DNA of 64,000 nucleotides, taken from assembly GCF_001411495.1 (NCBI RefSeq), contig NZ_CP012981.1, positions 930,001 to 994,000 of the forward strand. Direction: 5' to 3'. Both the position numbers and the translations under genes were made by a program. Of the stretch, positions 1 through 64,000 are shown piece by piece. Source of the stretch: Burkholderia cepacia ATCC 25416 (GTDB lineage: Bacteria; Pseudomonadota; Gammaproteobacteria; Burkholderiales; Burkholderiaceae). The notes beneath the pieces are model-generated. The model was not told the DNA's origin and did not search any database. It saw only the letters and a program-made list of their open reading frames with translations. Positions within the stretch are counted from its first letter, which is position 1. Every line of letters begins with the position of its first letter.

Positions 1-1028
1 ATGAAATAGCTCGAATTGACGTCGACGAGACTCGAGTCGAGCGTCACGTTCGGCGGCGCACCGGCGCCGCGCAGCGCGAGCTGCACATCGGCGACGTTGC
101 GGAAAAACACGGTCTCGCGGCGCGACACGAGCGCCTGCGCGGACGACACGCTCATCCCCGGGATCAGCGCCGCGATCACCTCGGCCGGCGCGGTGTTCAT
201 GTTCACGGGCGTCGTGGTCGGCAGCACGGTGACGAACGGGCGCAGCCGCGCGACCATCTCGGGCGTCACGCCGTCGACGTCGAGCAGGCTGTCGACCCCC
301 GTCATCATCAGCGGCGCGGGCCCGCGATCGCCGCCCGTCATGCCGGGATCGTCGGTGAAGCCGCCGCCGCCCTGCTGATCGGTCGCCACCGGCGCGGTGA
401 CCGGCGGCGCCGTGCCGCCGCCCGGCAGCGTGGGCATCTGAAAACGCGTCGCCGAATTCAGCAGGCCCGCGCGCACTTGCAGCGCGACGCGTTTCGCGAA
501 CGCGCCGTCGTAGCCGAGCGTCGTCAGCAGGCGCTGGAACGCCTGGACCTGCGTGACGTTCAACTGCAGCACGCCGGGCGCCGGCGACGCCACGAGGTTG
601 CGCAGGTTGAACTTCGCCTGGGCGTCCTCGATCGAGCCGGAGATATAGGTGTCTTCGCCGCCGGCGTCGTTGGGCGCGCCGATCCGCCCGAGGAAGTCCG
701 ACAGTTTCGTCTTCGCGATCGGCACGCCCCAGATGCCGCCGAGGTACGTGATGCCGGGCGCCGTATCGCCTTCGGAGCGCAGGATCATCCGCGTCCAGTC
801 GAGCGCGCCGCGCGCGACCCACTGCGCCTGCGCGATCTCGCGCTGGTTCTCGATGCGGCGGATCTGCACCTGCTGGCGCCACAGCATCCCCGAGACGAGG
901 ATCGCCGACAGCGCGACGACGAGCAGCGCGGTGATGATCGCCGCGCCGCGCTGGCGGCCGCGTGCCCGTGCGTGACCGGCAGCACGGGCGGCAGGCAATG
1001 AACGGGGAGGGCGCGCGCGCATCGTCAT
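1..1028 (-). CDS. gspK: Type II secretion minor pseudopilin GspK (3' end outside window)
   Basis: Open reading frame that starts at 1028 and is still open at the left window edge (about 342 codons seen). An Arg-rich N-terminus is followed by a hydrophobic helix (AAIITALLVVALSAILVSG) and then QQVQIRRIENQREIAQAQW, typical of GspK, the large minor pseudopilin that caps the T2SS pseudopilus with GspI and GspJ. GspK lacks the usual Glu at +5, and none is visible here. The start ATG overlaps the gspJ stop (ATGA), so translation is probably coupled; a second in-frame ATG lies at 1022. The C-terminal few dozen residues are outside the window. Confidence 0.9.
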   Translation of the reverse strand, partial: MTMRARPPRSLPAARAAGHARARGRQRGAAIITALLVVALSAILVSGMLWRQQVQIRRIENQREIAQAQWVARGALDWTRMILRSEGDTAPGITYLGGIWGVPIAKTKLSDFLGRIGAPNDAGGEDTYISGSIEDAQAKFNLRNLVASPAPGVLQLNVTQVQAFQRLLTTLGYDGAFAKRVALQVRAGLLNSATRFQMPTLPGGGTAPPVTAPVATDQQGGGGFTDDPGMTGGDRGPAPLMMTGVDSLLDVDGVTPEMVARLRPFVTVLPTTTPVNMNTAPAEVIAALIPGMSVSSAQALVSRRETVFFRNVADVQLALRGAGAPPNVTLDSSLVDVNSSYF

Positions 1029-1714
1029 TCCCCGACGAGGAAGATGCGCGTGACCGGCACGCGCAGCGACGTCGCACCGATGCTGACCTGCAGCCCCGTC
1101 ACCGCGCGCGTCGGCGGCGCGTTGCCGAGCTGCGGCACCTTGAGCGCATCGTTGTTCTGCGCGAGCGCGTCGTCGGCCGTCTGCAGGTTGGTGGTCCAGC
1201 CCACGCGCGGCACGTACAGCTTCGCGTCGATCGCGCCGACGCCGCCCATCAGCGCGACCCAGCTCCAGCCTTCGACGCTGCTGTCCTTCAGCATGCCGCG
1301 CAGCCGGTTCGCGTCGTCGATCGGCGGCGACGCGTAGCGCACGACCCGCCCGCCGGCGATCCGGTAGCGGACCACCTGCAGCCGCGGCGCGACGCCCGGC
1401 ACCTCGAGTTCGCGGACGATCTGCAGCGTGTTGCCGGCGACGCCGATCGCCGGCTGGCCGGCTTCGTCGTCGGTCGCGGCGAGCCGCGCGTCGATGCGCA
1501 TCTGGTCGAACATCTGCGCGAACACGCGTTCGTCTTCCATCGCGGCCGCGACCTTGTCGCGACCGCGCATGATCTGGTCGAGCCCGCGCCACGCGAGGAT
1601 CGCGACCACCGCGAGGATCGCGATCGCGATCATCAGCTCGATCAGCGTGAAGCCGCGGGCGGGGCGGGCGAACGGGCGTCGCATCGGCGCGTCAGAGCGG
1701 ACGGCTGGTTTCAT
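1025..1714 (-). CDS. gspJ: Type II secretion minor pseudopilin GspJ
   Basis: 229 residues. A basic leader is followed by the prepilin peptidase motif G-FTLIELMIAIAILAVVAI around residue 21, so the protein is cleaved after Gly and N-methylated by GspO. The rest matches GspJ in size; the GspI-J-K complex forms the pseudopilus tip in the periplasm. The reading frame starts 23 bases inside gspI; a second Met (at 1684, MRRPFARPARG) lies just after the gspI stop and would give an 11-residue leader, so the true start is uncertain. It overlaps gspK by four bases at its 3' end. Confidence 0.9.
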   Translation of the reverse strand: MKPAVRSDAPMRRPFARPARGFTLIELMIAIAILAVVAILAWRGLDQIMRGRDKVAAAMEDERVFAQMFDQMRIDARLAATDDEAGQPAIGVAGNTLQIVRELEVPGVAPRLQVVRYRIAGGRVVRYASPPIDDANRLRGMLKDSSVEGWSWVALMGGVGAIDAKLYVPRVGWTTNLQTADDALAQNNDALKVPQLGNAPPTRAVTGLQVSIGATSLRVPVTRIFLVGE

Positions 1715-2132
1715 TCGCGACCACCGTCACCATCTGCGCGAGCACGCCGGCCTGCCCGGGCGTGCTCACCGAAATCCGGACGCGCCGGAACACCGGGTTG
1801 GGCGTGGTGCTCACGCGCTGCGTGCAGACGAGCTGCACGTTGCCTTGCGAGCAGTCGAAACTCTGCTCGCCGATCTCCGGCCACGCATGCGTGAGCCGCA
1901 TCTGCGCGAGCGCGTTGTCGGCGCTCCAGCCGGCGAGCAGCCGGCGATGAAGATCGGAGGCGTTGGTCGCCATCGTCCCGACCGCGCGGATCGACGCGGC
2001 GAGCGCGACCGCGATGATCGCGAGCGCGACCAGCACCTCGATCATCGTGAAACCGCGCCGCGCATGCAGTCCCGTTGGGGCATGGCGGTGCGATGAAGCA
2101 ACGGGGAAGGGCAGGCGACGACGCATCGTCAT
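1692..2132 (-). CDS. gspI: Type II secretion minor pseudopilin GspI
   Basis: 146 residues with a prepilin motif RRG-FTMIEVLVALAIIAVALAA near residue 27. Small type IV pilin-like proteins with this motif, placed between gspH and gspJ, are GspI. It nucleates the pseudopilus tip with GspJ and GspK at the inner membrane. The start ATG overlaps the stop of gspH (ATGA). A Met-Thr-Met start doublet is also present at gspK. Confidence 0.88.
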   Translation of the reverse strand: MTMRRRLPFPVASSHRHAPTGLHARRGFTMIEVLVALAIIAVALAASIRAVGTMATNASDLHRRLLAGWSADNALAQMRLTHAWPEIGEQSFDCSQGNVQLVCTQRVSTTPNPVFRRVRISVSTPGQAGVLAQMVTVVANETSRPL

Positions 2133-2698
2133 TGCACCTCGTAGCGGCCGTTGCCGGTGCCGACGATCGTCGCGCTGCCGGCGGCCGAATGCAGCGTCAC
2201 GCGCACCGGCGTGTCGATGCTCTCGGTGCCGAACACGACGCGGCTCGCGCGCGTGTCGGACCCCGGATAGTCGATGTCGGCGCCCGTGACGCCGCCATCC
2301 CAGTCACGCGGGCGCAGCAGGTCGTCGCGCAGCGTGCGCCAGCCGTCGGGCGAGCTCACGTCGAAACGGAAGCCGTGTGCGGTCGGCTGCCATGCGATCG
2401 GCCGTGCACGCACCTGCGCCTCGTCGCCGGCGGTCTCGAACAGCAGCGCGATGCGCTGCGCTTCCTCGCGCAGGTCGGTACGCGGATTGCGCGTGAGCGA
2501 CAGCGACGCGAGCGACACGAGCAGGCCCGCGATCACGAGCACGACCAGCATTTCGAGCAGCGTGAAGCCGCGCGTGCGACGCCGCCGCGCACCGTGCTTC
2601 GTCGGCCCGCCGTAGGCATGCGCCGGCACAGACGAAGCCGCGCCGCGACGCACACGGCGGTCGCGACCGCAGCGGGAGGTCGTGCGAATGGCGAGCAT
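2129..2698 (-). CDS. gspH: Type II secretion minor pseudopilin GspH
   Basis: 189 residues as an open frame, with the prepilin motif TRG-FTLLEMLVVLVIAGLLVSLASLSL. From the ATG at 2698 the cleavage Gly is residue 44, a much longer leader than usual, so translation may start further in (for example the GTG in SSVPAHAYG). GspH (FimT/GspH family) is a minor pseudopilin of the T2SS. It lies 39 bases after gspG and overlaps gspI by four bases, consistent with one gspG-H-I-J-K operon. Confidence 0.85.
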   Translation of the reverse strand: MLAIRTTSRCGRDRRVRRGAASSVPAHAYGGPTKHGARRRRTRGFTLLEMLVVLVIAGLLVSLASLSLTRNPRTDLREEAQRIALLFETAGDEAQVRARPIAWQPTAHGFRFDVSSPDGWRTLRDDLLRPRDWDGGVTGADIDYPGSDTRASRVVFGTESIDTPVRVTLHSAAGSATIVGTGNGRYEVQ

Positions 2699-2737
2699 GA
2701 AGAACGGGAACGAAGCGTCGGGCCGGTCAGTGAGCGC

Positions 2738-3190
2738 TTATTGCCACGAACCGATGTCGGTATCGTTGCCGTCGCCGCCTTCCTTGCCGTCGGCGCCGTA
2801 GCTGAACACGTCGATCTCGCCGTGCACGCCCGGGTTCAGGTACTTGTACCCGTTGCCCCACGGATCGTTCGGCAGGCGCTCGAGATAACCGCCGTCCTTC
2901 CAGTTGTTCGGGATCGGATCGGTGGACGGCTTCTGGATCAGTGCGTTCAGGCCCTGATCCTGGGTCGGGTAGCGGCCGTTGTCGAGACGGTACAGCTTGA
3001 GCGCCTGCATGATCGTGCCGATGTCCTGTTTCGCGGCGATGCGGCGCGCCTCGTCCGGGCGGCTCATGATCTTCGGCACGATCAGCGCCGCCAGGATCCC
3101 GAGGATCGCGACCACCACCATGATCTCGATCAGCGTGAAACCGCGCTGACGACGCACGGCCGCGTTGCGGCGAGTGATCCACGTTTGCAT
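2738..3190 (-). CDS. gspG: Type II secretion major pseudopilin GspG
   Basis: 150 residues. Leader [17 protein letters not shown], then [25 protein letters not shown], the classic class III signal and N-terminal helix. Downstream [25 protein letters not shown] and the Asp-rich C-terminus [13 protein letters not shown] (the calcium-binding region of GspG) are diagnostic. It forms the pseudopilus fibre that pushes folded substrates through the GspD secretin. It is the first gene of the G-H-I-J-K run, divergent from gspC with about 175 bases between, so its promoter should lie at about 3191-3365. Confidence 0.95.
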
Positions 3191-3365
3191 GACTGACTAC
3201 CTCTTTCCAAAAAATGTCGTTGGTTGCGTGACGCGCCCGGTGCACCGGACGATTGCCTGACGGCAACCTTCCGGACCCGCGGGCGCGGAGCACGCATTGT
3301 AAGGCGCGCATTGCCGAGGGCTTTCACCCAACGCAAATTTCACATAGATCCGTACAATAGCGCGC

Positions 3366-3776
3366 ATGAACGCGCTCTCGATCCGGATCCTCTCCCTAGC
3401 CCTCTTCGCGGGTTTGTGCGCGACGGCCACCTACTGGGTCGTCACGCTGTCAGCCCGTGAAGCGCCGCTGCCCGCCGCCGCCGCGCGGCTGCCGATCCGT
3501 ACCGAGGACGCCGCGGCGCTCTTCGGCGGTCAGCTCGACAAGAATCCCGTGCAGGACATCCACCTGTTCGGCATCCTCTCGCTCGATCGCGGTGCCGCCG
3601 CGATCGTCGGCGTCGGCGGCGAACCGCCGCGCGCCGTGTCGCTCGGTGCGGAGGTCACGCCCGGCGCGAAGCTCGCCGAAGTCCGCCCCCGCTCGATCGT
3701 CGTCGACCGCAACGGCGCCCGCGCCGAAATCCAGCTGCCGGCGAACACGCCGTCCCCCGCGATCTACATGCGCTGA
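3366..3776 (+). CDS. gspC: Short GspC-type inner-membrane T2SS protein
   Basis: 136 residues: one N-terminal membrane helix (residues about 5-27), a Pro/Ala stretch, then the homology region EDAAALFGGQ...VQDIHLFGILSL and a small beta domain ending in AIYMR. The LFG...LFGIL pattern matches the GspC HR domain, which docks to the N0 domain of GspD. At 136 residues it is about half the length of classical GspC and has no PDZ or coiled-coil C-terminus. It is read against all the other gsp genes, between gspG and gspF, as is usual in Burkholderia. The 3' end converges on gspF. Confidence 0.8.
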   Translation: MNALSIRILSLALFAGLCATATYWVVTLSAREAPLPAAAARLPIRTEDAAALFGGQLDKNPVQDIHLFGILSLDRGAAAIVGVGGEPPRAVSLGAEVTPGAKLAEVRPRSIVVDRNGARAEIQLPANTPSPAIYMR

Positions 3777-3806
3777 ACGGCAGTGGCCCGATCGACTGTC
3801 GGGCCG

Positions 3807-5024
3807 TTACTGCACCATGTTGTTCAGCTCGATGATCGGCAGCATCACGGCCAGCACGATCACGAGCACGATGCCGCCCATCGCCAGGATCAGGAGCGGC
3901 TCGAGCAGGCTCGTCAGGAACATCGTGCGGCGCTCGAGCTCGCGCGCTTCGCCTTCGGCCGCGCGATCCAGCATCGTCGTCACGTCGCCCGTCGCTTCGC
4001 CGGAACGGATCAGGTGCACGAGCACCGGCGGAAACGTCTTCACGTTGTTCAGCGCGCGCGACAGCGCGGAGCCTTCGCGCACGCGCACGATCGCGTCGTC
4101 GATGTTCGCGCGCATCGCGCGGTTCGACAGCGTCTCGCCGGCCGCCTGCAACGCGCGCAGGATCGGCACGCCCGCCGCGGTGAGGATGCCGAGCGTGCTC
4201 GCGAACCGCACCGTGTTGTAGCCGCGCACGAGCTTGCCTGCCAGCGGCGCGGTCAGCACCCAGCGGTCGAAGCGCAGCCGCGGGCCGTCACGCGACAGCG
4301 TCGCCTTCACGAACCACACGACGAGCACGACCGCGATGAGGATCGCCCACCACCAGTGCCGCACGAAATCCGACAGCGCCATCATCACGATCGTCAGCAC
4401 GGGCAGCTGCTGCTTCGTGCTCGCGAACACGTTGACGACCTGGGGCACGACATAGCTCAGCAGGAACGTGACGATGCCGAATGCGATCAGCGTGACGATC
4501 CCCGGATACGTGAACGCCAGCAGGATCTTCTGCTTCAGCGCGTTGCTTTGCTCGATGTAGTCGGCGAGGCGCGACAGCACGATGCCGAGCTTGCCGGTGT
4601 GCTCGCCGGCCGCGACGAGCGCGCGATAGATTTCGGGGAAGTCGCGCGGATGCTGGCCCAGCGCGTTCGCGAGCGAATGGCCGCCGAGCACTTCCGCGCG
4701 GATCGCGGCCATCAGTTCGCGGATGTAGTCGCGCTCGGCCTGCTCGGTCAGCACGCCGAGCGCCTCGTCGAGCGGCAGCCCCGCGATCAGCAGGCTCGCG
4801 AGCTGGCGCGTCAGGATCGCCTGTTCGCGCTGCGACAGCTTGCGGCCGAACGCGAGCCGCTGCGACCGCGCCCCGCGCGTCGCGCTGGCGGCCGGCTCGA
4901 CGACGAGCGGCGTCAGCCCCTGCGTACGCAGCTGGCCGCGCGCGGCACGCGCGCTGTCGGCGTCGATGACGCCCTTCTGCGCGCGTCCCGCCGAATCGAT
5001 TGCTTCGAAACGGAATGCCGGCAT
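3807..5024 (-). CDS. gspF: Type II secretion inner-membrane platform protein GspF
   Basis: 405 residues, the usual GspF length. Two T2SSF domains (about residues 70-195 and 270-395) each end in hydrophobic segments; motifs include ARQLASLLIAGLPLDEAL, LVAAGEHTGKLG and LIRSGEATGDVTTML. GspF is the polytopic platform protein that couples the GspE ATPase to pseudopilus assembly. It starts four bases after the gspE stop. A GGCCCGA/TCGGGCC inverted repeat at 3785-3805 lies between the converging gspC and gspF ends. Confidence 0.95.
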   Translation of the reverse strand: MPAFRFEAIDSAGRAQKGVIDADSARAARGQLRTQGLTPLVVEPAASATRGARSQRLAFGRKLSQREQAILTRQLASLLIAGLPLDEALGVLTEQAERDYIRELMAAIRAEVLGGHSLANALGQHPRDFPEIYRALVAAGEHTGKLGIVLSRLADYIEQSNALKQKILLAFTYPGIVTLIAFGIVTFLLSYVVPQVVNVFASTKQQLPVLTIVMMALSDFVRHWWWAILIAVVLVVWFVKATLSRDGPRLRFDRWVLTAPLAGKLVRGYNTVRFASTLGILTAAGVPILRALQAAGETLSNRAMRANIDDAIVRVREGSALSRALNNVKTFPPVLVHLIRSGEATGDVTTMLDRAAEGEARELERRTMFLTSLLEPLLILAMGGIVLVIVLAVMLPIIELNNMVQ

Positions 5025-5028
5025 CGCG

Positions 5029-6528
5029 CTATGCGCCTCCCGTCACGCGCAACACTTCCTCGAGCGACGTCGCACCGGACGCGAGCCAGCGCTCGGCGTC
5101 GTCGCGCAGCGTGCGCATCCCTTCCGCACGACCGGCGGCGAGAATCTCCGCGTCGGCCGCGTTGCGGTGGATCAGCGAGCGGATCGACTCGTCGACCAGC
5201 AGCAGTTCGTACACCCCGCGCCGGCCCGCATAGCCCGAATGCCCGCACTTGTCGCAGCCGACCGGATGCCACACGGTGCGGCCTTCTTCCTGGCGTTCTT
5301 CCTTGCAGACGGGGCAGAGCTGGCGCACGAGCCGCTGCGCGAGCACGCCGAGCAGCGACGACGCGAGCAGGTAGGGTTCGACGCCCATGTCGGTCAGACG
5401 CGTGACGGCCGATGCCGCATCGTTCGTGTGCAGCGTCGCGAGCACGAGGTGGCCCGTCAGCGACGCCTGCACCGCGATCTGCGCGGTTTCGAGGTCGCGG
5501 ATCTCGCCGATCATGATCACGTCCGGATCCTGGCGCAGGATCGAGCGCAGCGCACGGGCAAAGGTCATCCCGATCCGCTCGTTCACCTGCGTCTGGCCGA
5601 TGCCGCCGAGGTCGTATTCGATCGGGTCCTCGACGGTCATGATGTTGGTCGTCGCGGTTTCGAGCCGCGACATCGACGCATACAGCGTGGTCGTCTTGCC
5701 CGAACCGGTCGGGCCCGTGACGAGCACGATGCCGTGCGGGCGGGCGATCAGCTTGTCGAACTGGACGAGCGTGTCGCGGCCCATCCCGAGCGCCTCGAGG
5801 TTCAGCCGCTGCGCATCCTTTTCCAGCAGACGCAGCACCGCACGCTCGCCGTGGCCCGTCGGCAGCGTCGACACGCGCACGTCCACCGGCCGGCCGCCGA
5901 CGCGCAGCGTGATGCGGCCGTCCTGCGGCAGGCGCTTCTCCGCGATGTCGAGCTGCGCCATGATCTTGATCCGCGAGATCAGCGCACCGTGCAGCGCTTT
6001 CTTCGGCCGCACGACGTCACGCAGCGTGCCGTCGACGCGAAAGCGCACGACGGAAGCGTTCTCGAACGGCTCGATGTGGATGTCCGATGCCTGTTCGCGC
6101 GCCGCTTGCGTGAGCAGCGCGTTGATCATCCGGATGATCGGCGCGTCGTCTTCCGATTCGAGCAGATCCTCGACTTCGGGGATGTCCTGCATCAGCCGCG
6201 ACAGGTCGACTTCGCCTTCGACCTCGCCGACCACCTGCGCGGCGCTGCCGTCCTGGCGCGCGTACGCGTGGTTGATCGCCTGCGCGAGCTCGTCGGCCGG
6301 CACGCGATGCACGGAGATCGAGCCGAAGTTGCGCGCGATCTCCGCGAGCGCGGCATCGCTCGTGCGTTCGCTGATCCACACCTCGAGCGTATCGTCGAGC
6401 TGGTGCGCGATCAGCACCTGGCCGCTCTTCGCGAAGCCGTACGGCAGCAGCCGCGCGGCGAGCGGCGACGGCGGCTGGCGTTCGCCCGGCGCGCCGTCGT
6501 GGGCGGAAGAGGCGAGCACGTCGCTCAC
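5029..6528 (-). CDS. gspE: Type II secretion assembly ATPase GspE
   Basis: 499 residues from a GTG at 6528 that overlaps the gspD stop (GTGA); the reading frame extends further upstream but only through gspD. An N-terminal GspE/PilB domain is followed by the ATPase with Walker A GPTGSGKT (272-279), an Asp/Walker B region DPDVIMIGEIRD (334-345), a His box TLHTND and a zinc site CPVC...CDKC (Cys405, 408, 425, 428). It is the cytoplasmic hexameric ATPase that powers pseudopilus extension. It forms a gspD-E-F transcription unit. Confidence 0.95.
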   Translation of the reverse strand: MSDVLASSAHDGAPGERQPPSPLAARLLPYGFAKSGQVLIAHQLDDTLEVWISERTSDAALAEIARNFGSISVHRVPADELAQAINHAYARQDGSAAQVVGEVEGEVDLSRLMQDIPEVEDLLESEDDAPIIRMINALLTQAAREQASDIHIEPFENASVVRFRVDGTLRDVVRPKKALHGALISRIKIMAQLDIAEKRLPQDGRITLRVGGRPVDVRVSTLPTGHGERAVLRLLEKDAQRLNLEALGMGRDTLVQFDKLIARPHGIVLVTGPTGSGKTTTLYASMSRLETATTNIMTVEDPIEYDLGGIGQTQVNERIGMTFARALRSILRQDPDVIMIGEIRDLETAQIAVQASLTGHLVLATLHTNDAASAVTRLTDMGVEPYLLASSLLGVLAQRLVRQLCPVCKEERQEEGRTVWHPVGCDKCGHSGYAGRRGVYELLLVDESIRSLIHRNAADAEILAAGRAEGMRTLRDDAERWLASGATSLEEVLRVTGGA

Positions 6529-8870
6529 TGCGAGGCTCCCGGCGTGGCGGTCAGCGGCTGTTGCGGCACCGCCTGCTGCGGCACGCTCTGCGGCTGCGCG
6601 GGCGTCGCCTCCGGCAACGGCTGGGCCGGCACCGGCACCACCTGGCGCTGTACCTGCTGGCGACGCATCTTGTCGAGATCGAACAGGTTGCCCGCAGCCG
6701 TGCCACCCTGGCTCGGGCCGATCGGCATCGGCGGGACGACCGGATCGTCCTTGTCGCGCATCACGTTGTTGTCGGACTTGTACGCGCCCGTCACGCCCTG
6801 GATGTAGTCGTAACGATTGGCCGTGACTTCCTGCGCGGTATTGCGATCGGAAATGATCACCGGGCGCAGGAATACCATCAGGTTGGTTTTCTGGCGCAGC
6901 TTCGTTTCGGAACGGAACAGCTGGCCGATCCACGGAATGTCGCCGAGCAGCGGCACCTTGCTGTTCGACACCTGGTAGTTGTCCTGCATCAAGCCGCCGA
7001 GCACGATGATCTCGCCGTTGTCGGCCAGGATCGTCGACTGGATCGAGCGCTTCGTGAAGGTCGGGCCGGTCTGCGCGCTGGTCGTGCCGGCGACCACCGC
7101 CGAATCCTCGGTGTAGAGCTGCAGCTTGAGGATCCCGCCGTCGGTGATCTGCGGCTTCACGTGCAGCGTCAGGCCGACGTCGCGACGGTCGTAGGTATTG
7201 AACGCGTTGTTCGTGTTGCCGCTCGTCAGGTTCGAATACGAACCGGTCGCGATCGGCACGTTCTGGCCGACGACGATCTTCGCTTCCTCGTTGTCGAGCG
7301 TGATCAGGTTCGGTGTCGACAGCACGTTCGCGTCGCTCACGCCCGAGAAATACTGCAGCAGTGCGCCGAGCCCCTGCACGCCGAACATGTTGTGCAGCCA
7401 GCCGATGTTGAGCCCCTGGCTCAGCGCCCCGAGATTGTTGGCCAGCCCGCCGCCGGTGATGCCGCCGGCGGCGTTGGCCACGCCGCCCGCCGTCAGGTTG
7501 ATGATGCTGTTGCCCAGACCGCCAGTGGGGTTCAGGTTCGTGCCGCCGAGAAACTGGCCGCTCGCGACCTGCCACTGGATACCGAGGTTGCCGGACGTAT
7601 TCGAGTTCAGCTCGACGATCAGCGCTTCGATATAGACCTGCGCGCGCCGCGCGTCGAGCTGGTCGATCACCGAGCGCAGGTTCCGGTACACCGGATCCGA
7701 CGCGGTGATGATCAGCGAGTTGGTCGCCGCGTCGGCCTGGATCATGCCGCCCGGCTGGTTGTCGTCGCCTTTGTCCTTGTCGCCGCCGAGCAGGCCGGCG
7801 CTGCCGAGACCGCCGCCGCTGCCCGACGAACCGCCGTACCCCGACGAGGACGACGAACCGCCGAGGCCGCCCGACGGCAGCGGCGGGGTGCCCGACGTGC
7901 CGGTCGAGAAGTTGCCGCTCGACGACGAGCCGCCGTTCTGGTTGAAGCTGTTCGCATCGTTGGACGATGCCGACGAGCCGCTGTCGCTGCCGCTCCCCTT
8001 GCCGAGCATGCCGCGCAGCGTCTTCGCCAGCTTCACCGCATCGGCATTGCGCAGCGGCACGACATGCATGTTGCCGGGCACCCCGCTCGGCGCGTCGAGC
8101 TGCTGCACGAGCCGCTTCGCGGCCGCGAGGCGCGACGCGCTCGATGCGCGCAGCAGCAGCGAGTTGGTCCGCGGGTCGGCCGTGACCGACACCTTCAGCG
8201 TTGCGTCGCTGTTGCCGATCGCGCCCGGGTCGAGCATTTTCTGCAGCTGCGCGGCGAGGTCGATCGCGTTCGCGTTGCGCAGCGGAACGACCTGCACCTG
8301 CGCGCCCGCGGCGCTGTCGACGCCGGCGATGATCTGCGCGATGCGTCGCACGTTGTCCGCGTAGTCGGTAACGACGATCGTGTTGTTCGCCGGGTAGGCC
8401 GTCACCGTGTTGTTCGGCGAGATCAGCGGCCGCAGCACGGGCAGCAGGTTGTTCGCCGATTCGTTGTGCAGCTCGAACACCTGCGTGATCACCTGATCGC
8501 CGCGCGCCTGCGGCGCGTTGCCGACGTAGGTCGGCACGCCCTGCAGCTTCGCGTCGGCCTCGGGCACGACCTTCAGCACGCCGTGATCCTGCACGAGCGC
8601 GAAGCCCTGCATCCGCAGCGCGGACTGCAGTGTCTTCAGCGCCTGGTCTTCCGGCACCGGCCGTTCGGCCACGAGGTTGAGCTGCCCCTTCACGCGGGGG
8701 TCGACGATGATGGTCTTGCCGGTTGCGGCACCGATCGCCTTGGCGACCTGGTCGATATCCGCATTCACGAAGTTGAGCGTGACCTGAGCGTAGGCGGCCT
8801 GCGAAACGATGAGGCCGGCGACGATCAGGGTCGTGGCGACACGCCGCATAACGAAGCGATTTCTTGTCAT
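6525..8870 (-). CDS. gspD: Type II secretion outer-membrane secretin GspD
   Basis: 781 residues. It has an N-terminal signal peptide (ends about AYAQVTLNFVNADI), N0 and N1-N3 repeats, and a long Ser/Gly-rich linker (about residues 290-370). The C-terminal secretin domain contains VLSTPNLITLDNEEAKI, VGLTLHVKPQI and GGLMQDN...VPLLGDIPWIGQLFRS. The tail is Pro/Gln-rich. It forms the multimeric outer-membrane channel through which T2SS substrates leave the cell. It is first in the gspDEF unit; the promoter should lie upstream of 8870 on the minus strand. Confidence 0.96.
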   Translation of the reverse strand: MTRNRFVMRRVATTLIVAGLIVSQAAYAQVTLNFVNADIDQVAKAIGAATGKTIIVDPRVKGQLNLVAERPVPEDQALKTLQSALRMQGFALVQDHGVLKVVPEADAKLQGVPTYVGNAPQARGDQVITQVFELHNESANNLLPVLRPLISPNNTVTAYPANNTIVVTDYADNVRRIAQIIAGVDSAAGAQVQVVPLRNANAIDLAAQLQKMLDPGAIGNSDATLKVSVTADPRTNSLLLRASSASRLAAAKRLVQQLDAPSGVPGNMHVVPLRNADAVKLAKTLRGMLGKGSGSDSGSSASSNDANSFNQNGGSSSSGNFSTGTSGTPPLPSGGLGGSSSSSGYGGSSGSGGGLGSAGLLGGDKDKGDDNQPGGMIQADAATNSLIITASDPVYRNLRSVIDQLDARRAQVYIEALIVELNSNTSGNLGIQWQVASGQFLGGTNLNPTGGLGNSIINLTAGGVANAAGGITGGGLANNLGALSQGLNIGWLHNMFGVQGLGALLQYFSGVSDANVLSTPNLITLDNEEAKIVVGQNVPIATGSYSNLTSGNTNNAFNTYDRRDVGLTLHVKPQITDGGILKLQLYTEDSAVVAGTTSAQTGPTFTKRSIQSTILADNGEIIVLGGLMQDNYQVSNSKVPLLGDIPWIGQLFRSETKLRQKTNLMVFLRPVIISDRNTAQEVTANRYDYIQGVTGAYKSDNNVMRDKDDPVVPPMPIGPSQGGTAAGNLFDLDKMRRQQVQRQVVPVPAQPLPEATPAQPQSVPQQAVPQQPLTATPGASQ

Positions 8871-9237
8871 GGATGAATGGGTCGATGCCGGCTCAGGCCA
8901 CTTCCGGCGGTAGTGCTGGGATCCAAGTCCTAAAGAGGCGACATTAGCAGTTTTTCATGTCCGAAATATCACATTGACCCGAGGACTGTCTCACATACGA
9001 CATGTATTCTGCGAGCCGTATGCAATATGTAATGTTCGGCGCTATGCTCTGCATCCCGGCCATCGCCCCCGTTTCACGATGAACCGACACGGAAATGCGG
9101 TATAACCGGGCTGCCGTATTCCTGTATGTCGCAAGCTGACGGACTGTCGGTATGATACGGGCGGCGCGTTTCTCATCGCACGAATAACAGGCACGGGTTT
9201 TCCCGACCTTCGCGCAATTTATTATCGATTCCGCACC
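8871..9237. promoter_or_regulatory. Divergent intergenic region gspD / lytic transglycosylase
   Basis: 367 bases without a supported gene, clearly more AT-rich than its flanks. It must hold the gspD promoter (minus strand) and the promoter of the gene at 9238 (plus strand). A -10-like TATGAT lies at 9152-9157, but I see no good -35 for it. An antisense frame across this stretch has no start or motif support. Confidence 0.5.
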
Positions 9238-9687
9238 ATGAACAGACGGTTCGCCTCGATTGCGTTGATCGCCGCCGGCGCGTGTTTCGCCAGCGCGAAC
9301 GCTCGCGCGGACTGTTTCGACGAGGCGGCAAAATATCAGCAGGTCAATCCGCTGATCCTGCGCGCGATCGCGTGGCAGGAGTCGCGCAACCGGCCCGGCG
9401 CGCTGAACAAGAACACGAACGGCTCGGTCGACTACGGCCTGATGCAGATCAATTCGATCCACCTGCCGACGCTGTCGCGCTACGGGATCGGCCGCGACAC
9501 GCTGATGGAGCCGTGCAAGAACGTCTACATCGCCGCGTGGCATCTCAAGCAGAAGATGAACCGCTACGGCAACACGTGGCAGGCCGTCGGCGCCTATCAT
9601 TCGGAAACACCGTCGCTGCGCGACAAGTACGCGCGGCAGATCGCCGCCATCCTGACGCAGTGGAAGCTGTTGCCGCCCGTGCAATGA
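9238..9687 (+). CDS. Secreted lytic transglycosylase (SLT / IagB-like)
   Basis: 149 residues. A signal peptide (MNRRFASIALIAAGACFASANARA) is followed by a compact SLT domain: the catalytic Glu lies in AIAWQESRNRPGALN, followed by GLMQIN, then AWHLKQKMNRYGNTWQAVGAYHS. Small proteins of this kind cleave peptidoglycan glycan strands in the periplasm to form 1,6-anhydro products, often to let secretion machines or pili pass. Standing next to the T2SS it could help that apparatus through the wall, but it is read in the opposite direction, so this is inference. No clear Shine-Dalgarno is visible. Confidence 0.85.
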   Translation: MNRRFASIALIAAGACFASANARADCFDEAAKYQQVNPLILRAIAWQESRNRPGALNKNTNGSVDYGLMQINSIHLPTLSRYGIGRDTLMEPCKNVYIAAWHLKQKMNRYGNTWQAVGAYHSETPSLRDKYARQIAAILTQWKLLPPVQ

Positions 9688-9846
9688 CGCTGCTGCCCGG
9701 CGCGGCCTGACGCCGTACCGGCCGGCCGGCGCGCGTTTGATGCACAATGCGGATCTCACGCCGCAATTTCGCCCGTCCGCGGGACGATCGCGCCCCGGAA
9801 GGGCGCCGCGGCCGCTTGTTCAATTTTTCCGTTGGTGCGTATCGCT

Positions 9847-11160
9847 ATGAATCCGGCTATGAACCAGCCGTTGCCCGTCACCGTGCTGTCCGGTTTCCTC
9901 GGCGCCGGCAAGACCACGCTGCTCAACCATGTCCTCGCGAACCGCGCGGGCCTGAAAGTCGCCGTGATCGTCAACGATCTCGCTGCGGTCAACATCGACG
10001 CATCGCTCGTGCGTGACGCGCAGGCGCTGTCGCACGTCGAGGAACGCCTCGTCGAGATGTCGAACGGCTGCATCTGCTGCACGCTGCGCGATGACCTGCT
10101 CGTCGAGATCCGCAATCTCGCGTCCGAAGGCCGCTTCGACGCGATCATGATCGAATCGACCGGTATCGCGGAGCCGATGCCGATCGCCGAAACCTTCACG
10201 TTCGTCGACGACGACGGCACGTCGCTGTCCGCGATCGCGCGGCTCGACACGCTCGTCACCGTGGTCGACGCGTACAACTTCCTCCGCGACTACGGCTCGG
10301 ACGACGCGCTCGCAACCCGCGGCATCGCCGCCTCGGAAGAGGACGACCGCACGCTCGTCGAGCTGCTGATCGAGCAGATCGAATTCTGCGACGTGCTGGT
10401 GATCAACAAGGCCGACCTCGTCGGCGCCGACGAACTCGCACGCCTGCAGCACATCCTCGCGCGCCTCAACCCGCGCGCGCACCAGGTCGTGTCGACGTTC
10501 GGCAACGTGCCGCTCGACGAAGTGCTGAACACGGGCCGTTTCGATTTCGACGAGGCCGCGAACGCGCCGGGCTGGCTCGCATCGCTCGATCACGATCACA
10601 CGCATTGCGACGACCCGGACTGCCATGACGAACATCATGCGCACGTGCACGGCGAAGCCGACGAATTCGGCATCGGCAATTTTGTCTACCGTGCGCGCCG
10701 GCCGTTTCATCCGGCACGGCTCTGGGCGCTGCTGCACCAGGAGTGGCCGGGCGTGCTGCGCAGCAAGGGCTTCTTCTGGCTCGCGACGCGCAACGACATC
10801 GCGGGCTCGCTGTCGCAGGCGGGCGGCGTATGCCGCCATGGCCCGGCGGGTCTGTGGTGGGCGGCGCAGGATCGCGCGGAATGGCCGGACGACGACGAAC
10901 TGCTCGCGGAAATCCGCGCCGAATGGCACGGCGATCTCGACGATCGCGCAGTGGGCGATCGCCGGCAGGAACTCGTGCTGATCGGCATCGCGCTCGACGC
11001 GGATGCGTGGCGCGAGAAACTCGATGCGTGCCTGCTGACCGATGCGGAATTCGCGCTCGGCGCGGCGGGATGGCACGCGTTCGACGATCCGTTCCCGGTG
11101 TGGGATATCGATTCGCACGACGACGACGATCACGGCGACACGCAGATCGTGCACGTGTAA
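9847..11160 (+). CDS. CobW/COG0523-family metal-chaperone GTPase
   Basis: About 437 residues. Walker A GFLGAGKTTLLNH and the family CxCC metal motif NGCICCTLRDDLL lie near the N-terminus, with GTPase motifs ESTGIAEP and NKADLVG. A His/Asp-rich loop (HDHTHCDDPDCHDEHHAHVHG, about residues 254-274) precedes the C-terminal CobW_C domain. Such proteins use GTP to deliver Zn or Co/Ni to client enzymes. The CxCC and His-rich loop fit a zinc handler, but no Zur-type operator was recognised upstream. Start: ATG at 9847 preferred; an in-frame TTG at 9832 and an ATG at 9859 are possible. Confidence 0.85.
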   Translation: MNPAMNQPLPVTVLSGFLGAGKTTLLNHVLANRAGLKVAVIVNDLAAVNIDASLVRDAQALSHVEERLVEMSNGCICCTLRDDLLVEIRNLASEGRFDAIMIESTGIAEPMPIAETFTFVDDDGTSLSAIARLDTLVTVVDAYNFLRDYGSDDALATRGIAASEEDDRTLVELLIEQIEFCDVLVINKADLVGADELARLQHILARLNPRAHQVVSTFGNVPLDEVLNTGRFDFDEAANAPGWLASLDHDHTHCDDPDCHDEHHAHVHGEADEFGIGNFVYRARRPFHPARLWALLHQEWPGVLRSKGFFWLATRNDIAGSLSQAGGVCRHGPAGLWWAAQDRAEWPDDDELLAEIRAEWHGDLDDRAVGDRRQELVLIGIALDADAWREKLDACLLTDAEFALGAAGWHAFDDPFPVWDIDSHDDDDHGDTQIVHV

Positions 11161-11239
11161 CGCGTTGTAAAAACAACCGTTAAATCTTGCAAGAGTGGCG
11201 CGGACTGTGGCGAAAATGCCGCGCGCGCCCAACAAAAAA

Positions 11240-11260
11240 CCCGCCGAAAGGCGGGTTTTT
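11240..11260. terminator. Bidirectional intrinsic terminator between cobW-like gene and hup
   Basis: Stem CCCGCC (11240-11245), loop GAAA, stem GGCGGG (11250-11255), then five T on the plus strand. On the minus strand the A run at 11234-11239 becomes a T run. It serves the convergent GTPase gene (ends 11160) and hup (ends 11279). Confidence 0.9.
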
Positions 11261-11278
11261 CTTGGAACAGGCGCTGGA

Positions 11279-11557
11279 TTAACGCTTGTTGACGGCGTCC
11301 TTGAACGCCTTGCCAGCCGTGAACTTGACCGTCTTGGCTGCCGGGATCTTGATGGTTTCGCCCGTCTTCGGGTTGCGGCCCGTACGTGCTGCGCGCTTGC
11401 CCGAACCGAAGCTGCCGAAGCCGATCAGCTGAACCGCATCACCCTTCGACACGGCCTTCTTGATGACTTCGAGCAGCGTGTCCAGCGTTTCGCCGGTTTG
11501 AGCCTTGCTGGCGCCCGTTTGGGCGGCGACGGCGTCGATCAGTTCCTGTTTGTTCAT
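11279..11557 (-). CDS. hup: DNA-binding protein HU
   Basis: 92 residues: [20 protein letters not shown] at the N-terminus, [22 protein letters not shown] in the DNA-binding arm, and a [13 protein letters not shown]-terminus. This is the HU histone-like nucleoid protein, which bends DNA and helps open replication origins. The TGRNPKTGE arm is the HU/IHF signature, and the overall sequence is HU rather than IHF. The Shine-Dalgarno AAAGGA precedes the start. A promoter with a perfect TATAAT at 11612-11607 (minus strand) and a TCGACG -35 lies upstream. Confidence 0.95.
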
Positions 11558-11945
11558 TAAGGTTCCTTTATCAGGTTAGGTTGACACGAACAGCGCGAAC
11601 GCGCCGATTATACGTGCGCGAACCGTGCCGTCGAGAGTCAGACTCCGACGACACAGCGCCGAATCCTGGCCCGCGCGACGCGCCCTCCGGTATGCCGGCG
11701 GCCACCCCGCGGTACGGCGTTGCTATGATAGCGCAGCGCAAACCCAATAACGACAAGGGTTTCAAAGATTTTCATCGGTATTTCGCCGAATGAATCACGG
11801 ACTGCCCATTTTTTGACCAGCGCCAACCGGACAGGATACGCAGCGCGGTCCGCCCGTGCGCCGCCCCGTTGGCTTTTTCCAACGGCCGGACGGACGGCCC
11901 CGCGCAATCCCTTGCCAGGCTTGGCTGCCACGTTTTTTGTTTCGC
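11558..11945. promoter_or_regulatory. hup / mnmC intergenic region with hup promoter
   Basis: 388 bases between divergent genes. On the minus strand a perfect -10 TATAAT (11612-11607) with TCGACG (11634-11629) 16 bases upstream is a good sigma70 promoter for hup. On the plus strand TATGAT (11724-11729) could be the -10 for mnmC but has no convincing -35. No small gene could be supported. Confidence 0.6.
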
Positions 11946-13916
11946 ATGACCGACCGACTTGTTCCCGCCACGTTCGCCATCCGCGACGACGGCACGCTCG
12001 TGTCGCCCGAGTTCGGCGACATCTATCACAACGTCGCGGGCGCGCTCGCGCAGGCGAACTACGTGTCCGTCGCGGGCAACCGGCTGCCGGCGCGCTGGCA
12101 AGGCCGCCGCACGTTCACGATCGTCGAGACGGGGTTCGGCACGGGCGCCAACTTCCTCGCGACCTGGGCCGCGTGGCGCGAGGATCCCGCACGTTGCGAG
12201 CGGCTGCATTTCGTGTCGGTCGAGAAGCACCCGTTCTCGCGCGACGACTTGCGCAAGGCGCTTTCCCATATCGTTGCGAACACAACCATGTCGGCCGAAG
12301 CCGCGATGCTTGCCGATGCGTGGCCGACGCTCGTGCCGGGTTTGCACCGGCTCGAATTCGACGACGGGCGGGTCGTGCTCACGCTTGCATTCGGCGACGC
12401 GCGCGAGATGCTGCCGAGACTCGTCGCACGTGCCGATGCGTTTTATCTGGATGGTTTCGCGCCGGCGAAAAACCCGGACATGTGGTCGGCCGACGTGTTC
12501 CGCGCCCTCGGACGCCTCGCTGCCGAAGGCGCGACCTTCGCGACGTATTCGAGTTCGGGCGTCGTGAAACAGGCGCTCACCGACGCGGGTTTCACGTATC
12601 GCAAGGTCGACGGGTTTGCCGGCAAGTTCGTGATGCTCGTCGGCGAATACGCGCCGCGCTGGCGCGCGCGCCGGCACGAGCCGCCGCTCGCATTGCCCGT
12701 TGCGGCACGCCGCGCGATCGTGATCGGTGCGGGCCTGGCGGGCTGCGCGGTCGTCGAACGTCTCGCCGCGCGCGGCTGGGAGGTCACGCTGATCGAACGG
12801 CACGAGCGAATCGCGAGCGAGGCGTCGGGCAATCCGGCCGGCGTGTTCCATCCGCTGATGACGCGCGACGACAACGTCGCGAGCCGGCTCACGCGCGGCG
12901 GCTTCCTGCACGCGATCGCGCGCTGGCGCGCACTCGAACGCGCGGGCCATGCATTCGCGCGCAGCACGCGCGGGATGATTCATCTCGCCGAATCGGCCGA
13001 CGACTTCGCGCGGATGCGTGATGCTTTCGATGCGTTCGGCGCACCGTCCGACTACGTATCGCTGCTCGACGCCGATGCCGCGCGCGCCTATCTGAACCTG
13101 CCGGTCGCGCACGGCGGCCTGCTGTTTCCGCACGGCGGCGCCGTCTGGCCGGCCGGCCTTTGCGCGGCCCAGTGCGAGGCGGCCGGCAAGCGCGTGCGCT
13201 TGCTCGCGTCCACCGCCGTGGCACGACTCGAACGGCGGGGCGATGCATGGCATGCGCTCGACGATGCGGGCGGCACACTGGCCGAAGCGCCCGTCGTCGT
13301 GCTCGCGAATGCCGGCGATGCCGCACGCCTCGCCGGGTTGCAGCACGTCGCGCTGCAACCGGTGCGTGGCCAGCTCACGTTGCTGCCCCCCGGCAGCACG
13401 GCACCGCTGCCGTGCCCGGCGATCGGCGACGGTTACGCGGTACCGCTCGACGACGGCACGCTGCTGATCGGCGCGACGTTCGAGCCCGACGACGTTGATC
13501 CCGCGATGCGCGCGGCCGGTCACGCCGAAAACCTCGAGCGCGTGCGCCGTCTGCTGCCGGGCCTGATCGGCGACGTGCCGGATCCCGGCACGCTGCGCGG
13601 CCGCGTTGCGTTCCGCTGGGTTGTCGGCGATCGACTGCCGCTCATCGGCCCGCTCGCGGACGAAGCGGGAGCCGTCGCCAAAGCACGCGCGCTGAGCGGC
13701 GCGCAGGCGCGCGACCTGCCGCGCATGCCCGGACTCTACGGCGCATTCGGTTTCGGTTCGCGCGGCCTCGTATGGGCCGCACTCGGCGCCGAACTGATCG
13801 CATCGCAACTCGAAGGCGAGCCGTGGCCGCTCGAACGCGAACTCGCCGATGCCGTCGATCCCGCACGCTTCCTGATCCGCGCATTGCGCGCGCGCCGCGT
13901 CAGCCAGGCCGGCTGA
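11946..13916 (+). CDS. mnmC: Bifunctional tRNA 5-methylaminomethyl-2-thiouridine biosynthesis protein MnmC
   Basis: 656 residues from MTDRLVPATFAIRDDGTL; the frame extends upstream but lacks conservation there. The N-terminal methyltransferase domain (MnmC1) has ETGFGTGANFLATW and YLDGFAPAKNPDMW. The C-terminal FAD oxidoreductase (MnmC2) begins AIVIGAGLAGCAVVERLAARGW and ends PGLYGAFGFGSRGLVWA. It converts cmnm5s2U to nm5s2U (oxidase) and then to mnm5s2U (methylation) at the tRNA wobble position. It acts after MnmE-MnmG, and mnmG lies in this window at 41147. No Shine-Dalgarno is apparent. Confidence 0.95.
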   Translation: MTDRLVPATFAIRDDGTLVSPEFGDIYHNVAGALAQANYVSVAGNRLPARWQGRRTFTIVETGFGTGANFLATWAAWREDPARCERLHFVSVEKHPFSRDDLRKALSHIVANTTMSAEAAMLADAWPTLVPGLHRLEFDDGRVVLTLAFGDAREMLPRLVARADAFYLDGFAPAKNPDMWSADVFRALGRLAAEGATFATYSSSGVVKQALTDAGFTYRKVDGFAGKFVMLVGEYAPRWRARRHEPPLALPVAARRAIVIGAGLAGCAVVERLAARGWEVTLIERHERIASEASGNPAGVFHPLMTRDDNVASRLTRGGFLHAIARWRALERAGHAFARSTRGMIHLAESADDFARMRDAFDAFGAPSDYVSLLDADAARAYLNLPVAHGGLLFPHGGAVWPAGLCAAQCEAAGKRVRLLASTAVARLERRGDAWHALDDAGGTLAEAPVVVLANAGDAARLAGLQHVALQPVRGQLTLLPPGSTAPLPCPAIGDGYAVPLDDGTLLIGATFEPDDVDPAMRAAGHAENLERVRRLLPGLIGDVPDPGTLRGRVAFRWVVGDRLPLIGPLADEAGAVAKARALSGAQARDLPRMPGLYGAFGFGSRGLVWAALGAELIASQLEGEPWPLERELADAVDPARFLIRALRARRVSQAG

Positions 13917-14240
13917 CCGGCCCCCGAGCCGATCACAGTTTCCCGATTTTTTCGCGCAAGGTTATCCACTCGATGCTGTGGATAACTGCGCGGAATCCGC
14001 GCGCACTTCGTGTGCAATCACAGTGGACGTAAACTGGGCAACTCGGCACAGCTGTGAAACGGCCCGAAAGTTGCTCAATCGAAACTTCTGTGCACGAACA
14101 GCCTGTGCAACGGGTTATGGACTCTCCAACACCTTGATCCGTCGACGTAAACCGAAGTTATCCACAGAACTGTGCGCGCCTTGTTAACTTCTACTACGTA
14201 TATATACAAGTAAACCTTTGAAACCAAAGACCTAGGGGGC
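13917..14240. other. Candidate chromosomal replication origin (oriC): DnaA boxes plus AT-rich stretch
   Basis: Non-coding DNA after mnmC. DnaA boxes: TTATCCACT at 13962-13970 (plus), TTATCCACA at 13977-13985 (minus, facing the first) and TTATCCACA at 14158-14166 (plus). Several TGTGCA motifs lie between (about 14011, 14088, 14103). Directly after the last box an AT-rich stretch (about 14181-14225, with TTAACTT and TATATATAC) stands out in this GC-rich DNA and resembles a duplex-unwinding element. parS sites and parAB lie 26-31 kb away, as expected near an origin. What is not shown: GC-skew switch and origin function. A second, weaker cluster at 17031-17208 is an alternative. Confidence 0.6.
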
Positions 14241-14585
14241 GCACAGCGCCGCGAGTCGAATCAATGGGTTCCAGACCGAAAAAGCTGTGGCACAATCGGT
14301 TTCCTTCGCGTTCATCCGGCCAGGCGCCGGACATGCTTCAATGGAACGGTCGGCACGATTTCGAATCTGAATCTTCGAGACTGCGCAGTCCGTTCACACA
14401 CCAGGCCGACAATCCAGATCGGCAACCTGAGCGACTTTCCGCCCTGTGGCGGAGCAGGCGGATCCCATGTCCCGCCGTCGTCGACACAACAATCACATTC
14501 GGGGCGATACCCAGCCGGCGCGCATCCATTTCTGACGCTTGACCCTGTGTCGCTGGCGGTCGCTTCCAAAGGAGAAGTCACCACG
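14241..14585 (+). promoter_or_regulatory. Upstream region / possible structured leader of the cation antiporter gene
   Basis: 345 bases with no supported gene. It contains a perfect short hairpin TCCGCC-CTGT-GGCGGA (14438-14453) followed closely by GGCGGAT and CCCGCCG segments that could form alternative pairings, then the Shine-Dalgarno AAAGGAGA before 14586. No named riboswitch class was recognised. Confidence 0.3.
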
Positions 14586-16930
<2,345 letters not shown>

Positions 16931-17438
16931 AAAAATGTTTTGCAGATTACGGGGTCGACCGAGTCGCGATTCACTGAACGGCTGGCGGCCTCGATTGACG
17001 CCGAAATCGTTGCCGGTTGTCCTGAAAATCTGTGGATAACCCGATATTCCGCTGCAAAGTCAACGATCTGTGCGCGGGATAACCCGGTGGATCATTGCGG
17101 TCGGCCCGATGGCCGATCCGAACAGGAAAATGTCCCGACACCCCGCTGCGCGGGCGTTCGGCATTGCAGGCACAACGAAAAATTTTGGTTATCCAGTGAT
17201 TTTCCACAGAATGAAGGGGATAACTTAGCTGTGCGATTTTCCGCTCTCGCTTAGAATGTCGGCTTTGCGGACACCGGAACGATGCGTGTCTTACCGGTCG
17301 CCGCGAACGCGACCGCCGCGTGTGCCCTCGCGACGGCCGTGCTGACGCACTCGCAAGAGCGTGTCTGTTTTGAGATAGACATTCGATCTCCACACTACGG
17401 CCGCTCGGCAAACCGGGCGGCGGCAAAGCGAAAAGACT
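16931..17438. other. Long intergenic region with a second DnaA-box group
   Basis: 508 non-coding bases. DnaA-like boxes: TTATCCACA on the minus strand at 17031-17039 (perfect), TTATCCAGT at 17189-17197 and TTTTCCACA at 17200-17208 on the plus strand. GGGATAAC half-matches occur near 17076 and 17217. It also has to contain the promoter of the marR-like gene. It is less AT-rich than the candidate origin at 13917 but could be part of an extended origin or a DnaA-titration site. Confidence 0.5.
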
Positions 17439-18077
17439 ATGAGCGAAGGCGTTTACGGGAATCAGGCTTCGGGACGTGTGACCCACAGCCTGCTGCGGTT
17501 GAGTACGGCCATGCGAAGCCAGGCATGGGATTGGGCGGAAGGCGCTGGCCTCACGCCGACGCAGGGCGAGATTCTCGTGCTGCTGCTGCAGCGCAAGGGC
17601 CCGATGCGGCTCGGCGAGATCGCGCGCGAGACGCAGCTGACCGCGGCGACCACGAGCGATGCGGTCAGCACGCTCGAGACGAAGGGGCTCGTCGAGAAGC
17701 GCCGCGCGCTGGACGACGGCCGCGCACTGGCCGTGCGCCTGTCGGCTCGTGGCCGCACGGCCGCGAAGAAGGCGCTGCAATGGCCTGAATTCCTGACGAA
17801 AGCCGTCGGCAAGCTCGGCGCGGACGAGCAGGGCGCACTGTATCGCGCGCTGCTGAAGACGCTGCGCGAACTGCAGGTGGCCGGTGCGACGCCGCCGCAG
17901 CGCATGTGCTTGACGTGCGCCCACTTCCAGCCGGGCAAGCTGTCGAAGAAGACCGTGCATCATTGCGCGGCGCTCGACATCTCGATGTCCGACAGCGATC
18001 TGCGTCTCGACTGCTCGGTGCAGGAAGAAGCCGACGCGGCGACGCAGAAGAAGACCTGGAAGATTTTCGCCGGCTGA
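17439..18077 (+). CDS. MarR-family regulator with C-terminal cysteine tail
   Basis: 212 residues. A winged-helix MarR domain (about 15-145) includes LTPTQGEILVLLL, MRLGEIARETQLTAATTSDAVSTLE and VEKRRALDDGRALAVRL (the wing). Beyond the usual MarR end is a roughly 60-residue extension with four Cys, C157-x2-C160-x15-C176-x15-C192, plus His174/175, in QRMCLTCAHFQPGK...HHCAALD. This could bind zinc or an iron-sulphur cluster, or sense redox state (inference). A glutamine amidotransferase gene follows 25 bases later, suggesting an operon. Confidence 0.85.
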   Translation: MSEGVYGNQASGRVTHSLLRLSTAMRSQAWDWAEGAGLTPTQGEILVLLLQRKGPMRLGEIARETQLTAATTSDAVSTLETKGLVEKRRALDDGRALAVRLSARGRTAAKKALQWPEFLTKAVGKLGADEQGALYRALLKTLRELQVAGATPPQRMCLTCAHFQPGKLSKKTVHHCAALDISMSDSDLRLDCSVQEEADAATQKKTWKIFAG

Positions 18078-18102
18078 CGTCCGTCGATCGACCGGGAGGC
18101 CG

Positions 18103-18816
18103 ATGATGAACGCTGAAGTCGTGGCGATCCGCCACGTGCACTTCGAGGATCTCGGGAGTTTCGAGCAGGTGCTCGGCGAACGGGGCCGGCGGGTGCGCTA
18201 CGTCGACGTCGGGTCGTCGCGCTTCGAGGTGCTCGACGTACTCGAACCGTCGCTCATCGTCGTGCTCGGCGGGCCGCTCAGCGTGTACGACGACGCGCAG
18301 TATCCGACGATCGCGCCGCTCGCGGCGCTCGTGCGCACGCGCATCGACGCCGGGCTGCCGATCCTCGGCATCTGCCTCGGCGCGCAGTTCATCGCCCGGG
18401 CGCTCGGCGCGCGCGTCTACCCGGCCGCTCAGCACGAACTCGGCTGGACGCCGCTGACGCTCACCGATGCCGGCCGCGCATCGCCGCTGCGCCATCTCGA
18501 TGGCGCGGCGACGTCGATGCTGCACTGGCATGGCGACACGTTCGACCTGCCGGGCGGCGCGATTCATCTCGCGTCGACACCGGCCTGCCGCCACCAGGCA
18601 TTCGCGTGGGGCCAGCACGTGCTGGCGCTGCAATGCCATCCGGAAATCCGCACCGACCGCTTCGAACCGTGGCTGATCGCCAACGCCGGCGAAATCGCGG
18701 CCACGCCCGGCATCGACGCGCGCCAGTTGCGCGCCGATACCGCGCAGCACGGCCCCGCGCTCGAGGCGGCCGCGCGACGGATGTTCGCGGAGTGGCTCGA
18801 CGGCGTCGGACTCTGA
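18103..18816 (+). CDS. Class I glutamine amidotransferase domain protein (GuaA-like N-domain)
   Basis: 237 residues, a stand-alone GATase1 domain. The nucleophile Cys91 lies in LGICLGAQFIARALGA and the other triad residues His179 and Glu181 in ALQCHPEIRTD. It resembles the GMP-synthase-like glutamine amidotransferases that release ammonia from glutamine for an unknown synthetase partner; no such partner is adjacent. The Shine-Dalgarno GGGAGG lies just before a double ATG at 18103/18106. It probably shares a transcript with the MarR gene. Confidence 0.85.
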   Translation: MMNAEVVAIRHVHFEDLGSFEQVLGERGRRVRYVDVGSSRFEVLDVLEPSLIVVLGGPLSVYDDAQYPTIAPLAALVRTRIDAGLPILGICLGAQFIARALGARVYPAAQHELGWTPLTLTDAGRASPLRHLDGAATSMLHWHGDTFDLPGGAIHLASTPACRHQAFAWGQHVLALQCHPEIRTDRFEPWLIANAGEIAATPGIDARQLRADTAQHGPALEAAARRMFAEWLDGVGL

Positions 18817-19031
18817 CGCGGCAAGCGGCACTGCCGTTTGCCGCGAAGCGGTTGCCCGGCCCGCGTCCGTTGCAGGCCGGCGCATCGCCGTATGCGCGCT
18901 GTTTGCCGCGTCGCCCGCAACCCGCCGCGGGCCGTACCTGACCATCCGCTTACTGCCGCGTGCACCGTCAGCACGCTTGCGGCCTGCGTGCTACGCTCGT
19001 TCGCTCTTTCCTTTCCTGGCGAGCGGCCTCC

Positions 19032-20144
19032 ATGACTGCGCTGTTTTCCCCGTTCACGCTGCGCGGCGTGACTCTTCCGAACCGGATCGTGATCTCCCCG
19101 ATGTGCCAGTATTCGGCCGAGCGCGGTGAAGCGACCGACTGGCACATGATTCACCTCGGCCATCTCGCGCTGTCGGGCGCGGGGCTGCTCTGCATCGAGG
19201 CGACCGCGGTGGAACCCGACGGGCGCATCACGCATGGGGACCTCGGCCTCTGGGACGACGTGACCGAAGCCGCGCTGAAGCCCGTGCTGGCCGCGATCCG
19301 CAAGCATTCGCCGATCCGCGTCGCGATGCAGTTGTCGCATGCGGGGCGCAAGGCGTCGAGCAACGTGCCGTGGCAGGGCGGTCAGCTCGTGTCGGTCGCC
19401 GACGGCGGCTGGTTGCCGCATGCACCGTCGGCCGTGCCGCACAAGGACGGCGAGACGCCGCCCCTCGCCCTCGATGCCGCCGGCCTGAACCGGATCCGCG
19501 AAGCATTCGCGGCCTCGGCGAAGCGTGCCGCACGGCTCGGTATCGACGCGATCGAGGTGCATGCGGCACATGGCTACCTGCTGCACCAGTTCCTGTCGCC
19601 GCTCGCGAACCTGCGCACCGACGAATACGGCGGCTCGCTCGAAAACCGGATGCGCTTTCCGCTCGAGATCTTCGAGATCGTGCGCGCGGCGTTTCCGGAG
19701 GATCGGCCGGTCGGCGTGCGCGTGTCGGCCACCGACTGGGTCGAAGGCGGCTGGGAGCTCGACGATACGATCGCGTTCGCGCACGAACTGAAGCGCCGCG
19801 GCTGCGACTGGATCGACGTGTCGTCCGGCGGCGTGTCGCCGCTGCAGAAAATTCCGCTGTCGCCCGGTTACCAGGTGCCGTTCGCGCAGGCGGTGAAGCG
19901 CGCGGTCGGCATGCCGACGGTTGCCGTCGGGCTGATCAACGAGCCTGCGCATGCGAACCGGCTCATCGAGGCCGGCGATGCCGATTTCGTCGCGATGGCG
20001 CGTGCGATGCTGTACGACCCGCGCTGGCCGTGGCACGCGGCGGCCGAGCTCGGTGCGCAGGTGACGGCGCCGCCGCAGTACTGGCGTTCGCAGCCGCGCG
20101 AGCACAAGGCGTTGTTCGGCGACGTCGCCTTCGGCCAGCATTGA
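19032..20144 (+). CDS. NADH:flavin oxidoreductase of the Old Yellow Enzyme family (YqjM/XenA class)
   Basis: 370 residues. An FMN-binding TIM barrel starts [26 protein letters not shown]; Cys25 in this motif marks the YqjM/thermophilic-like OYE class. Further motifs are [41 protein letters not shown] and [10 protein letters not shown]. It reduces activated C=C bonds of enones or nitro compounds with NAD(P)H; the physiological substrate is unknown. The ATG at 19032 is used; the frame is open upstream without conservation. A strong terminator follows at 20229. Confidence 0.9.
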
Positions 20145-20150
20145 GCATCG

Positions 20151-20170
20151 CACGCGCAATATTGCGCGTG
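20151..20170. repeat. Perfect 20-bp palindrome CACGCGCAATATTGCGCGTG
   Basis: Both arms are fully complementary with no spacer. It lies six bases after the stop of the Old Yellow Enzyme gene and before its terminator, about 150 bases upstream of the SET gene. It may be a regulator binding site or an RNA stem; its function is unknown. Confidence 0.6.
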
Positions 20171-20228
20171 ATGTTGAACGAAGCAATCGTGAACGTGTAG
20201 GATGCGGGTGATTCGCCGCATGTCCCGA

Positions 20229-20261
20229 CGCGGCACCGACCGGTGCCGCGTTTTCGTTTTG
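20229..20261 (+). terminator. Intrinsic terminator after Old Yellow Enzyme gene
   Basis: Stem GCGGCACC (20230-20237), loop GACC, stem GGTGCCGC (20242-20249), followed by GTTTTCGTTTT. The stem can extend by one or two more pairs with a tighter loop. Confidence 0.85.
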
Positions 20262-20322
20262 CGCGACGCCAGGCCACGATCGCGGCCGCCCCATTCAAGT
20301 CGTTTTCACAAGGATTCGTTCG

Positions 20323-20856
20323 ATGAGTTCACGCAGGATCGCGGTGCGCCGCTCGGGAGTACACGGCAAGGGCGTCTTCGCCGTGGCGCCGATCAAGGCC
20401 GGCGAGCGCGTAGTGGAATACAAGGGCGAACGAATTTCGTGGAAGGAAGCGCTGCGTCGCCATCCGCACGACCCGAGCGAACCGAACCATACGTTCTACT
20501 TCGCACTGGACGAGGGCGGGGTGATCGACGGCAAGATCGACGGCAACAGCGCGCGCTGGATCAACCACTCGTGCGCACCGAACTGCGAAGCCGAGGAAGT
20601 CAAAGGCCGCGTGTACATCCACGCGCTGCGCGACATCGGGCCGGAAGAGGAACTGTTCTACGACTACGGCCTCGTGATCGATGCGAAGCTGACGAAGTCG
20701 CTCAAGCGCGAATACGCGTGCCATTGCGGCGCATCGTCGTGCCGCGGCACGCTGCTCGCGACGTCCGACGACGGCGGCAAGAAGAAGAAAAAGAAGAAGG
20801 ACAAGAAGGACGGCAAGTCCGAGTCCCGTTCGAAGGACAAGAAAAACAGGAAGTGA
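20323..20856 (+). CDS. SET-domain lysine methyltransferase-like protein with post-SET zinc motif and Lys-rich tail
   Basis: 177 residues. The SET core shows SGVHGKGVFAVAPIKAGERVVEYKGE, WINHSCAPNCEAE (81-88 NHSCAPNC) and ELFYDYG (110-116, catalytic Tyr). These are followed by a post-SET type CxCx4C (Cys133, 135, 140 in YACHCGASSCRG). The last 25 residues are almost all Lys, Asp, Arg and Ser. SET proteins transfer methyl from S-adenosylmethionine to protein lysines; bacterial substrates can be ribosomal or histone-like proteins. HU is encoded 9 kb away, but any link is speculation. Confidence 0.9.
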   Translation: MSSRRIAVRRSGVHGKGVFAVAPIKAGERVVEYKGERISWKEALRRHPHDPSEPNHTFYFALDEGGVIDGKIDGNSARWINHSCAPNCEAEEVKGRVYIHALRDIGPEEELFYDYGLVIDAKLTKSLKREYACHCGASSCRGTLLATSDDGGKKKKKKKDKKDGKSESRSKDKKNRK

Positions 20857-20899
20857 CGCAGGCGGCGGCGCATCGTGCGCTGCCGCTGCCGTTTCAGCG

Positions 20900-20929
20900 C
20901 CCGGCTGCTGCATCATGCGGCCGGGTTTT
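20900..20929 (+). terminator. Probable intrinsic terminator after SET gene
   Basis: Stem CCCGGC (20900-20905), 14-base loop, stem GCCGGG (20920-20925), then TTTT. It lies between the SET gene and the convergent sensor kinase gene. Confidence 0.6.
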
Positions 20930-20983
20930 CCGCCTTCGTCATCCGGCGTGCGACCCGGCCAGGGGCCGCCCGACGCGAATCGC

Positions 20984-22468
20984 TCAGTGCGTCGACGCGG
21001 TGGCCGGGGTTTCGCTGGCCGGCTTGTTCGTGCGTGCAGCCAGCGGCACCCTCACCACGAAGCGCGAGCCGCCTTCCGACGCATCCTCGTACGATACGGT
21101 GCCGCCGTGCATCGCGATGATGTCGTGCACGATCGCGAGGCCGAGCCCGGCACCCGTCTCGACGCCGTTGCCGTTTTGCGCGTCGCCGCGGAAGAATCGC
21201 TTGAACAGATCGGCCTGCTGGTTGGCGGGCACGCCGGGGCCGTTGTCCTCGACGACGATCTCGGCGGCCGGCTGGCCGCCCTCGAGCGCGCCGCGCGCGA
21301 CGTTCACCGTGATCCGCGCACCGTCCGGCCGCCCGAGCGGCACGTACTTTAGCGCATTGTCGAGCAGGTTCGCGATCACCTCGCGCAACAGCACGGGGTT
21401 GCCGCGCACGACCAGCTTCTCGTCGTCACCCGGATCGTCGGTGCGCTGGAAGCCGAGGTCGACGTGCGACGCGAGTGCGCGCGGCACCCATTCGGCGCCC
21501 GTCTCGAATGCCATCGCCGCGAGGTCGACGTCGACGAACCGCGCGGCCTGTTCGCCCGGTTCCGCGCGCGCGAGCGACAGCAACTGGTTCGACAGTCGTA
21601 CCGCGCGGTCGGCGGCCGCGCGCAGCTCGCGCACCGCGGCGAAGGTCTGGTGCGGGTCGCGTGCCACGGCCGCTTGCTCCGCATGCAGCTTCACGGCCGT
21701 GAGCGGCGTGCGCAACTGGTGCGCGGCGTCGGCGATGAACTTGCGCTGCGCGTCGAGCGCGGTTTTCAGGCGGCCGAGCAGGGCGTTCATCGCGCTCGTC
21801 AGCGGCCGGATTTCCAGCGGCACCTCGGTTTCGTCGACCGGTTCCAGCGACGTGTGGGTCTGCCGGTTCAGTGAATCGGCCAGATGCGTGAGCGGGCCGA
21901 GCTGCTGGTTGACGACGCGCCACACGATGCCCCAGCCCGCGAGCAGCAGCAGCAGCAGCGGCATCATGATCGCGACGAGGAATTCGGCCGCGATCCGGTA
22001 GCGGTGCCGCACCGGCTGCGCGACCTCGACGACCATCGGCTTGCCGCCTTCGACGTTGTCGACGCGCACCTGCGCGACCCGTACCGCGCGATTGTCGTAT
22101 TCGGCCTCGAACACGTACGCGTGATGCATGCGGCGCACGTTGATGCCCCGCAGCGGCAGCTTCGGATCGCCGGCGAGTTCCTGTTCGCCGTCGCTGATCC
22201 GGTAGATCAGCGCTTCGGCGGGATCGGAGAACATCGCCTGCGCGAGCGGCGGCACCGTAAACGGCGCGTCGGGGCCGGCGATCTGGATCTGTTTGGAAAT
22301 GGCGGTCGCGAGATCGGCGAGCGAGCGGTCGATCACGTGCTGCGTGTATTGCCACGCGAGCCAGTAGGCGATCAGGCCGCTCATCAGTGCGAGCATCGAC
22401 AGCGGGGCGGCGAGGCGCCGAAGCAGCGAGCGGCGCAGGCTGGTGGTCACAGCCGGATCAGGTGACAT
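20984..22468 (-). CDS. Two-component sensor histidine kinase (QseC/TctE type)
   Basis: 494 residues. An N-terminal membrane helix (LAAPLSMLALMSGLIAYWLAW), a periplasmic region of about 130 residues, and a second helix (FLVAIMMPLLLLLLAGWGIVW) lead into HAMP. HisKA has the phospho-acceptor His in DAAHQLRTPLTAVKLH; HATPase motifs are NLLDNALKYVP, VVEDNGPGVP and GAGLGLAIV. It phosphorylates the regulator encoded just upstream; the signal is not deducible. An ATG at 22468 is preferred over an upstream TTG. Confidence 0.9.
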   Translation of the reverse strand: MSPDPAVTTSLRRSLLRRLAAPLSMLALMSGLIAYWLAWQYTQHVIDRSLADLATAISKQIQIAGPDAPFTVPPLAQAMFSDPAEALIYRISDGEQELAGDPKLPLRGINVRRMHHAYVFEAEYDNRAVRVAQVRVDNVEGGKPMVVEVAQPVRHRYRIAAEFLVAIMMPLLLLLLAGWGIVWRVVNQQLGPLTHLADSLNRQTHTSLEPVDETEVPLEIRPLTSAMNALLGRLKTALDAQRKFIADAAHQLRTPLTAVKLHAEQAAVARDPHQTFAAVRELRAAADRAVRLSNQLLSLARAEPGEQAARFVDVDLAAMAFETGAEWVPRALASHVDLGFQRTDDPGDDEKLVVRGNPVLLREVIANLLDNALKYVPLGRPDGARITVNVARGALEGGQPAAEIVVEDNGPGVPANQQADLFKRFFRGDAQNGNGVETGAGLGLAIVHDIIAMHGGTVSYEDASEGGSRFVVRVPLAARTNKPASETPATASTH

Positions 22469-22586
22469 TTCGACGGGCAAATGGATAAGCGCCGCTCACG
22501 GGGAGCGGCGCGGTCGTACGCCGGGCGGCGATGCGGGCAGGGTGGGCGCGCCGGCGGCCAGGCCGGCCGGTGCGCCGCACCGCCGT

Positions 22587-23279
22587 TCAGACGCTCGCCG
22601 TCTGGCGGATTTCCTGCAGCAGGTAGCCGAAGCCGCGCACCGTGACGATTTCGACGCGGCACTGCTCGAGTTTCTTGCGCACGCGGTGCACGTAGACTTC
22701 GATCGCGGTGTCGCCGAGATCGCCGCCGAAGTGCGTGAGGTGATCCTGCAGCTGGGCCTTGCTGACGACGCGGCCGTGACGCAGCAGCAGCATCTCGAGC
22801 ACCGCGAATTCACGCGGCGACAGTTCGAGCGGCTTGTCGTCGTTGAAGATGCGGCGATCGACGCCCGACAGGCGGACGCCGCCGAGCGACACTTCCGGGC
22901 GCGGCATGTCGCTGTGCGGGCCGCTGCGGCGCATCACCGCGCGGATGCGCGCTTCGAGCTCGGCCGGCTCGAACGGCTTGAGCATGTAGTCGTCGGCGCC
23001 GGAGTTCAGGCCCTGGATCCGGTCGTTCAGCTCGTCGCGTGCGGTCAGCACGATGACGGGCGTGTGGCGGTTGGTCTGGCGGAAGCGCGTGAGCAGCGTC
23101 ATCCCGTCGATGCCCGGCAGGCCGAGGTCGAGGATCACGAGTTCGTGGCGATTCTGTGCCAGCGCCTGTTCGGCAAAGATGCCGTCATGCACCATGTCGA
23201 CGGTGAAGCCAGCCTGCTCGAGGCTGCTCTGGATACCGCGTGCGATGGGGCGGTCGTCTTCGATCAGAAGGAGTCGCAT
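22587..23279 (-). CDS. OmpR-family response regulator (QseB/TctD type)
   Basis: 230 residues. The receiver has the acidic pair in LLIEDDRPIARG, the phospho-acceptor Asp in LVILDLGLPGIDGM and the conserved Lys in DYMLKPFEPAEL. The C-terminal winged helix shows LSPREFAVLEMLLLRHGRVVSKAQLQDHL and AIEVYVHRVRKKLEQ. It is upstream of and co-oriented with the kinase gene, 118 bases apart, and forms a complete two-component system. Target genes are unknown. Confidence 0.93.
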   Translation of the reverse strand: MRLLLIEDDRPIARGIQSSLEQAGFTVDMVHDGIFAEQALAQNRHELVILDLGLPGIDGMTLLTRFRQTNRHTPVIVLTARDELNDRIQGLNSGADDYMLKPFEPAELEARIRAVMRRSGPHSDMPRPEVSLGGVRLSGVDRRIFNDDKPLELSPREFAVLEMLLLRHGRVVSKAQLQDHLTHFGGDLGDTAIEVYVHRVRKKLEQCRVEIVTVRGFGYLLQEIRQTASV

Positions 23280-23401
23280 GAAGTTCGCTCAAGTACAATG
23301 GGTTGGCGGTTCAGGCACGCGGACAGCACGACGCCGTTTCCACAGGGGTGCCGCGACACCTGACATCAAGCATGGCGGCCAGCGAACGATTAAATCCAAT
23401 C

Positions 23402-23632
23402 ATGTCCGATATTTCGATCAACGACCTAGAAGCCGCGATCAATTTCTGGCGCGCCCGCTCGCCGTCGAGCGGCGACGAACTCAAACTCTGCGAAGAGGCC
23501 AGCGCGCTTTCCAAGCCGTATGCGCTGCTGATTGTACAGCGCCAAGGCGCGCTGCAACTGGAAGGTTTGGACCCCAAGGCACGGAATGCGTACGAGACTT
23601 ACGTGCGCCTTAAGGATGGCTTGGAAAGCTGA
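23402..23632 (+). CDS. DUF3717 family small protein
   Basis: 76 residues: MSDISINDLEAAINFWRARS, then DELKLCEEASALSKPYALLI and LDPKARNAYETYVRLKDGLES. This matches my memory of DUF3717, a family confined largely to Burkholderiales and without known function. It is soluble and helical with no signal peptide. The start at 23402 is taken at the conserved MSDISINDLE; the frame is open for 33 more codons upstream, overlapping the response regulator promoter. It is divergent from the response regulator gene. Confidence 0.8.
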   Translation: MSDISINDLEAAINFWRARSPSSGDELKLCEEASALSKPYALLIVQRQGALQLEGLDPKARNAYETYVRLKDGLES

Positions 23633-23724
23633 AGGCTTTCGCTGACTACATCCTAGAAAACGTTCATCGAAATGAAAAGTTGACGCGCCGCGCATCAAAG
23701 GACGCGCGGCGGTAGGGGAGGGTG

Positions 23725-24033
23725 TCAGGCGGCCGGTTTCGCGTGCGCGCCGGCAAGGTCGATGAAAAGCGCCAGTTCGATGTCGCGTTCGGTCAGGCCG
23801 TCGGCGTCGTGGGTCGACAGCGTGATGTCGACGCGGTTGTACACGTTGAACCATTCCGGATGGTGGTTCATTTCCTGCGCCTTGATCGCGACGCGCGTCA
23901 TGAAGCCGAAGGCTTCGTTGAAATCGGCGAAGCGCAGGCTGCGCTGGATCGCGTCGCGGCCCGGTACAGCCGACCAGAGCGGCAGGCCTTCGAGCCGGGT
24001 CTTGCGTTCTTCTGATGTGAGCTTGTGGATCAT
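23725..24033 (-). CDS. phhB: Pterin-4a-carbinolamine dehydratase PhhB
   Basis: 102 residues from [21 protein letters not shown]. The PCD motif [39 protein letters not shown] holds the active-site histidines. It dehydrates 4a-hydroxytetrahydrobiopterin, made by phenylalanine hydroxylase, so that the pterin cofactor can be recycled. The Shine-Dalgarno GAGAGG lies nine bases upstream of the chosen ATG. It follows phhA in the same direction. An 8-bp inverted repeat (23686-23693 / 23704-23711) downstream may end the transcript. Confidence 0.95.
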
Positions 24034-24169
24034 CTTGCACCTCTCGTTCGGTAACGGCGCCCGCGCGCGGCTGCGCCGCGCGACGAAGCCGGCACCGGTC
24101 ATTGTTTCATAGTTGTGGGACGGCCATCCGGGGACAGCCATCCGGCGACCATCGGCGCGCGTTCGCGGG

Positions 24170-25063
24170 TCACGCGCCGGCGTCGTCGGGCCAGCCTTCG
24201 CCGGTGCCGCGATGCAGCACGCGATCGGTGTCGAGCACCGCGCCGGCCGCGAACTCGGGCAGCGCCGCCAGCCGGTCGGCCAGCGCGCGGCCGTCGACGT
24301 CGGCGAGCGCGAACAACTGCGCGAAATCGTCGATCACGAAGTAGGTCTTCTGGAACGTGTCGATCCGGTACTTCGTGCGCATCACGCGCTCGAGGTCGAA
24401 GCCGAGCCGGTTCGGCGCCGCGCTTTCGAGGCTGTACAGGCTTTCGCCCTTGCTCGACACGATCCCGGCGCCGTAGATCGACAGGCCGTTCGTGCCGCGC
24501 GGATCGCGGATCAACCCGAATTCCACCGTATACCAGTAGAGTCGCGCGAGCCGCGCCAGCGCCGCTTCGTCGTCGGCGACCGCGAGCGCGGTGCGGCCGT
24601 ACGCCTGCATGTAGTCGGCGAACACCGGGTCGATCAGCAGCGGCACGTGGCCGAAGAGATCGTGGAAGCAGTCGGGTTCCTGCAGGTAGTCGAGCTGGTC
24701 GGGGCGGCGCATCCACCAGGTGACCGGGAAGCGCCGGTTCGCGAGATGCTCGAAGAACACGCGGTCGGGCACGAGGCCCGGCACGGCGACGATCTCCCAG
24801 CCCGTTGCCGGCTTCAGCTGGCGGTTCACGTCGGCGAACGACGGCACGCGATCGGCCGGCAGGTCGATCTTCCCGAGCCCCGCGACGAACGCGTCGCACG
24901 CGCGCCCGCGCAGCAGCGCCGACTGGCGTGCATAGAGCTGCTTCCACACCGCGTGGTCGACCTGGCCGTATCGCGCGAGCGGCTGGTCGATGGTGAAATC
25001 GGCGCGGGTTTCGAGGCCCGCATCGAACTGCTCCTGCAGTTTCGCGGTGACGACGGTGGACAT
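24170..25063 (-). CDS. phhA: Phenylalanine 4-monooxygenase PhhA
   Basis: 297 residues from [14 protein letters not shown] (an in-frame ATG at 25096 would add 11). Non-haem iron ligands are in [14 protein letters not shown] (two His) and YWYTVEFGL (Glu); counting from the longer start these are His145, His150 and Glu192. It also has [13 protein letters not shown] and [11 protein letters not shown]. It uses O2 and tetrahydropterin to convert phenylalanine to tyrosine. It is a bacterial single-domain form with no ACT domain. It is upstream of phhB and divergent from an Lrp/AsnC gene that is probably its regulator. Confidence 0.96.
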
Positions 25064-25154
25064 GATCTGGCTCTGCACGCGGCGGTTGTGAACCATGCAA
25101 GTGTAGAGCGGGCTGCGCGCGGAATGGGCGCAATATTGGCGTTGATTCGCGCGA

Positions 25155-25175
25155 TGATGCGATAATCGCGCATCA
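25155..25175. promoter_or_regulatory. Palindromic operator candidate between phhA and its divergent Lrp/AsnC gene
   Basis: Inverted repeat TGATGCG (25155-25161) and CGCATCA (25169-25175) with seven bases between, containing the nested palindrome GCGAT-A-ATCGC (25159-25169). Its size and place fit a binding site for the adjacent Lrp/AsnC regulator. Confidence 0.5.
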
Positions 25176-25202
25176 AATCAAGGATCAATGCGGAGAATGC
25201 TC

Positions 25203-25688
25203 ATGCTGGAACTCGATCACTTCGATCTCGCGCTGCTGGACGTGCTGCAGCGCTTCGGCCGCGCGACGCATCAGCAGCTCGGCGAGGAGGTGCCGCTGTC
25301 GCCATCGCAGATCGGCCGGCGGCTGCAGCGGCTCGAGGCGGCCGGCGTGATCGAAGGCTACCGCGTGATGCTCCGGCCCGAAAAGCTCGGGCTCGGCGTC
25401 ACCGCGTTCACGAGCCTCAAGCTCAAGCACCACGGCGATTCGATCATCGAGCAGTTCCAGCAGCAGATCGACGTGCTGCCCGAAGTGCTCGAATGCCATG
25501 CGGTGGTGGGCGACGCGGACTACCTGCTGCGGATCGTCGCGCCCGACCTGAACGCGCTGTCGCAGTTCGTGATGAAGAAGCTGATGCGCGTGCCGGGCGT
25601 CGACAGCGTGCGCTCGAACATCGTGCTGACGACCTTCAAGCGCAACGGCGCGCTGCCGCTCGCGCACCTGGCGCCCGGCGCGGCCTGA
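25203..25688 (+). CDS. Lrp/AsnC-family regulator, probably of phhAB
   Basis: 161 residues from MLELDHFDLALLDVLQRFGR. The N-terminal helix-turn-helix is PLSPSQIGRRLQRLEAAGVIEGY; the C-terminal RAM ligand domain includes ECHAVVGDADYLLRIVAPD and GVDSVRSNIVLTTFK. It is divergent from phhA. Lrp-type regulators often respond to the amino acid used by the neighbouring gene, so phenylalanine or tyrosine is the likely effector (inference). The start is chosen for GGAG seven bases upstream; ATGs at 25188 and 25197 are in frame. Confidence 0.9.
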   Translation: MLELDHFDLALLDVLQRFGRATHQQLGEEVPLSPSQIGRRLQRLEAAGVIEGYRVMLRPEKLGLGVTAFTSLKLKHHGDSIIEQFQQQIDVLPEVLECHAVVGDADYLLRIVAPDLNALSQFVMKKLMRVPGVDSVRSNIVLTTFKRNGALPLAHLAPGAA

Positions 25689-25762
25689 CACGGCGGCAGG
25701 GCGGCGACGGCGCGGCAGGGGCGAAGGCGGCGCGGGTGGCGCCGCCCCGGGGCAGGGCCGGA

Positions 25763-26296
25763 TCAGGCCGCTTCGTGCTGCGTGTCGGCGTTCAGCAGGT
25801 CGACGTATGCGACCGCGACGAGATCGTCCGGCGACACGCCGAGCTTCGCGAACACGTCGTGCGCTTCGGCTTCGCCGCCTGCTTCGTCGTCGTCGGGGCC
25901 GAGCACGACTTCCAGTTCGATGAAATCGCCGAGGCCGTCGACGCGGTCGAGATGGATGCGCGTGCGGCCCGCCAGGTACACGTGCCGTTCCTTCGTCACG
26001 ATCCCGCGCGTGGTCAGCGCGGTGGCGAGCAGCGCGTGCATCGCGTCGGGGTTCGTCACCGGGCTGCGCGTGTAGTACGACGCCTTCGGGCCGTCGCGGT
26101 CGTCGCGCTGGTAGAAGATCAGTTCGGCCGGCGTGCCGTCCTCGAAGCGGCGCAGCTTCAGCCGGCCGCGCGGCACGTCATAGAAGAAATCCTGCTGGCG
26201 ATAGAAGAGCGGCGCTTCGGTCGCGAGTTTGGCCGCCTGTTCGCGCAGCTGGTCGAATTCGCGGGCGCGGGCTTTGATCTCGATGTTGCGGGCCAT
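25763..26296 (-). CDS. CYTH-domain (class IV adenylate cyclase-like) protein
   Basis: 177 residues. MARNIEIKARAREFDQL carries the ExExK signature (EIKAR). It is followed by alternating acidic/basic strands FYDVPRGRLKLRRFEDG, TRIHLDRVDGLGDFIELEVV and a final helix with DDLVAVAYVDLL. CYTH proteins bind triphosphates: some make cAMP, some hydrolyse thiamine triphosphate or inorganic triphosphate. Which applies here cannot be told from sequence. An ATG at 26296 with GGAGAC upstream is preferred. The gene is convergent with the Lrp/AsnC gene. Confidence 0.8.
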   Translation of the reverse strand: MARNIEIKARAREFDQLREQAAKLATEAPLFYRQQDFFYDVPRGRLKLRRFEDGTPAELIFYQRDDRDGPKASYYTRSPVTNPDAMHALLATALTTRGIVTKERHVYLAGRTRIHLDRVDGLGDFIELEVVLGPDDDEAGGEAEAHDVFAKLGVSPDDLVAVAYVDLLNADTQHEAA

Positions 26297-26466
26297 GCGG
26301 GTCTCCTTCAATCGGGGTCTCGCGGTGTGCGAACGCACAATCTAGCAAAAACGTGGAGACGGTGGCGTGACGGCGGGGGCGGGGTGCGGCGCGATGACGC
26401 GTGTCGTGCCCGGCAGCGGGATGCCCGACGCCCGACGCCCGGCACGCGCACTTTCATCAGCACCGC

Positions 26467-27366
26467 TCATATCGCCCACTGCGCCTCGATCAGCCGCAGC
26501 GCCGCCGCGATCGCCGGTTCGTCGCGCCGCTCGGCGAGCGTCACGAAGGTGAGCTCGGTCGGCACCGTCACGCGTTCGACGATCGTCAGCGCATGCGCGT
26601 GCGCTTCGGCCAGCGCGGTCGAATCGCGCGCGAGCGTCAATCCGATGCCCGATTTGACGAGATCGAGCATCGACTGCTCCTGGTCGACCTCGGCAACCTT
26701 GAGCGGCTGCGCGCCGGCGTCGGCGAAGCGCCGCGACAGCAGCCGGTGGTGCGCGGATGCCGGCGGCGTCCAGATCCACGGCAGCGCGGCAAGCGAGCGC
26801 CAGTCGTTCATGCGCTGTACGCGCTCCTTCCAGCCGGCCGGCGCGAGCACGCGGTACTCGAAATGCGTGAGCGTGACGGTGTGGAACAGTGCGCCGTCGA
26901 GCGGATCGTCCTCGCCCGGCCGGCCGATGTAGTAGCCGACGTCGAGCGCCTGCGTGCGCACCTGTTCGATGACCCAACCCGACATCCCGTGCCGCAGCGC
27001 CGTTTCGATCTGCGGATGGGTTTCGACGAGCGCGCGCAGGAAGCCGCCGAGCCGCAGGAAGCCCGGATCGAGGATCGTGCCGATCCGCAGCCGGCCGCGC
27101 ACCTCGTGCCGCAGCGCAGCAGCGGCGCGCTGCACGTCGGCGGCCGCGGCGAGCGCGCGTTCCGCATGCGGCAGCAGGGTCTGGCCGTCGCGCGTGAGCG
27201 CGAGCCCGCGCGACGTGCGCGTAAACAGCGTGACACCGAGCGTTTCCTGCAGATGCTTGATCTGCAGGCTGACGGCCGGCTGCGTCAGGTGCAGCTGCAC
27301 CGCGGCGCGTGTCAGGTTGCCTTCGCGTGCGACCGTCGCGAACGCACGGAGCAGGGTGAGATCCAT
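26467..27366 (-). CDS. LysR-family transcriptional regulator
   Basis: 299 residues from MDLTLLRAFATVAREGNLTRAAVQLHLTQPAVSLQIKHLQ, a canonical N-terminal LysR helix-turn-helix, followed by a periplasmic-binding-protein-like effector domain (RGRLRIGTILDPGFLRLGG onwards). It is divergent from the GMC oxidoreductase gene, with about 180 bases between, so it may control that gene and perhaps the transport genes beyond (inference). The reading frame is open 13 codons further upstream. Confidence 0.9.
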   Translation of the reverse strand: MDLTLLRAFATVAREGNLTRAAVQLHLTQPAVSLQIKHLQETLGVTLFTRTSRGLALTRDGQTLLPHAERALAAAADVQRAAAALRHEVRGRLRIGTILDPGFLRLGGFLRALVETHPQIETALRHGMSGWVIEQVRTQALDVGYYIGRPGEDDPLDGALFHTVTLTHFEYRVLAPAGWKERVQRMNDWRSLAALPWIWTPPASAHHRLLSRRFADAGAQPLKVAEVDQEQSMLDLVKSGIGLTLARDSTALAEAHAHALTIVERVTVPTELTFVTLAERRDEPAIAAALRLIEAQWAI

Positions 27367-27549
27367 CGTCGTGATATGAGCGCGGCTTATAACGCAGTTC
27401 AGCATAACTCATTGGATCGGCAGCCGGCGGCGGGAGTACGCTTCATCGGTCGTGTCGCGCGGCCGCCAGCGCGGGCCGCGACGCACTATGCTGAGAATGC
27501 GCGCGGCACCGCGCCGCGCGGCGCACAACAACGAAGAAGGGGACACGCC

Positions 27550-29235
27550 GTGAGTACTCCACGCACGCTCGAAGGCGAATTCGACTACGTGATCGTCGGT
27601 GCGGGCACCGCAGGCTGCGTGCTCGCGAACCGCCTGACCGAGGATCCCGACATCCGCGTGCTGCTGCTCGAAGCAGGCGGCAAGGACGACTATCACTGGA
27701 TCCACATCCCGGTCGGCTATCTGTATTGCATCGGCAACCCGCGCACCGACTGGCTGTACAAGACCCAACCCGAAGCGGCGCTCAACGGCCGGGCGCTGTC
27801 GTATCCACGCGGCCGCGTGCTCGGCGGCTGCTCGTCGATCAACGGGATGATCTACATGCGCGGCCAGCGCGAGGATTACGACAGCTGGGCGCAGGAAACC
27901 GGCGACGCCGGCTGGTCGTGGGACAGCGTGCTGCCGATCTTCAAGCGCAGCGAGGACCACCATGCGGGCGCGAGCGACGCACACGGCGCGGGCGGTTACT
28001 GGCGCGTCGAGAAGCAGCGGCTGCGCTGGGAGATCCTCGAATCGTTCGCGCAGGCCGCGCAGCAGACGGGCATCCCGGCAACCGACGACTTCAACCGCGG
28101 CGACAATTCCGGGGTCGGTTATTTCGAGGTGAACCAGAAGCGCGGCGTGCGCTGGAATACGTCGAAGGCGTTCCTGCGGCCCGCGATGGCGCGCCCGAAC
28201 CTGACCGTGATCACCGGCGCGCACGCGCAGCGCGTGATTTTCGACGGGCGGCGCGCGGTCGGTGTCGAATATCGCGGCGGCGGCACCGATTACGTTGCGC
28301 GGGCGCGCTCGGAGGTGCTACTGACGTCCGGCGCCGTGAATTCGCCGCAGCTGCTCGAACTGTCGGGCATCGGCGACGGCCGGCGGCTGCAGGCGCTCGG
28401 CATCGACGTCGTGCAGGATCTGCCCGGCGTCGGCGAAAACCTGCAGGATCACCTGCAATTGCGGATGGCGTTTCGCGTCGAAGGCGTGCGCACGCTCAAC
28501 ACGCTGTCCGCGCACTGGTGGGGCAAGCTGATGATCGGCGCGGAATATGCGTTGCTGCAGCGCGGGCCGATGTCGATGGCGCCGTCGCAACTCGGCGCAT
28601 TCGCGAAATCCGACCCCGACGATCCGGCACTCACGCGCCCCGATCTCGAATACCACGTGCAGCCGCTGTCGCTCGAACGTTTCGGCGAGCCGCTGCACAG
28701 CTTCAATGCATTTACGGCGTCCGTGTGCCATCTGCGGCCGACGTCGCGCGGCAGCGTGCATGTCGCGAGCGCCGATCCGGGTGTCGCACCCGCAATCGCG
28801 CCGAACTATCTGTCGACCGACCACGATCGCCACGTCGCCGCGAACGCGTTGCGCCTCACGCGCCGGATCGCGTCCGCGCCGGCGCTCACGCGTTATCGGC
28901 CCGAGGAAATCCTGCCCGGCACGCAGTACCGGAGCGAAGCCGAGCTGATCAACGCGGCGGGCGCCGTCGGCACGACGATCTTCCACCCGGTCGGCACCTG
29001 CCGGATGGGGCGGGCCGACGACGAGCGTGCGGTCGTCGACAGCCGGCTGCGGGTACGCGGGATCGCCGGGCTGCGGATCGTCGATGCGTCGGTGATGCCC
29101 TTCATTACATCGGGCAATACCAATTCGCCGACGCTGATGATCGCCGAGCGCGCGAGCGACATGATCCGTGCCGATCGCCGCGCGGCGCGCGAAGCGACGC
29201 CGGTGCGAACGGAGCCCGCGGCGACAGCCGCGTGA
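27550..29235 (+). CDS. GMC-family FAD oxidoreductase (choline-dehydrogenase-like)
   Basis: 561 residues from a GTG with GAAGAAGGGG upstream. The Rossmann motif is FDYVIVGAGTAGCVLANRL; GMC signature 1 is YPRGRVLGGCSSINGMIYMRG, signature 2 is TSGAVNSPQLLELSGIG. The C-terminal FHPVGTCRMG carries the active-site His, and NTNSPTLMIAERASDMI ends the fold. It oxidises an alcohol with FAD, passing electrons to a quinone or oxygen. No betB, betI or choline transporter is adjacent, so the substrate need not be choline. It lies between a LysR gene and a HAAT transporter. Confidence 0.88.
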   Translation: MSTPRTLEGEFDYVIVGAGTAGCVLANRLTEDPDIRVLLLEAGGKDDYHWIHIPVGYLYCIGNPRTDWLYKTQPEAALNGRALSYPRGRVLGGCSSINGMIYMRGQREDYDSWAQETGDAGWSWDSVLPIFKRSEDHHAGASDAHGAGGYWRVEKQRLRWEILESFAQAAQQTGIPATDDFNRGDNSGVGYFEVNQKRGVRWNTSKAFLRPAMARPNLTVITGAHAQRVIFDGRRAVGVEYRGGGTDYVARARSEVLLTSGAVNSPQLLELSGIGDGRRLQALGIDVVQDLPGVGENLQDHLQLRMAFRVEGVRTLNTLSAHWWGKLMIGAEYALLQRGPMSMAPSQLGAFAKSDPDDPALTRPDLEYHVQPLSLERFGEPLHSFNAFTASVCHLRPTSRGSVHVASADPGVAPAIAPNYLSTDHDRHVAANALRLTRRIASAPALTRYRPEEILPGTQYRSEAELINAAGAVGTTIFHPVGTCRMGRADDERAVVDSRLRVRGIAGLRIVDASVMPFITSGNTNSPTLMIAERASDMIRADRRAAREATPVRTEPAATAA

Positions 29236-29682
29236 CGGAACGCTGACACGCACGACAGCGGGCCGTCATGATGACGCCCGCTGATTCGATATGCGAAACA
29301 AGCTGCCGGTGCCGATCGTGTCGATTGCGTCGCTTCACCGGCAAGATCCATGCAAGCCGTGCAGCCGCACGGCTTTCCTGTTGCGTGCCTGCCGCGCCGT
29401 GCGAAGAGACAACGGTCGATGATGCACGTGTCAAAAAAACGTGGCGAAAAACCGAGCACAACCGCGCGCGACATGGCGGCCAGCCCTATAAGTGCAAATC
29501 CCGATGATTGCACTGCACCAACGGCGAGACAATGTGGCGCAGTGTGCATACGCGTCGGCGCGGGAGACCACCCTCGAGGCGTAACACGGCGCCCGGGGCA
29601 GCCTGCTCATCCGCTGACGTGTTTCGCGGCCGCTTCGCGCGAATCTTCCCGGTGCTTCGCCTGACTTCGTATGGAAGGGAAC
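29236..29682. other. Intergenic region after GMC gene
   Basis: 447 bases. A long hairpin CAGCGGGC (29256-29263) / GCCCGCTG (29276-29283), with an inner GTCAT-G-ATGAC, directly follows the GMC stop but lacks a T run. The rest must hold the promoter of the first HAAT transporter. No small gene could be supported. Confidence 0.45.
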
Positions 29683-30462
29683 ATGATTCTCGGCGACACG
29701 ATTCTGGAAACACGCGGACTGACCAAGGAATTCAGGGGTTTCACGGCCGTCAACGGCGTGAACCTGCGTGTGCGTCGCGGTGCGATCCATGCGTTGATCG
29801 GACCGAACGGCGCAGGCAAGACGACCTGCTTCAACCTTCTCACCAAATTCCTGACGCCGACGGCCGGCCAGATCGTCTTCAACGGGATCGACATCACCGA
29901 CGAGCGGCCCGCGCAGGTCGCGCGGCGCGGCATCATCCGTTCGTTCCAGATCTCGGCCGTCTTTCCGCACCTGACCGCACTGCAGAACGTGCGCATCGGC
30001 CTGCAGCGCGCGCTCGGCACCGAATTCCATTTCTGGCGCAGCGAACGCACGCTCAAGCGGCTCGACGATCGTGCGATGGATCTGCTCACGCAGGTCGGCC
30101 TCACCGATTTCGCGCAGGTGCCGACCGTCGAACTCGCATACGGCCGCAAGCGCGCGCTGGAGATCGCGACCACGCTCGCGATGGAGCCCGAGCTGATGCT
30201 GCTCGACGAGCCCACGCAAGGGATGGGCCACGAGGACGTCGATCGCGTGACCGCGCTGATCAAGAAGGTCGCGAGCGGCCGCACCATCCTGATGGTCGAG
30301 CACAACATGAACGTGATCGCGGGCATCTCCGACACGATCACCGTCCTGCAACGCGGCGAGGTGCTGGCCGAAGGCTCGTATGCGGAAGTGTCGAAGAATC
30401 CGCTCGTCATCGAGGCCTACATGGGCAGCGCCGACGCGGCGCTCGCGGGGGCGCACGCATGA
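29683..30462 (+). CDS. HAAT-type ABC importer ATPase 1 (LivG-like)
   Basis: 259 residues (263 from an ATG at 29671). Walker A GPNGAGKTTCFNLLTKF, signature-like ELAYGRKRALEIA, Walker B LMLLDEPTQGM and the H-loop VEHNMNV are all present. It is the first of five genes (ATPase, ATPase, binding protein, two permeases) of a branched-chain amino acid/amide-type importer. It partners the next ATPase on the cytoplasmic side. The start at 29683 has GGAAGGG just upstream. Confidence 0.9.
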   Translation: MILGDTILETRGLTKEFRGFTAVNGVNLRVRRGAIHALIGPNGAGKTTCFNLLTKFLTPTAGQIVFNGIDITDERPAQVARRGIIRSFQISAVFPHLTALQNVRIGLQRALGTEFHFWRSERTLKRLDDRAMDLLTQVGLTDFAQVPTVELAYGRKRALEIATTLAMEPELMLLDEPTQGMGHEDVDRVTALIKKVASGRTILMVEHNMNVIAGISDTITVLQRGEVLAEGSYAEVSKNPLVIEAYMGSADAALAGAHA

Positions 30463-31214
30463 AGCACAGCGAACGGGAGGAACGCGAATTGAGCGGCGTC
30501 GAAAGCGGTACGCCCGCGCTGGAGATCACGGGCCTGGAGGCCTGGTACGGGGAATCCCACATATTGCACGGTGTCGACCTGACGGTGCATCGCGGCGAGG
30601 TCGTCACGCTGCTCGGCCGCAACGGCGCGGGCCGCACGACGACGCTGCGCGCGATCATGGGCCTCACGGGTCGCCGCAGCGGGTCGATCAAGGTCGCGGG
30701 CAACGAGACGATCGGCCTCGCGACACACCGCATCGCGCATTTCGGTGTCGGCTACTGCCCGGAGGAGCGCGGGATCTTCTCGAGCCTCTCGTGCGAGGAG
30801 AACCTGATGCTGCCGCCGCCGATCGGGCCGCGCGATCACGCGATGTCGATCGACGAGATCTACACGATGTTCCCGAACCTCGCGTCGCGCCGGCAGAGCC
30901 AGGGCACGCGGCTGTCCGGCGGCGAGCAGCAGATGCTCGCGGTCGCGCGGATCCTGCGCACCGGCGCGAACCTGCTGCTGCTCGACGAGATCTCCGAAGG
31001 CCTCGCGCCGGTAATCGTGCAGTCGCTGGCGCGGATGATCGTCGCGCTGAAGGCGCGCGGCTACACGATCGTGATGGTCGAACAGAATTTCCGCTTCGCG
31101 GCGCCGCTCGCCGACCGGTTCTACGTGATGGAGCACGGCAGCATCGTCGAACATTTCCAGGCGGCCGAACTGGAAAGCAAGATGCCGACCCTGCACGACC
31201 TGCTCGGGGTGTGA
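30459..31214 (+). CDS. HAAT-type ABC importer ATPase 2 (LivF-like) with Arg in Walker A
   Basis: 251 residues. The start ATG overlaps the stop of the preceding ATPase (ATGA). LivF-like motifs: signature RLSGGEQQMLAVARIL, Walker B LLLLDEISEGLAP and the H-loop VEQNFRF. The Walker A is GRNGAGRTTTL: the conserved Lys is Arg59 (codon CGC at 30633-30635). The other ATPases of the two neighbouring importers keep Lys. Arg at this place usually lowers ATP hydrolysis, so the importer may be asymmetric, with LivG doing the work (inference). All other motifs look intact, so it is not a pseudogene. Confidence 0.9.
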   Translation: MKHSEREERELSGVESGTPALEITGLEAWYGESHILHGVDLTVHRGEVVTLLGRNGAGRTTTLRAIMGLTGRRSGSIKVAGNETIGLATHRIAHFGVGYCPEERGIFSSLSCEENLMLPPPIGPRDHAMSIDEIYTMFPNLASRRQSQGTRLSGGEQQMLAVARILRTGANLLLLDEISEGLAPVIVQSLARMIVALKARGYTIVMVEQNFRFAAPLADRFYVMEHGSIVEHFQAAELESKMPTLHDLLGV

Positions 31215-31290
31215 CGCCGCCCCGTCTCTTTCGCCGCTAGCCGTGGCGGCTTCGAACAACCACAACGCATCAGAACAACAGGAGACGTCA

Positions 31291-32490
31291 ATGAAAATGA
31301 AGACCCTCGCACACGCCTGTCTCGCGCTCGCGGCGGCCGCGTTCACCACCGGCGCCGCGCAGGCCGCGGATACCGTGAAGATCGGCTTCATCACCGACAT
31401 GTCGGGGCTTTACGCGGACATCGACGGGCAGGGCGGCCTCGAGGCGATCCGCATGGCGGTCGCCGATTTCGGCGGCAAGGTGCTCGGCAAGCCGATCGAG
31501 GTCGTCTATGCCGATCACCAGAACAAGGCCGACATCGCCGCGTCGAAGGCGCGCGAATGGATGGACCGCGGCGGGCTCGACCTGCTGGTCGGCGGCACGA
31601 ACTCCGCCACCGCGCTGTCGATGAACCAGGTCGCGGCCGAGAAGAAGAAGGTCTACATCAACATCGGCGCGGGCGCCGACACGCTGACGAACGAGCAGTG
31701 CACGCCGTACACGGTCCACTACGCATACGACACGATGGCGCTCGCGAAGGGCACCGGTTCGGCGGTGGTGAAGCAGGGCGGCAAGAGCTGGTTCTTCCTG
31801 ACTGCCGACTACGCGTTCGGCAAGGCGCTCGAGAAGAACACGTCGGATGTCGTGAAGGCGAACGGCGGGCAGGTGCTCGGCGCGGTGCGTCACCCGCTGT
31901 CCGCGTCGGATTTCTCGTCGTTCCTGCTGCAGGCGCAGGCGTCGAAGGCGCAGATCCTCGGCCTCGCGAACGCGGGCGGCGACACGATCAATTCGATCAA
32001 GGCCGCGAAGGAGTTCGGCATCACGAAGACGATGAAGCTCGCCGCGCTGCTGATGTTCATCGACGACGTGCACAGCCTCGGCCTCGAGACGACGCAGGGC
32101 CTCGTGCTGACCGACAGCTGGTACTGGAACCGCGATGCGGCGTCGCGCCAGTGGGCGCAACGCTACTTCGGCAAGATGAAGAAGATGCCGTCGAGCCTGC
32201 AGGCGGCCGACTACTCGTCGGTGACGACCTACCTGAAGGCGGTCCAGGCTGCCGGAACGACCGATTCCGACAAGGTGATGGCCGAGCTGAAGAAGATCAA
32301 GATCAACGACTTCTACGCGAAGGGCTACATCCGCACGGACGGCAGCATGATCCACGACATGTACCTGATGGAAGTGAAGAAGCCTGCTGAATCGAAGGAG
32401 CCGTGGGATTACTACAAGGTGCTCGCGACGATTCCGGGCGAACAGGCGTTCGGGACCAAGCAGGAATCGCGCTGCGCGTTGTGGAAGTAA
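31291..32490 (+). CDS. HAAT importer periplasmic binding protein 1
   Basis: 399 residues from MKMKTLAHACLALAAAAFTT with a signal peptide ending GAAQAADTVKIG. The Peripla_BP_6 fold begins KIGFITDMSGLYADIDGQGG and includes GKPIEVVYADHQNKADIAA and VGGTNSATALSMNQVA. It delivers its ligand to the permease pair downstream. Ligand not deducible; such proteins bind branched-chain or other amino acids, amides or aromatic acids. GGAG is well placed before the ATG at 31291. Note Cys pairs (QCTPYT and SRCALWK). Confidence 0.9.
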   Translation: MKMKTLAHACLALAAAAFTTGAAQAADTVKIGFITDMSGLYADIDGQGGLEAIRMAVADFGGKVLGKPIEVVYADHQNKADIAASKAREWMDRGGLDLLVGGTNSATALSMNQVAAEKKKVYINIGAGADTLTNEQCTPYTVHYAYDTMALAKGTGSAVVKQGGKSWFFLTADYAFGKALEKNTSDVVKANGGQVLGAVRHPLSASDFSSFLLQAQASKAQILGLANAGGDTINSIKAAKEFGITKTMKLAALLMFIDDVHSLGLETTQGLVLTDSWYWNRDAASRQWAQRYFGKMKKMPSSLQAADYSSVTTYLKAVQAAGTTDSDKVMAELKKIKINDFYAKGYIRTDGSMIHDMYLMEVKKPAESKEPWDYYKVLATIPGEQAFGTKQESRCALWK

Positions 32491-32620
32491 GCGGGGCTTG
32501 GCGGCGCGCGAGTTGCGCGCCGCACGGTGGCGGCCGCAGCGATGTGCCCCGCTGCGCCGCCCGCGTGCGCATCCCTATAAGGTTGCGCGCGCAACGAAAC
32601 TCATACTGACGGCTAAGTCG

Positions 32621-33505
32621 ATGGAAATCTTTGGCATTCCGTTGCCGGCGATGCTGAGCCAGTTGCTGCTCGGGCTCGTCAACGGCTCGTTCTACGCGAT
32701 CCTGAGCCTCGGGCTCGCGGTGATCTTCGGGCTGCTCAACGTGATCAACTTCGCGCACGGCGCGCTGTTCATGCTGGGCGCGATGCTCGCGTGGATGGGC
32801 CTGTCGTACTTCGGGCTGCCGTACTGGGCGATGCTCGTGATCGCGCCGCTGGTCGTCGGTGCGTTCGGGATCCTGATCGAACGCTCGATGCTGCGCTGGC
32901 TGTACAAGCTCGATCACCTGTACGGGCTGCTGCTCACGTTCGGGCTCACGCTGGTCGTCGAAGGCGTGTTCCGGTCGATCTACGGCTCGTCCGGCCAGCC
33001 GTACGACGTGCCGTCGCAGCTGTCCGGCGCCACCAACCTCGGCTTCATGTTCCTGCCGAACTACCGTGCATGGGTGGTCGTCGCGTCGCTCGCGGTGTGT
33101 CTCGTGACCTGGTTCGTGATCGAGAAGACGCGCCTCGGCGCCTACCTGCGCGCGGGCACCGAGAACCCGAAGCTCGTCGAGGCATTCGGCGTGAACGTGC
33201 CGATGATGATCACGCTCACCTACGGCTTCGGCGTCGCGCTCGCGGCGTTCGCGGGCGTGCTGGCCGCGCCGGTGATCCAGGTGTCGCCGCTGATGGGCCA
33301 GCCGATGATCATCACCGTGTTCGCGGTGGTCGTGATCGGCGGGATGGGGTCGATCCTCGGCTCGATCGTCACGGGCCTGATGCTCGGCGTGATCGAGGGT
33401 TTCACGCGCGTGTTCTACCCCGAAGCGTCGGCTACCGTCGTGTTCGTGATCATGGCGATCGTGCTGCTGTTCCGCCCGGCGGGCCTCTTCGGCAAGGAAA
33501 AATGA
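32621..33505 (+). CDS. HAAT importer permease 1a (LivH-like)
   Basis: 294 residues, about eight membrane segments. LVNGSFYAILSLGLAVIFGLLNVINFAHG is the LivH N-terminal signature; GMGSILGSIVTGLMLGVIEGF is the C-terminal EAA-like loop. It forms the inner-membrane channel with the LivM-like protein encoded next. The start at 32621 begins the conserved region; the frame is open upstream without conservation. The stop overlaps the next start. Confidence 0.92.
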   Translation: MEIFGIPLPAMLSQLLLGLVNGSFYAILSLGLAVIFGLLNVINFAHGALFMLGAMLAWMGLSYFGLPYWAMLVIAPLVVGAFGILIERSMLRWLYKLDHLYGLLLTFGLTLVVEGVFRSIYGSSGQPYDVPSQLSGATNLGFMFLPNYRAWVVVASLAVCLVTWFVIEKTRLGAYLRAGTENPKLVEAFGVNVPMMITLTYGFGVALAAFAGVLAAPVIQVSPLMGQPMIITVFAVVVIGGMGSILGSIVTGLMLGVIEGFTRVFYPEASATVVFVIMAIVLLFRPAGLFGKEK

Positions 33506-34479
33506 TGCAGAGAAAAGTGCTCTACGGCGTGCTGCTTGCCGCACTGCTCGCCGCGCCGTTCATCGGCGCGTACCCGGTGTTCGTGATGAAGGTGCTCACG
33601 TTCGCGCTGTTCGCGGCCGCATTCAACCTGCTGATCGGCTATACGGGGCTGCTGTCGTTCGGCCATGCGATGTTCCTCGCGACCGCCGGCTATGCGACCG
33701 GTTATTCGATGCAGACGCTCGGCTTCACGCCGGAACTCGGGGTGCTCGTCGGCACCGTTGCCGCGACGCTGCTCGGGCTCGTCGTCGGGCTGTTCGCGAT
33801 CCGCCGGCAGGGCATCTACTTCGCGATGATCACGCTCGCGTTCGCGCAGATGGTCTATTTCATCTACCTGCAGGCGCCGTTCACGCACGGCGAAGACGGG
33901 TTGCAGGGCGTGCCGCGCGGCCACCTGTTCGGGCTGCTCGACCTGTCGAACGACGTCGCGCTGTACTACGTCGTGGTGGCGGTGGTCGTCGCCGCGTGCG
34001 CGTTCATCGTGCGGGTCGTGCATTCGCCGTTCGGCCAGGTGCTCGTCGCGATCAAGGAGAACGAGGCGCGCGCGATCTCGCTCGGCTACGACACCGACCG
34101 TTTCAAGCTGCTCGCGTTCATCCTGTCGGCGGGCATCGCGGGACTGGCCGGCTCGCTGAAGGTGCTCGTGCTCGGCTTCGAGACGCTGTCGGACGCGTAC
34201 TGGACGATGTCGGGCCTGGTCGTGCTGATGACGCTCGTCGGCGGGATGGGCACGCTGTTCGGGCCGCTGCTCGGCGCGGCGCTGATCGTCGCGCTCGAAG
34301 ACCGGCTCGGCGACATCGGCGAAGGGCTCGCATCGGCGACGGGCGTCGCGTGGTTCCATTCGCTCGGCGAATCGGCGACGATCGTCACGGGGCTGATCTT
34401 CATCGTGTGCGTGCTCGCCTTCCGGCGCGGCATCGTCGGCGAGATGGTCGCGCGGATCAAGCCGCTCAGGGCCTCCTGA
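33502..34479 (+). CDS. HAAT importer permease 1b (LivM-like)
   Basis: 325 residues. After a first helix (VLLAALLAAPFIGAYPVF) it shows NLLIGYTGLLSFGHAMFLATAGYATGY, the LivM signature. Further on are RVVHSPFGQVLVAIKENEARAISLGYD and GLAGSLKVLVLGF, with GGMGTLFGPLLGAALI near the end. The ATG overlaps the LivH-like stop (ATGA), implying translational coupling. Last gene of the first importer. Confidence 0.92.
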   Translation: MMQRKVLYGVLLAALLAAPFIGAYPVFVMKVLTFALFAAAFNLLIGYTGLLSFGHAMFLATAGYATGYSMQTLGFTPELGVLVGTVAATLLGLVVGLFAIRRQGIYFAMITLAFAQMVYFIYLQAPFTHGEDGLQGVPRGHLFGLLDLSNDVALYYVVVAVVVAACAFIVRVVHSPFGQVLVAIKENEARAISLGYDTDRFKLLAFILSAGIAGLAGSLKVLVLGFETLSDAYWTMSGLVVLMTLVGGMGTLFGPLLGAALIVALEDRLGDIGEGLASATGVAWFHSLGESATIVTGLIFIVCVLAFRRGIVGEMVARIKPLRAS

Positions 34480-35608
34480 GCGCATGCCGCGCACGTCGCC
34501 GCCGGTTGATGCGAAGCACCATCCGGCATGCTCGTGAAGCGCGTCGCAGCGCGCTCGGGGCGGCACCGCGCGGCTGGCTGCTGCCCCATTTTCGTGCGGC
34601 GATGCACCATAGGGGTAAATGCTAAGTTGCCGTGGTGCTTAAGCCTCTTTAAGATTCACCCTAGTTCTGATGCACCGCGAAACGAATTTGCAGGTGGAGA
34701 ACGAGGAGACAATCGAGGCACAAAGTGCCCGGACCCTAAAGCGCTGTTGGACGGAATCCAACAGCGCTTTTTCATTTGGTGCACGAATTTCCATCGATGG
34801 TGCAGGCGAACCGCGCTGCGTTCCGCGCGCCCGTGTTCTGCCTCGCGTCACTCGCGCGTCATCTCGTCCCCCCGATTTCATCCATTCCTGCCGGTCGATC
34901 GCCGCCGGCGCGCAGCCGTGCGCATGCCGTCCGGGCTTACCCGGTTGGCGTGCGCAAAAAGCGTCCGTTACACTCAGCTTTCGCCGACCGTGCGGTCGGG
35001 AAAACGGTCGGCAGTTCTCCTACAAGCAAAATGCAGAAGAGGGAGTGCGGTTGGATGAGAAGCGCGGGACGAAGGATCGGGGCGGGAGGGGCGGCTGGCG
35101 CCGCTCGTTCGGGGGCGGACATGCATCGGTATGCCCCGGCTTTCACGAGCCGCTCTGCGGCCGGCATGTGCGTTCCGATGCAATTTGCCGGCACGATGGT
35201 CTGTCCGGTCGTTGCGTTCGCATCCGATGCGTCGTTCGCATTCGCATGAACGGCCGTTTTTCCGATCCTGCATTGCCCGCGCATGGAGCCGTATCAGGCC
35301 CGGCCGGCCGACCTTCCGGCGATCGTTGCGCCCGCATCGATCGCGTTTCGCACAGCGCCGCTTTTCTCTGTTTCCTTCATCCTGACGACATTGCCGCCGC
35401 GCATCGTGGCGGTCGAACGACCGTTTCGGCACGCGCTGCGGCGCGTGCATGTGCGGTATCGCCGGGGATCGATGGCGGCGCCGGCGTTTCACGGGAAAAC
35501 GAGTGTAGGCGGGGCAAGGCGAGATAGTTAAATTATTAACTTGTTTGGAGACCGGGAGCCGCCCGAGCGACCCGTGGCTTTTTCGAGCAGCGTTTGGAGA
35601 CGACATAA
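34480..35608. other. 1.1-kb non-coding spacer between the two HAAT importers
   Basis: No open frame here has start, Shine-Dalgarno or family support on either strand. Contents seen: a strong intrinsic terminator at 34738-34772, a possible short transcript before it (about 34600-34770), and an AT-rich promoter-like stretch (35528-35545, TTAAATTATTAACTTG) upstream of the next binding-protein gene. A poor parS-like TTTCACGGGAAAA near 35490 is noted only as a coincidence. Confidence 0.5.
34738..34772 (+). terminator. Strong intrinsic terminator, possible 3' end of a small RNA
   Basis: Perfect 14-bp stem AAAGCGCTGTTGGA (34738-34751) / TCCAACAGCGCTTT (34757-34770) with loop CGGAA and T run. It is 260 bases after the last permease gene and does not directly follow a coding end, so it may end a long 3' UTR or a separate small RNA. 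Confidence 0.85.
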
Positions 35609-36766
35609 ATGAAGATGAATCGATGGATGGAAGTTCTGCTTGCCGCGGGCCTCGTGTGCGCGGCCGCCACGGCGTCGGCGCAGGTGAAGATCGGCGTGAC
35701 GCTGTCGGCCACCGGGCCGGCCGCGTCGCTCGGGATTCCGGAAAAGAACACGATCGCGCTGCTGCCGAAGGAAATCGCCGGCAAGAGCGTGCAGTACATC
35801 GTGCTCGACGACGCATCCGACACGAGCCGCGCGGTGCAGAACGTGCGCAAGCTGATCGACGAGGATCATGTCGACGCGATCATCGGTTCGTCCGTCACGC
35901 CGAACTCGCTCGCGATGCTCGATCCCGTGTCGCAGGGCAAGACGCCGACGATCTCGCTCGCGGCGAGCGCGCAGATCATCTCGCCGATGGATGCGAAGCG
36001 CGCCTGGATGTTCAAGGTGCCGCAGAACGACCAGCTGATGGCCGACGCGATCGCCGGCTACATGGCGAAGCACGGCGTGAAGACGGTCGGCTTCATCGGC
36101 TTCGCCGATGCGTACGGCGACAGCTGGTACAACACGTTCAACGCGGCGGCCGCGAAGAACGGCCTGAAGGTCGTGTCGAACGAACGCTTCAACCGTACCG
36201 ACGCGTCGGTGATGGGGCAGGTGCTGAAGCTGATGGGCTCGAATCCGGATGCGGTGTTGATCGCCGGCTCGGGCACGCCGGCGGCGCTGCCGGCGAAGAC
36301 GCTGAAGGAGCGCGGCTACAAGGGCAAGGTGTACCAGACGCACGGCGTCGCGAACAACGACTTCCTGCGTGTGTGCGGCAAGGACTGCGAAGGCGAGATC
36401 CTGCCGGCCGGCCCGGTGCTCGTGACCGACCAGCTGCCCGATTCGAATCCGGTGAAGAAGCCGGCGCTCGGGTACAAGGCCGCGTACGAGAAGGCCTACG
36501 GCGCGGGCTCGCTGGCGACGTTCGGCGGCCATGCGTGGGATGCGGGGCTGCTGCTGCAGCGTGCGATTCCGGAAGCACTGAAGAAGGGCCAGCCGGGCAC
36601 CGAGGCGTTCCGCGAAGCGCTGCGCGCGTCGCTCGAAAGCGTGAAGGACCTGCCCGTGTCGCACGGCGTGATCAACATGACGCCGACCGATCACAACGGC
36701 TTCGATACGCGTGCGCGCGTGATGGTGCAGATCGTCGACGGCAAGTGGAAGCTGCAGGCCGAGTAA
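35609..36766 (+). CDS. HAAT importer periplasmic binding protein 2
   Basis: 385 residues. The signal peptide MKMNRWMEVLLAAGLVCAAA ends before TASAQVKIG. The Peripla_BP_6 domain includes VKIGVTLSATGPAASLGIPE, DDASDTSRAVQNVRKLIDED, IIGSSVTPNSLAML and FGGHAWDAGLLLQ. It is paired with the second set of permeases and ATPases downstream. Ligand unknown. A 200-base gap separates it from the permease gene, as often seen where the binding protein is made in excess. Confidence 0.92.
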   Translation: MKMNRWMEVLLAAGLVCAAATASAQVKIGVTLSATGPAASLGIPEKNTIALLPKEIAGKSVQYIVLDDASDTSRAVQNVRKLIDEDHVDAIIGSSVTPNSLAMLDPVSQGKTPTISLAASAQIISPMDAKRAWMFKVPQNDQLMADAIAGYMAKHGVKTVGFIGFADAYGDSWYNTFNAAAAKNGLKVVSNERFNRTDASVMGQVLKLMGSNPDAVLIAGSGTPAALPAKTLKERGYKGKVYQTHGVANNDFLRVCGKDCEGEILPAGPVLVTDQLPDSNPVKKPALGYKAAYEKAYGAGSLATFGGHAWDAGLLLQRAIPEALKKGQPGTEAFREALRASLESVKDLPVSHGVINMTPTDHNGFDTRARVMVQIVDGKWKLQAE

Positions 36767-36966
36767 GCATCACGTGAAACCGGCGTGCGCGGCGCGAACG
36801 GCGCCGTGCGTGCCGTCGGCAGGGTGCGCGGCCCGACGGGTCGCGCCCATGCCGCCTGGAACCGCCGGGGCCCGTCGCCGGGTGCCTGCGCACCGGTCTT
36901 GCCGTCCGCGCGCCCCGGCCGTTTCCGTCTTTCGTTTCTCCGCAGCATTCTCGATACACGAAACGT

Positions 36967-38022
36967 ATGGATCTCTCGATTGCAGCGATCCTCGCGCAAG
37001 ACGGCATCACGACCGGCGCCATATATGCATTGCTGTCGCTGGCGCTCGTGCTGGTGTTTTCCGTCACGCGAGTGATCTTCATTCCCCAGGGCGAATTCGT
37101 CGCCTACGGTGCGCTGACGCTTGCCGCGTTGCAGGCGCAGAAATTTCCCGCCACCTGCTGGCTGTTGTTCGTGATGGGCATCGCGTGCTTCCTGCTCGAA
37201 GTCGGCGGCCTGATCCGGCATCGCGAACGTCGCCATCAGCTCGGCCGCACACTCGCGACACTCGGCAGCCGCTACGTCCTGCTGCCGCTCGCGGTGTTCG
37301 CGATCACGCGCAGCTTTGCCGCGCAGCCGCTGCCGATGCTCGCGCAGATCGCGCTGACACTCGCGATCGTCGTGCCGATGGGGCCGTTCGTCTACCGGCT
37401 CGTGTACCAGCCGATCGCCGAAGGCACGACGCTGCTGCTGCTGATCGTGTCGGTCGCCGTCCACTTCGCGATGGTCGGCCTCGGGCTCGTGATGTTCGGC
37501 GCGGAAGGTTCGCGCACCAACGGGTTTTCGGATGCGTCGCTCGCGATCGGCAGCATGACCGTGTCGGTGCAGAGCATCCTGGTCGTCGTGACGGCACTCG
37601 TGCTGATCGGTGCGCTCTACGTGTACTTCGGCCGCACGATCGCCGGCAAGGCGCTGCGCGCGACGTCGGTGAACCGGCTCGGCGCGCGGCTCGTCGGCAT
37701 CGGCACGACCGAGGCAGGGCGGCTCGCGTTCACGTTCGCGGCGGGGCTCGGCGTGCTGTCCGGGATCCTCGTCGGCCCGCTGACGACGATCTACTACGAC
37801 TCGGGCTTCCTGATCGGCCTGAAGGGTTTCGTCGGCGCGATCATCGGCGGGCTCGTCAGCTATCCGCTCGCGGCCGCCGGCTCGCTGCTCGTCGGCGTGC
37901 TCGAATCGTATTCGTCGTTCTGGGCGAGCGCGTACAAGGAGGTGATCGTGTTCACGCTGATCATTCCGGTGCTGCTGTGGCGGAGCTTCGCGACGCCGCA
38001 CGCGGAAGAGGAAGAGGAGTGA
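36967..38022 (+). CDS. HAAT importer permease 2a (LivH-like)
   Basis: 351 residues. N-terminal [38 protein letters not shown] is LivH-like but with an insertion (about residues 75-125, including [20 protein letters not shown]) that makes it about 50 residues longer than usual. The C-terminal half shows [30 protein letters not shown] and ends in EEEEE. Inner-membrane permease of the second importer. Confidence 0.88.
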
Positions 38023-38026
38023 CACG

Positions 38027-39811
38027 ATGAAGACGATGGTACGCAACAAGACCTTCTGGGTGTTTCTCGTGGTGCTGTTCGCGCTGCCGGTGCTGCCTGG
38101 TGCGCTGCAGGTGCCCGAATACTGGATCACGCTGCTGAACTACATCGGCCTCTACGCGATCGTCGCGATCGGGCTCGTGCTGCTGACGGGCGTCGGCGGG
38201 ATGACGAGCTTCGGGCAGGCCGCGTTCGTCGGCATCGGCGCCTATGCGACCGCGTTCCTGACGACGCGATACGGCGTGTCGCCGTGGCTCGCGCTGATCG
38301 TCGGTGTCGTACTGACGGCGGTCGTCGCGCTCGTGCTCGGCGCGGTCACGATGCGGCTGTCCGGCCACTTCCTGCCGCTCGGCACGATCGCGTGGGGCCT
38401 CGCGCTGTTCTACCTGTTCGGCAACCTCGAACTGCTCGGCAAGTACGACGGCATCAACGGGATTCCGGCGCTGAACCTGTTCGGCATCGAGCTTGGAAGC
38501 GGGCGCAGCCTGTATTTCCTGATCTGGGCCGTCGTGCTGGCTGCGATCGTGTCGGTGCAGAACCTGCTGAACAGCCGCCCGGGCCGTGCGATCCGCGCGC
38601 TGCGCGGCGGCGGCGTGATGGCCGAGGCGATGGGCGTGAACACCGCGTGGATGCGCGTCGTGATCTTCGTCTATGCGGCCGTGCTCGCGGCCGTATCGGG
38701 TTTCCTGTACGCGCACCTGCAACGCGCGGTGAACCCGACGCCGTTCGGGCTGAACCACGGGATCGAGTTCCTGTTCATGGCCGTGGTCGGCGGCGTGTCG
38801 CATGTGTGGGGCGCGGTGCTCGGCGCGGCGATCCTGACCGTGCTGCAGGACTATCTGCAGACGCTGCTGCCGAAGCTGCTCGGCTCGGAAGGCAACTTCG
38901 AGATCATCGTGTTCGGCGTGCTGATGGTGCTGCTGCTGCAGTACGCGCGCCAGGGCGTGTGGCCGTTCGTCGCGAGGCTGTTCCCGCGCGGGCCGCGCGC
39001 GCATGTGCCCGAGCACGCGGATCCGTTGCCGCAGCGCGCGAAGCCGACGGCCGGCGAGCCGCTGCTCGTCGTCGACAATGCGCGCAAGCAGTTCGGCGGG
39101 CTCGTGGCCGTCAACGACGTCAGCTTCGACGTGAAAGCGGGGCAGATCATCGGGCTGATCGGCCCGAACGGCGCCGGCAAGTCGACCACGTTCAACCTCG
39201 TGACGGGTGTGCTGAAGCCGACGGGCGGCACGATCACGTTCCGTGGCGAGCGTATCGACGGGCTCACATCGCGCCAGATCGTCCGCCGCGGCATCGGCCG
39301 GACGTTCCAGCACGTGAAGCTGTTGCCGGCGATGACGGTGCTCGAGAACGTCGCGATCGGTGCGCACCTGCGTGGCCGTACGGGCGTGTGGCGCAGCGTC
39401 GCGCGGCTCAATGCACATGAGGAAGCGCAGTTGCTGGCTGAGGCCGCACGCCAGATTCGCCGCGTCGGGCTTGAAAAGCACATGTACGACGAAGCGGGCA
39501 GCCTCGCGCTGGGGCAGCAGCGGATTCTCGAAATCGCGCGGGCGCTGTGCTGCGATCCGACGCTGCTGCTGCTCGACGAGCCGGCCGCCGGGCTGCGTTA
39601 CCAGGAGAAGCAGCAACTCGCTGATCTGCTGCGGCGGCTGAAGGCGGAAGGCATGAGCGTGTTGCTCGTGGAACACGACATGGATTTCGTGATGAATCTC
39701 ACCGACCGTTTGGTGGTGATGGAGTTCGGCACGCGGATCGCGGAAGGACTGCCGCAAGACGTGCAGCAGGATCCGGCGGTGCTGGAGGCGTATCTGGGCG
39801 GGGTGGAGTGA
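38027..39811 (+). CDS. Fused HAAT permease-ATPase (LivM-LivG fusion)
   Basis: 594 residues in one frame. Residues 1-315 are a LivM permease ([50 protein letters not shown]). A short linker rich in Pro, Arg and Lys leads to a LivG-type ATPase from about residue 344, with Walker [13 protein letters not shown], signature [15 protein letters not shown] and Walker [13 protein letters not shown]. The fusion fixes permease and ATPase in a 1:1 ratio. No sign of a sequencing frameshift; the linker is continuous. AGGAG lies before the ATG. Confidence 0.92.
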
Positions 39812-40566
39812 TGACGGACACGACGATGCCGATTCTCGAAGTGCGCGGGCTGGCGGTCCGGTACGGGAAGGTGGAGGCGCTGCACGGCGCGGCGATCAAG
39901 GTTGGCGCGGGGCAGATCGTCAGCGTGATCGGCCCGAACGGCGCCGGCAAATCGACGCTGCTGAACGCGATCATGGGCGCGCTGCCGGTGACCGGGCATG
40001 CATCGGGTGCGATCGTGTACCGCGGTCACGACGTCGGTGCATTGCCGGTCGAACAGCGCGTCGCACGCGGGATGTGCCTCGTACCGGAAAAGCGTGAGCT
40101 GTTCAGCACGATGACGGTCGAAGACAACCTCGTATTGGGCGCGTATCGGCGCAAGCAGGCCGGTGAAGCGAACTTCCTCGACCAGCTCGATCATGTGTTC
40201 GCCCTGTTTCCGCGGCTGAAGGAGCGCCGCAAGCAGGCGGCCGGCACGCTATCCGGCGGCGAGCGGCAGATGCTTGCGGTGGGACGCGCACTGATGGGCA
40301 AGCCCGATCTGCTGATGCTCGACGAGCCGAGCCTCGGGCTGGCGCCGCTGATCGTGAAGGAGATTTTTCATATCATCAGCGCGTTGCGCGGGACGGGCGT
40401 GGCGACACTGCTGATCGAGCAGAACGCACGGGCTGCACTGCAGATCTCCGATTACGGCTATGTGCTGGAGACAGGCGAATTTGCGCTGGAAGGGCCGGCG
40501 GCCGAACTTGCGCAGAATCCACGCGTGATCGAGACGTACCTCGGGCTAGTGAAGAAAACGGCCTGA
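39811..40566 (+). CDS. HAAT importer ATPase (LivF-like)
   Basis: 251 residues. Walker [17 protein letters not shown] (normal Lys), signature [20 protein letters not shown], Walker [17 protein letters not shown]-loop LIEQNARA. It is the second ATPase of importer 2. The ATG at 39811 overlaps the fusion-gene stop (TGATG) and has GGAG upstream. Transcription probably stops at the parS-bearing hairpin 28 bases after the stop codon. Confidence 0.92.
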
Positions 40567-40593
40567 TCGGTGGTGTGGTGGGCGGGAAACGGG

Positions 40594-40630
40594 CGGCGTG
40601 TTTCACGTGAAACACGCCGTTTTTGTTTTT
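40594..40630 (+). other. parS site 1 (perfect) embedded in an intrinsic terminator hairpin
   Basis: TGTTTCACGTGAAACA at 40599-40614 is an exact match to the bacterial chromosomal parS consensus bound by ParB. It is the centre of a perfect 26-bp palindrome (40594-40619, arms extended by CGGCG/CGCCG) followed by TTTTTGTTTTTG. The whole is thus also shaped as a rho-independent terminator for the LivF-like gene ending at 40566. Confidence 0.92.
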
Positions 40631-40900
40631 GGGTGAGATGCGACCCCGACACGCGACGGCTAGCGGCCGGGGGATAAGTGCAAGGGAAACAATCGGAAGC
40701 TCTGTGCAGCGCGGACGACGATCCGGAGCATCGTTCGCCGGTGGCTGTCGCCTGTTCCGCACACTGGGGATGTTGTGCCGGGTCACAGGGGATAAGTGTC
40801 GGGCGAACTGTCTGAAATTCTGTGAGGGAGAGGGTGGGTGCGGTCGCACAGGGTGTTCCGTCCAGGTTGCCGTGCGGGGCACAGGCATCGAACGGGTATG

Positions 40901-40916
40901 TGTTCCACGTGAAATT
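40901..40916. other. parS site 2 (degenerate)
   Basis: TGTTCCACGTGAAATT. Position 5 is C, as in the Bacillus form of parS. The last two bases differ from consensus. The CACGTGAAA core is intact. It is intergenic, upstream of mnmG. Confidence 0.55.
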
Positions 40917-41146
40917 TCCCGGCAAGCGAATTTTTTTGCACAGGCGCAACGATGTGGCGCCGGCGGGCCGGAAGCGTTGCCGGAGCGGGCTCTGCGCCAC
41001 GGATTCCGCGGCCGAGCACTTAAAAATCGCCGAAATGCACAGACCCTACCATTCGGACGGCCTTCGGGTGAAAAGCGAACCCGCTATAATTCGGCCCATA
41101 CATTTCTCAGATAGGTTCGTGCGCCGTCCTGCGTACGGAATCCACC

Positions 41147-43117
41147 ATGCTTTTTCCCACAGAATTTGACGTCATCGTCGTCGGTGGCGGTCATGCCGGC
41201 ACGGAAGCCGCGCTGGCGTCCGCCCGCATGGGCGCAAAGACATTACTGCTGACCCACAACATCGAAACGCTTGGGCAGATGAGCTGCAATCCGTCGATCG
41301 GCGGCATTGGCAAGGGCCATCTGGTCAAGGAAGTCGATGCGCTGGGCGGCGCAATGGCAGCCGCGACCGACGAGAGCGGTATTCAGTTCCGGATCCTCAA
41401 TTCGTCGAAGGGGCCGGCCGTGCGCGCGACGCGTGCGCAGGCCGATCGCATCCTGTACAAGGCCGCGATTCGCCACCGGCTCGAGAATCAGCCGAACCTG
41501 TGGCTGTTCCAGCAAGCTGTCGACGACCTGATGGTCGAAGGCGACCGCGTGGTGGGCGCCGTCACGCAGATCGGCATCCGCTTCCGTGCGCGTGCGGTCG
41601 TGCTGACCGCCGGTACGTTCCTCGACGGCAAGATTCACGTCGGCCTGAACAACTATACGGGTGGTCGTGCGGGCGATCCGGCGGCCGTGTCGCTGTCATC
41701 GCGCCTGAAGGAGCTGAAGCTGCCGCAGGGCCGCCTGAAGACCGGTACGCCGCCGCGTATCGATGGTCGCTCGATCGACTTCTCGCAGCTGGATGAGCAG
41801 CCGGGCGATCTCGATCCGATCCCCGTCTTCTCGTTCCTGGGCCGTGCGGAGCAGCATCCGCAGCAACTGCCGTGCTGGGTCACGCATACGAACGAGCGCA
41901 CGCACGACATCATTCGTGGCGGCCTCGACCGTTCGCCTATGTATACAGGCGTGATCGAAGGCGTCGGGCCGCGCTATTGCCCGTCGATCGAGGACAAGAT
42001 TCACCGGTTCGCTTCGAAGGAATCGCACCAGATCTTCCTGGAACCGGAGGGGCTGACGACCAACGAGTTCTACCCGAACGGGATCTCGACGAGCCTGCCG
42101 TTCGACGTCCAGCTCGAGCTCGTGCACTCGATGCGCGGCCTCGAGAACGCGCATATCCTGCGCCCCGGCTACGCGATCGAGTACGACTACTTCGACCCGC
42201 GTGCGCTGAAGGCGTCGCTCGAAACGAAGGCGATCAACGGGCTGTTCTTTGCGGGCCAGATCAACGGGACGACGGGCTATGAAGAAGCGGCCGCGCAGGG
42301 TCTGCTGGCCGGTCTCAACGCTGGCCGCTACGTGCAGGAGAAGGACGCATGGTGCCCGCGCCGTGACCAGGCCTACCTTGGCGTGCTGGTCGACGATCTC
42401 GTGACGCGCGGTGTGGCCGAGCCGTACCGGATGTTCACGAGCCGCGCCGAGTATCGCCTCAGCCTGCGTGAAGACAATGCTGACATGCGCTTGACCGAGA
42501 TCGGCCGCGAACTGGGGCTCGTCGACGACGCACGCTGGGACGCATTCAGTCGGAAGCGCGACGCTGTTTCACGTGAAACCGAACGCCTGAAGTCGACGTG
42601 GGTCACGCCGAAGACGTTGCCGCTGGAAGAGGCGACCGCGCTCCTCGGCAAGGCGATCGACCACGAATACAGCCTCGCCGAACTGCTGCGCCGTCCGGGT
42701 ATCAGCTACGACGGTGTGTGCGGACTGAAGGGCGGCGAGTGCGGCCCCGCCGAGCCGCTGGCCGACGATCCGGTGCTGCTCGAGCAGATCAAGGAGCAGG
42801 TCGAGATCGGCATCAAGTATCAGGGCTACATCGAGCGCCAGGCATCGGAAATCGAACGCAACGATGCGAACGAGAACACGCGCCTGCCCGACGGTATCGA
42901 TTACCGCGAAGTCCGCGGCCTGTCGTTCGAGGTGAGCCAGAAGCTCAACGAGTTCCGACCGGAAACGATCGGGCAGGCGTCGCGCATCTCGGGTGTCACG
43001 CCGGCGGCAATTTCGCTGCTGATGGTGCACCTGAAGCGTCGCGGCCTGGGCCGCCGTAATGGCACGGCCGAAGCGGCAGCGGAGCAGGGGGACGGCGCCG
43101 TCCCGACGCAACAATGA
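41147..43117 (+). CDS. mnmG: tRNA uridine 5-carboxymethylaminomethyl modification enzyme MnmG (GidA)
   Basis: 656 residues. The FAD motif is [23 protein letters not shown]; then [26 protein letters not shown] and [27 protein letters not shown], both MnmG signatures. With MnmE it installs cmnm5U at the wobble uridine of tRNAs, feeding MnmC (encoded at 11946). It is origin-proximal in many bacteria. A parS lies inside the gene. The stop overlaps the rsmG start (ATGA). Confidence 0.98.
42565..42580. other. parS site 3, inside mnmG
   Basis: TGTTTCACGTGAAACC, 15 of 16 bases of consensus, with a complete 14-bp GTTTCACGTGAAAC core. It encodes part of AVSRETE of MnmG, so the site is kept within a coding frame. 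It lies 1.3 kb from parA. Confidence 0.9.
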
Positions 43118-43800
43118 CGGCGCGTCGCGCGCCGGCGGTTAATCGGGACGTACTGGAACAGATGCTCGTCGAAGGCACGACGGCGCTCGACCTTATGCTG
43201 ACGGATACACAACGCAACCAGCTGCTCGACTACGTCGCGCTGCTCGGCAAGTGGAACGCGGTCTACAACCTGACCGCGATCCGCGACCCGAAGCAGATGC
43301 TGATCCAGCACATCCTCGATTCGCTTTCCATCGTTCCGCATCTGCGTGGCCGTGCATCAGCCCGCGTGCTCGACGTCGGCTCGGGTGGTGGATTGCCCGG
43401 TATCGTGCTGGCGATCGTCGAGCCGGATTGGCAGATCACGCTGAACGATATCGTGCAGAAGAAGTCTGCATTCCAGACCCAGATGCGTGCGGAGCTGAAG
43501 CTCGCGAACCTGTCGGTGGTCACGGGGCGGGTCGAATCGCTGCAGCCGGGTGTCGAAGTGCCGGAAAAATTCGACATGATCGTATCCCGCGCTTTCGCGG
43601 ATCTGTCCGACTTCGTTAAACTTGCTCGACACCTGGTTGCGCCGGGCGGATCGATCTGGGCAATGAAGGGCGTTCATCCGGACGACGAGATTGCGCGGTT
43701 GCCGGAAGGCAGCCGCGTGAAGCAGACGATACGGCTGGCGGTGCCGTTGCTCGATGCCGAACGGCATCTGATCGAAGTGGCCGTCGACGAAGCGAATTGA
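43114..43800 (+). CDS. rsmG: 16S rRNA (guanine527-N7)-methyltransferase RsmG (GidB)
   Basis: 228 residues. [26 protein letters not shown] is the RsmG N-terminal signature, followed by the SAM-binding motif [19 protein letters not shown] and later [19 protein letters not shown]. It methylates G527 of 16S rRNA; loss in other bacteria gives low-level streptomycin resistance. It is coupled to mnmG by an ATGA overlap and followed 56 bases later by parA. Confidence 0.96.
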
Positions 43801-43856
43801 AGGGCCGGCGCGCGATGGCGCGCCGTTTGTTTGAAGGTAAAGGGAACACACCAACG

Positions 43857-44636
43857 ATGGCAAAGATCTTCTGCGTTGCGAACCAGAAGGGGGGCGTCGG
43901 CAAGACGACGACATCGGTCAATCTCGCCGCAAGCCTTGCAGCGCAGGAGCAACGAGTCCTGCTGATCGATCTCGACCCTCAGGGTAACGCGACGATGGGC
44001 AGCGGGATCGACAAGGCTGCTTGCGAAGCGACCGTGTACGAGGTGCTGGTCGACGGCGTGTCGGTGACCGACGCGCGCATCCGGCCGGACGGCGTCACCT
44101 ACGACGTGCTACCCGCGAACCGCGAGCTGTCCGGTGCCGAGATCGAACTGATCAGCATCGACAACCGCGAGCGCCGGCTGAAGGCCGCGCTCGAGCACGT
44201 GGCCGACGACTACGATTTCGTGCTGATCGATTGCCCGCCGACGCTGTCGCTGCTGACGCTGAACGGCTTGTGCGCGGCGCACGGCGTCGTGATCCCCATG
44301 CAGTGCGAATACTTTGCACTGGAGGGGTTGTCGGACCTCGTCAACACGATCAAGCAGGTTCACGCGAACATGAACCGCGACCTGAAGATCATCGGCTTGC
44401 TGCGTGTGATGTTCGATCCGCGCATCACGCTGCAGCAGCAAGTCTCCGATCAACTGAAAGCGCACTTCGGCGACAAGGTGTTCGACGCGGTGATTCCGCG
44501 CAACGTGCGCCTGGCGGAAGCGCCGAGTTACGGGCTGCCGGGCGTCGTGTTCGACCGCAGCTCGCGCGGTGCGCAAGCGTATCTCCAGTTCGGTGCCGAG
44601 ATGATCGACCGCGTTCGCGCGTTCGAGGTGTCGTGA
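43857..44636 (+). CDS. parA: Chromosome-partitioning ATPase ParA (Soj)
   Basis: 259 residues from MAKIFCVANQKGGVGKTTTSVNLAASL, the deviant Walker A of ParA/MinD ATPases. Then LIDLDPQGNATMG, FVLIDCPPTLSLLTLNGL and RNVRLAEAPSYGLP. It lacks the N-terminal helix-turn-helix of plasmid type Ia ParA, so it is the chromosomal Soj type. It uses ATP-dependent nucleoid binding to move ParB-parS complexes. The start is placed at the conserved MAKIF; 20 more codons are open upstream. Confidence 0.97.
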   Translation: MAKIFCVANQKGGVGKTTTSVNLAASLAAQEQRVLLIDLDPQGNATMGSGIDKAACEATVYEVLVDGVSVTDARIRPDGVTYDVLPANRELSGAEIELISIDNRERRLKAALEHVADDYDFVLIDCPPTLSLLTLNGLCAAHGVVIPMQCEYFALEGLSDLVNTIKQVHANMNRDLKIIGLLRVMFDPRITLQQQVSDQLKAHFGDKVFDAVIPRNVRLAEAPSYGLPGVVFDRSSRGAQAYLQFGAEMIDRVRAFEVS

Positions 44637-44667
44637 TCCGGACATGAGCGAAGCGAGGAAGAAAGAC

Positions 44668-45561
44668 ATGAACGCGGTACCAAAGAAGAAGGGCTTGGGA
44701 CGTGGCCTCGAAGCGCTGCTCGGCGGCAGTGCCGATATCACCGAAGCGGTGAAGATCGAAGGGGCACCGAACACGCTCGCGCTCGGCAAGCTGCAGGCCG
44801 GCAAGTACCAGCCGCGGACGCGGATGGACGAAGGCAGCCTGCAGGAGCTCGCGGCGAGCATTCGCGCACAGGGCGTGATGCAGCCGATCCTGGTACGGCC
44901 CATTTCGTCAGACAAATACGAGATCATCGCGGGCGAGCGCCGTTTCCGCGCGGCACGCCTGGCGGGCCTCGATGAAGTGCCGGTGCTCGTGAAGGATGTG
45001 TCCGACCAGGCCGCCGCGGCGATGGCGCTGATCGAGAACATCCAGCGCGAGGATCTGAACCCGCTCGAAGAGGCGCACGGTATCCAGCGCCTGCTCGACG
45101 AGTTCGGTTTCACGCACGAACAGGCGGCCGAATCGGTCGGCCGTTCGCGCAGCGCGGTGTCGAACCTGCTGCGCCTGCTGAACCTGGCTTCGCCGGTGCA
45201 GACGATGCTGCTGGCCGGTGATCTCGACATGGGGCATGCGCGCGCGCTGCTCGCCGTCGATGCGGCCACGCAGATCACGCTCGCCCATCAGGTCGTCAAC
45301 AAGCGCATGTCGGTGCGGGAGACCGAGAAGCTCGTCACGCACACGACGAAGGAAGCGCCGGCCGTGAAGGCGCGCGCGAAGGACGACGGCGGGCGCGATA
45401 CGCGCCGTCTCGAGGAGGAGTTGTCCGACCTGCTCGCGTCGACGGTGAAGATCAAGCTCGGCCGCCGAGGACGAGGGCAGGTCACGATCGACTTCGGCAA
45501 CCTCGACGCGCTCGAGGGCATTCTCGTGCGGCTGCGCGGCAACGTCGCGACCGAAGAGTAA
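44668..45561 (+). CDS. parB: Chromosome-partitioning protein ParB (Spo0J)
   Basis: 297 residues from MNAVPKKKGLGRGLEALLGG (a start at 44644 would add eight). The CTP-binding ParB/Srx domain has LQAGKYQPRTRMDEGSLQEL and EIIAGERRFRAARLAG (the GERRxR motif), with ENIQREDLNPLEEA. The helix-turn-helix is FTHEQAAESVGRSRSAVSNLLRLL, and the C-terminal dimer domain is present. It binds the parS sites at 40599, 40901 and 42565 and spreads from them. AGGA eight bases upstream supports the start at 44668. Confidence 0.97.
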   Translation: MNAVPKKKGLGRGLEALLGGSADITEAVKIEGAPNTLALGKLQAGKYQPRTRMDEGSLQELAASIRAQGVMQPILVRPISSDKYEIIAGERRFRAARLAGLDEVPVLVKDVSDQAAAAMALIENIQREDLNPLEEAHGIQRLLDEFGFTHEQAAESVGRSRSAVSNLLRLLNLASPVQTMLLAGDLDMGHARALLAVDAATQITLAHQVVNKRMSVRETEKLVTHTTKEAPAVKARAKDDGGRDTRRLEEELSDLLASTVKIKLGRRGRGQVTIDFGNLDALEGILVRLRGNVATEE

Positions 45562-45571
45562 CGCGGTGCCG

Positions 45572-46702
45572 ATGGAGAAGACGGGCGCGCCGACGCCGCG
45601 CCGGTGGCTGGGATGGCTTGCGCAGGAGCCGGTGCTGTCGGTGCTCGTACTTGGCCTGATCGTGCTGCAATGGGTGCGTCCGCAACCATTTTCCGTGTTG
45701 GCCGGTCGCGTCGACTGGCAGACGGTCGCGACGCTGGCGGGCCTGCTGATGCTGACCAAGGCGCTCGAGTTGTCCGGCTGCCTGATGTGGCTCGCACACC
45801 GCATCGTGCATCACGTGCATTCCGAACGCGGGCTCGCGTTGTTGCTCGTAGGGTTCGCCGCGTTGTTGTCGATGTGGCTCACCAACGACGTCGCGCTGTT
45901 CGTCGTCGTGCCGTTGATGGTCTCGCTGCGTGCGCTGACGCCACTGCCGTTCCGGCGGCTCGTGATCGTCGTTGCGCTGGCGGTCAACGCGGGGTCCGTC
46001 GCGACGCCGCTCGGCAATCCCCAGAATCTTTTCCTGTGGCAATTGAGCGGTGCGTCGTTCGGCCGCTTCGTGGTCACGCTCGGGCCGCTCGCGATCGCGC
46101 TGATGGCGCTGCTGCTCGTGCTGACCGCATGCGCGTTTCGCGCAAAGCCGCTCGACTTGTCCGGCGATGTCACAGCGCTGCCCGTGCAACGCATGCACGC
46201 GCTGATCGCGGCGGTGCTGTTCGCCGCGTTCGTGCTGCTCGCCGATGCGCATCATCCGCTGCCCGGTCTCGTCGGTGTCGCCATCGTGCTGCTCGCCGTC
46301 AAACGCGACGCAGTCCTGAAGATCGACTGGCTGCTGCTGCTGATCTTCGTACTGATGTTCGTCGTGCTGCGTACCGCGGCTGCGCTGCCCGTCGTGCACG
46401 ACACGATTGCGAATGCGCAACTCGATTCGCCGCTGCGCGTCTACGCGGCCGGCGCGCTGTTGTCACAGGTCATCAGCAATGTACCGGCCGCGATCCTGCT
46501 GTCGGAATTCACGCACGACTGGCGTGCGCTCGCGTTCGGCGTATCGGTCGGCGGCTTCGGTTTCGCGATCGGCTCGCTTGCGAACCTGATCGCGGTGCGT
46601 CTCGCGAAGGAGCCGCGCATGTGGCTGCCGTTCCATCTGGTTTCGATTCCGTTCGCACTCGCCAGTGCGGCGGTCGGCGCGTGGCTGCTCGTTCACGGTT
46701 GA
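45572..46702 (+). CDS. Ion-transporter-superfamily (ArsB/NhaD/SLC13-like) membrane protein
   Basis: 376 residues, about ten membrane segments. Two repeats typical of the IT superfamily carry ALLSMWLTNDVALFVVVPLMVSL and VISNVPAAILLSEF, and VATPLGNPQNLFLWQL is the ArsB/CitM-like motif. It probably moves an anion or Na+ across the inner membrane; substrate unknown. The ATG is 10 bases after the parB stop (a GTG at 45566 is also in frame), so it may share the parAB transcript, an unusual companion. Confidence 0.8.
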   Translation: MEKTGAPTPRRWLGWLAQEPVLSVLVLGLIVLQWVRPQPFSVLAGRVDWQTVATLAGLLMLTKALELSGCLMWLAHRIVHHVHSERGLALLLVGFAALLSMWLTNDVALFVVVPLMVSLRALTPLPFRRLVIVVALAVNAGSVATPLGNPQNLFLWQLSGASFGRFVVTLGPLAIALMALLLVLTACAFRAKPLDLSGDVTALPVQRMHALIAAVLFAAFVLLADAHHPLPGLVGVAIVLLAVKRDAVLKIDWLLLLIFVLMFVVLRTAAALPVVHDTIANAQLDSPLRVYAAGALLSQVISNVPAAILLSEFTHDWRALAFGVSVGGFGFAIGSLANLIAVRLAKEPRMWLPFHLVSIPFALASAAVGAWLLVHG

Positions 46703-47270
46703 GTGACGCGGCTGCGTGCGGCACAGCCGTGCGATTCGGGTGGCGGGGCGGGTGCACAGTATTCGCGCTGGTTGCGGGGCTGTTGATAAGTCCGGCAATT
46801 CACAGTCGATCGCCTGTGGTGGCATGACAACTGATTGGATGATTCGACGCGTCGGCGTCGGCCCCGATTTCGGGCATCCGGTGCCGCGGGGTGGTCACAG
46901 GTTTTTCCTGCTCGGCGCTTCGTGCTTGGCGTGAGCCCGGGGCCGCGTCACGGCGTGGATTCCGGATGGCGTTCGAGCCGTCCCGCCGGCATCCGCATCG
47001 GGCCTCGTTTCCTTGTCATTTCCTCGTCGCCGGATTTTTTCGAGCAAGAAATACCGGCGCAAAAAAGCGACCTTACAACTGTCATCGTACGTCGTCGAAT
47101 CGCGTGTTTTTTCACATGATGAGGCGTCGTTTTACGCAGGTTTTTGTCGCGTCTAAAGCCTTGAATCACTTGCAACTATCGCTTACAATCGCCCGGATTT
47201 GTTAGCTAGGCACCCCTGAAAGCTTTCAGAAAGCTTGGGGCCGGGTTCAAGGATTTTGCGGAAGATTGCG
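46703..47270 (+). promoter_or_regulatory. Region upstream of the ATP synthase operon, with promoter
   Basis: 568 bases without a supported gene. Near its end is a good sigma70 promoter: TTGAAT (47161-47166), 17-base spacer, TACAAT (47184-47189). The likely leader then contains a perfect 14-bp palindrome CTGAAAGCTTTCAG (47216-47229) and a following AAAGCTT repeat. Transcription would begin near 47196, about 75 bases before atpI. Confidence 0.75.
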
Positions 47271-49104
<1,834 letters not shown>

Positions 49105-49233
49105 GGTTCCTCGGAAATATGCGTCCGGCGTGAGCCGGCGCAGGGCGGAACGGAGACTTGGGGCGCTGATCGAATGCAACTCGATGAGCGCCTTACCGTT
49201 TCATTTTTCCGGAATAGCAGATAAGGAAACACC

Positions 49234-49704
49234 GTGAATCTCAACGCAACTCTGTTTGCGCAAATGGTCGTGTTCCTGGTCCTCGCGTGGTTCACGATGA
49301 AGTTCGTGTGGCCGCCGTTGATCAACGCCCTCGACGAACGTTCGAAGAAGATCGCCGACGGCCTCGCCGCCGCCGAGAAGGGCAAGGCAGAACTCGACGC
49401 AGCGCACAAGCGCGTGGACCAGGAACTCGCGCAGGCCCGCAATGACGGCCAGCAGCGCATCGCCGACGCTGAAAAGCGTGCCCAGGCGGTCGCCGAGGAA
49501 ATCAAGGCCAACGCCCAGGCTGAAGCCGCCCGCATCGTCGCCCAGGCGAAGGCGGAAGCAGAACAGCAAATCGTGAAGGCGCGCGAAGCGCTGCGTGGCG
49601 AAGTCGCTACGCTGGCCGTGAAGGGCGCCGAGCAGATCCTGAAGCGCGAAGTCGATCAAACGGCCCACGCCCAACTGCTGAATCAACTGAAAGCCGAGCT
49701 CTGA
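49234..49704 (+). CDS. atpF: ATP synthase Fo subunit b
   Basis: 156 residues from a GTG with AAGGA eight bases upstream. One N-terminal helix ([20 protein letters not shown]) is followed by a long charged, Ala-rich coiled coil (from about residue 40 to the end), as in the stator stalk subunit b. Only one b-type gene is present, as expected for a homodimer. The gene ends two bases before atpH. Confidence 0.96.
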
Positions 49705-49706
49705 TC

Positions 49707-50246
49707 ATGGCCGAACTTGCAACCATCGCCCGCCCTTACGCAGAAGCGCTGTTCCGCGTGGCCGAGGGCGGTGACATCGCCGCCTGGTCCACGCTCGTGC
49801 AAGAGCTGGCCCAGGTTGCGCGTCTGCCGGAAGTGCTGTCGGTCGCGTCGAGCCCGAAGGTGACGCGCACGCAAGTAGCCGAGTTGCTGCTTGCTGCTGC
49901 GAAGTCGCCGCTCGTGGCCGGCGCCGAAGCGAAGAACTTCGTGCAGATGCTGGTCGACAATCATCGCATCGCGCTGCTGCCGGAAATTGCCGAGCAGTTC
50001 GAGGCGCTCAAGAACGAACGTGAAGGTGCCGCCGACGCCGAGATCGTGAGCGCGTTCCCGCTGAACGGCGCGGATCTCGACAGTCTCGTCTCGGGCCTCG
50101 AACGCAAGTTCAAGCGCAAGCTGAAACCGACGGTCGAAGTCGATTCGTCGCTGATCGGCGGCGTGCGCGTGACGGTCGGCGACGAAGTGCTCGACACCTC
50201 GGTTCGCGCGCGCCTCGCATCGATGCAGGCTGCCTTGACCGCCTGA
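49707..50246 (+). CDS. atpH: ATP synthase F1 subunit delta
   Basis: 179 residues. [20 protein letters not shown] is the delta/OSCP N-terminal signature; [20 protein letters not shown] and the C-terminal [28 protein letters not shown] are also typical. It links the b-dimer to the top of the alpha3-beta3 hexamer. Confidence 0.97.
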
Positions 50247-50290
50247 GCGCCACGCCGGCACGCAACAGAATTGACTATCAGGAGCGAATA

Positions 50291-51832
50291 ATGCAACTCA
50301 ATCCCTCTGAGATCAGCGAGCTGATCAAGAGCCGGATCCAGGGCCTTGAAGCGAGCGCAGACGTTCGCAACCAGGGCACCGTGATCTCCGTGACCGACGG
50401 TATCGTGCGTATCCACGGCCTGTCGGACGTGATGCAGGGCGAAATGCTCGAGTTTCCGGGCAACACGTTCGGCCTCGCGCTGAACCTCGAGCGCGACTCG
50501 GTCGGCGCGGTGATTCTCGGCGAATACGAACACATCTCGGAAGGCGACATCGTCAAGACGACGGGCCGCATTCTCGAAGTCCCGGTTGGCCCGGAACTCG
50601 TCGGCCGCGTGGTCGATGCGCTCGGCAACCCGATCGACGGCAAGGGCCCGGTCAACGCGAAGCTGACCGATGCGATCGAAAAGATCGCCCCGGGCGTGAT
50701 CTGGCGTAAGTCGGTGTCGCAGCCGGTGCAGACGGGCATCAAGTCGATCGACGCGATGGTGCCGATCGGCCGTGGCCAGCGTGAGCTGATCATCGGCGAC
50801 CGTCAGTGCGGCAAGACCGCGGTGGCGCTCGACGCGATCATCAACCAGAAGGGCAAGGACCTGATCTGTATCTACGTCGCGATCGGCCAGAAGGCTTCGT
50901 CGATCATGAACGTGGTTCGCAAGCTCGAAGAAACGGGCGCGATGGAATACACGATCGTCGTCGCCGCCACGGCATCGGATTCCGCCGCCATGCAGTACCT
51001 GGCACCGTACGCCGGCTGCACGATGGGCGAATACTTCCGCGACCGCGGCCAGGACGCGCTGATCATTTATGACGACTTGACCAAGCAGGCTTGGGCATAC
51101 CGTCAGATCTCGCTGCTGCTGCGCCGCCCGCCGGGCCGTGAAGCGTACCCGGGCGACGTGTTCTATCTGCACTCGCGTCTGCTGGAGCGTGCGGCTCGCG
51201 TGTCGGAAGAGTACGTCGAGAAGTTCACGAACGGCGAAGTGAAGGGCAAGAGCGGTTCGCTGACGGCACTGCCGGTCATCGAAACGCAGGCAGGCGACGT
51301 GACCGCGTTCGTTCCGACGAACGTGATCTCGATTACCGACGGCCAGATCTTCCTGGAAACCGACCTGTTCAACGCAGGCATCCGCCCGGCAATCAACGCC
51401 GGCGTGTCGGTGTCGCGAGTCGGTGGCGCCGCTCAGACGAAGGTCGTGAAGAAGCTGTCGGGCGGTATCCGTACCGACCTCGCGCAGTACCGTGAACTGG
51501 CCGCATTCGCGCAGTTCGCATCGGACCTCGACGAAGCGACCCGCAAGCAGCTCGAGCGCGGCCGCCGCGTGACGGAACTGCTGAAGCAGCCGCAGTACCA
51601 GCCGCTGCAGGTGTGGGAACTGGCCGTGTCGCTGTACGCCGCGAACAACGGCTACCTCGACGACCTCGACGTGAAGCAAGTGCTGCCGTTCGAGAAGGGC
51701 CTGCGCGAAAGCCTGAAGACCAGCCACGCTGACCTCATCAAGCGCATCGAAGACACCAAGGATCTCTCGAAGGACGACGAAGGCGCACTGCGCTCGGCGA
51801 TCGAATCCTTCAAGAAGTCCGGTGCCTATTGA
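50291..51832 (+). CDS. atpA: ATP synthase F1 subunit alpha
   Basis: 513 residues. The non-catalytic nucleotide site has Walker [16 protein letters not shown] (usual GDRQTGKT, here with Cys for Thr). It also has VIYVA-type [57 protein letters not shown] (shown here only as landmarks 256-300) and [21 protein letters not shown] lies before the ATG. Confidence 0.98.
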
Positions 51833-51901
51833 TCCGCGAGTGACACACTGAGGCCGCGCGGGTGCTGACGCGCCCGCGCCGCTTCGGTCAAGGAGCAAGC
51901 T

Positions 51902-52777
51902 ATGGCTGGAATGAAGGAAATTCGCGGCAAGATCAAGAGCGTGCAGAACACGCGCAAGATCACGAAGGCGATGGAGATGGTGGCCGCATCGAAGATGCGT
52001 CGCGCGCAGGAACGCATGCGCGCCGCTCGTCCGTATGCGGACAAGGTCCGTGCCATCGCCGCGCACATGAGCCGCGCGAACCCGGAGTACCGTCACCCGT
52101 TCATGGTGGCGAACGAAGGCGCGAACACGGCCGGCATCATTCTCGTCACGACGGACAAGGGTCTGTGCGGCGGTTTGAACACCAACGTGCTGCGTGCGAC
52201 GGTTCAGAAGTTCAAGGAGCTGGAAGAGAAGGGCCAGAAGGTCGAAGCCACCGCGATCGGTAGCAAGGGCCTCGGGTTCCTGAATCGCTTCGGCGCGAAG
52301 GTGATGTCGCAGGTCGTGCACCTCGGCGACACCCCGCATCTGGACAAGCTGATCGGCGCCGTGAAGACGCAGCTCGATCTGTACTCGGAAGGCAAGCTGT
52401 CGGCGGTTTATATCGCTTACACGCGCTTCGTCAACACGATGAAGCAGGAAGCCGTGATCGAGCAGTTGCTGCCGCTGTCGTCGGAACACTTCGAAGCCGA
52501 TGATGGTACGCCGGCCACGTCGTGGGACTACATCTACGAGCCGGACGCGCAGGCAGTCGTCGACGAACTGCTCGTGCGTTACGTCGAGGCGCTGGTGTAC
52601 CAGGCCGTCGCGGAAAACATGGCGTCCGAGCAATCGGCGCGCATGGTCGCGATGAAGGCCGCGTCCGACAACGCGAAGACGGTGATCAGCGAACTGCAGC
52701 TCGTGTACAACAAGAGCCGCCAGGCCGCGATCACGAAAGAACTGTCGGAGATCGTCGGCGGCGCAGCCGCTGTTTAA
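51902..52777 (+). CDS. atpG: ATP synthase F1 subunit gamma
   Basis: 291 residues. [20 protein letters not shown] and [19 protein letters not shown] form the N-terminal helix of the rotor; [16 protein letters not shown] is the conserved middle motif. The C-terminal helix runs through [21 protein letters not shown] to the end. It rotates within alpha3-beta3. AAGGAG lies before the start. Confidence 0.98.
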
Positions 52778-54238
<1,461 letters not shown>

Positions 54239-54269
54239 GGGTCAGGCGTAACGCAGCGGGCGCCGCTAC

Positions 54270-54307
54270 GTCCGTGAGGGATACCTTGATGGTATCCGTT
54301 CGCGGAC
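54270..54307 (+). other. Intercistronic hairpin between atpD and atpC
   Basis: Inner stem GGATACC (54279-54285), loop TTGAT, GGTATCC (54291-54297), with an outer stem GTCCG (54270-54274) / CGGAC (54303-54307). There is no T run. It may tune atpC expression or mRNA stability. Confidence 0.6.
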
Positions 54308-54391
54308 AGGCGCTCACGTAATACGCTCAACCCGCCGTGCATGGGATCGGAGCAGGCGCTGAAGCGCTCGTTCCGATCGACAGGAGTCGAT

Positions 54392-54817
54392 ATGGCAACC
54401 ATCAAAGTAGACGTCGTCAGCGCGGAAGAGCAGATCTTCTCGGGCGAGGCGAAATTCGTCGCGCTGCCGGGCGAAACGGGTGAGCTGGGCATTCTGCCGG
54501 GTCACACGCCGCTGATCACGCGGATTCGTCCGGGTGCGGTGCGCATCGAAGTCGAGGGCGGCAACGACGAATTCGTGTTCGTCGCGGGCGGCATTCTCGA
54601 AGTGCAGCCGGGTGCCGTGACGGTGCTCGCCGACACCGCGATCCGCGGCAAGGACCTCGACGCGGCGAAAGCCGAGGAAGCACGCAAGCGTGCTGAGGAA
54701 ACGCTGCAGAACGCGAAGTCGGATCTCGACCTCGCGAAGGCGCAATCCGAGCTCGCGACCGCGATGGCGCAGCTCGAAGCGATCCAGCGTCTGGCGAAGA
54801 TCCGCAGCCGGCACTGA
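54392..54817 (+). CDS. atpC: ATP synthase F1 subunit epsilon
   Basis: 141 residues from [20 protein letters not shown]. The beta sandwich contains [20 protein letters not shown] (family signature) and [23 protein letters not shown]; the C-terminal two-helix part is present ([20 protein letters not shown]). Epsilon binds gamma and can inhibit ATP hydrolysis. AGGAG is five bases before the ATG. Last gene of the operon. Confidence 0.97.
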
Positions 54818-54841
54818 GCCGCGCCGCGTATCCCGCGAAAG

Positions 54842-54868
54842 AAAGCAGCCTTCGGGCTGCTTTTTTTT
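54842..54868 (+). terminator. Intrinsic terminator of the ATP synthase operon
   Basis: Stem AAAGCAGCC (54842-54850), UUCG-type tetraloop TTCG, stem GGCTGCTTT (54855-54863), continuing into a run of eight T. Confidence 0.95.
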
Positions 54869-55071
54869 CGCCCGTCGTTTTTGTCTGTTTTTACGGGTCG
54901 GATCATACCGTCCGGTCGTGCTATTTCACCCGTCCGCAGTAATTCGATGTCAGAGTGTCGTCAGCCGCGCACGGCATCATCCCGGAGAGGCTATCCGTCG
55001 CGACGGCGGCGGAGCAGACACGCGTGAGCCGCATGTCGGGCCGGTCAGACAAAAAACGGACGGAGACATTC

Positions 55072-56799
55072 ATGGCAGCAGACCTTGGCGTGGGGGCGCT
55101 GATCGCGCCCGAAAACGGATTGTCGTACGTGCGCGGCACGACCGACGTGCCGCTCTCCGAAGCGACGATCGGCCGGTTCCTGCTCGACACGGCAGGCCGC
55201 TTTCCCGATCGGCCGGCCGTCGTGTTCCGCGAGCAGCAGGTGCGCTGGACCTGGCGCGAGTTCGCGAACGAGGTCGACGTGCTGGCGGCCGGGCTGGCCT
55301 CGCTCGGCATCGTGAAGGGCGATCGCGTCGGCATCTGGTCGCCGAACCGCAGCGAATGGCTGCTCACGCAGTTCGCGACCGCGCGGATCGGCGCGGTGCT
55401 CGTCAACATCAATCCGGCCTACCGGCTCGCGGAACTCGAATACGCGCTGAACAAGGTCGGCTGTAAAGCCGTGATCGCCGCCGAGCGCTTCAAGACGTCC
55501 GCATACGTCGAGATGCTGCAGACCATCGCGCCGGAACTCGCGACCGCGACGCCGGGCGACCTGCATGCGGCGCGCGTGCCGAGCCTGCGCACGGTCGTGT
55601 CGATGGGCGACGTCGCGCCGGCCGGCATGTTCCGCTTCGCGGACGTGATGGCGCGCGGCCGCCAGGCCGTCGATCCCGCGCTGCTCGATGCGATCGGCGC
55701 GACGCTCGCGGCCCATGAGCCGATCAACATCCAGTTCACGAGCGGCACGACGGGCAGCCCGAAGGGCGCGACGCTCACGCATCGCAACGTCGTCAACAAC
55801 GGCCGCTCGATCGCGACCGCGATGCGCTTCACCGAACAGGACACGCTGTGCATCCCGGTGCCGCTGTATCACTGCTTCGGGATGGTGCTCGCGGTGCTCG
55901 CGTGCGTGTCGAAGGGGGCGGCGATGGTGTTCCCGGGCGAAGCATTCGACCCGGTCGCGACGCTCGCGGCGGTGGCCGACGAGCGTTGCACCGCGCTGCA
56001 CGGCGTGCCGACGATGTTCATCGCGGAGCTCGATCATCCGGCGTTCGCGCAATTCGACCTGTCGACGCTGCGCACCGGGATCATGGCCGGCTCGCCGTGC
56101 CCGATCGAGACGATGAAGCGCGTCGTGTCGCAGATGCACCTGTCCGAGATCACGATCGCGTACGGAATGACGGAGACGAGCCCCGTGTCGTTCCAGAGCT
56201 CGACCGACGACCCGCTCGAGAAGCGCACGACGACGGTCGGCCGCATCCAGCCGCACCTGGAAGTGAAGATCGTCGATCCGGGCGGCGATATCGTGCCGGT
56301 CGGCGCGACGGGCGAGCTGTGCACGAAGGGCTATTCGGTGATGCTCGGCTACTGGGACGACGACACGAAGACGCGCGAGGTGCTCGTGGACGGCTGGATG
56401 CATACGGGCGACCTCGCGACGCTCGATGCGGACGGTTACTGCAACATCGTCGGCCGGTTGAAGGACATGGTGATTCGCGGCGGCGAGAACGTCTATCCGC
56501 GCGAGATCGAGGAATTCCTGTTTCGGCATCCGAAGATTCAGAGCGCGCAGGTATTCGGCGTACCCGATGCGAAGTACGGCGAGGAGCTGTGCGCGTGGAT
56601 CGTGCTGCGCGCGGACGAGCAGATGACCGAGGACGACGTGCGTGCGTTCTGCAGCGGGCAGATCGCGCACTACAAGATCCCGCGCTACATCCGCTTCGTC
56701 GACGAGCTGCCGATGACGGTGACGGGCAAGGTGCAGAAGTTCGTGATGCGCGACCGGATGATCGAGGAGCTGAAGCTCGACGTGCAGAAGACCGCTTAG
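55072..56799 (+). CDS. AMP-dependent acyl-CoA synthetase (fatty-acid/AMP-binding ligase family)
   Basis: 575 residues from [20 protein letters not shown], with CGGAG upstream. The AMP-binding P-loop is [20 protein letters not shown]; further motifs are [34 protein letters not shown] and [19 protein letters not shown]. The catalytic Lys is in [15 protein letters not shown]. It adenylates a carboxylic acid and transfers it to CoA. Best general match is the medium/long-chain acyl-CoA synthetases; substrate not determined. It stands alone after the atp operon. Confidence 0.9.
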
Positions 56800-56870
56800 C
56801 GCGGCATGAAGAAGGGAAAATGCGCTGGAAAAACGCGGCGGCCTGCGGGCCGTTGCGTTTTCGATGGACG

Positions 56871-56896
56871 AAAAAAAGCGGGCTTATTAGCCCGCT
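56871..56896 (-). terminator. Orphan intrinsic terminator reading on the minus strand
   Basis: Stem AGCGGGCT (56877-56884), loop TATT, AGCCCGCT (56889-56896). On the minus strand it is followed by a run of seven T, so it ends a leftward transcript. No protein gene was recognised upstream of it on that strand, although A residues at 56897-56901 would also precede it properly. Confidence 0.75.
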
Positions 56897-56936
56897 AAAA
56901 ACCACACGCTACGGGGTTAGCGCGAGGAGACCAAAG

Positions 56937-57101
56937 ATGAAACCGAGTCCGGCGGGGGGCCGGAAACGACTCCAACAGGGATGCCCCTTGGAAGGGCTTC
57001 GGTACGTGACCGACTGGCTCGCAGCGCTTCGCGTCCGCTCACACTTGGCACACGAGACCGCATCCGTGTTGAAACCGTTGAGGCCATTGTGGGCGAATTA
57101 A
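56937..57101 (+). CDS. Candidate small protein of 54 residues (unrecognised)
   Basis: ATG preceded by GAGGAG at a 7-base spacing, the strongest Shine-Dalgarno in this gap. It encodes MKPSPAGGRKRLQQGCPLEG through to a C-terminus VLKPLRPLWAN. The peptide is basic with a Leu/Trp-rich middle. I recognise no family. The same DNA may instead be a non-coding RNA on the minus strand that ends at the terminator 56871-56896, so the two readings compete. Confidence 0.3.
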   Translation: MKPSPAGGRKRLQQGCPLEGLRYVTDWLAALRVRSHLAHETASVLKPLRPLWAN

Positions 57102-57542
57102 TGACCCCTCGCGGTAACAAAGTGTTTCAGGTTGTAACGCCCGCCAGATAAGGCTTTCCGGGATTTTTTGCTGTTTTTGAGGGCCCGAAAAAGGTCATTT
57201 TTACCCATATTTTCCGCAGCGTTTTCAGCGCGTGCGCACGATGCGTTTTTCATGCGTATCAGGCTCGACGAATTGCCGATTTACACGCGAGAAAATGCGC
57301 GGTTCGGCAGATGCTGCGCATGACGATTCATTCGTCAGAAAGATTTTGAAACGTGATTGGGCGGCGTGGAAGTCGACCGTCCGGCCAGTTCGCCGGCATC
57401 GGGCCGATTTTGCCGGCGCCGGCGAGCTGCGTCGAAGTGTAACGGCGGCGATTCGGCCGCCGCCGTGCAGCGATTTTCGCGGGCGGCGGCCGCGGGGTCG
57501 GTGCCCGCGAAAGTCACTGCGGGCCGCCGCGTGCGAACCCGC

Positions 57543-58343
57543 TTACTTCAGCCATTTGTCCGAAATCGCCTGGTATTCGCCGGTCGACAGCGCGAGATGC
57601 AGCCACTGGTCGACGTACTGCTGGAACGCAACGTCGCCGCGCGGCACCATGTACGCCTTCTCGCCGAACTGGAACGGCTTGTCCGGATGCACCGAGCACA
57701 GGCCCGGATTCAGCTTTTGCTGCAGCAGCGTCTCGGACGCATCCGTCACCATCACGTCCGCCTTGCCCGCGAGGATTTGCTTGAAGATCGTTACGTTGTC
57801 CGGATAGACCGTGAGGTTCGCGTGCGTGAAATACTGCTTCGCGAAACGCTCGTTGGTGCCGCCCGGGTTCACGATCACGCGCGTTTCCGGCCGGTCGATC
57901 TGCGCGACGGTCTGGTATTTGTCGGCGTCCGCGCAGCGCACGATCGGCGTCTTGCCGTCCACGACGTACGGCTGCGTGAAGAACACGCGCTTCTGGCGCT
58001 CGAGCGTCGTCGAGACGCCGCCCACCGCGATGTCGCATTTCGCGACGAAGTCGCCGGTCAGGTTCGGCCAGCTCGTCTTCACGTAGTCGGTCTTCACGCC
58101 GAGCGATTTCGCGAGCGATTCGGCCATGTCGATGTCGATGCCCTCGAAGCGGCCGTCCGCACGGTAGTACGAATACGGCTTGTAGTCGCCCGTCGTGCAG
58201 ACGCGCAGCGTGCCGCGCGCGAGCACGTCGTCGAGCCGCGAGCCGGCGCCCGGTGCGGCGGCGGCTGCGCCCGCGGCGGTCTGCGCGTGCGCGGCGGCGC
58301 AGCAAAACAACGCGGCGGCGGCGAGCGTGGCGAATGGTTTCAT
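57543..58343 (-). CDS. pheC: Periplasmic cyclohexadienyl (arogenate/prephenate) dehydratase, PheC type
   Basis: 266 residues from MKPFATLAAAALFCCAAAHA (signal peptide). It has the fold of family 3 solute-binding proteins, but the motifs RVCTTGDYKPYSYY, TSWPNLTGDF, VNPGGTNERFAKQYF, YPDNVTIFKQILAGKADVM and SVHPDKPFQFGEKAYM match PheC of Pseudomonas. That enzyme turns prephenate into phenylpyruvate and arogenate into phenylalanine in the periplasm. An amino-acid-binding transport role remains possible, but no ABC permease is adjacent. Confidence 0.75.
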   Translation of the reverse strand: MKPFATLAAAALFCCAAAHAQTAAGAAAAAPGAGSRLDDVLARGTLRVCTTGDYKPYSYYRADGRFEGIDIDMAESLAKSLGVKTDYVKTSWPNLTGDFVAKCDIAVGGVSTTLERQKRVFFTQPYVVDGKTPIVRCADADKYQTVAQIDRPETRVIVNPGGTNERFAKQYFTHANLTVYPDNVTIFKQILAGKADVMVTDASETLLQQKLNPGLCSVHPDKPFQFGEKAYMVPRGDVAFQQYVDQWLHLALSTGEYQAISDKWLK

Positions 58344-58492
58344 CGGTCTCCTCCTTCGTTTCGTTCGATATGAGCGTCCGATCATAACGGAGCCATCGCG
58401 CGCGTCATATGGCCGCCATCGCGCCGGCATGCGCAGCCTTGCGGCGGCTGTCCGGTAAAATGCCGCTTTGCCTTCGCACCGTCGCTCCTACC

Positions 58493-59587
<1,095 letters not shown>

Positions 59588-60041
59588 ACGCAAGCGCTGT
59601 CATGCTGCACTGCGGGATGACAGCGTTTCGTTTTCGGCGCTAAACAGGGCGCAACCCCGCACCGGTTGCCGATTCAGTGCTTGTCAAGACTTGACTTATA
59701 CACATTTTCCTCGTTGCAGCGCGGTAGAGCCCTGTGTCGGTCAAATTGCCTCGCTATGGTTCGGTAATTTGAATAGCAGCCTTATGGAATAAGGCTCCGC
59801 GGGGGACCGCCACAAACGGCGAAAATCAGCGGAAAGCGCGGCCCCGCGTGCGTTGCGGCCCGTGAGCGGCGAGTTCTCAACAAAGTTATCCACAGGCTGG
59901 GCAGGGTATACGGCGATTCCTAATGCGAATCCAAAACTTAGCGCCGAATCTGACGTTTTACTTTAAGTCCGCCGCCACGATGCGGGCGCGGATGCCGGCC
60001 GCCCGTCTCGATGCGGTGCATGCCGCAGCCGGAGCGCCGCG
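59588..60041. other. hemE-priA intergenic region with inverted repeat and a DnaA box
   Basis: 454 bases with no supported gene. Inverted repeat AGCCTTAT (59778-59785) gga ATAAGGCT (59789-59796) without a T run. A perfect DnaA box TTATCCACA lies at 59886-59894. The priA promoter should be in the second half; no strong promoter was picked. Confidence 0.5.
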
Positions 60042-62303
<2,262 letters not shown>

Positions 62304-62333
62304 GCGGCGCGCCATGCGGCCGTCGTGCCGAGC

Positions 62334-62392
62334 GCCGCACACCGCACACCGCACACCGCACACCGCACACCACGCGCCACGCGCCACGCGCC
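62334..62392. repeat. Heptamer tandem repeat (VNTR candidate)
   Basis: One GCCGCAC, then ACCGCAC four times (62341-62368), a short junction ACC, then ACGCGCC three times (62372-62392). Two related 7-base repeats stand side by side in the priA-putA intergenic region, 31 bases after the priA stop. Confidence 0.9.
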
Positions 62393-62736
62393 GCTGCGTC
62401 GACGCCCGGGCCGTCGGGCAGCCCCGAACCGTCTTTTGCGGCACGGCCACCCCCGGCCATCCCCTCCGCCGCCACCCCAGTGCAACCCGTTTTCGTCCGC
62501 CGCCACGCGCGGGGAAGGTTGCGCACGCATGCCAAACCGGCCTGCTCAGGGAAAACACCGATCCCCCGACCACGGGCAACTCCTAGGTTGCAACCTCATA
62601 AGTGGCTGATTATATTGACTAACCCAAGGGTGCAACCCAGCTCGCAATTTGGTTGCACCTTTTTATTGCGTGCCGTAGGATTTCGCGCATCCTCTCACAC
62701 CACATTGCCGGGCTCGCACCGGCGCACGAACCCACC
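62393..62736 (+). promoter_or_regulatory. putA control region with PutA-type GTTGCA operators and promoter
   Basis: GTTGCA motifs (either strand) occur at 62481-62486, 62587-62592 within the palindrome GGTTGCAACC (62586-62595), 62631-62636 and 62652-62657. A sigma70-like promoter TTGCAC (62653-62658), 17-base spacer, TAGGAT (62676-62681) lies at the end, so the last operator overlaps its -35. GTTGCA is the known recognition sequence of the PutA ribbon-helix-helix domain in E. coli. Confidence 0.75.
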
Positions 62737-64000
62737 ATGGCAAGCACGACTCTCGGCGTCAAGGTCGACGACCTTCTCCGCTCGCGCCTCAAGGACGCAG
62801 CCGCGCGTCTCGAGCGCACTCCCCACTGGCTGATCAAGCAGGCGATCTTCGCTTATCTCGAGCGGATCGAGCACGGCCAGTTGCCGCCCGAGCTGTCGGG
62901 CCACAGCGGCGTCACGGAGCTCGCCGACGGCCAGGCCGCGGACGGCGACGACGACAACTCGCCGCACCCGTTCCTCGAATTCGCGCAGAACGTGCAGCCG
63001 CAATCGGTGCTGCGCGCGGCGATCACGGCCGCGTACCGCCGCCCCGAGCCGGAATGCGTGCCGTTCCTGCTCGGCCAGGCGCGCCTGCCCGCGAACCTGC
63101 AGGCGGACGTGCAGGCGCTCGCGACGAAGCTCGTCGAGGCGCTGCGCGAGAAGAGCTCGGGCGGCGGCGTCGAAGGGCTGATCCACGAATTCTCGCTGTC
63201 GAGCCAGGAAGGCGTCGCGCTGATGTGCCTCGCCGAGGCGCTGCTGCGCATTCCCGATCGCGCGACGCGCGATGCGCTGATCCGCGACAAGATCAGCAAG
63301 GGCGACTGGCGCTCGCACGTCGGCCACGCGCCGTCGCTGTTCGTGAACGCGGCGACCTGGGGGCTGATGATCACCGGCAAGCTCGTGACGACCAACAGCG
63401 AAGCGGGGCTGTCGTCGGCGCTCACGCGCCTGATCGGCCGCGGCGGCGAGCCGCTGATCCGCAAGGGCGTCGACATGGCGATGCGCCTGATGGGCGAGCA
63501 GTTCGTCACCGGCGAGACGATTTCCGAAGCGCTGGCCAACAGCCGCAAGTACGAAGCACGCGGCTTCCGCTACTCGTACGACATGCTCGGCGAAGCGGCG
63601 ACGACCGAAGAGGACGCGCAGCGCTACTACGCGTCGTACGAACAGGCGATCCACGCGATCGGCAAGGCGGCCGGCGGCCGCGGCATTTACGAAGGCCCGG
63701 GCATTTCGATCAAGCTGTCGGCGCTGCACGCACGCTACTCGCGTTCGCAGCAGGACCGCACGATGAGCGAGCTGCTGCCGCGCGTGCGCGCGCTCGCGCT
63801 GCTCGCCCGCCGCTACGACATCGGCCTGAACATCGACGCGGAAGAAGCCGACCGCCTCGAACTGTCGCTCGACCTGCTCGAGGCGCTGTGCTTCGATCCG
63901 GATCTCGCGGGCTGGAACGGCATCGGCTTCGTGGTGCAGGGCTACCAGAAGCGCTGCCCGTTCGTGATCGACTACCTGATCGATCTCGCGCGCCGCAGCC
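62737..64000 (+). CDS. putA: Trifunctional proline utilisation protein PutA (3' part outside window)
   Basis: 421 codons seen, open at the right edge. The N-terminal ribbon-helix-helix DNA-binding domain is TTLGVKVDDLLRSRLKDAAARLERTPHWLIKQAIFAYLERI. A PutA arm domain follows, then the start of the FAD proline dehydrogenase barrel (YSYDMLGEAATTEEDAQRYY; IYEGPGISIKLSALHARYSR; IGLNIDAEEADRLELSLDLL). PutA oxidises proline to glutamate and, as a trifunctional member, represses its own gene. The P5C dehydrogenase part is outside the window. Confidence 0.96.
   Translation, partial: MASTTLGVKVDDLLRSRLKDAAARLERTPHWLIKQAIFAYLERIEHGQLPPELSGHSGVTELADGQAADGDDDNSPHPFLEFAQNVQPQSVLRAAITAAYRRPEPECVPFLLGQARLPANLQADVQALATKLVEALREKSSGGGVEGLIHEFSLSSQEGVALMCLAEALLRIPDRATRDALIRDKISKGDWRSHVGHAPSLFVNAATWGLMITGKLVTTNSEAGLSSALTRLIGRGGEPLIRKGVDMAMRLMGEQFVTGETISEALANSRKYEARGFRYSYDMLGEAATTEEDAQRYYASYEQAIHAIGKAAGGRGIYEGPGISIKLSALHARYSRSQQDRTMSELLPRVRALALLARRYDIGLNIDAEEADRLELSLDLLEALCFDPDLAGWNGIGFVVQGYQKRCPFVIDYLIDLARRS

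Follow-up and report, generated by a model that had tools for sequence, protein, structure and literature searches.

Duplicated oriC-like modules in Burkholderia and a probable unwinding core of the chromosome 1 origin between mnmC and a kefB-like gene

The window, by which we mean the whole stretch of 64,000 nucleotides analysed in this study, covers C1:930,001-994,000 of the 3.79 Mb contig C1 of Burkholderia cepacia ATCC 25416, whose genome has four contigs. The features under discussion are collected in Table 1, in which the gene names mnmC, kefB-like and ybdK-like are our own assignments, mnmC also being the name used in an earlier sequence-only reading of this DNA. That reading had placed a candidate replication origin of chromosome 1 in a gene-free stretch beside mnmC, and the stretch does sit between the end of mnmC at 13916 and the start of the kefB-like gene, which is 14547, or 14588 if the next ATG is used. 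Further to the right, at 41.1-45.6 kb, lie genes that we take by eye from their sequences to be mnmG, rsmG, parA and parB; the claimed proximity of parAB is borne out, as these presumed partition genes are located about 30-31 kb from the unit beside mnmC (module A, at site A). Homologues of parA and parB were also observed near the modules of two other genomes, G514 and G416.

Table 1. Features of the mnmC-marR region and the partition genes, in window coordinates
Feature	Position	Strand	Basis or remark
mnmC, left neighbour of module A	11856-13916	+	ORF; homologue adjoins the module in 44 loci
DnaA box 1, TTATCCACT (1 mismatch)	13962-13970	+	left arm of the inverted pair of module A
DnaA box 2, TTATCCACA	13977-13985	-	right arm of the inverted pair of module A
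Four GTWWAC sites (14029, 14147, 14183, 14210)	14029-14215	unstranded	motif scan
Two CTGTGCA 7-mers (14088, 14103)	14088-14109	+	motif scan
DnaA box 3, TTATCCACA	14158-14166	+	opens the core signature box-17N-GTTAACTNNNACTAC
AT-rich patch, 71% AT, probable unwinding element	14181-14225	unstranded	composition
GTTAACT	14184-14190	+	17 bases past TTATCCAC (box 3)
CTTCTACTA, three trio-like triplets, middle A on the opposite strand	14188-14196	+	21 bases past box 3
kefB-like antiporter gene, between A and B	14588-15800	+	ORF
ybdK-like carboxylate-amine ligase gene, between A and B	15815-16930	+	ORF
Site B, degenerate second module in the ybdK-marR gap	17022-17245	-	sequence reading
parA-parB, origin-proximal partition genes	43797-45561	+	read by eye

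Module A is a rigid unit of about 250 bp, in which two inverted boxes 6 bp apart are followed 195-196 bp further on by a third box, and then by 17 bp, GTTAACTNNNACTAC and AT-rich DNA. When rechecked on the sequence, the three DnaA boxes have the positions and orientations that had been reported, the first two facing each other across the 6-base gap. The whole window holds 11 DnaA boxes at no more than one mismatch, as against a mean of 2.6 in dinucleotide shuffles, and three boxes within 214 bp were found in 0 of 300 such shuffles, whereas those of module A span 205 bp; the cluster is therefore beyond chance. Across the 8.6 Mb genome there are 25 copies of the exact box TTATCCACA, two of which belong to module A. 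The repeated TGTGCA motifs were likewise recovered near the boxes, at 14011, 14089 and 14104, the latter two reading CTGTGCA. The AT-rich patch had been called striking, and rightly so, since the window as a whole is only 34% AT and its most AT-rich 45-mer, 14184-14228, is found here beside box 3. The four GTWWAC sites in the table are drawn from only ten in the window. With regard to the traits of the published BUS, module A displays three trio-like triplets with a middle adenine, with the box 21 bp from them instead of 0-16 bp and no box at up to two mismatches in between. We therefore describe module A as BUS-like rather than as a BUS member, its spacer of 21 exceeding the 16 of the published search.

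A search of the same genome with 14,100-14,240 returned a second match at C1:895,666-895,693, which belongs to a second module (module C) at C1:895,676-895,715 on the minus strand, 48 kb from A and beside a tRNA-Val(GAC) gene. It repeats the layout of two inverted boxes 6 bases apart, followed by a third box and then TTGTTAACTATCACTACGTATATATAC, such that two complete modules reside on one replicon; its trio part is poorer, with only two trio-like triplets in a row and the second triplet broken. Local alignment of A with C gives a score of 83, where the highest of 500 shuffles reached 44. With the searched core removed, the score of the upstream parts is 44, where the shuffles average 23.2 and reach 51 (at least one of the 500 being higher), so the upstream relation of A and C is moderate in this one genome. 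In our judgement, the geometry shared across genomes is stronger evidence of their kinship than this upstream alignment. The sequence-only reading had thus picked out a real module, but in treating it as a single candidate origin it overlooked the duplicate 48 kb away and the presence of at least two modules in every one of the 65 genomes of the genus.

That distribution was obtained with the pattern TTATCCAC-(8 to 26)-GTTAACTNNNACTAC, which has an exact match in 65/65 genus genomes and two in 52/65. Although gaps of 8-26 were allowed, the gap was exactly 17 in all 117 exact matches; with it fixed at 17 and up to three mismatches allowed, all 65 genomes carry at least two modules, each genome having two at no more than two mismatches; the reversed-pattern control of this search gave 2 matches in the same 65. 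The commonest arrangement is an inverted pair 40.8-67.1 kb apart on one contig (42/65), followed by copies on different contigs (14/65), a facing pair about 2.9 kb apart (5/65), a same-strand pair 31-35 kb apart (3/65) and three copies on one contig (1/65). The survey was extended to 249 genomes of the family at up to three mismatches, where the reversed control gave 26 matches in 25 genomes, so that single weak matches may be due to chance. At least two modules were found in 31/31 genomes of Burkholderia (g1), in 29/29 of Paraburkholderia (g6), which have two to four, and in 11/11, 3/3 and 3/3 of g153, g142 and g144, respectively. Caballeronia (g3) has at least two in 26/30, with three genomes having one and one having none; g5 harbors exactly one module in 28/30, and g2, g4 and g152 mostly none. 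Plain DNA similarity was a weak means of finding relatives, reaching only 8 of 300 genomes of the order. In Burkholderia and its near relatives, the modules lie about 3-260 kb apart on the main chromosome.

The modules occupy a limited set of places. Site A is shared by several genera, and among the C-type loci the tRNA-Val lies inside the fetched stretch in 24/29 and is absent from it in 5/29. The other neighbourhoods were named by eye and are assumptions of ours: we take extra copies to lie near a sigma-factor-like gene in G312, G325 and G338, near a GyrI-like gene in Paraburkholderia (locus E), in a DUF2242/transglycosylase/EamA-like neighbourhood (locus F), and presumably near glmS in G570, a neighbourhood common to G386. 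Some individual cases are recorded here as observations. G314, G318 and G333 carry three or four signatures, and in G318 and G333 one of them has TTTATTGACTATTACTAC and looks like a further decayed copy. Two tandem core signatures lie 391 bases apart, with a shorter spacer, at L009 (G007:C1, from another family of the order), and two lie 367 bases apart in G367 (L315), near mnmC- and ybdK-like genes. Among the matches listed, one exact match (L208) comes from a contig labelled as an Acidobacteriaceae metagenome bin, which is likely mis-binned Burkholderia-type DNA.

The modules share a fixed geometry. When the best inverted pair was sought in 55 modules with gaps of 0-12 allowed, the 6-base gap was best in 51, the exceptions being two modules of the sigma-factor locus and two of the glmS locus. 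The pair is located at -195/-196, again with the 6-base gap, in 25/25 A modules and at -184/-185 in the 26 other modules that have a pair, while several modules among 20 further loci show nothing better than a weak pair. A tree of 73 modules sorts the copies largely by locus, not by genome: A copies of several genera fall together with a local support of 0.89 (other branches being weaker), B copies of Burkholderia and Caballeronia with 0.83, and C, E and F copies mostly by locus, with the exception of F_L133, D_L120, one Mycetohabitans-like B copy and two E copies, which are placed elsewhere. This grouping agrees with the modules being old duplicates which have been evolving separately. Mean identity across 27 C loci is 0.85-0.95 in blocks of 60 bases between -220 and +80, falling to 0.63 toward the tRNA side and to 0.68-0.76 beyond +140, so that C stands out as an island of conservation; the tRNA itself is conserved. 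Module A is also conserved, but it is not an isolated island of conservation, since the DNA downstream of it is conserved as well (0.87-0.96).

Site B, about 3 kb to the right of A, is degenerate in this genome. It keeps a box TTATCCACA (17031-17039, minus strand) and a weak box pair, has lost GTTAACTNNNACTAC, and also lacks the AT-rich patch; the cluster is probably a remnant that would still bind DnaA. Relatives harbor intact modules at the B locus, for example at L121, L122, L138 and L306, and among the loci read they were seen in G314, G318, G333, G336, G388, G119 and G401; in several relatives A and B are both intact and face each other about 3 kb apart. Two g5 modules were read (G432 and G571); they occupy site B and lack the canonical box pair, for which reason B may be the older of the two sites, a suggestion that rests on these two genomes. 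Taken together, A and B form two box clusters with genes between them, around kefB-ybdK, of which B is coreless here.

The absence of a nearby dnaA, from which an origin separate from that gene had been proposed, is confirmed: the sole match to the DnaA model above cut-off lies at C1:843253-844815, about 99-101 kb to the left of the site, and three further matches are all under the cut-off. A position beside dnaA, common for an oriC although not required, is thus not found for module A, and in the region read upstream of dnaA there is one box and the module is absent. Between dnaA and module C, the stretch G000:C1:850001-890000 (L017, L018) has a GC content of 0.59 and 0.57 compared with about 0.67, probably represents islands, and disturbs the skew left of C. 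Another group of DnaA boxes was noticed within the window at 59696, 59886 and 60626, two of them exact and one with 1 mismatch, surrounding what we take by eye to be the end of a hemE-like gene and the start of a priA-like gene; the core pattern does not recur at this place. This hemE-like group recalls the putative origin beside hemE in Ralstonia pickettii (Gao 2015, PMC4403523).

GC skew was followed in 40 stretches of 20 kb sampled from C1, being negative in 12/12 at 100-930 kb, positive in 17/17 at 994-2820 kb and negative in 11/11 at 2850-3790 kb. The two switches lie opposite each other on the 3.79 Mb replicon, which places the terminus side near 2.83 Mb, facing the window. Over the contiguous 830-1054 kb, the raw cumulative minimum falls at C1:946,789 (window 16,789), between A and B and only about 0.25 kb from B in this genome. 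Five genomes were compared, namely this one and four chosen because both modules sit inside one long contig, and in 5/5 the raw minimum lies 2.2-2.6 kb to the right of box 3; in 5/5, too, plus-strand coding rises from 25-34% between C and A to 80-89% right of A. Cumulative skew had been offered as a check by the sequence-only reading, with a minimum at the 17.0 kb cluster named as speaking against site A. The outcome is divided, as the switch does occur in the window with the terminus opposite, yet the raw minimum is nearer to that very cluster.

A codon-normalised score, which assigns 291 of 412 single genes correctly, points strongly leftward for mnmC and rightward for marR, and is near zero for ybdK and near zero or slightly rightward for kefB, indicating that the switch lies somewhere in 13.9-17.4 kb. 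Gene calls for the strand bias were made by a simple codon-position script, and as the minus-strand ORF that it chose over ybdK in G356 and G332 is probably false, ybdK was dropped from that C-A comparison. The strand switch with the terminus opposite is therefore established at a resolution of about 3.5 kb, which does not separate A from B. The skew, the coding-strand switch and a dnaA gene that lies about 99 kb off without a module argue that the window holds the origin region, apart from dnaA. An origin at dnaA is ruled out by the skew and by the absence of a module there, and module C as the main origin is ruled out because none of the five genomes has a skew minimum there. The proposal of an origin in the mnmC gap thus stands as regards a main-chromosome origin in this region away from dnaA; at the resolution of the composition data, the site may be A or B.

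We consider it probable that 13,962-14,230 is the unwinding core of the DnaA-dependent origin of the main chromosome, and that A is one of several old oriC duplicates of which an extra copy has been selectively kept. Against A as the core, the raw skew minimum is nearer B, the codon-normalised score assigns neither kefB nor ybdK, the single module of the g5 genomes G432 and G571 is at B, the alignment of A with C beyond the core is moderate in this genome, and the published trio rule is followed incompletely. The mechanism that we propose draws on sequence anatomy, on conservation and on the switch in composition. The inverted pair and box 3 of module A would be bound by DnaA, which would extend from box 3 over GTTAACT and the three trio-like triplets at 14,188-14,196; the AT-rich patch at 14,181-14,225 would then open, and the helicase would be loaded there. 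Module A, or the A-B region, would serve as the main start, and selection would maintain the extra copy, whose most likely function is that of a weak or back-up origin or of a regulator that binds DnaA.

As to the role of the extra copies, we hold only tentatively, as a reading that could well be wrong, that C and the others serve as sites of DnaA titration or of regulation, derived from an origin and acting like datA or DARS. The boxes of C are conserved, no skew switch occurs at C, and its second trio-like triplet is broken here, all of which agree with such a role; on the other hand, GTTAACT, ACTACGTATATATA and the AT-rich part are conserved in C, though a titration site would not need them. 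The full layout of C, conserved across 27 loci, could instead point to a second origin on the same chromosome, used in part of the cells while A acts as the main one, which we regard as possible but rather unlikely. The codon-normalised bias favors it in 4/5 Burkholderia genomes, being weak in the C-side half of the C-A interval and strong in the A-side half, yet in the fifth genome (G361) the bias beside C is clear, 20-kb stretches with a score near zero also occur elsewhere with some frequency (4 of 29 far from the origin were below 0.5), a skew minimum is absent at C in 5/5, and C has only two trio-like triplets in a row here. In the Paraburkholderia-type genomes G514 and G416, where copy F lies about 205 kb from A, a raw-skew shoulder ends near the midpoint and overlaps a flagellar-looking gene cluster. 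In G514 the normalised bias is null over the half of the F-A interval next to F and negative over the half next to A, as firing of an extra copy would predict, but G416 contradicts it after codon normalisation, and the shoulder of G514 may stem from the flagellar-like cluster at 100-140 kb. The hints of firing are thus weak and in conflict.

In its most general form, this reading would have Burkholderia and its near relatives keep at least two DnaA-dependent origins in working order: the principal one would be at mnmC-ybdK, and the other, firing in part of the cells, would lie 30-260 kb off. We think this proposition unlikely on present evidence. The textbook rule for bacteria is one origin per chromosome; if the proposition were true, dual origins would be the normal and ancient state in the Burkholderia clade.

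It is improbable, in our view, that the true start is B at 17.0 kb, with A as an accessory DnaA-binding site in a bipartite origin around kefB-ybdK. The skew minimum close to B, found on the same side of box 3 in all five genomes, the position of the only module of the two g5 genomes examined, and the relatives with intact facing A and B would all suit it. However, B lacks the GTTAACT/trio part and the AT-rich patch here whereas A is intact, and the clearly leftward mnmC and slightly rightward kefB favor a switch at A, within the single-gene accuracy given above (291/412). We regard it as very improbable that C is no more than a relic left where an origin used to lie: the state of B in this genome shows that modules can decay, but the C blocks stand at 0.85-0.95 against 0.63-0.76 beside them in 27 rows, and 0/65 genus genomes have fewer than two modules.

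Preferring A as the core, with an extra copy under selection, we see two respects in which these data are of use. The occurrence of at least two oriC modules at mostly fixed loci in 65/65 genomes makes it testable in natural cells which of them fires, what the other does and why it is kept. They also give a precise sequence address for the chromosome 1 origin, the exact place of which was left uncertain, in the accessible part of the account, when Du et al. 2016 (PMC4948915) located the oriC region of Burkholderia cenocepacia J2315. A chromosome 1 origin region with two DnaA-box clusters has already been published. In the literature searched, mostly outside the subscription journals, we found no description of duplicated oriC modules in Burkholderia. 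Marker-frequency data exist for Burkholderia strains (PMC13342612), and two origins are not discussed in the available portion of that paper.

With reference to known systems, the oriC of B. cenocepacia J2315 (PMC4948915) resembles the present region in its DnaA boxes, CTGTGCA 7-mers, AT-rich block and nearby parAB; it differs in that the accessible part of the account does not contain two copies of one module, a fixed geometry or a genus-wide spread. Methylation at CACAG and GTWWAC is described, in the available portion of PMC7364216, for the origins of B. cenocepacia, and sites of both motifs are dense in the region of module A, the likeness being one of motif sites only. The BUS (PMC8287927, in the part available) shares with module A the DnaA box, a spacer, three trio-like triplets and AT-rich DNA, and differs in its spacer limit of 16 as against 21 in A and from C in that C has only two triplets in a row. 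Two box clusters with genes between them also characterise the bipartite origins of Bacillus subtilis and Helicobacter pylori cited in PMC4403523, but in our case dnaA is not among the intervening genes, and each half has a full core in relatives. The Ori-Finder 2022 paper (PMC10225481) cites a strain of Vibrio cholerae whose single chromosome has two origins. Gao 2015 (PMC4403523) describes putative double origins, including those of Ralstonia pickettii 12D at the hemE and dnaA loci. They resemble our case in having two oriC-like places on one chromosome; they are, however, single-strain predictions from box counts and skew, whereas homologous modules at named loci were found here in 65/65 genomes.
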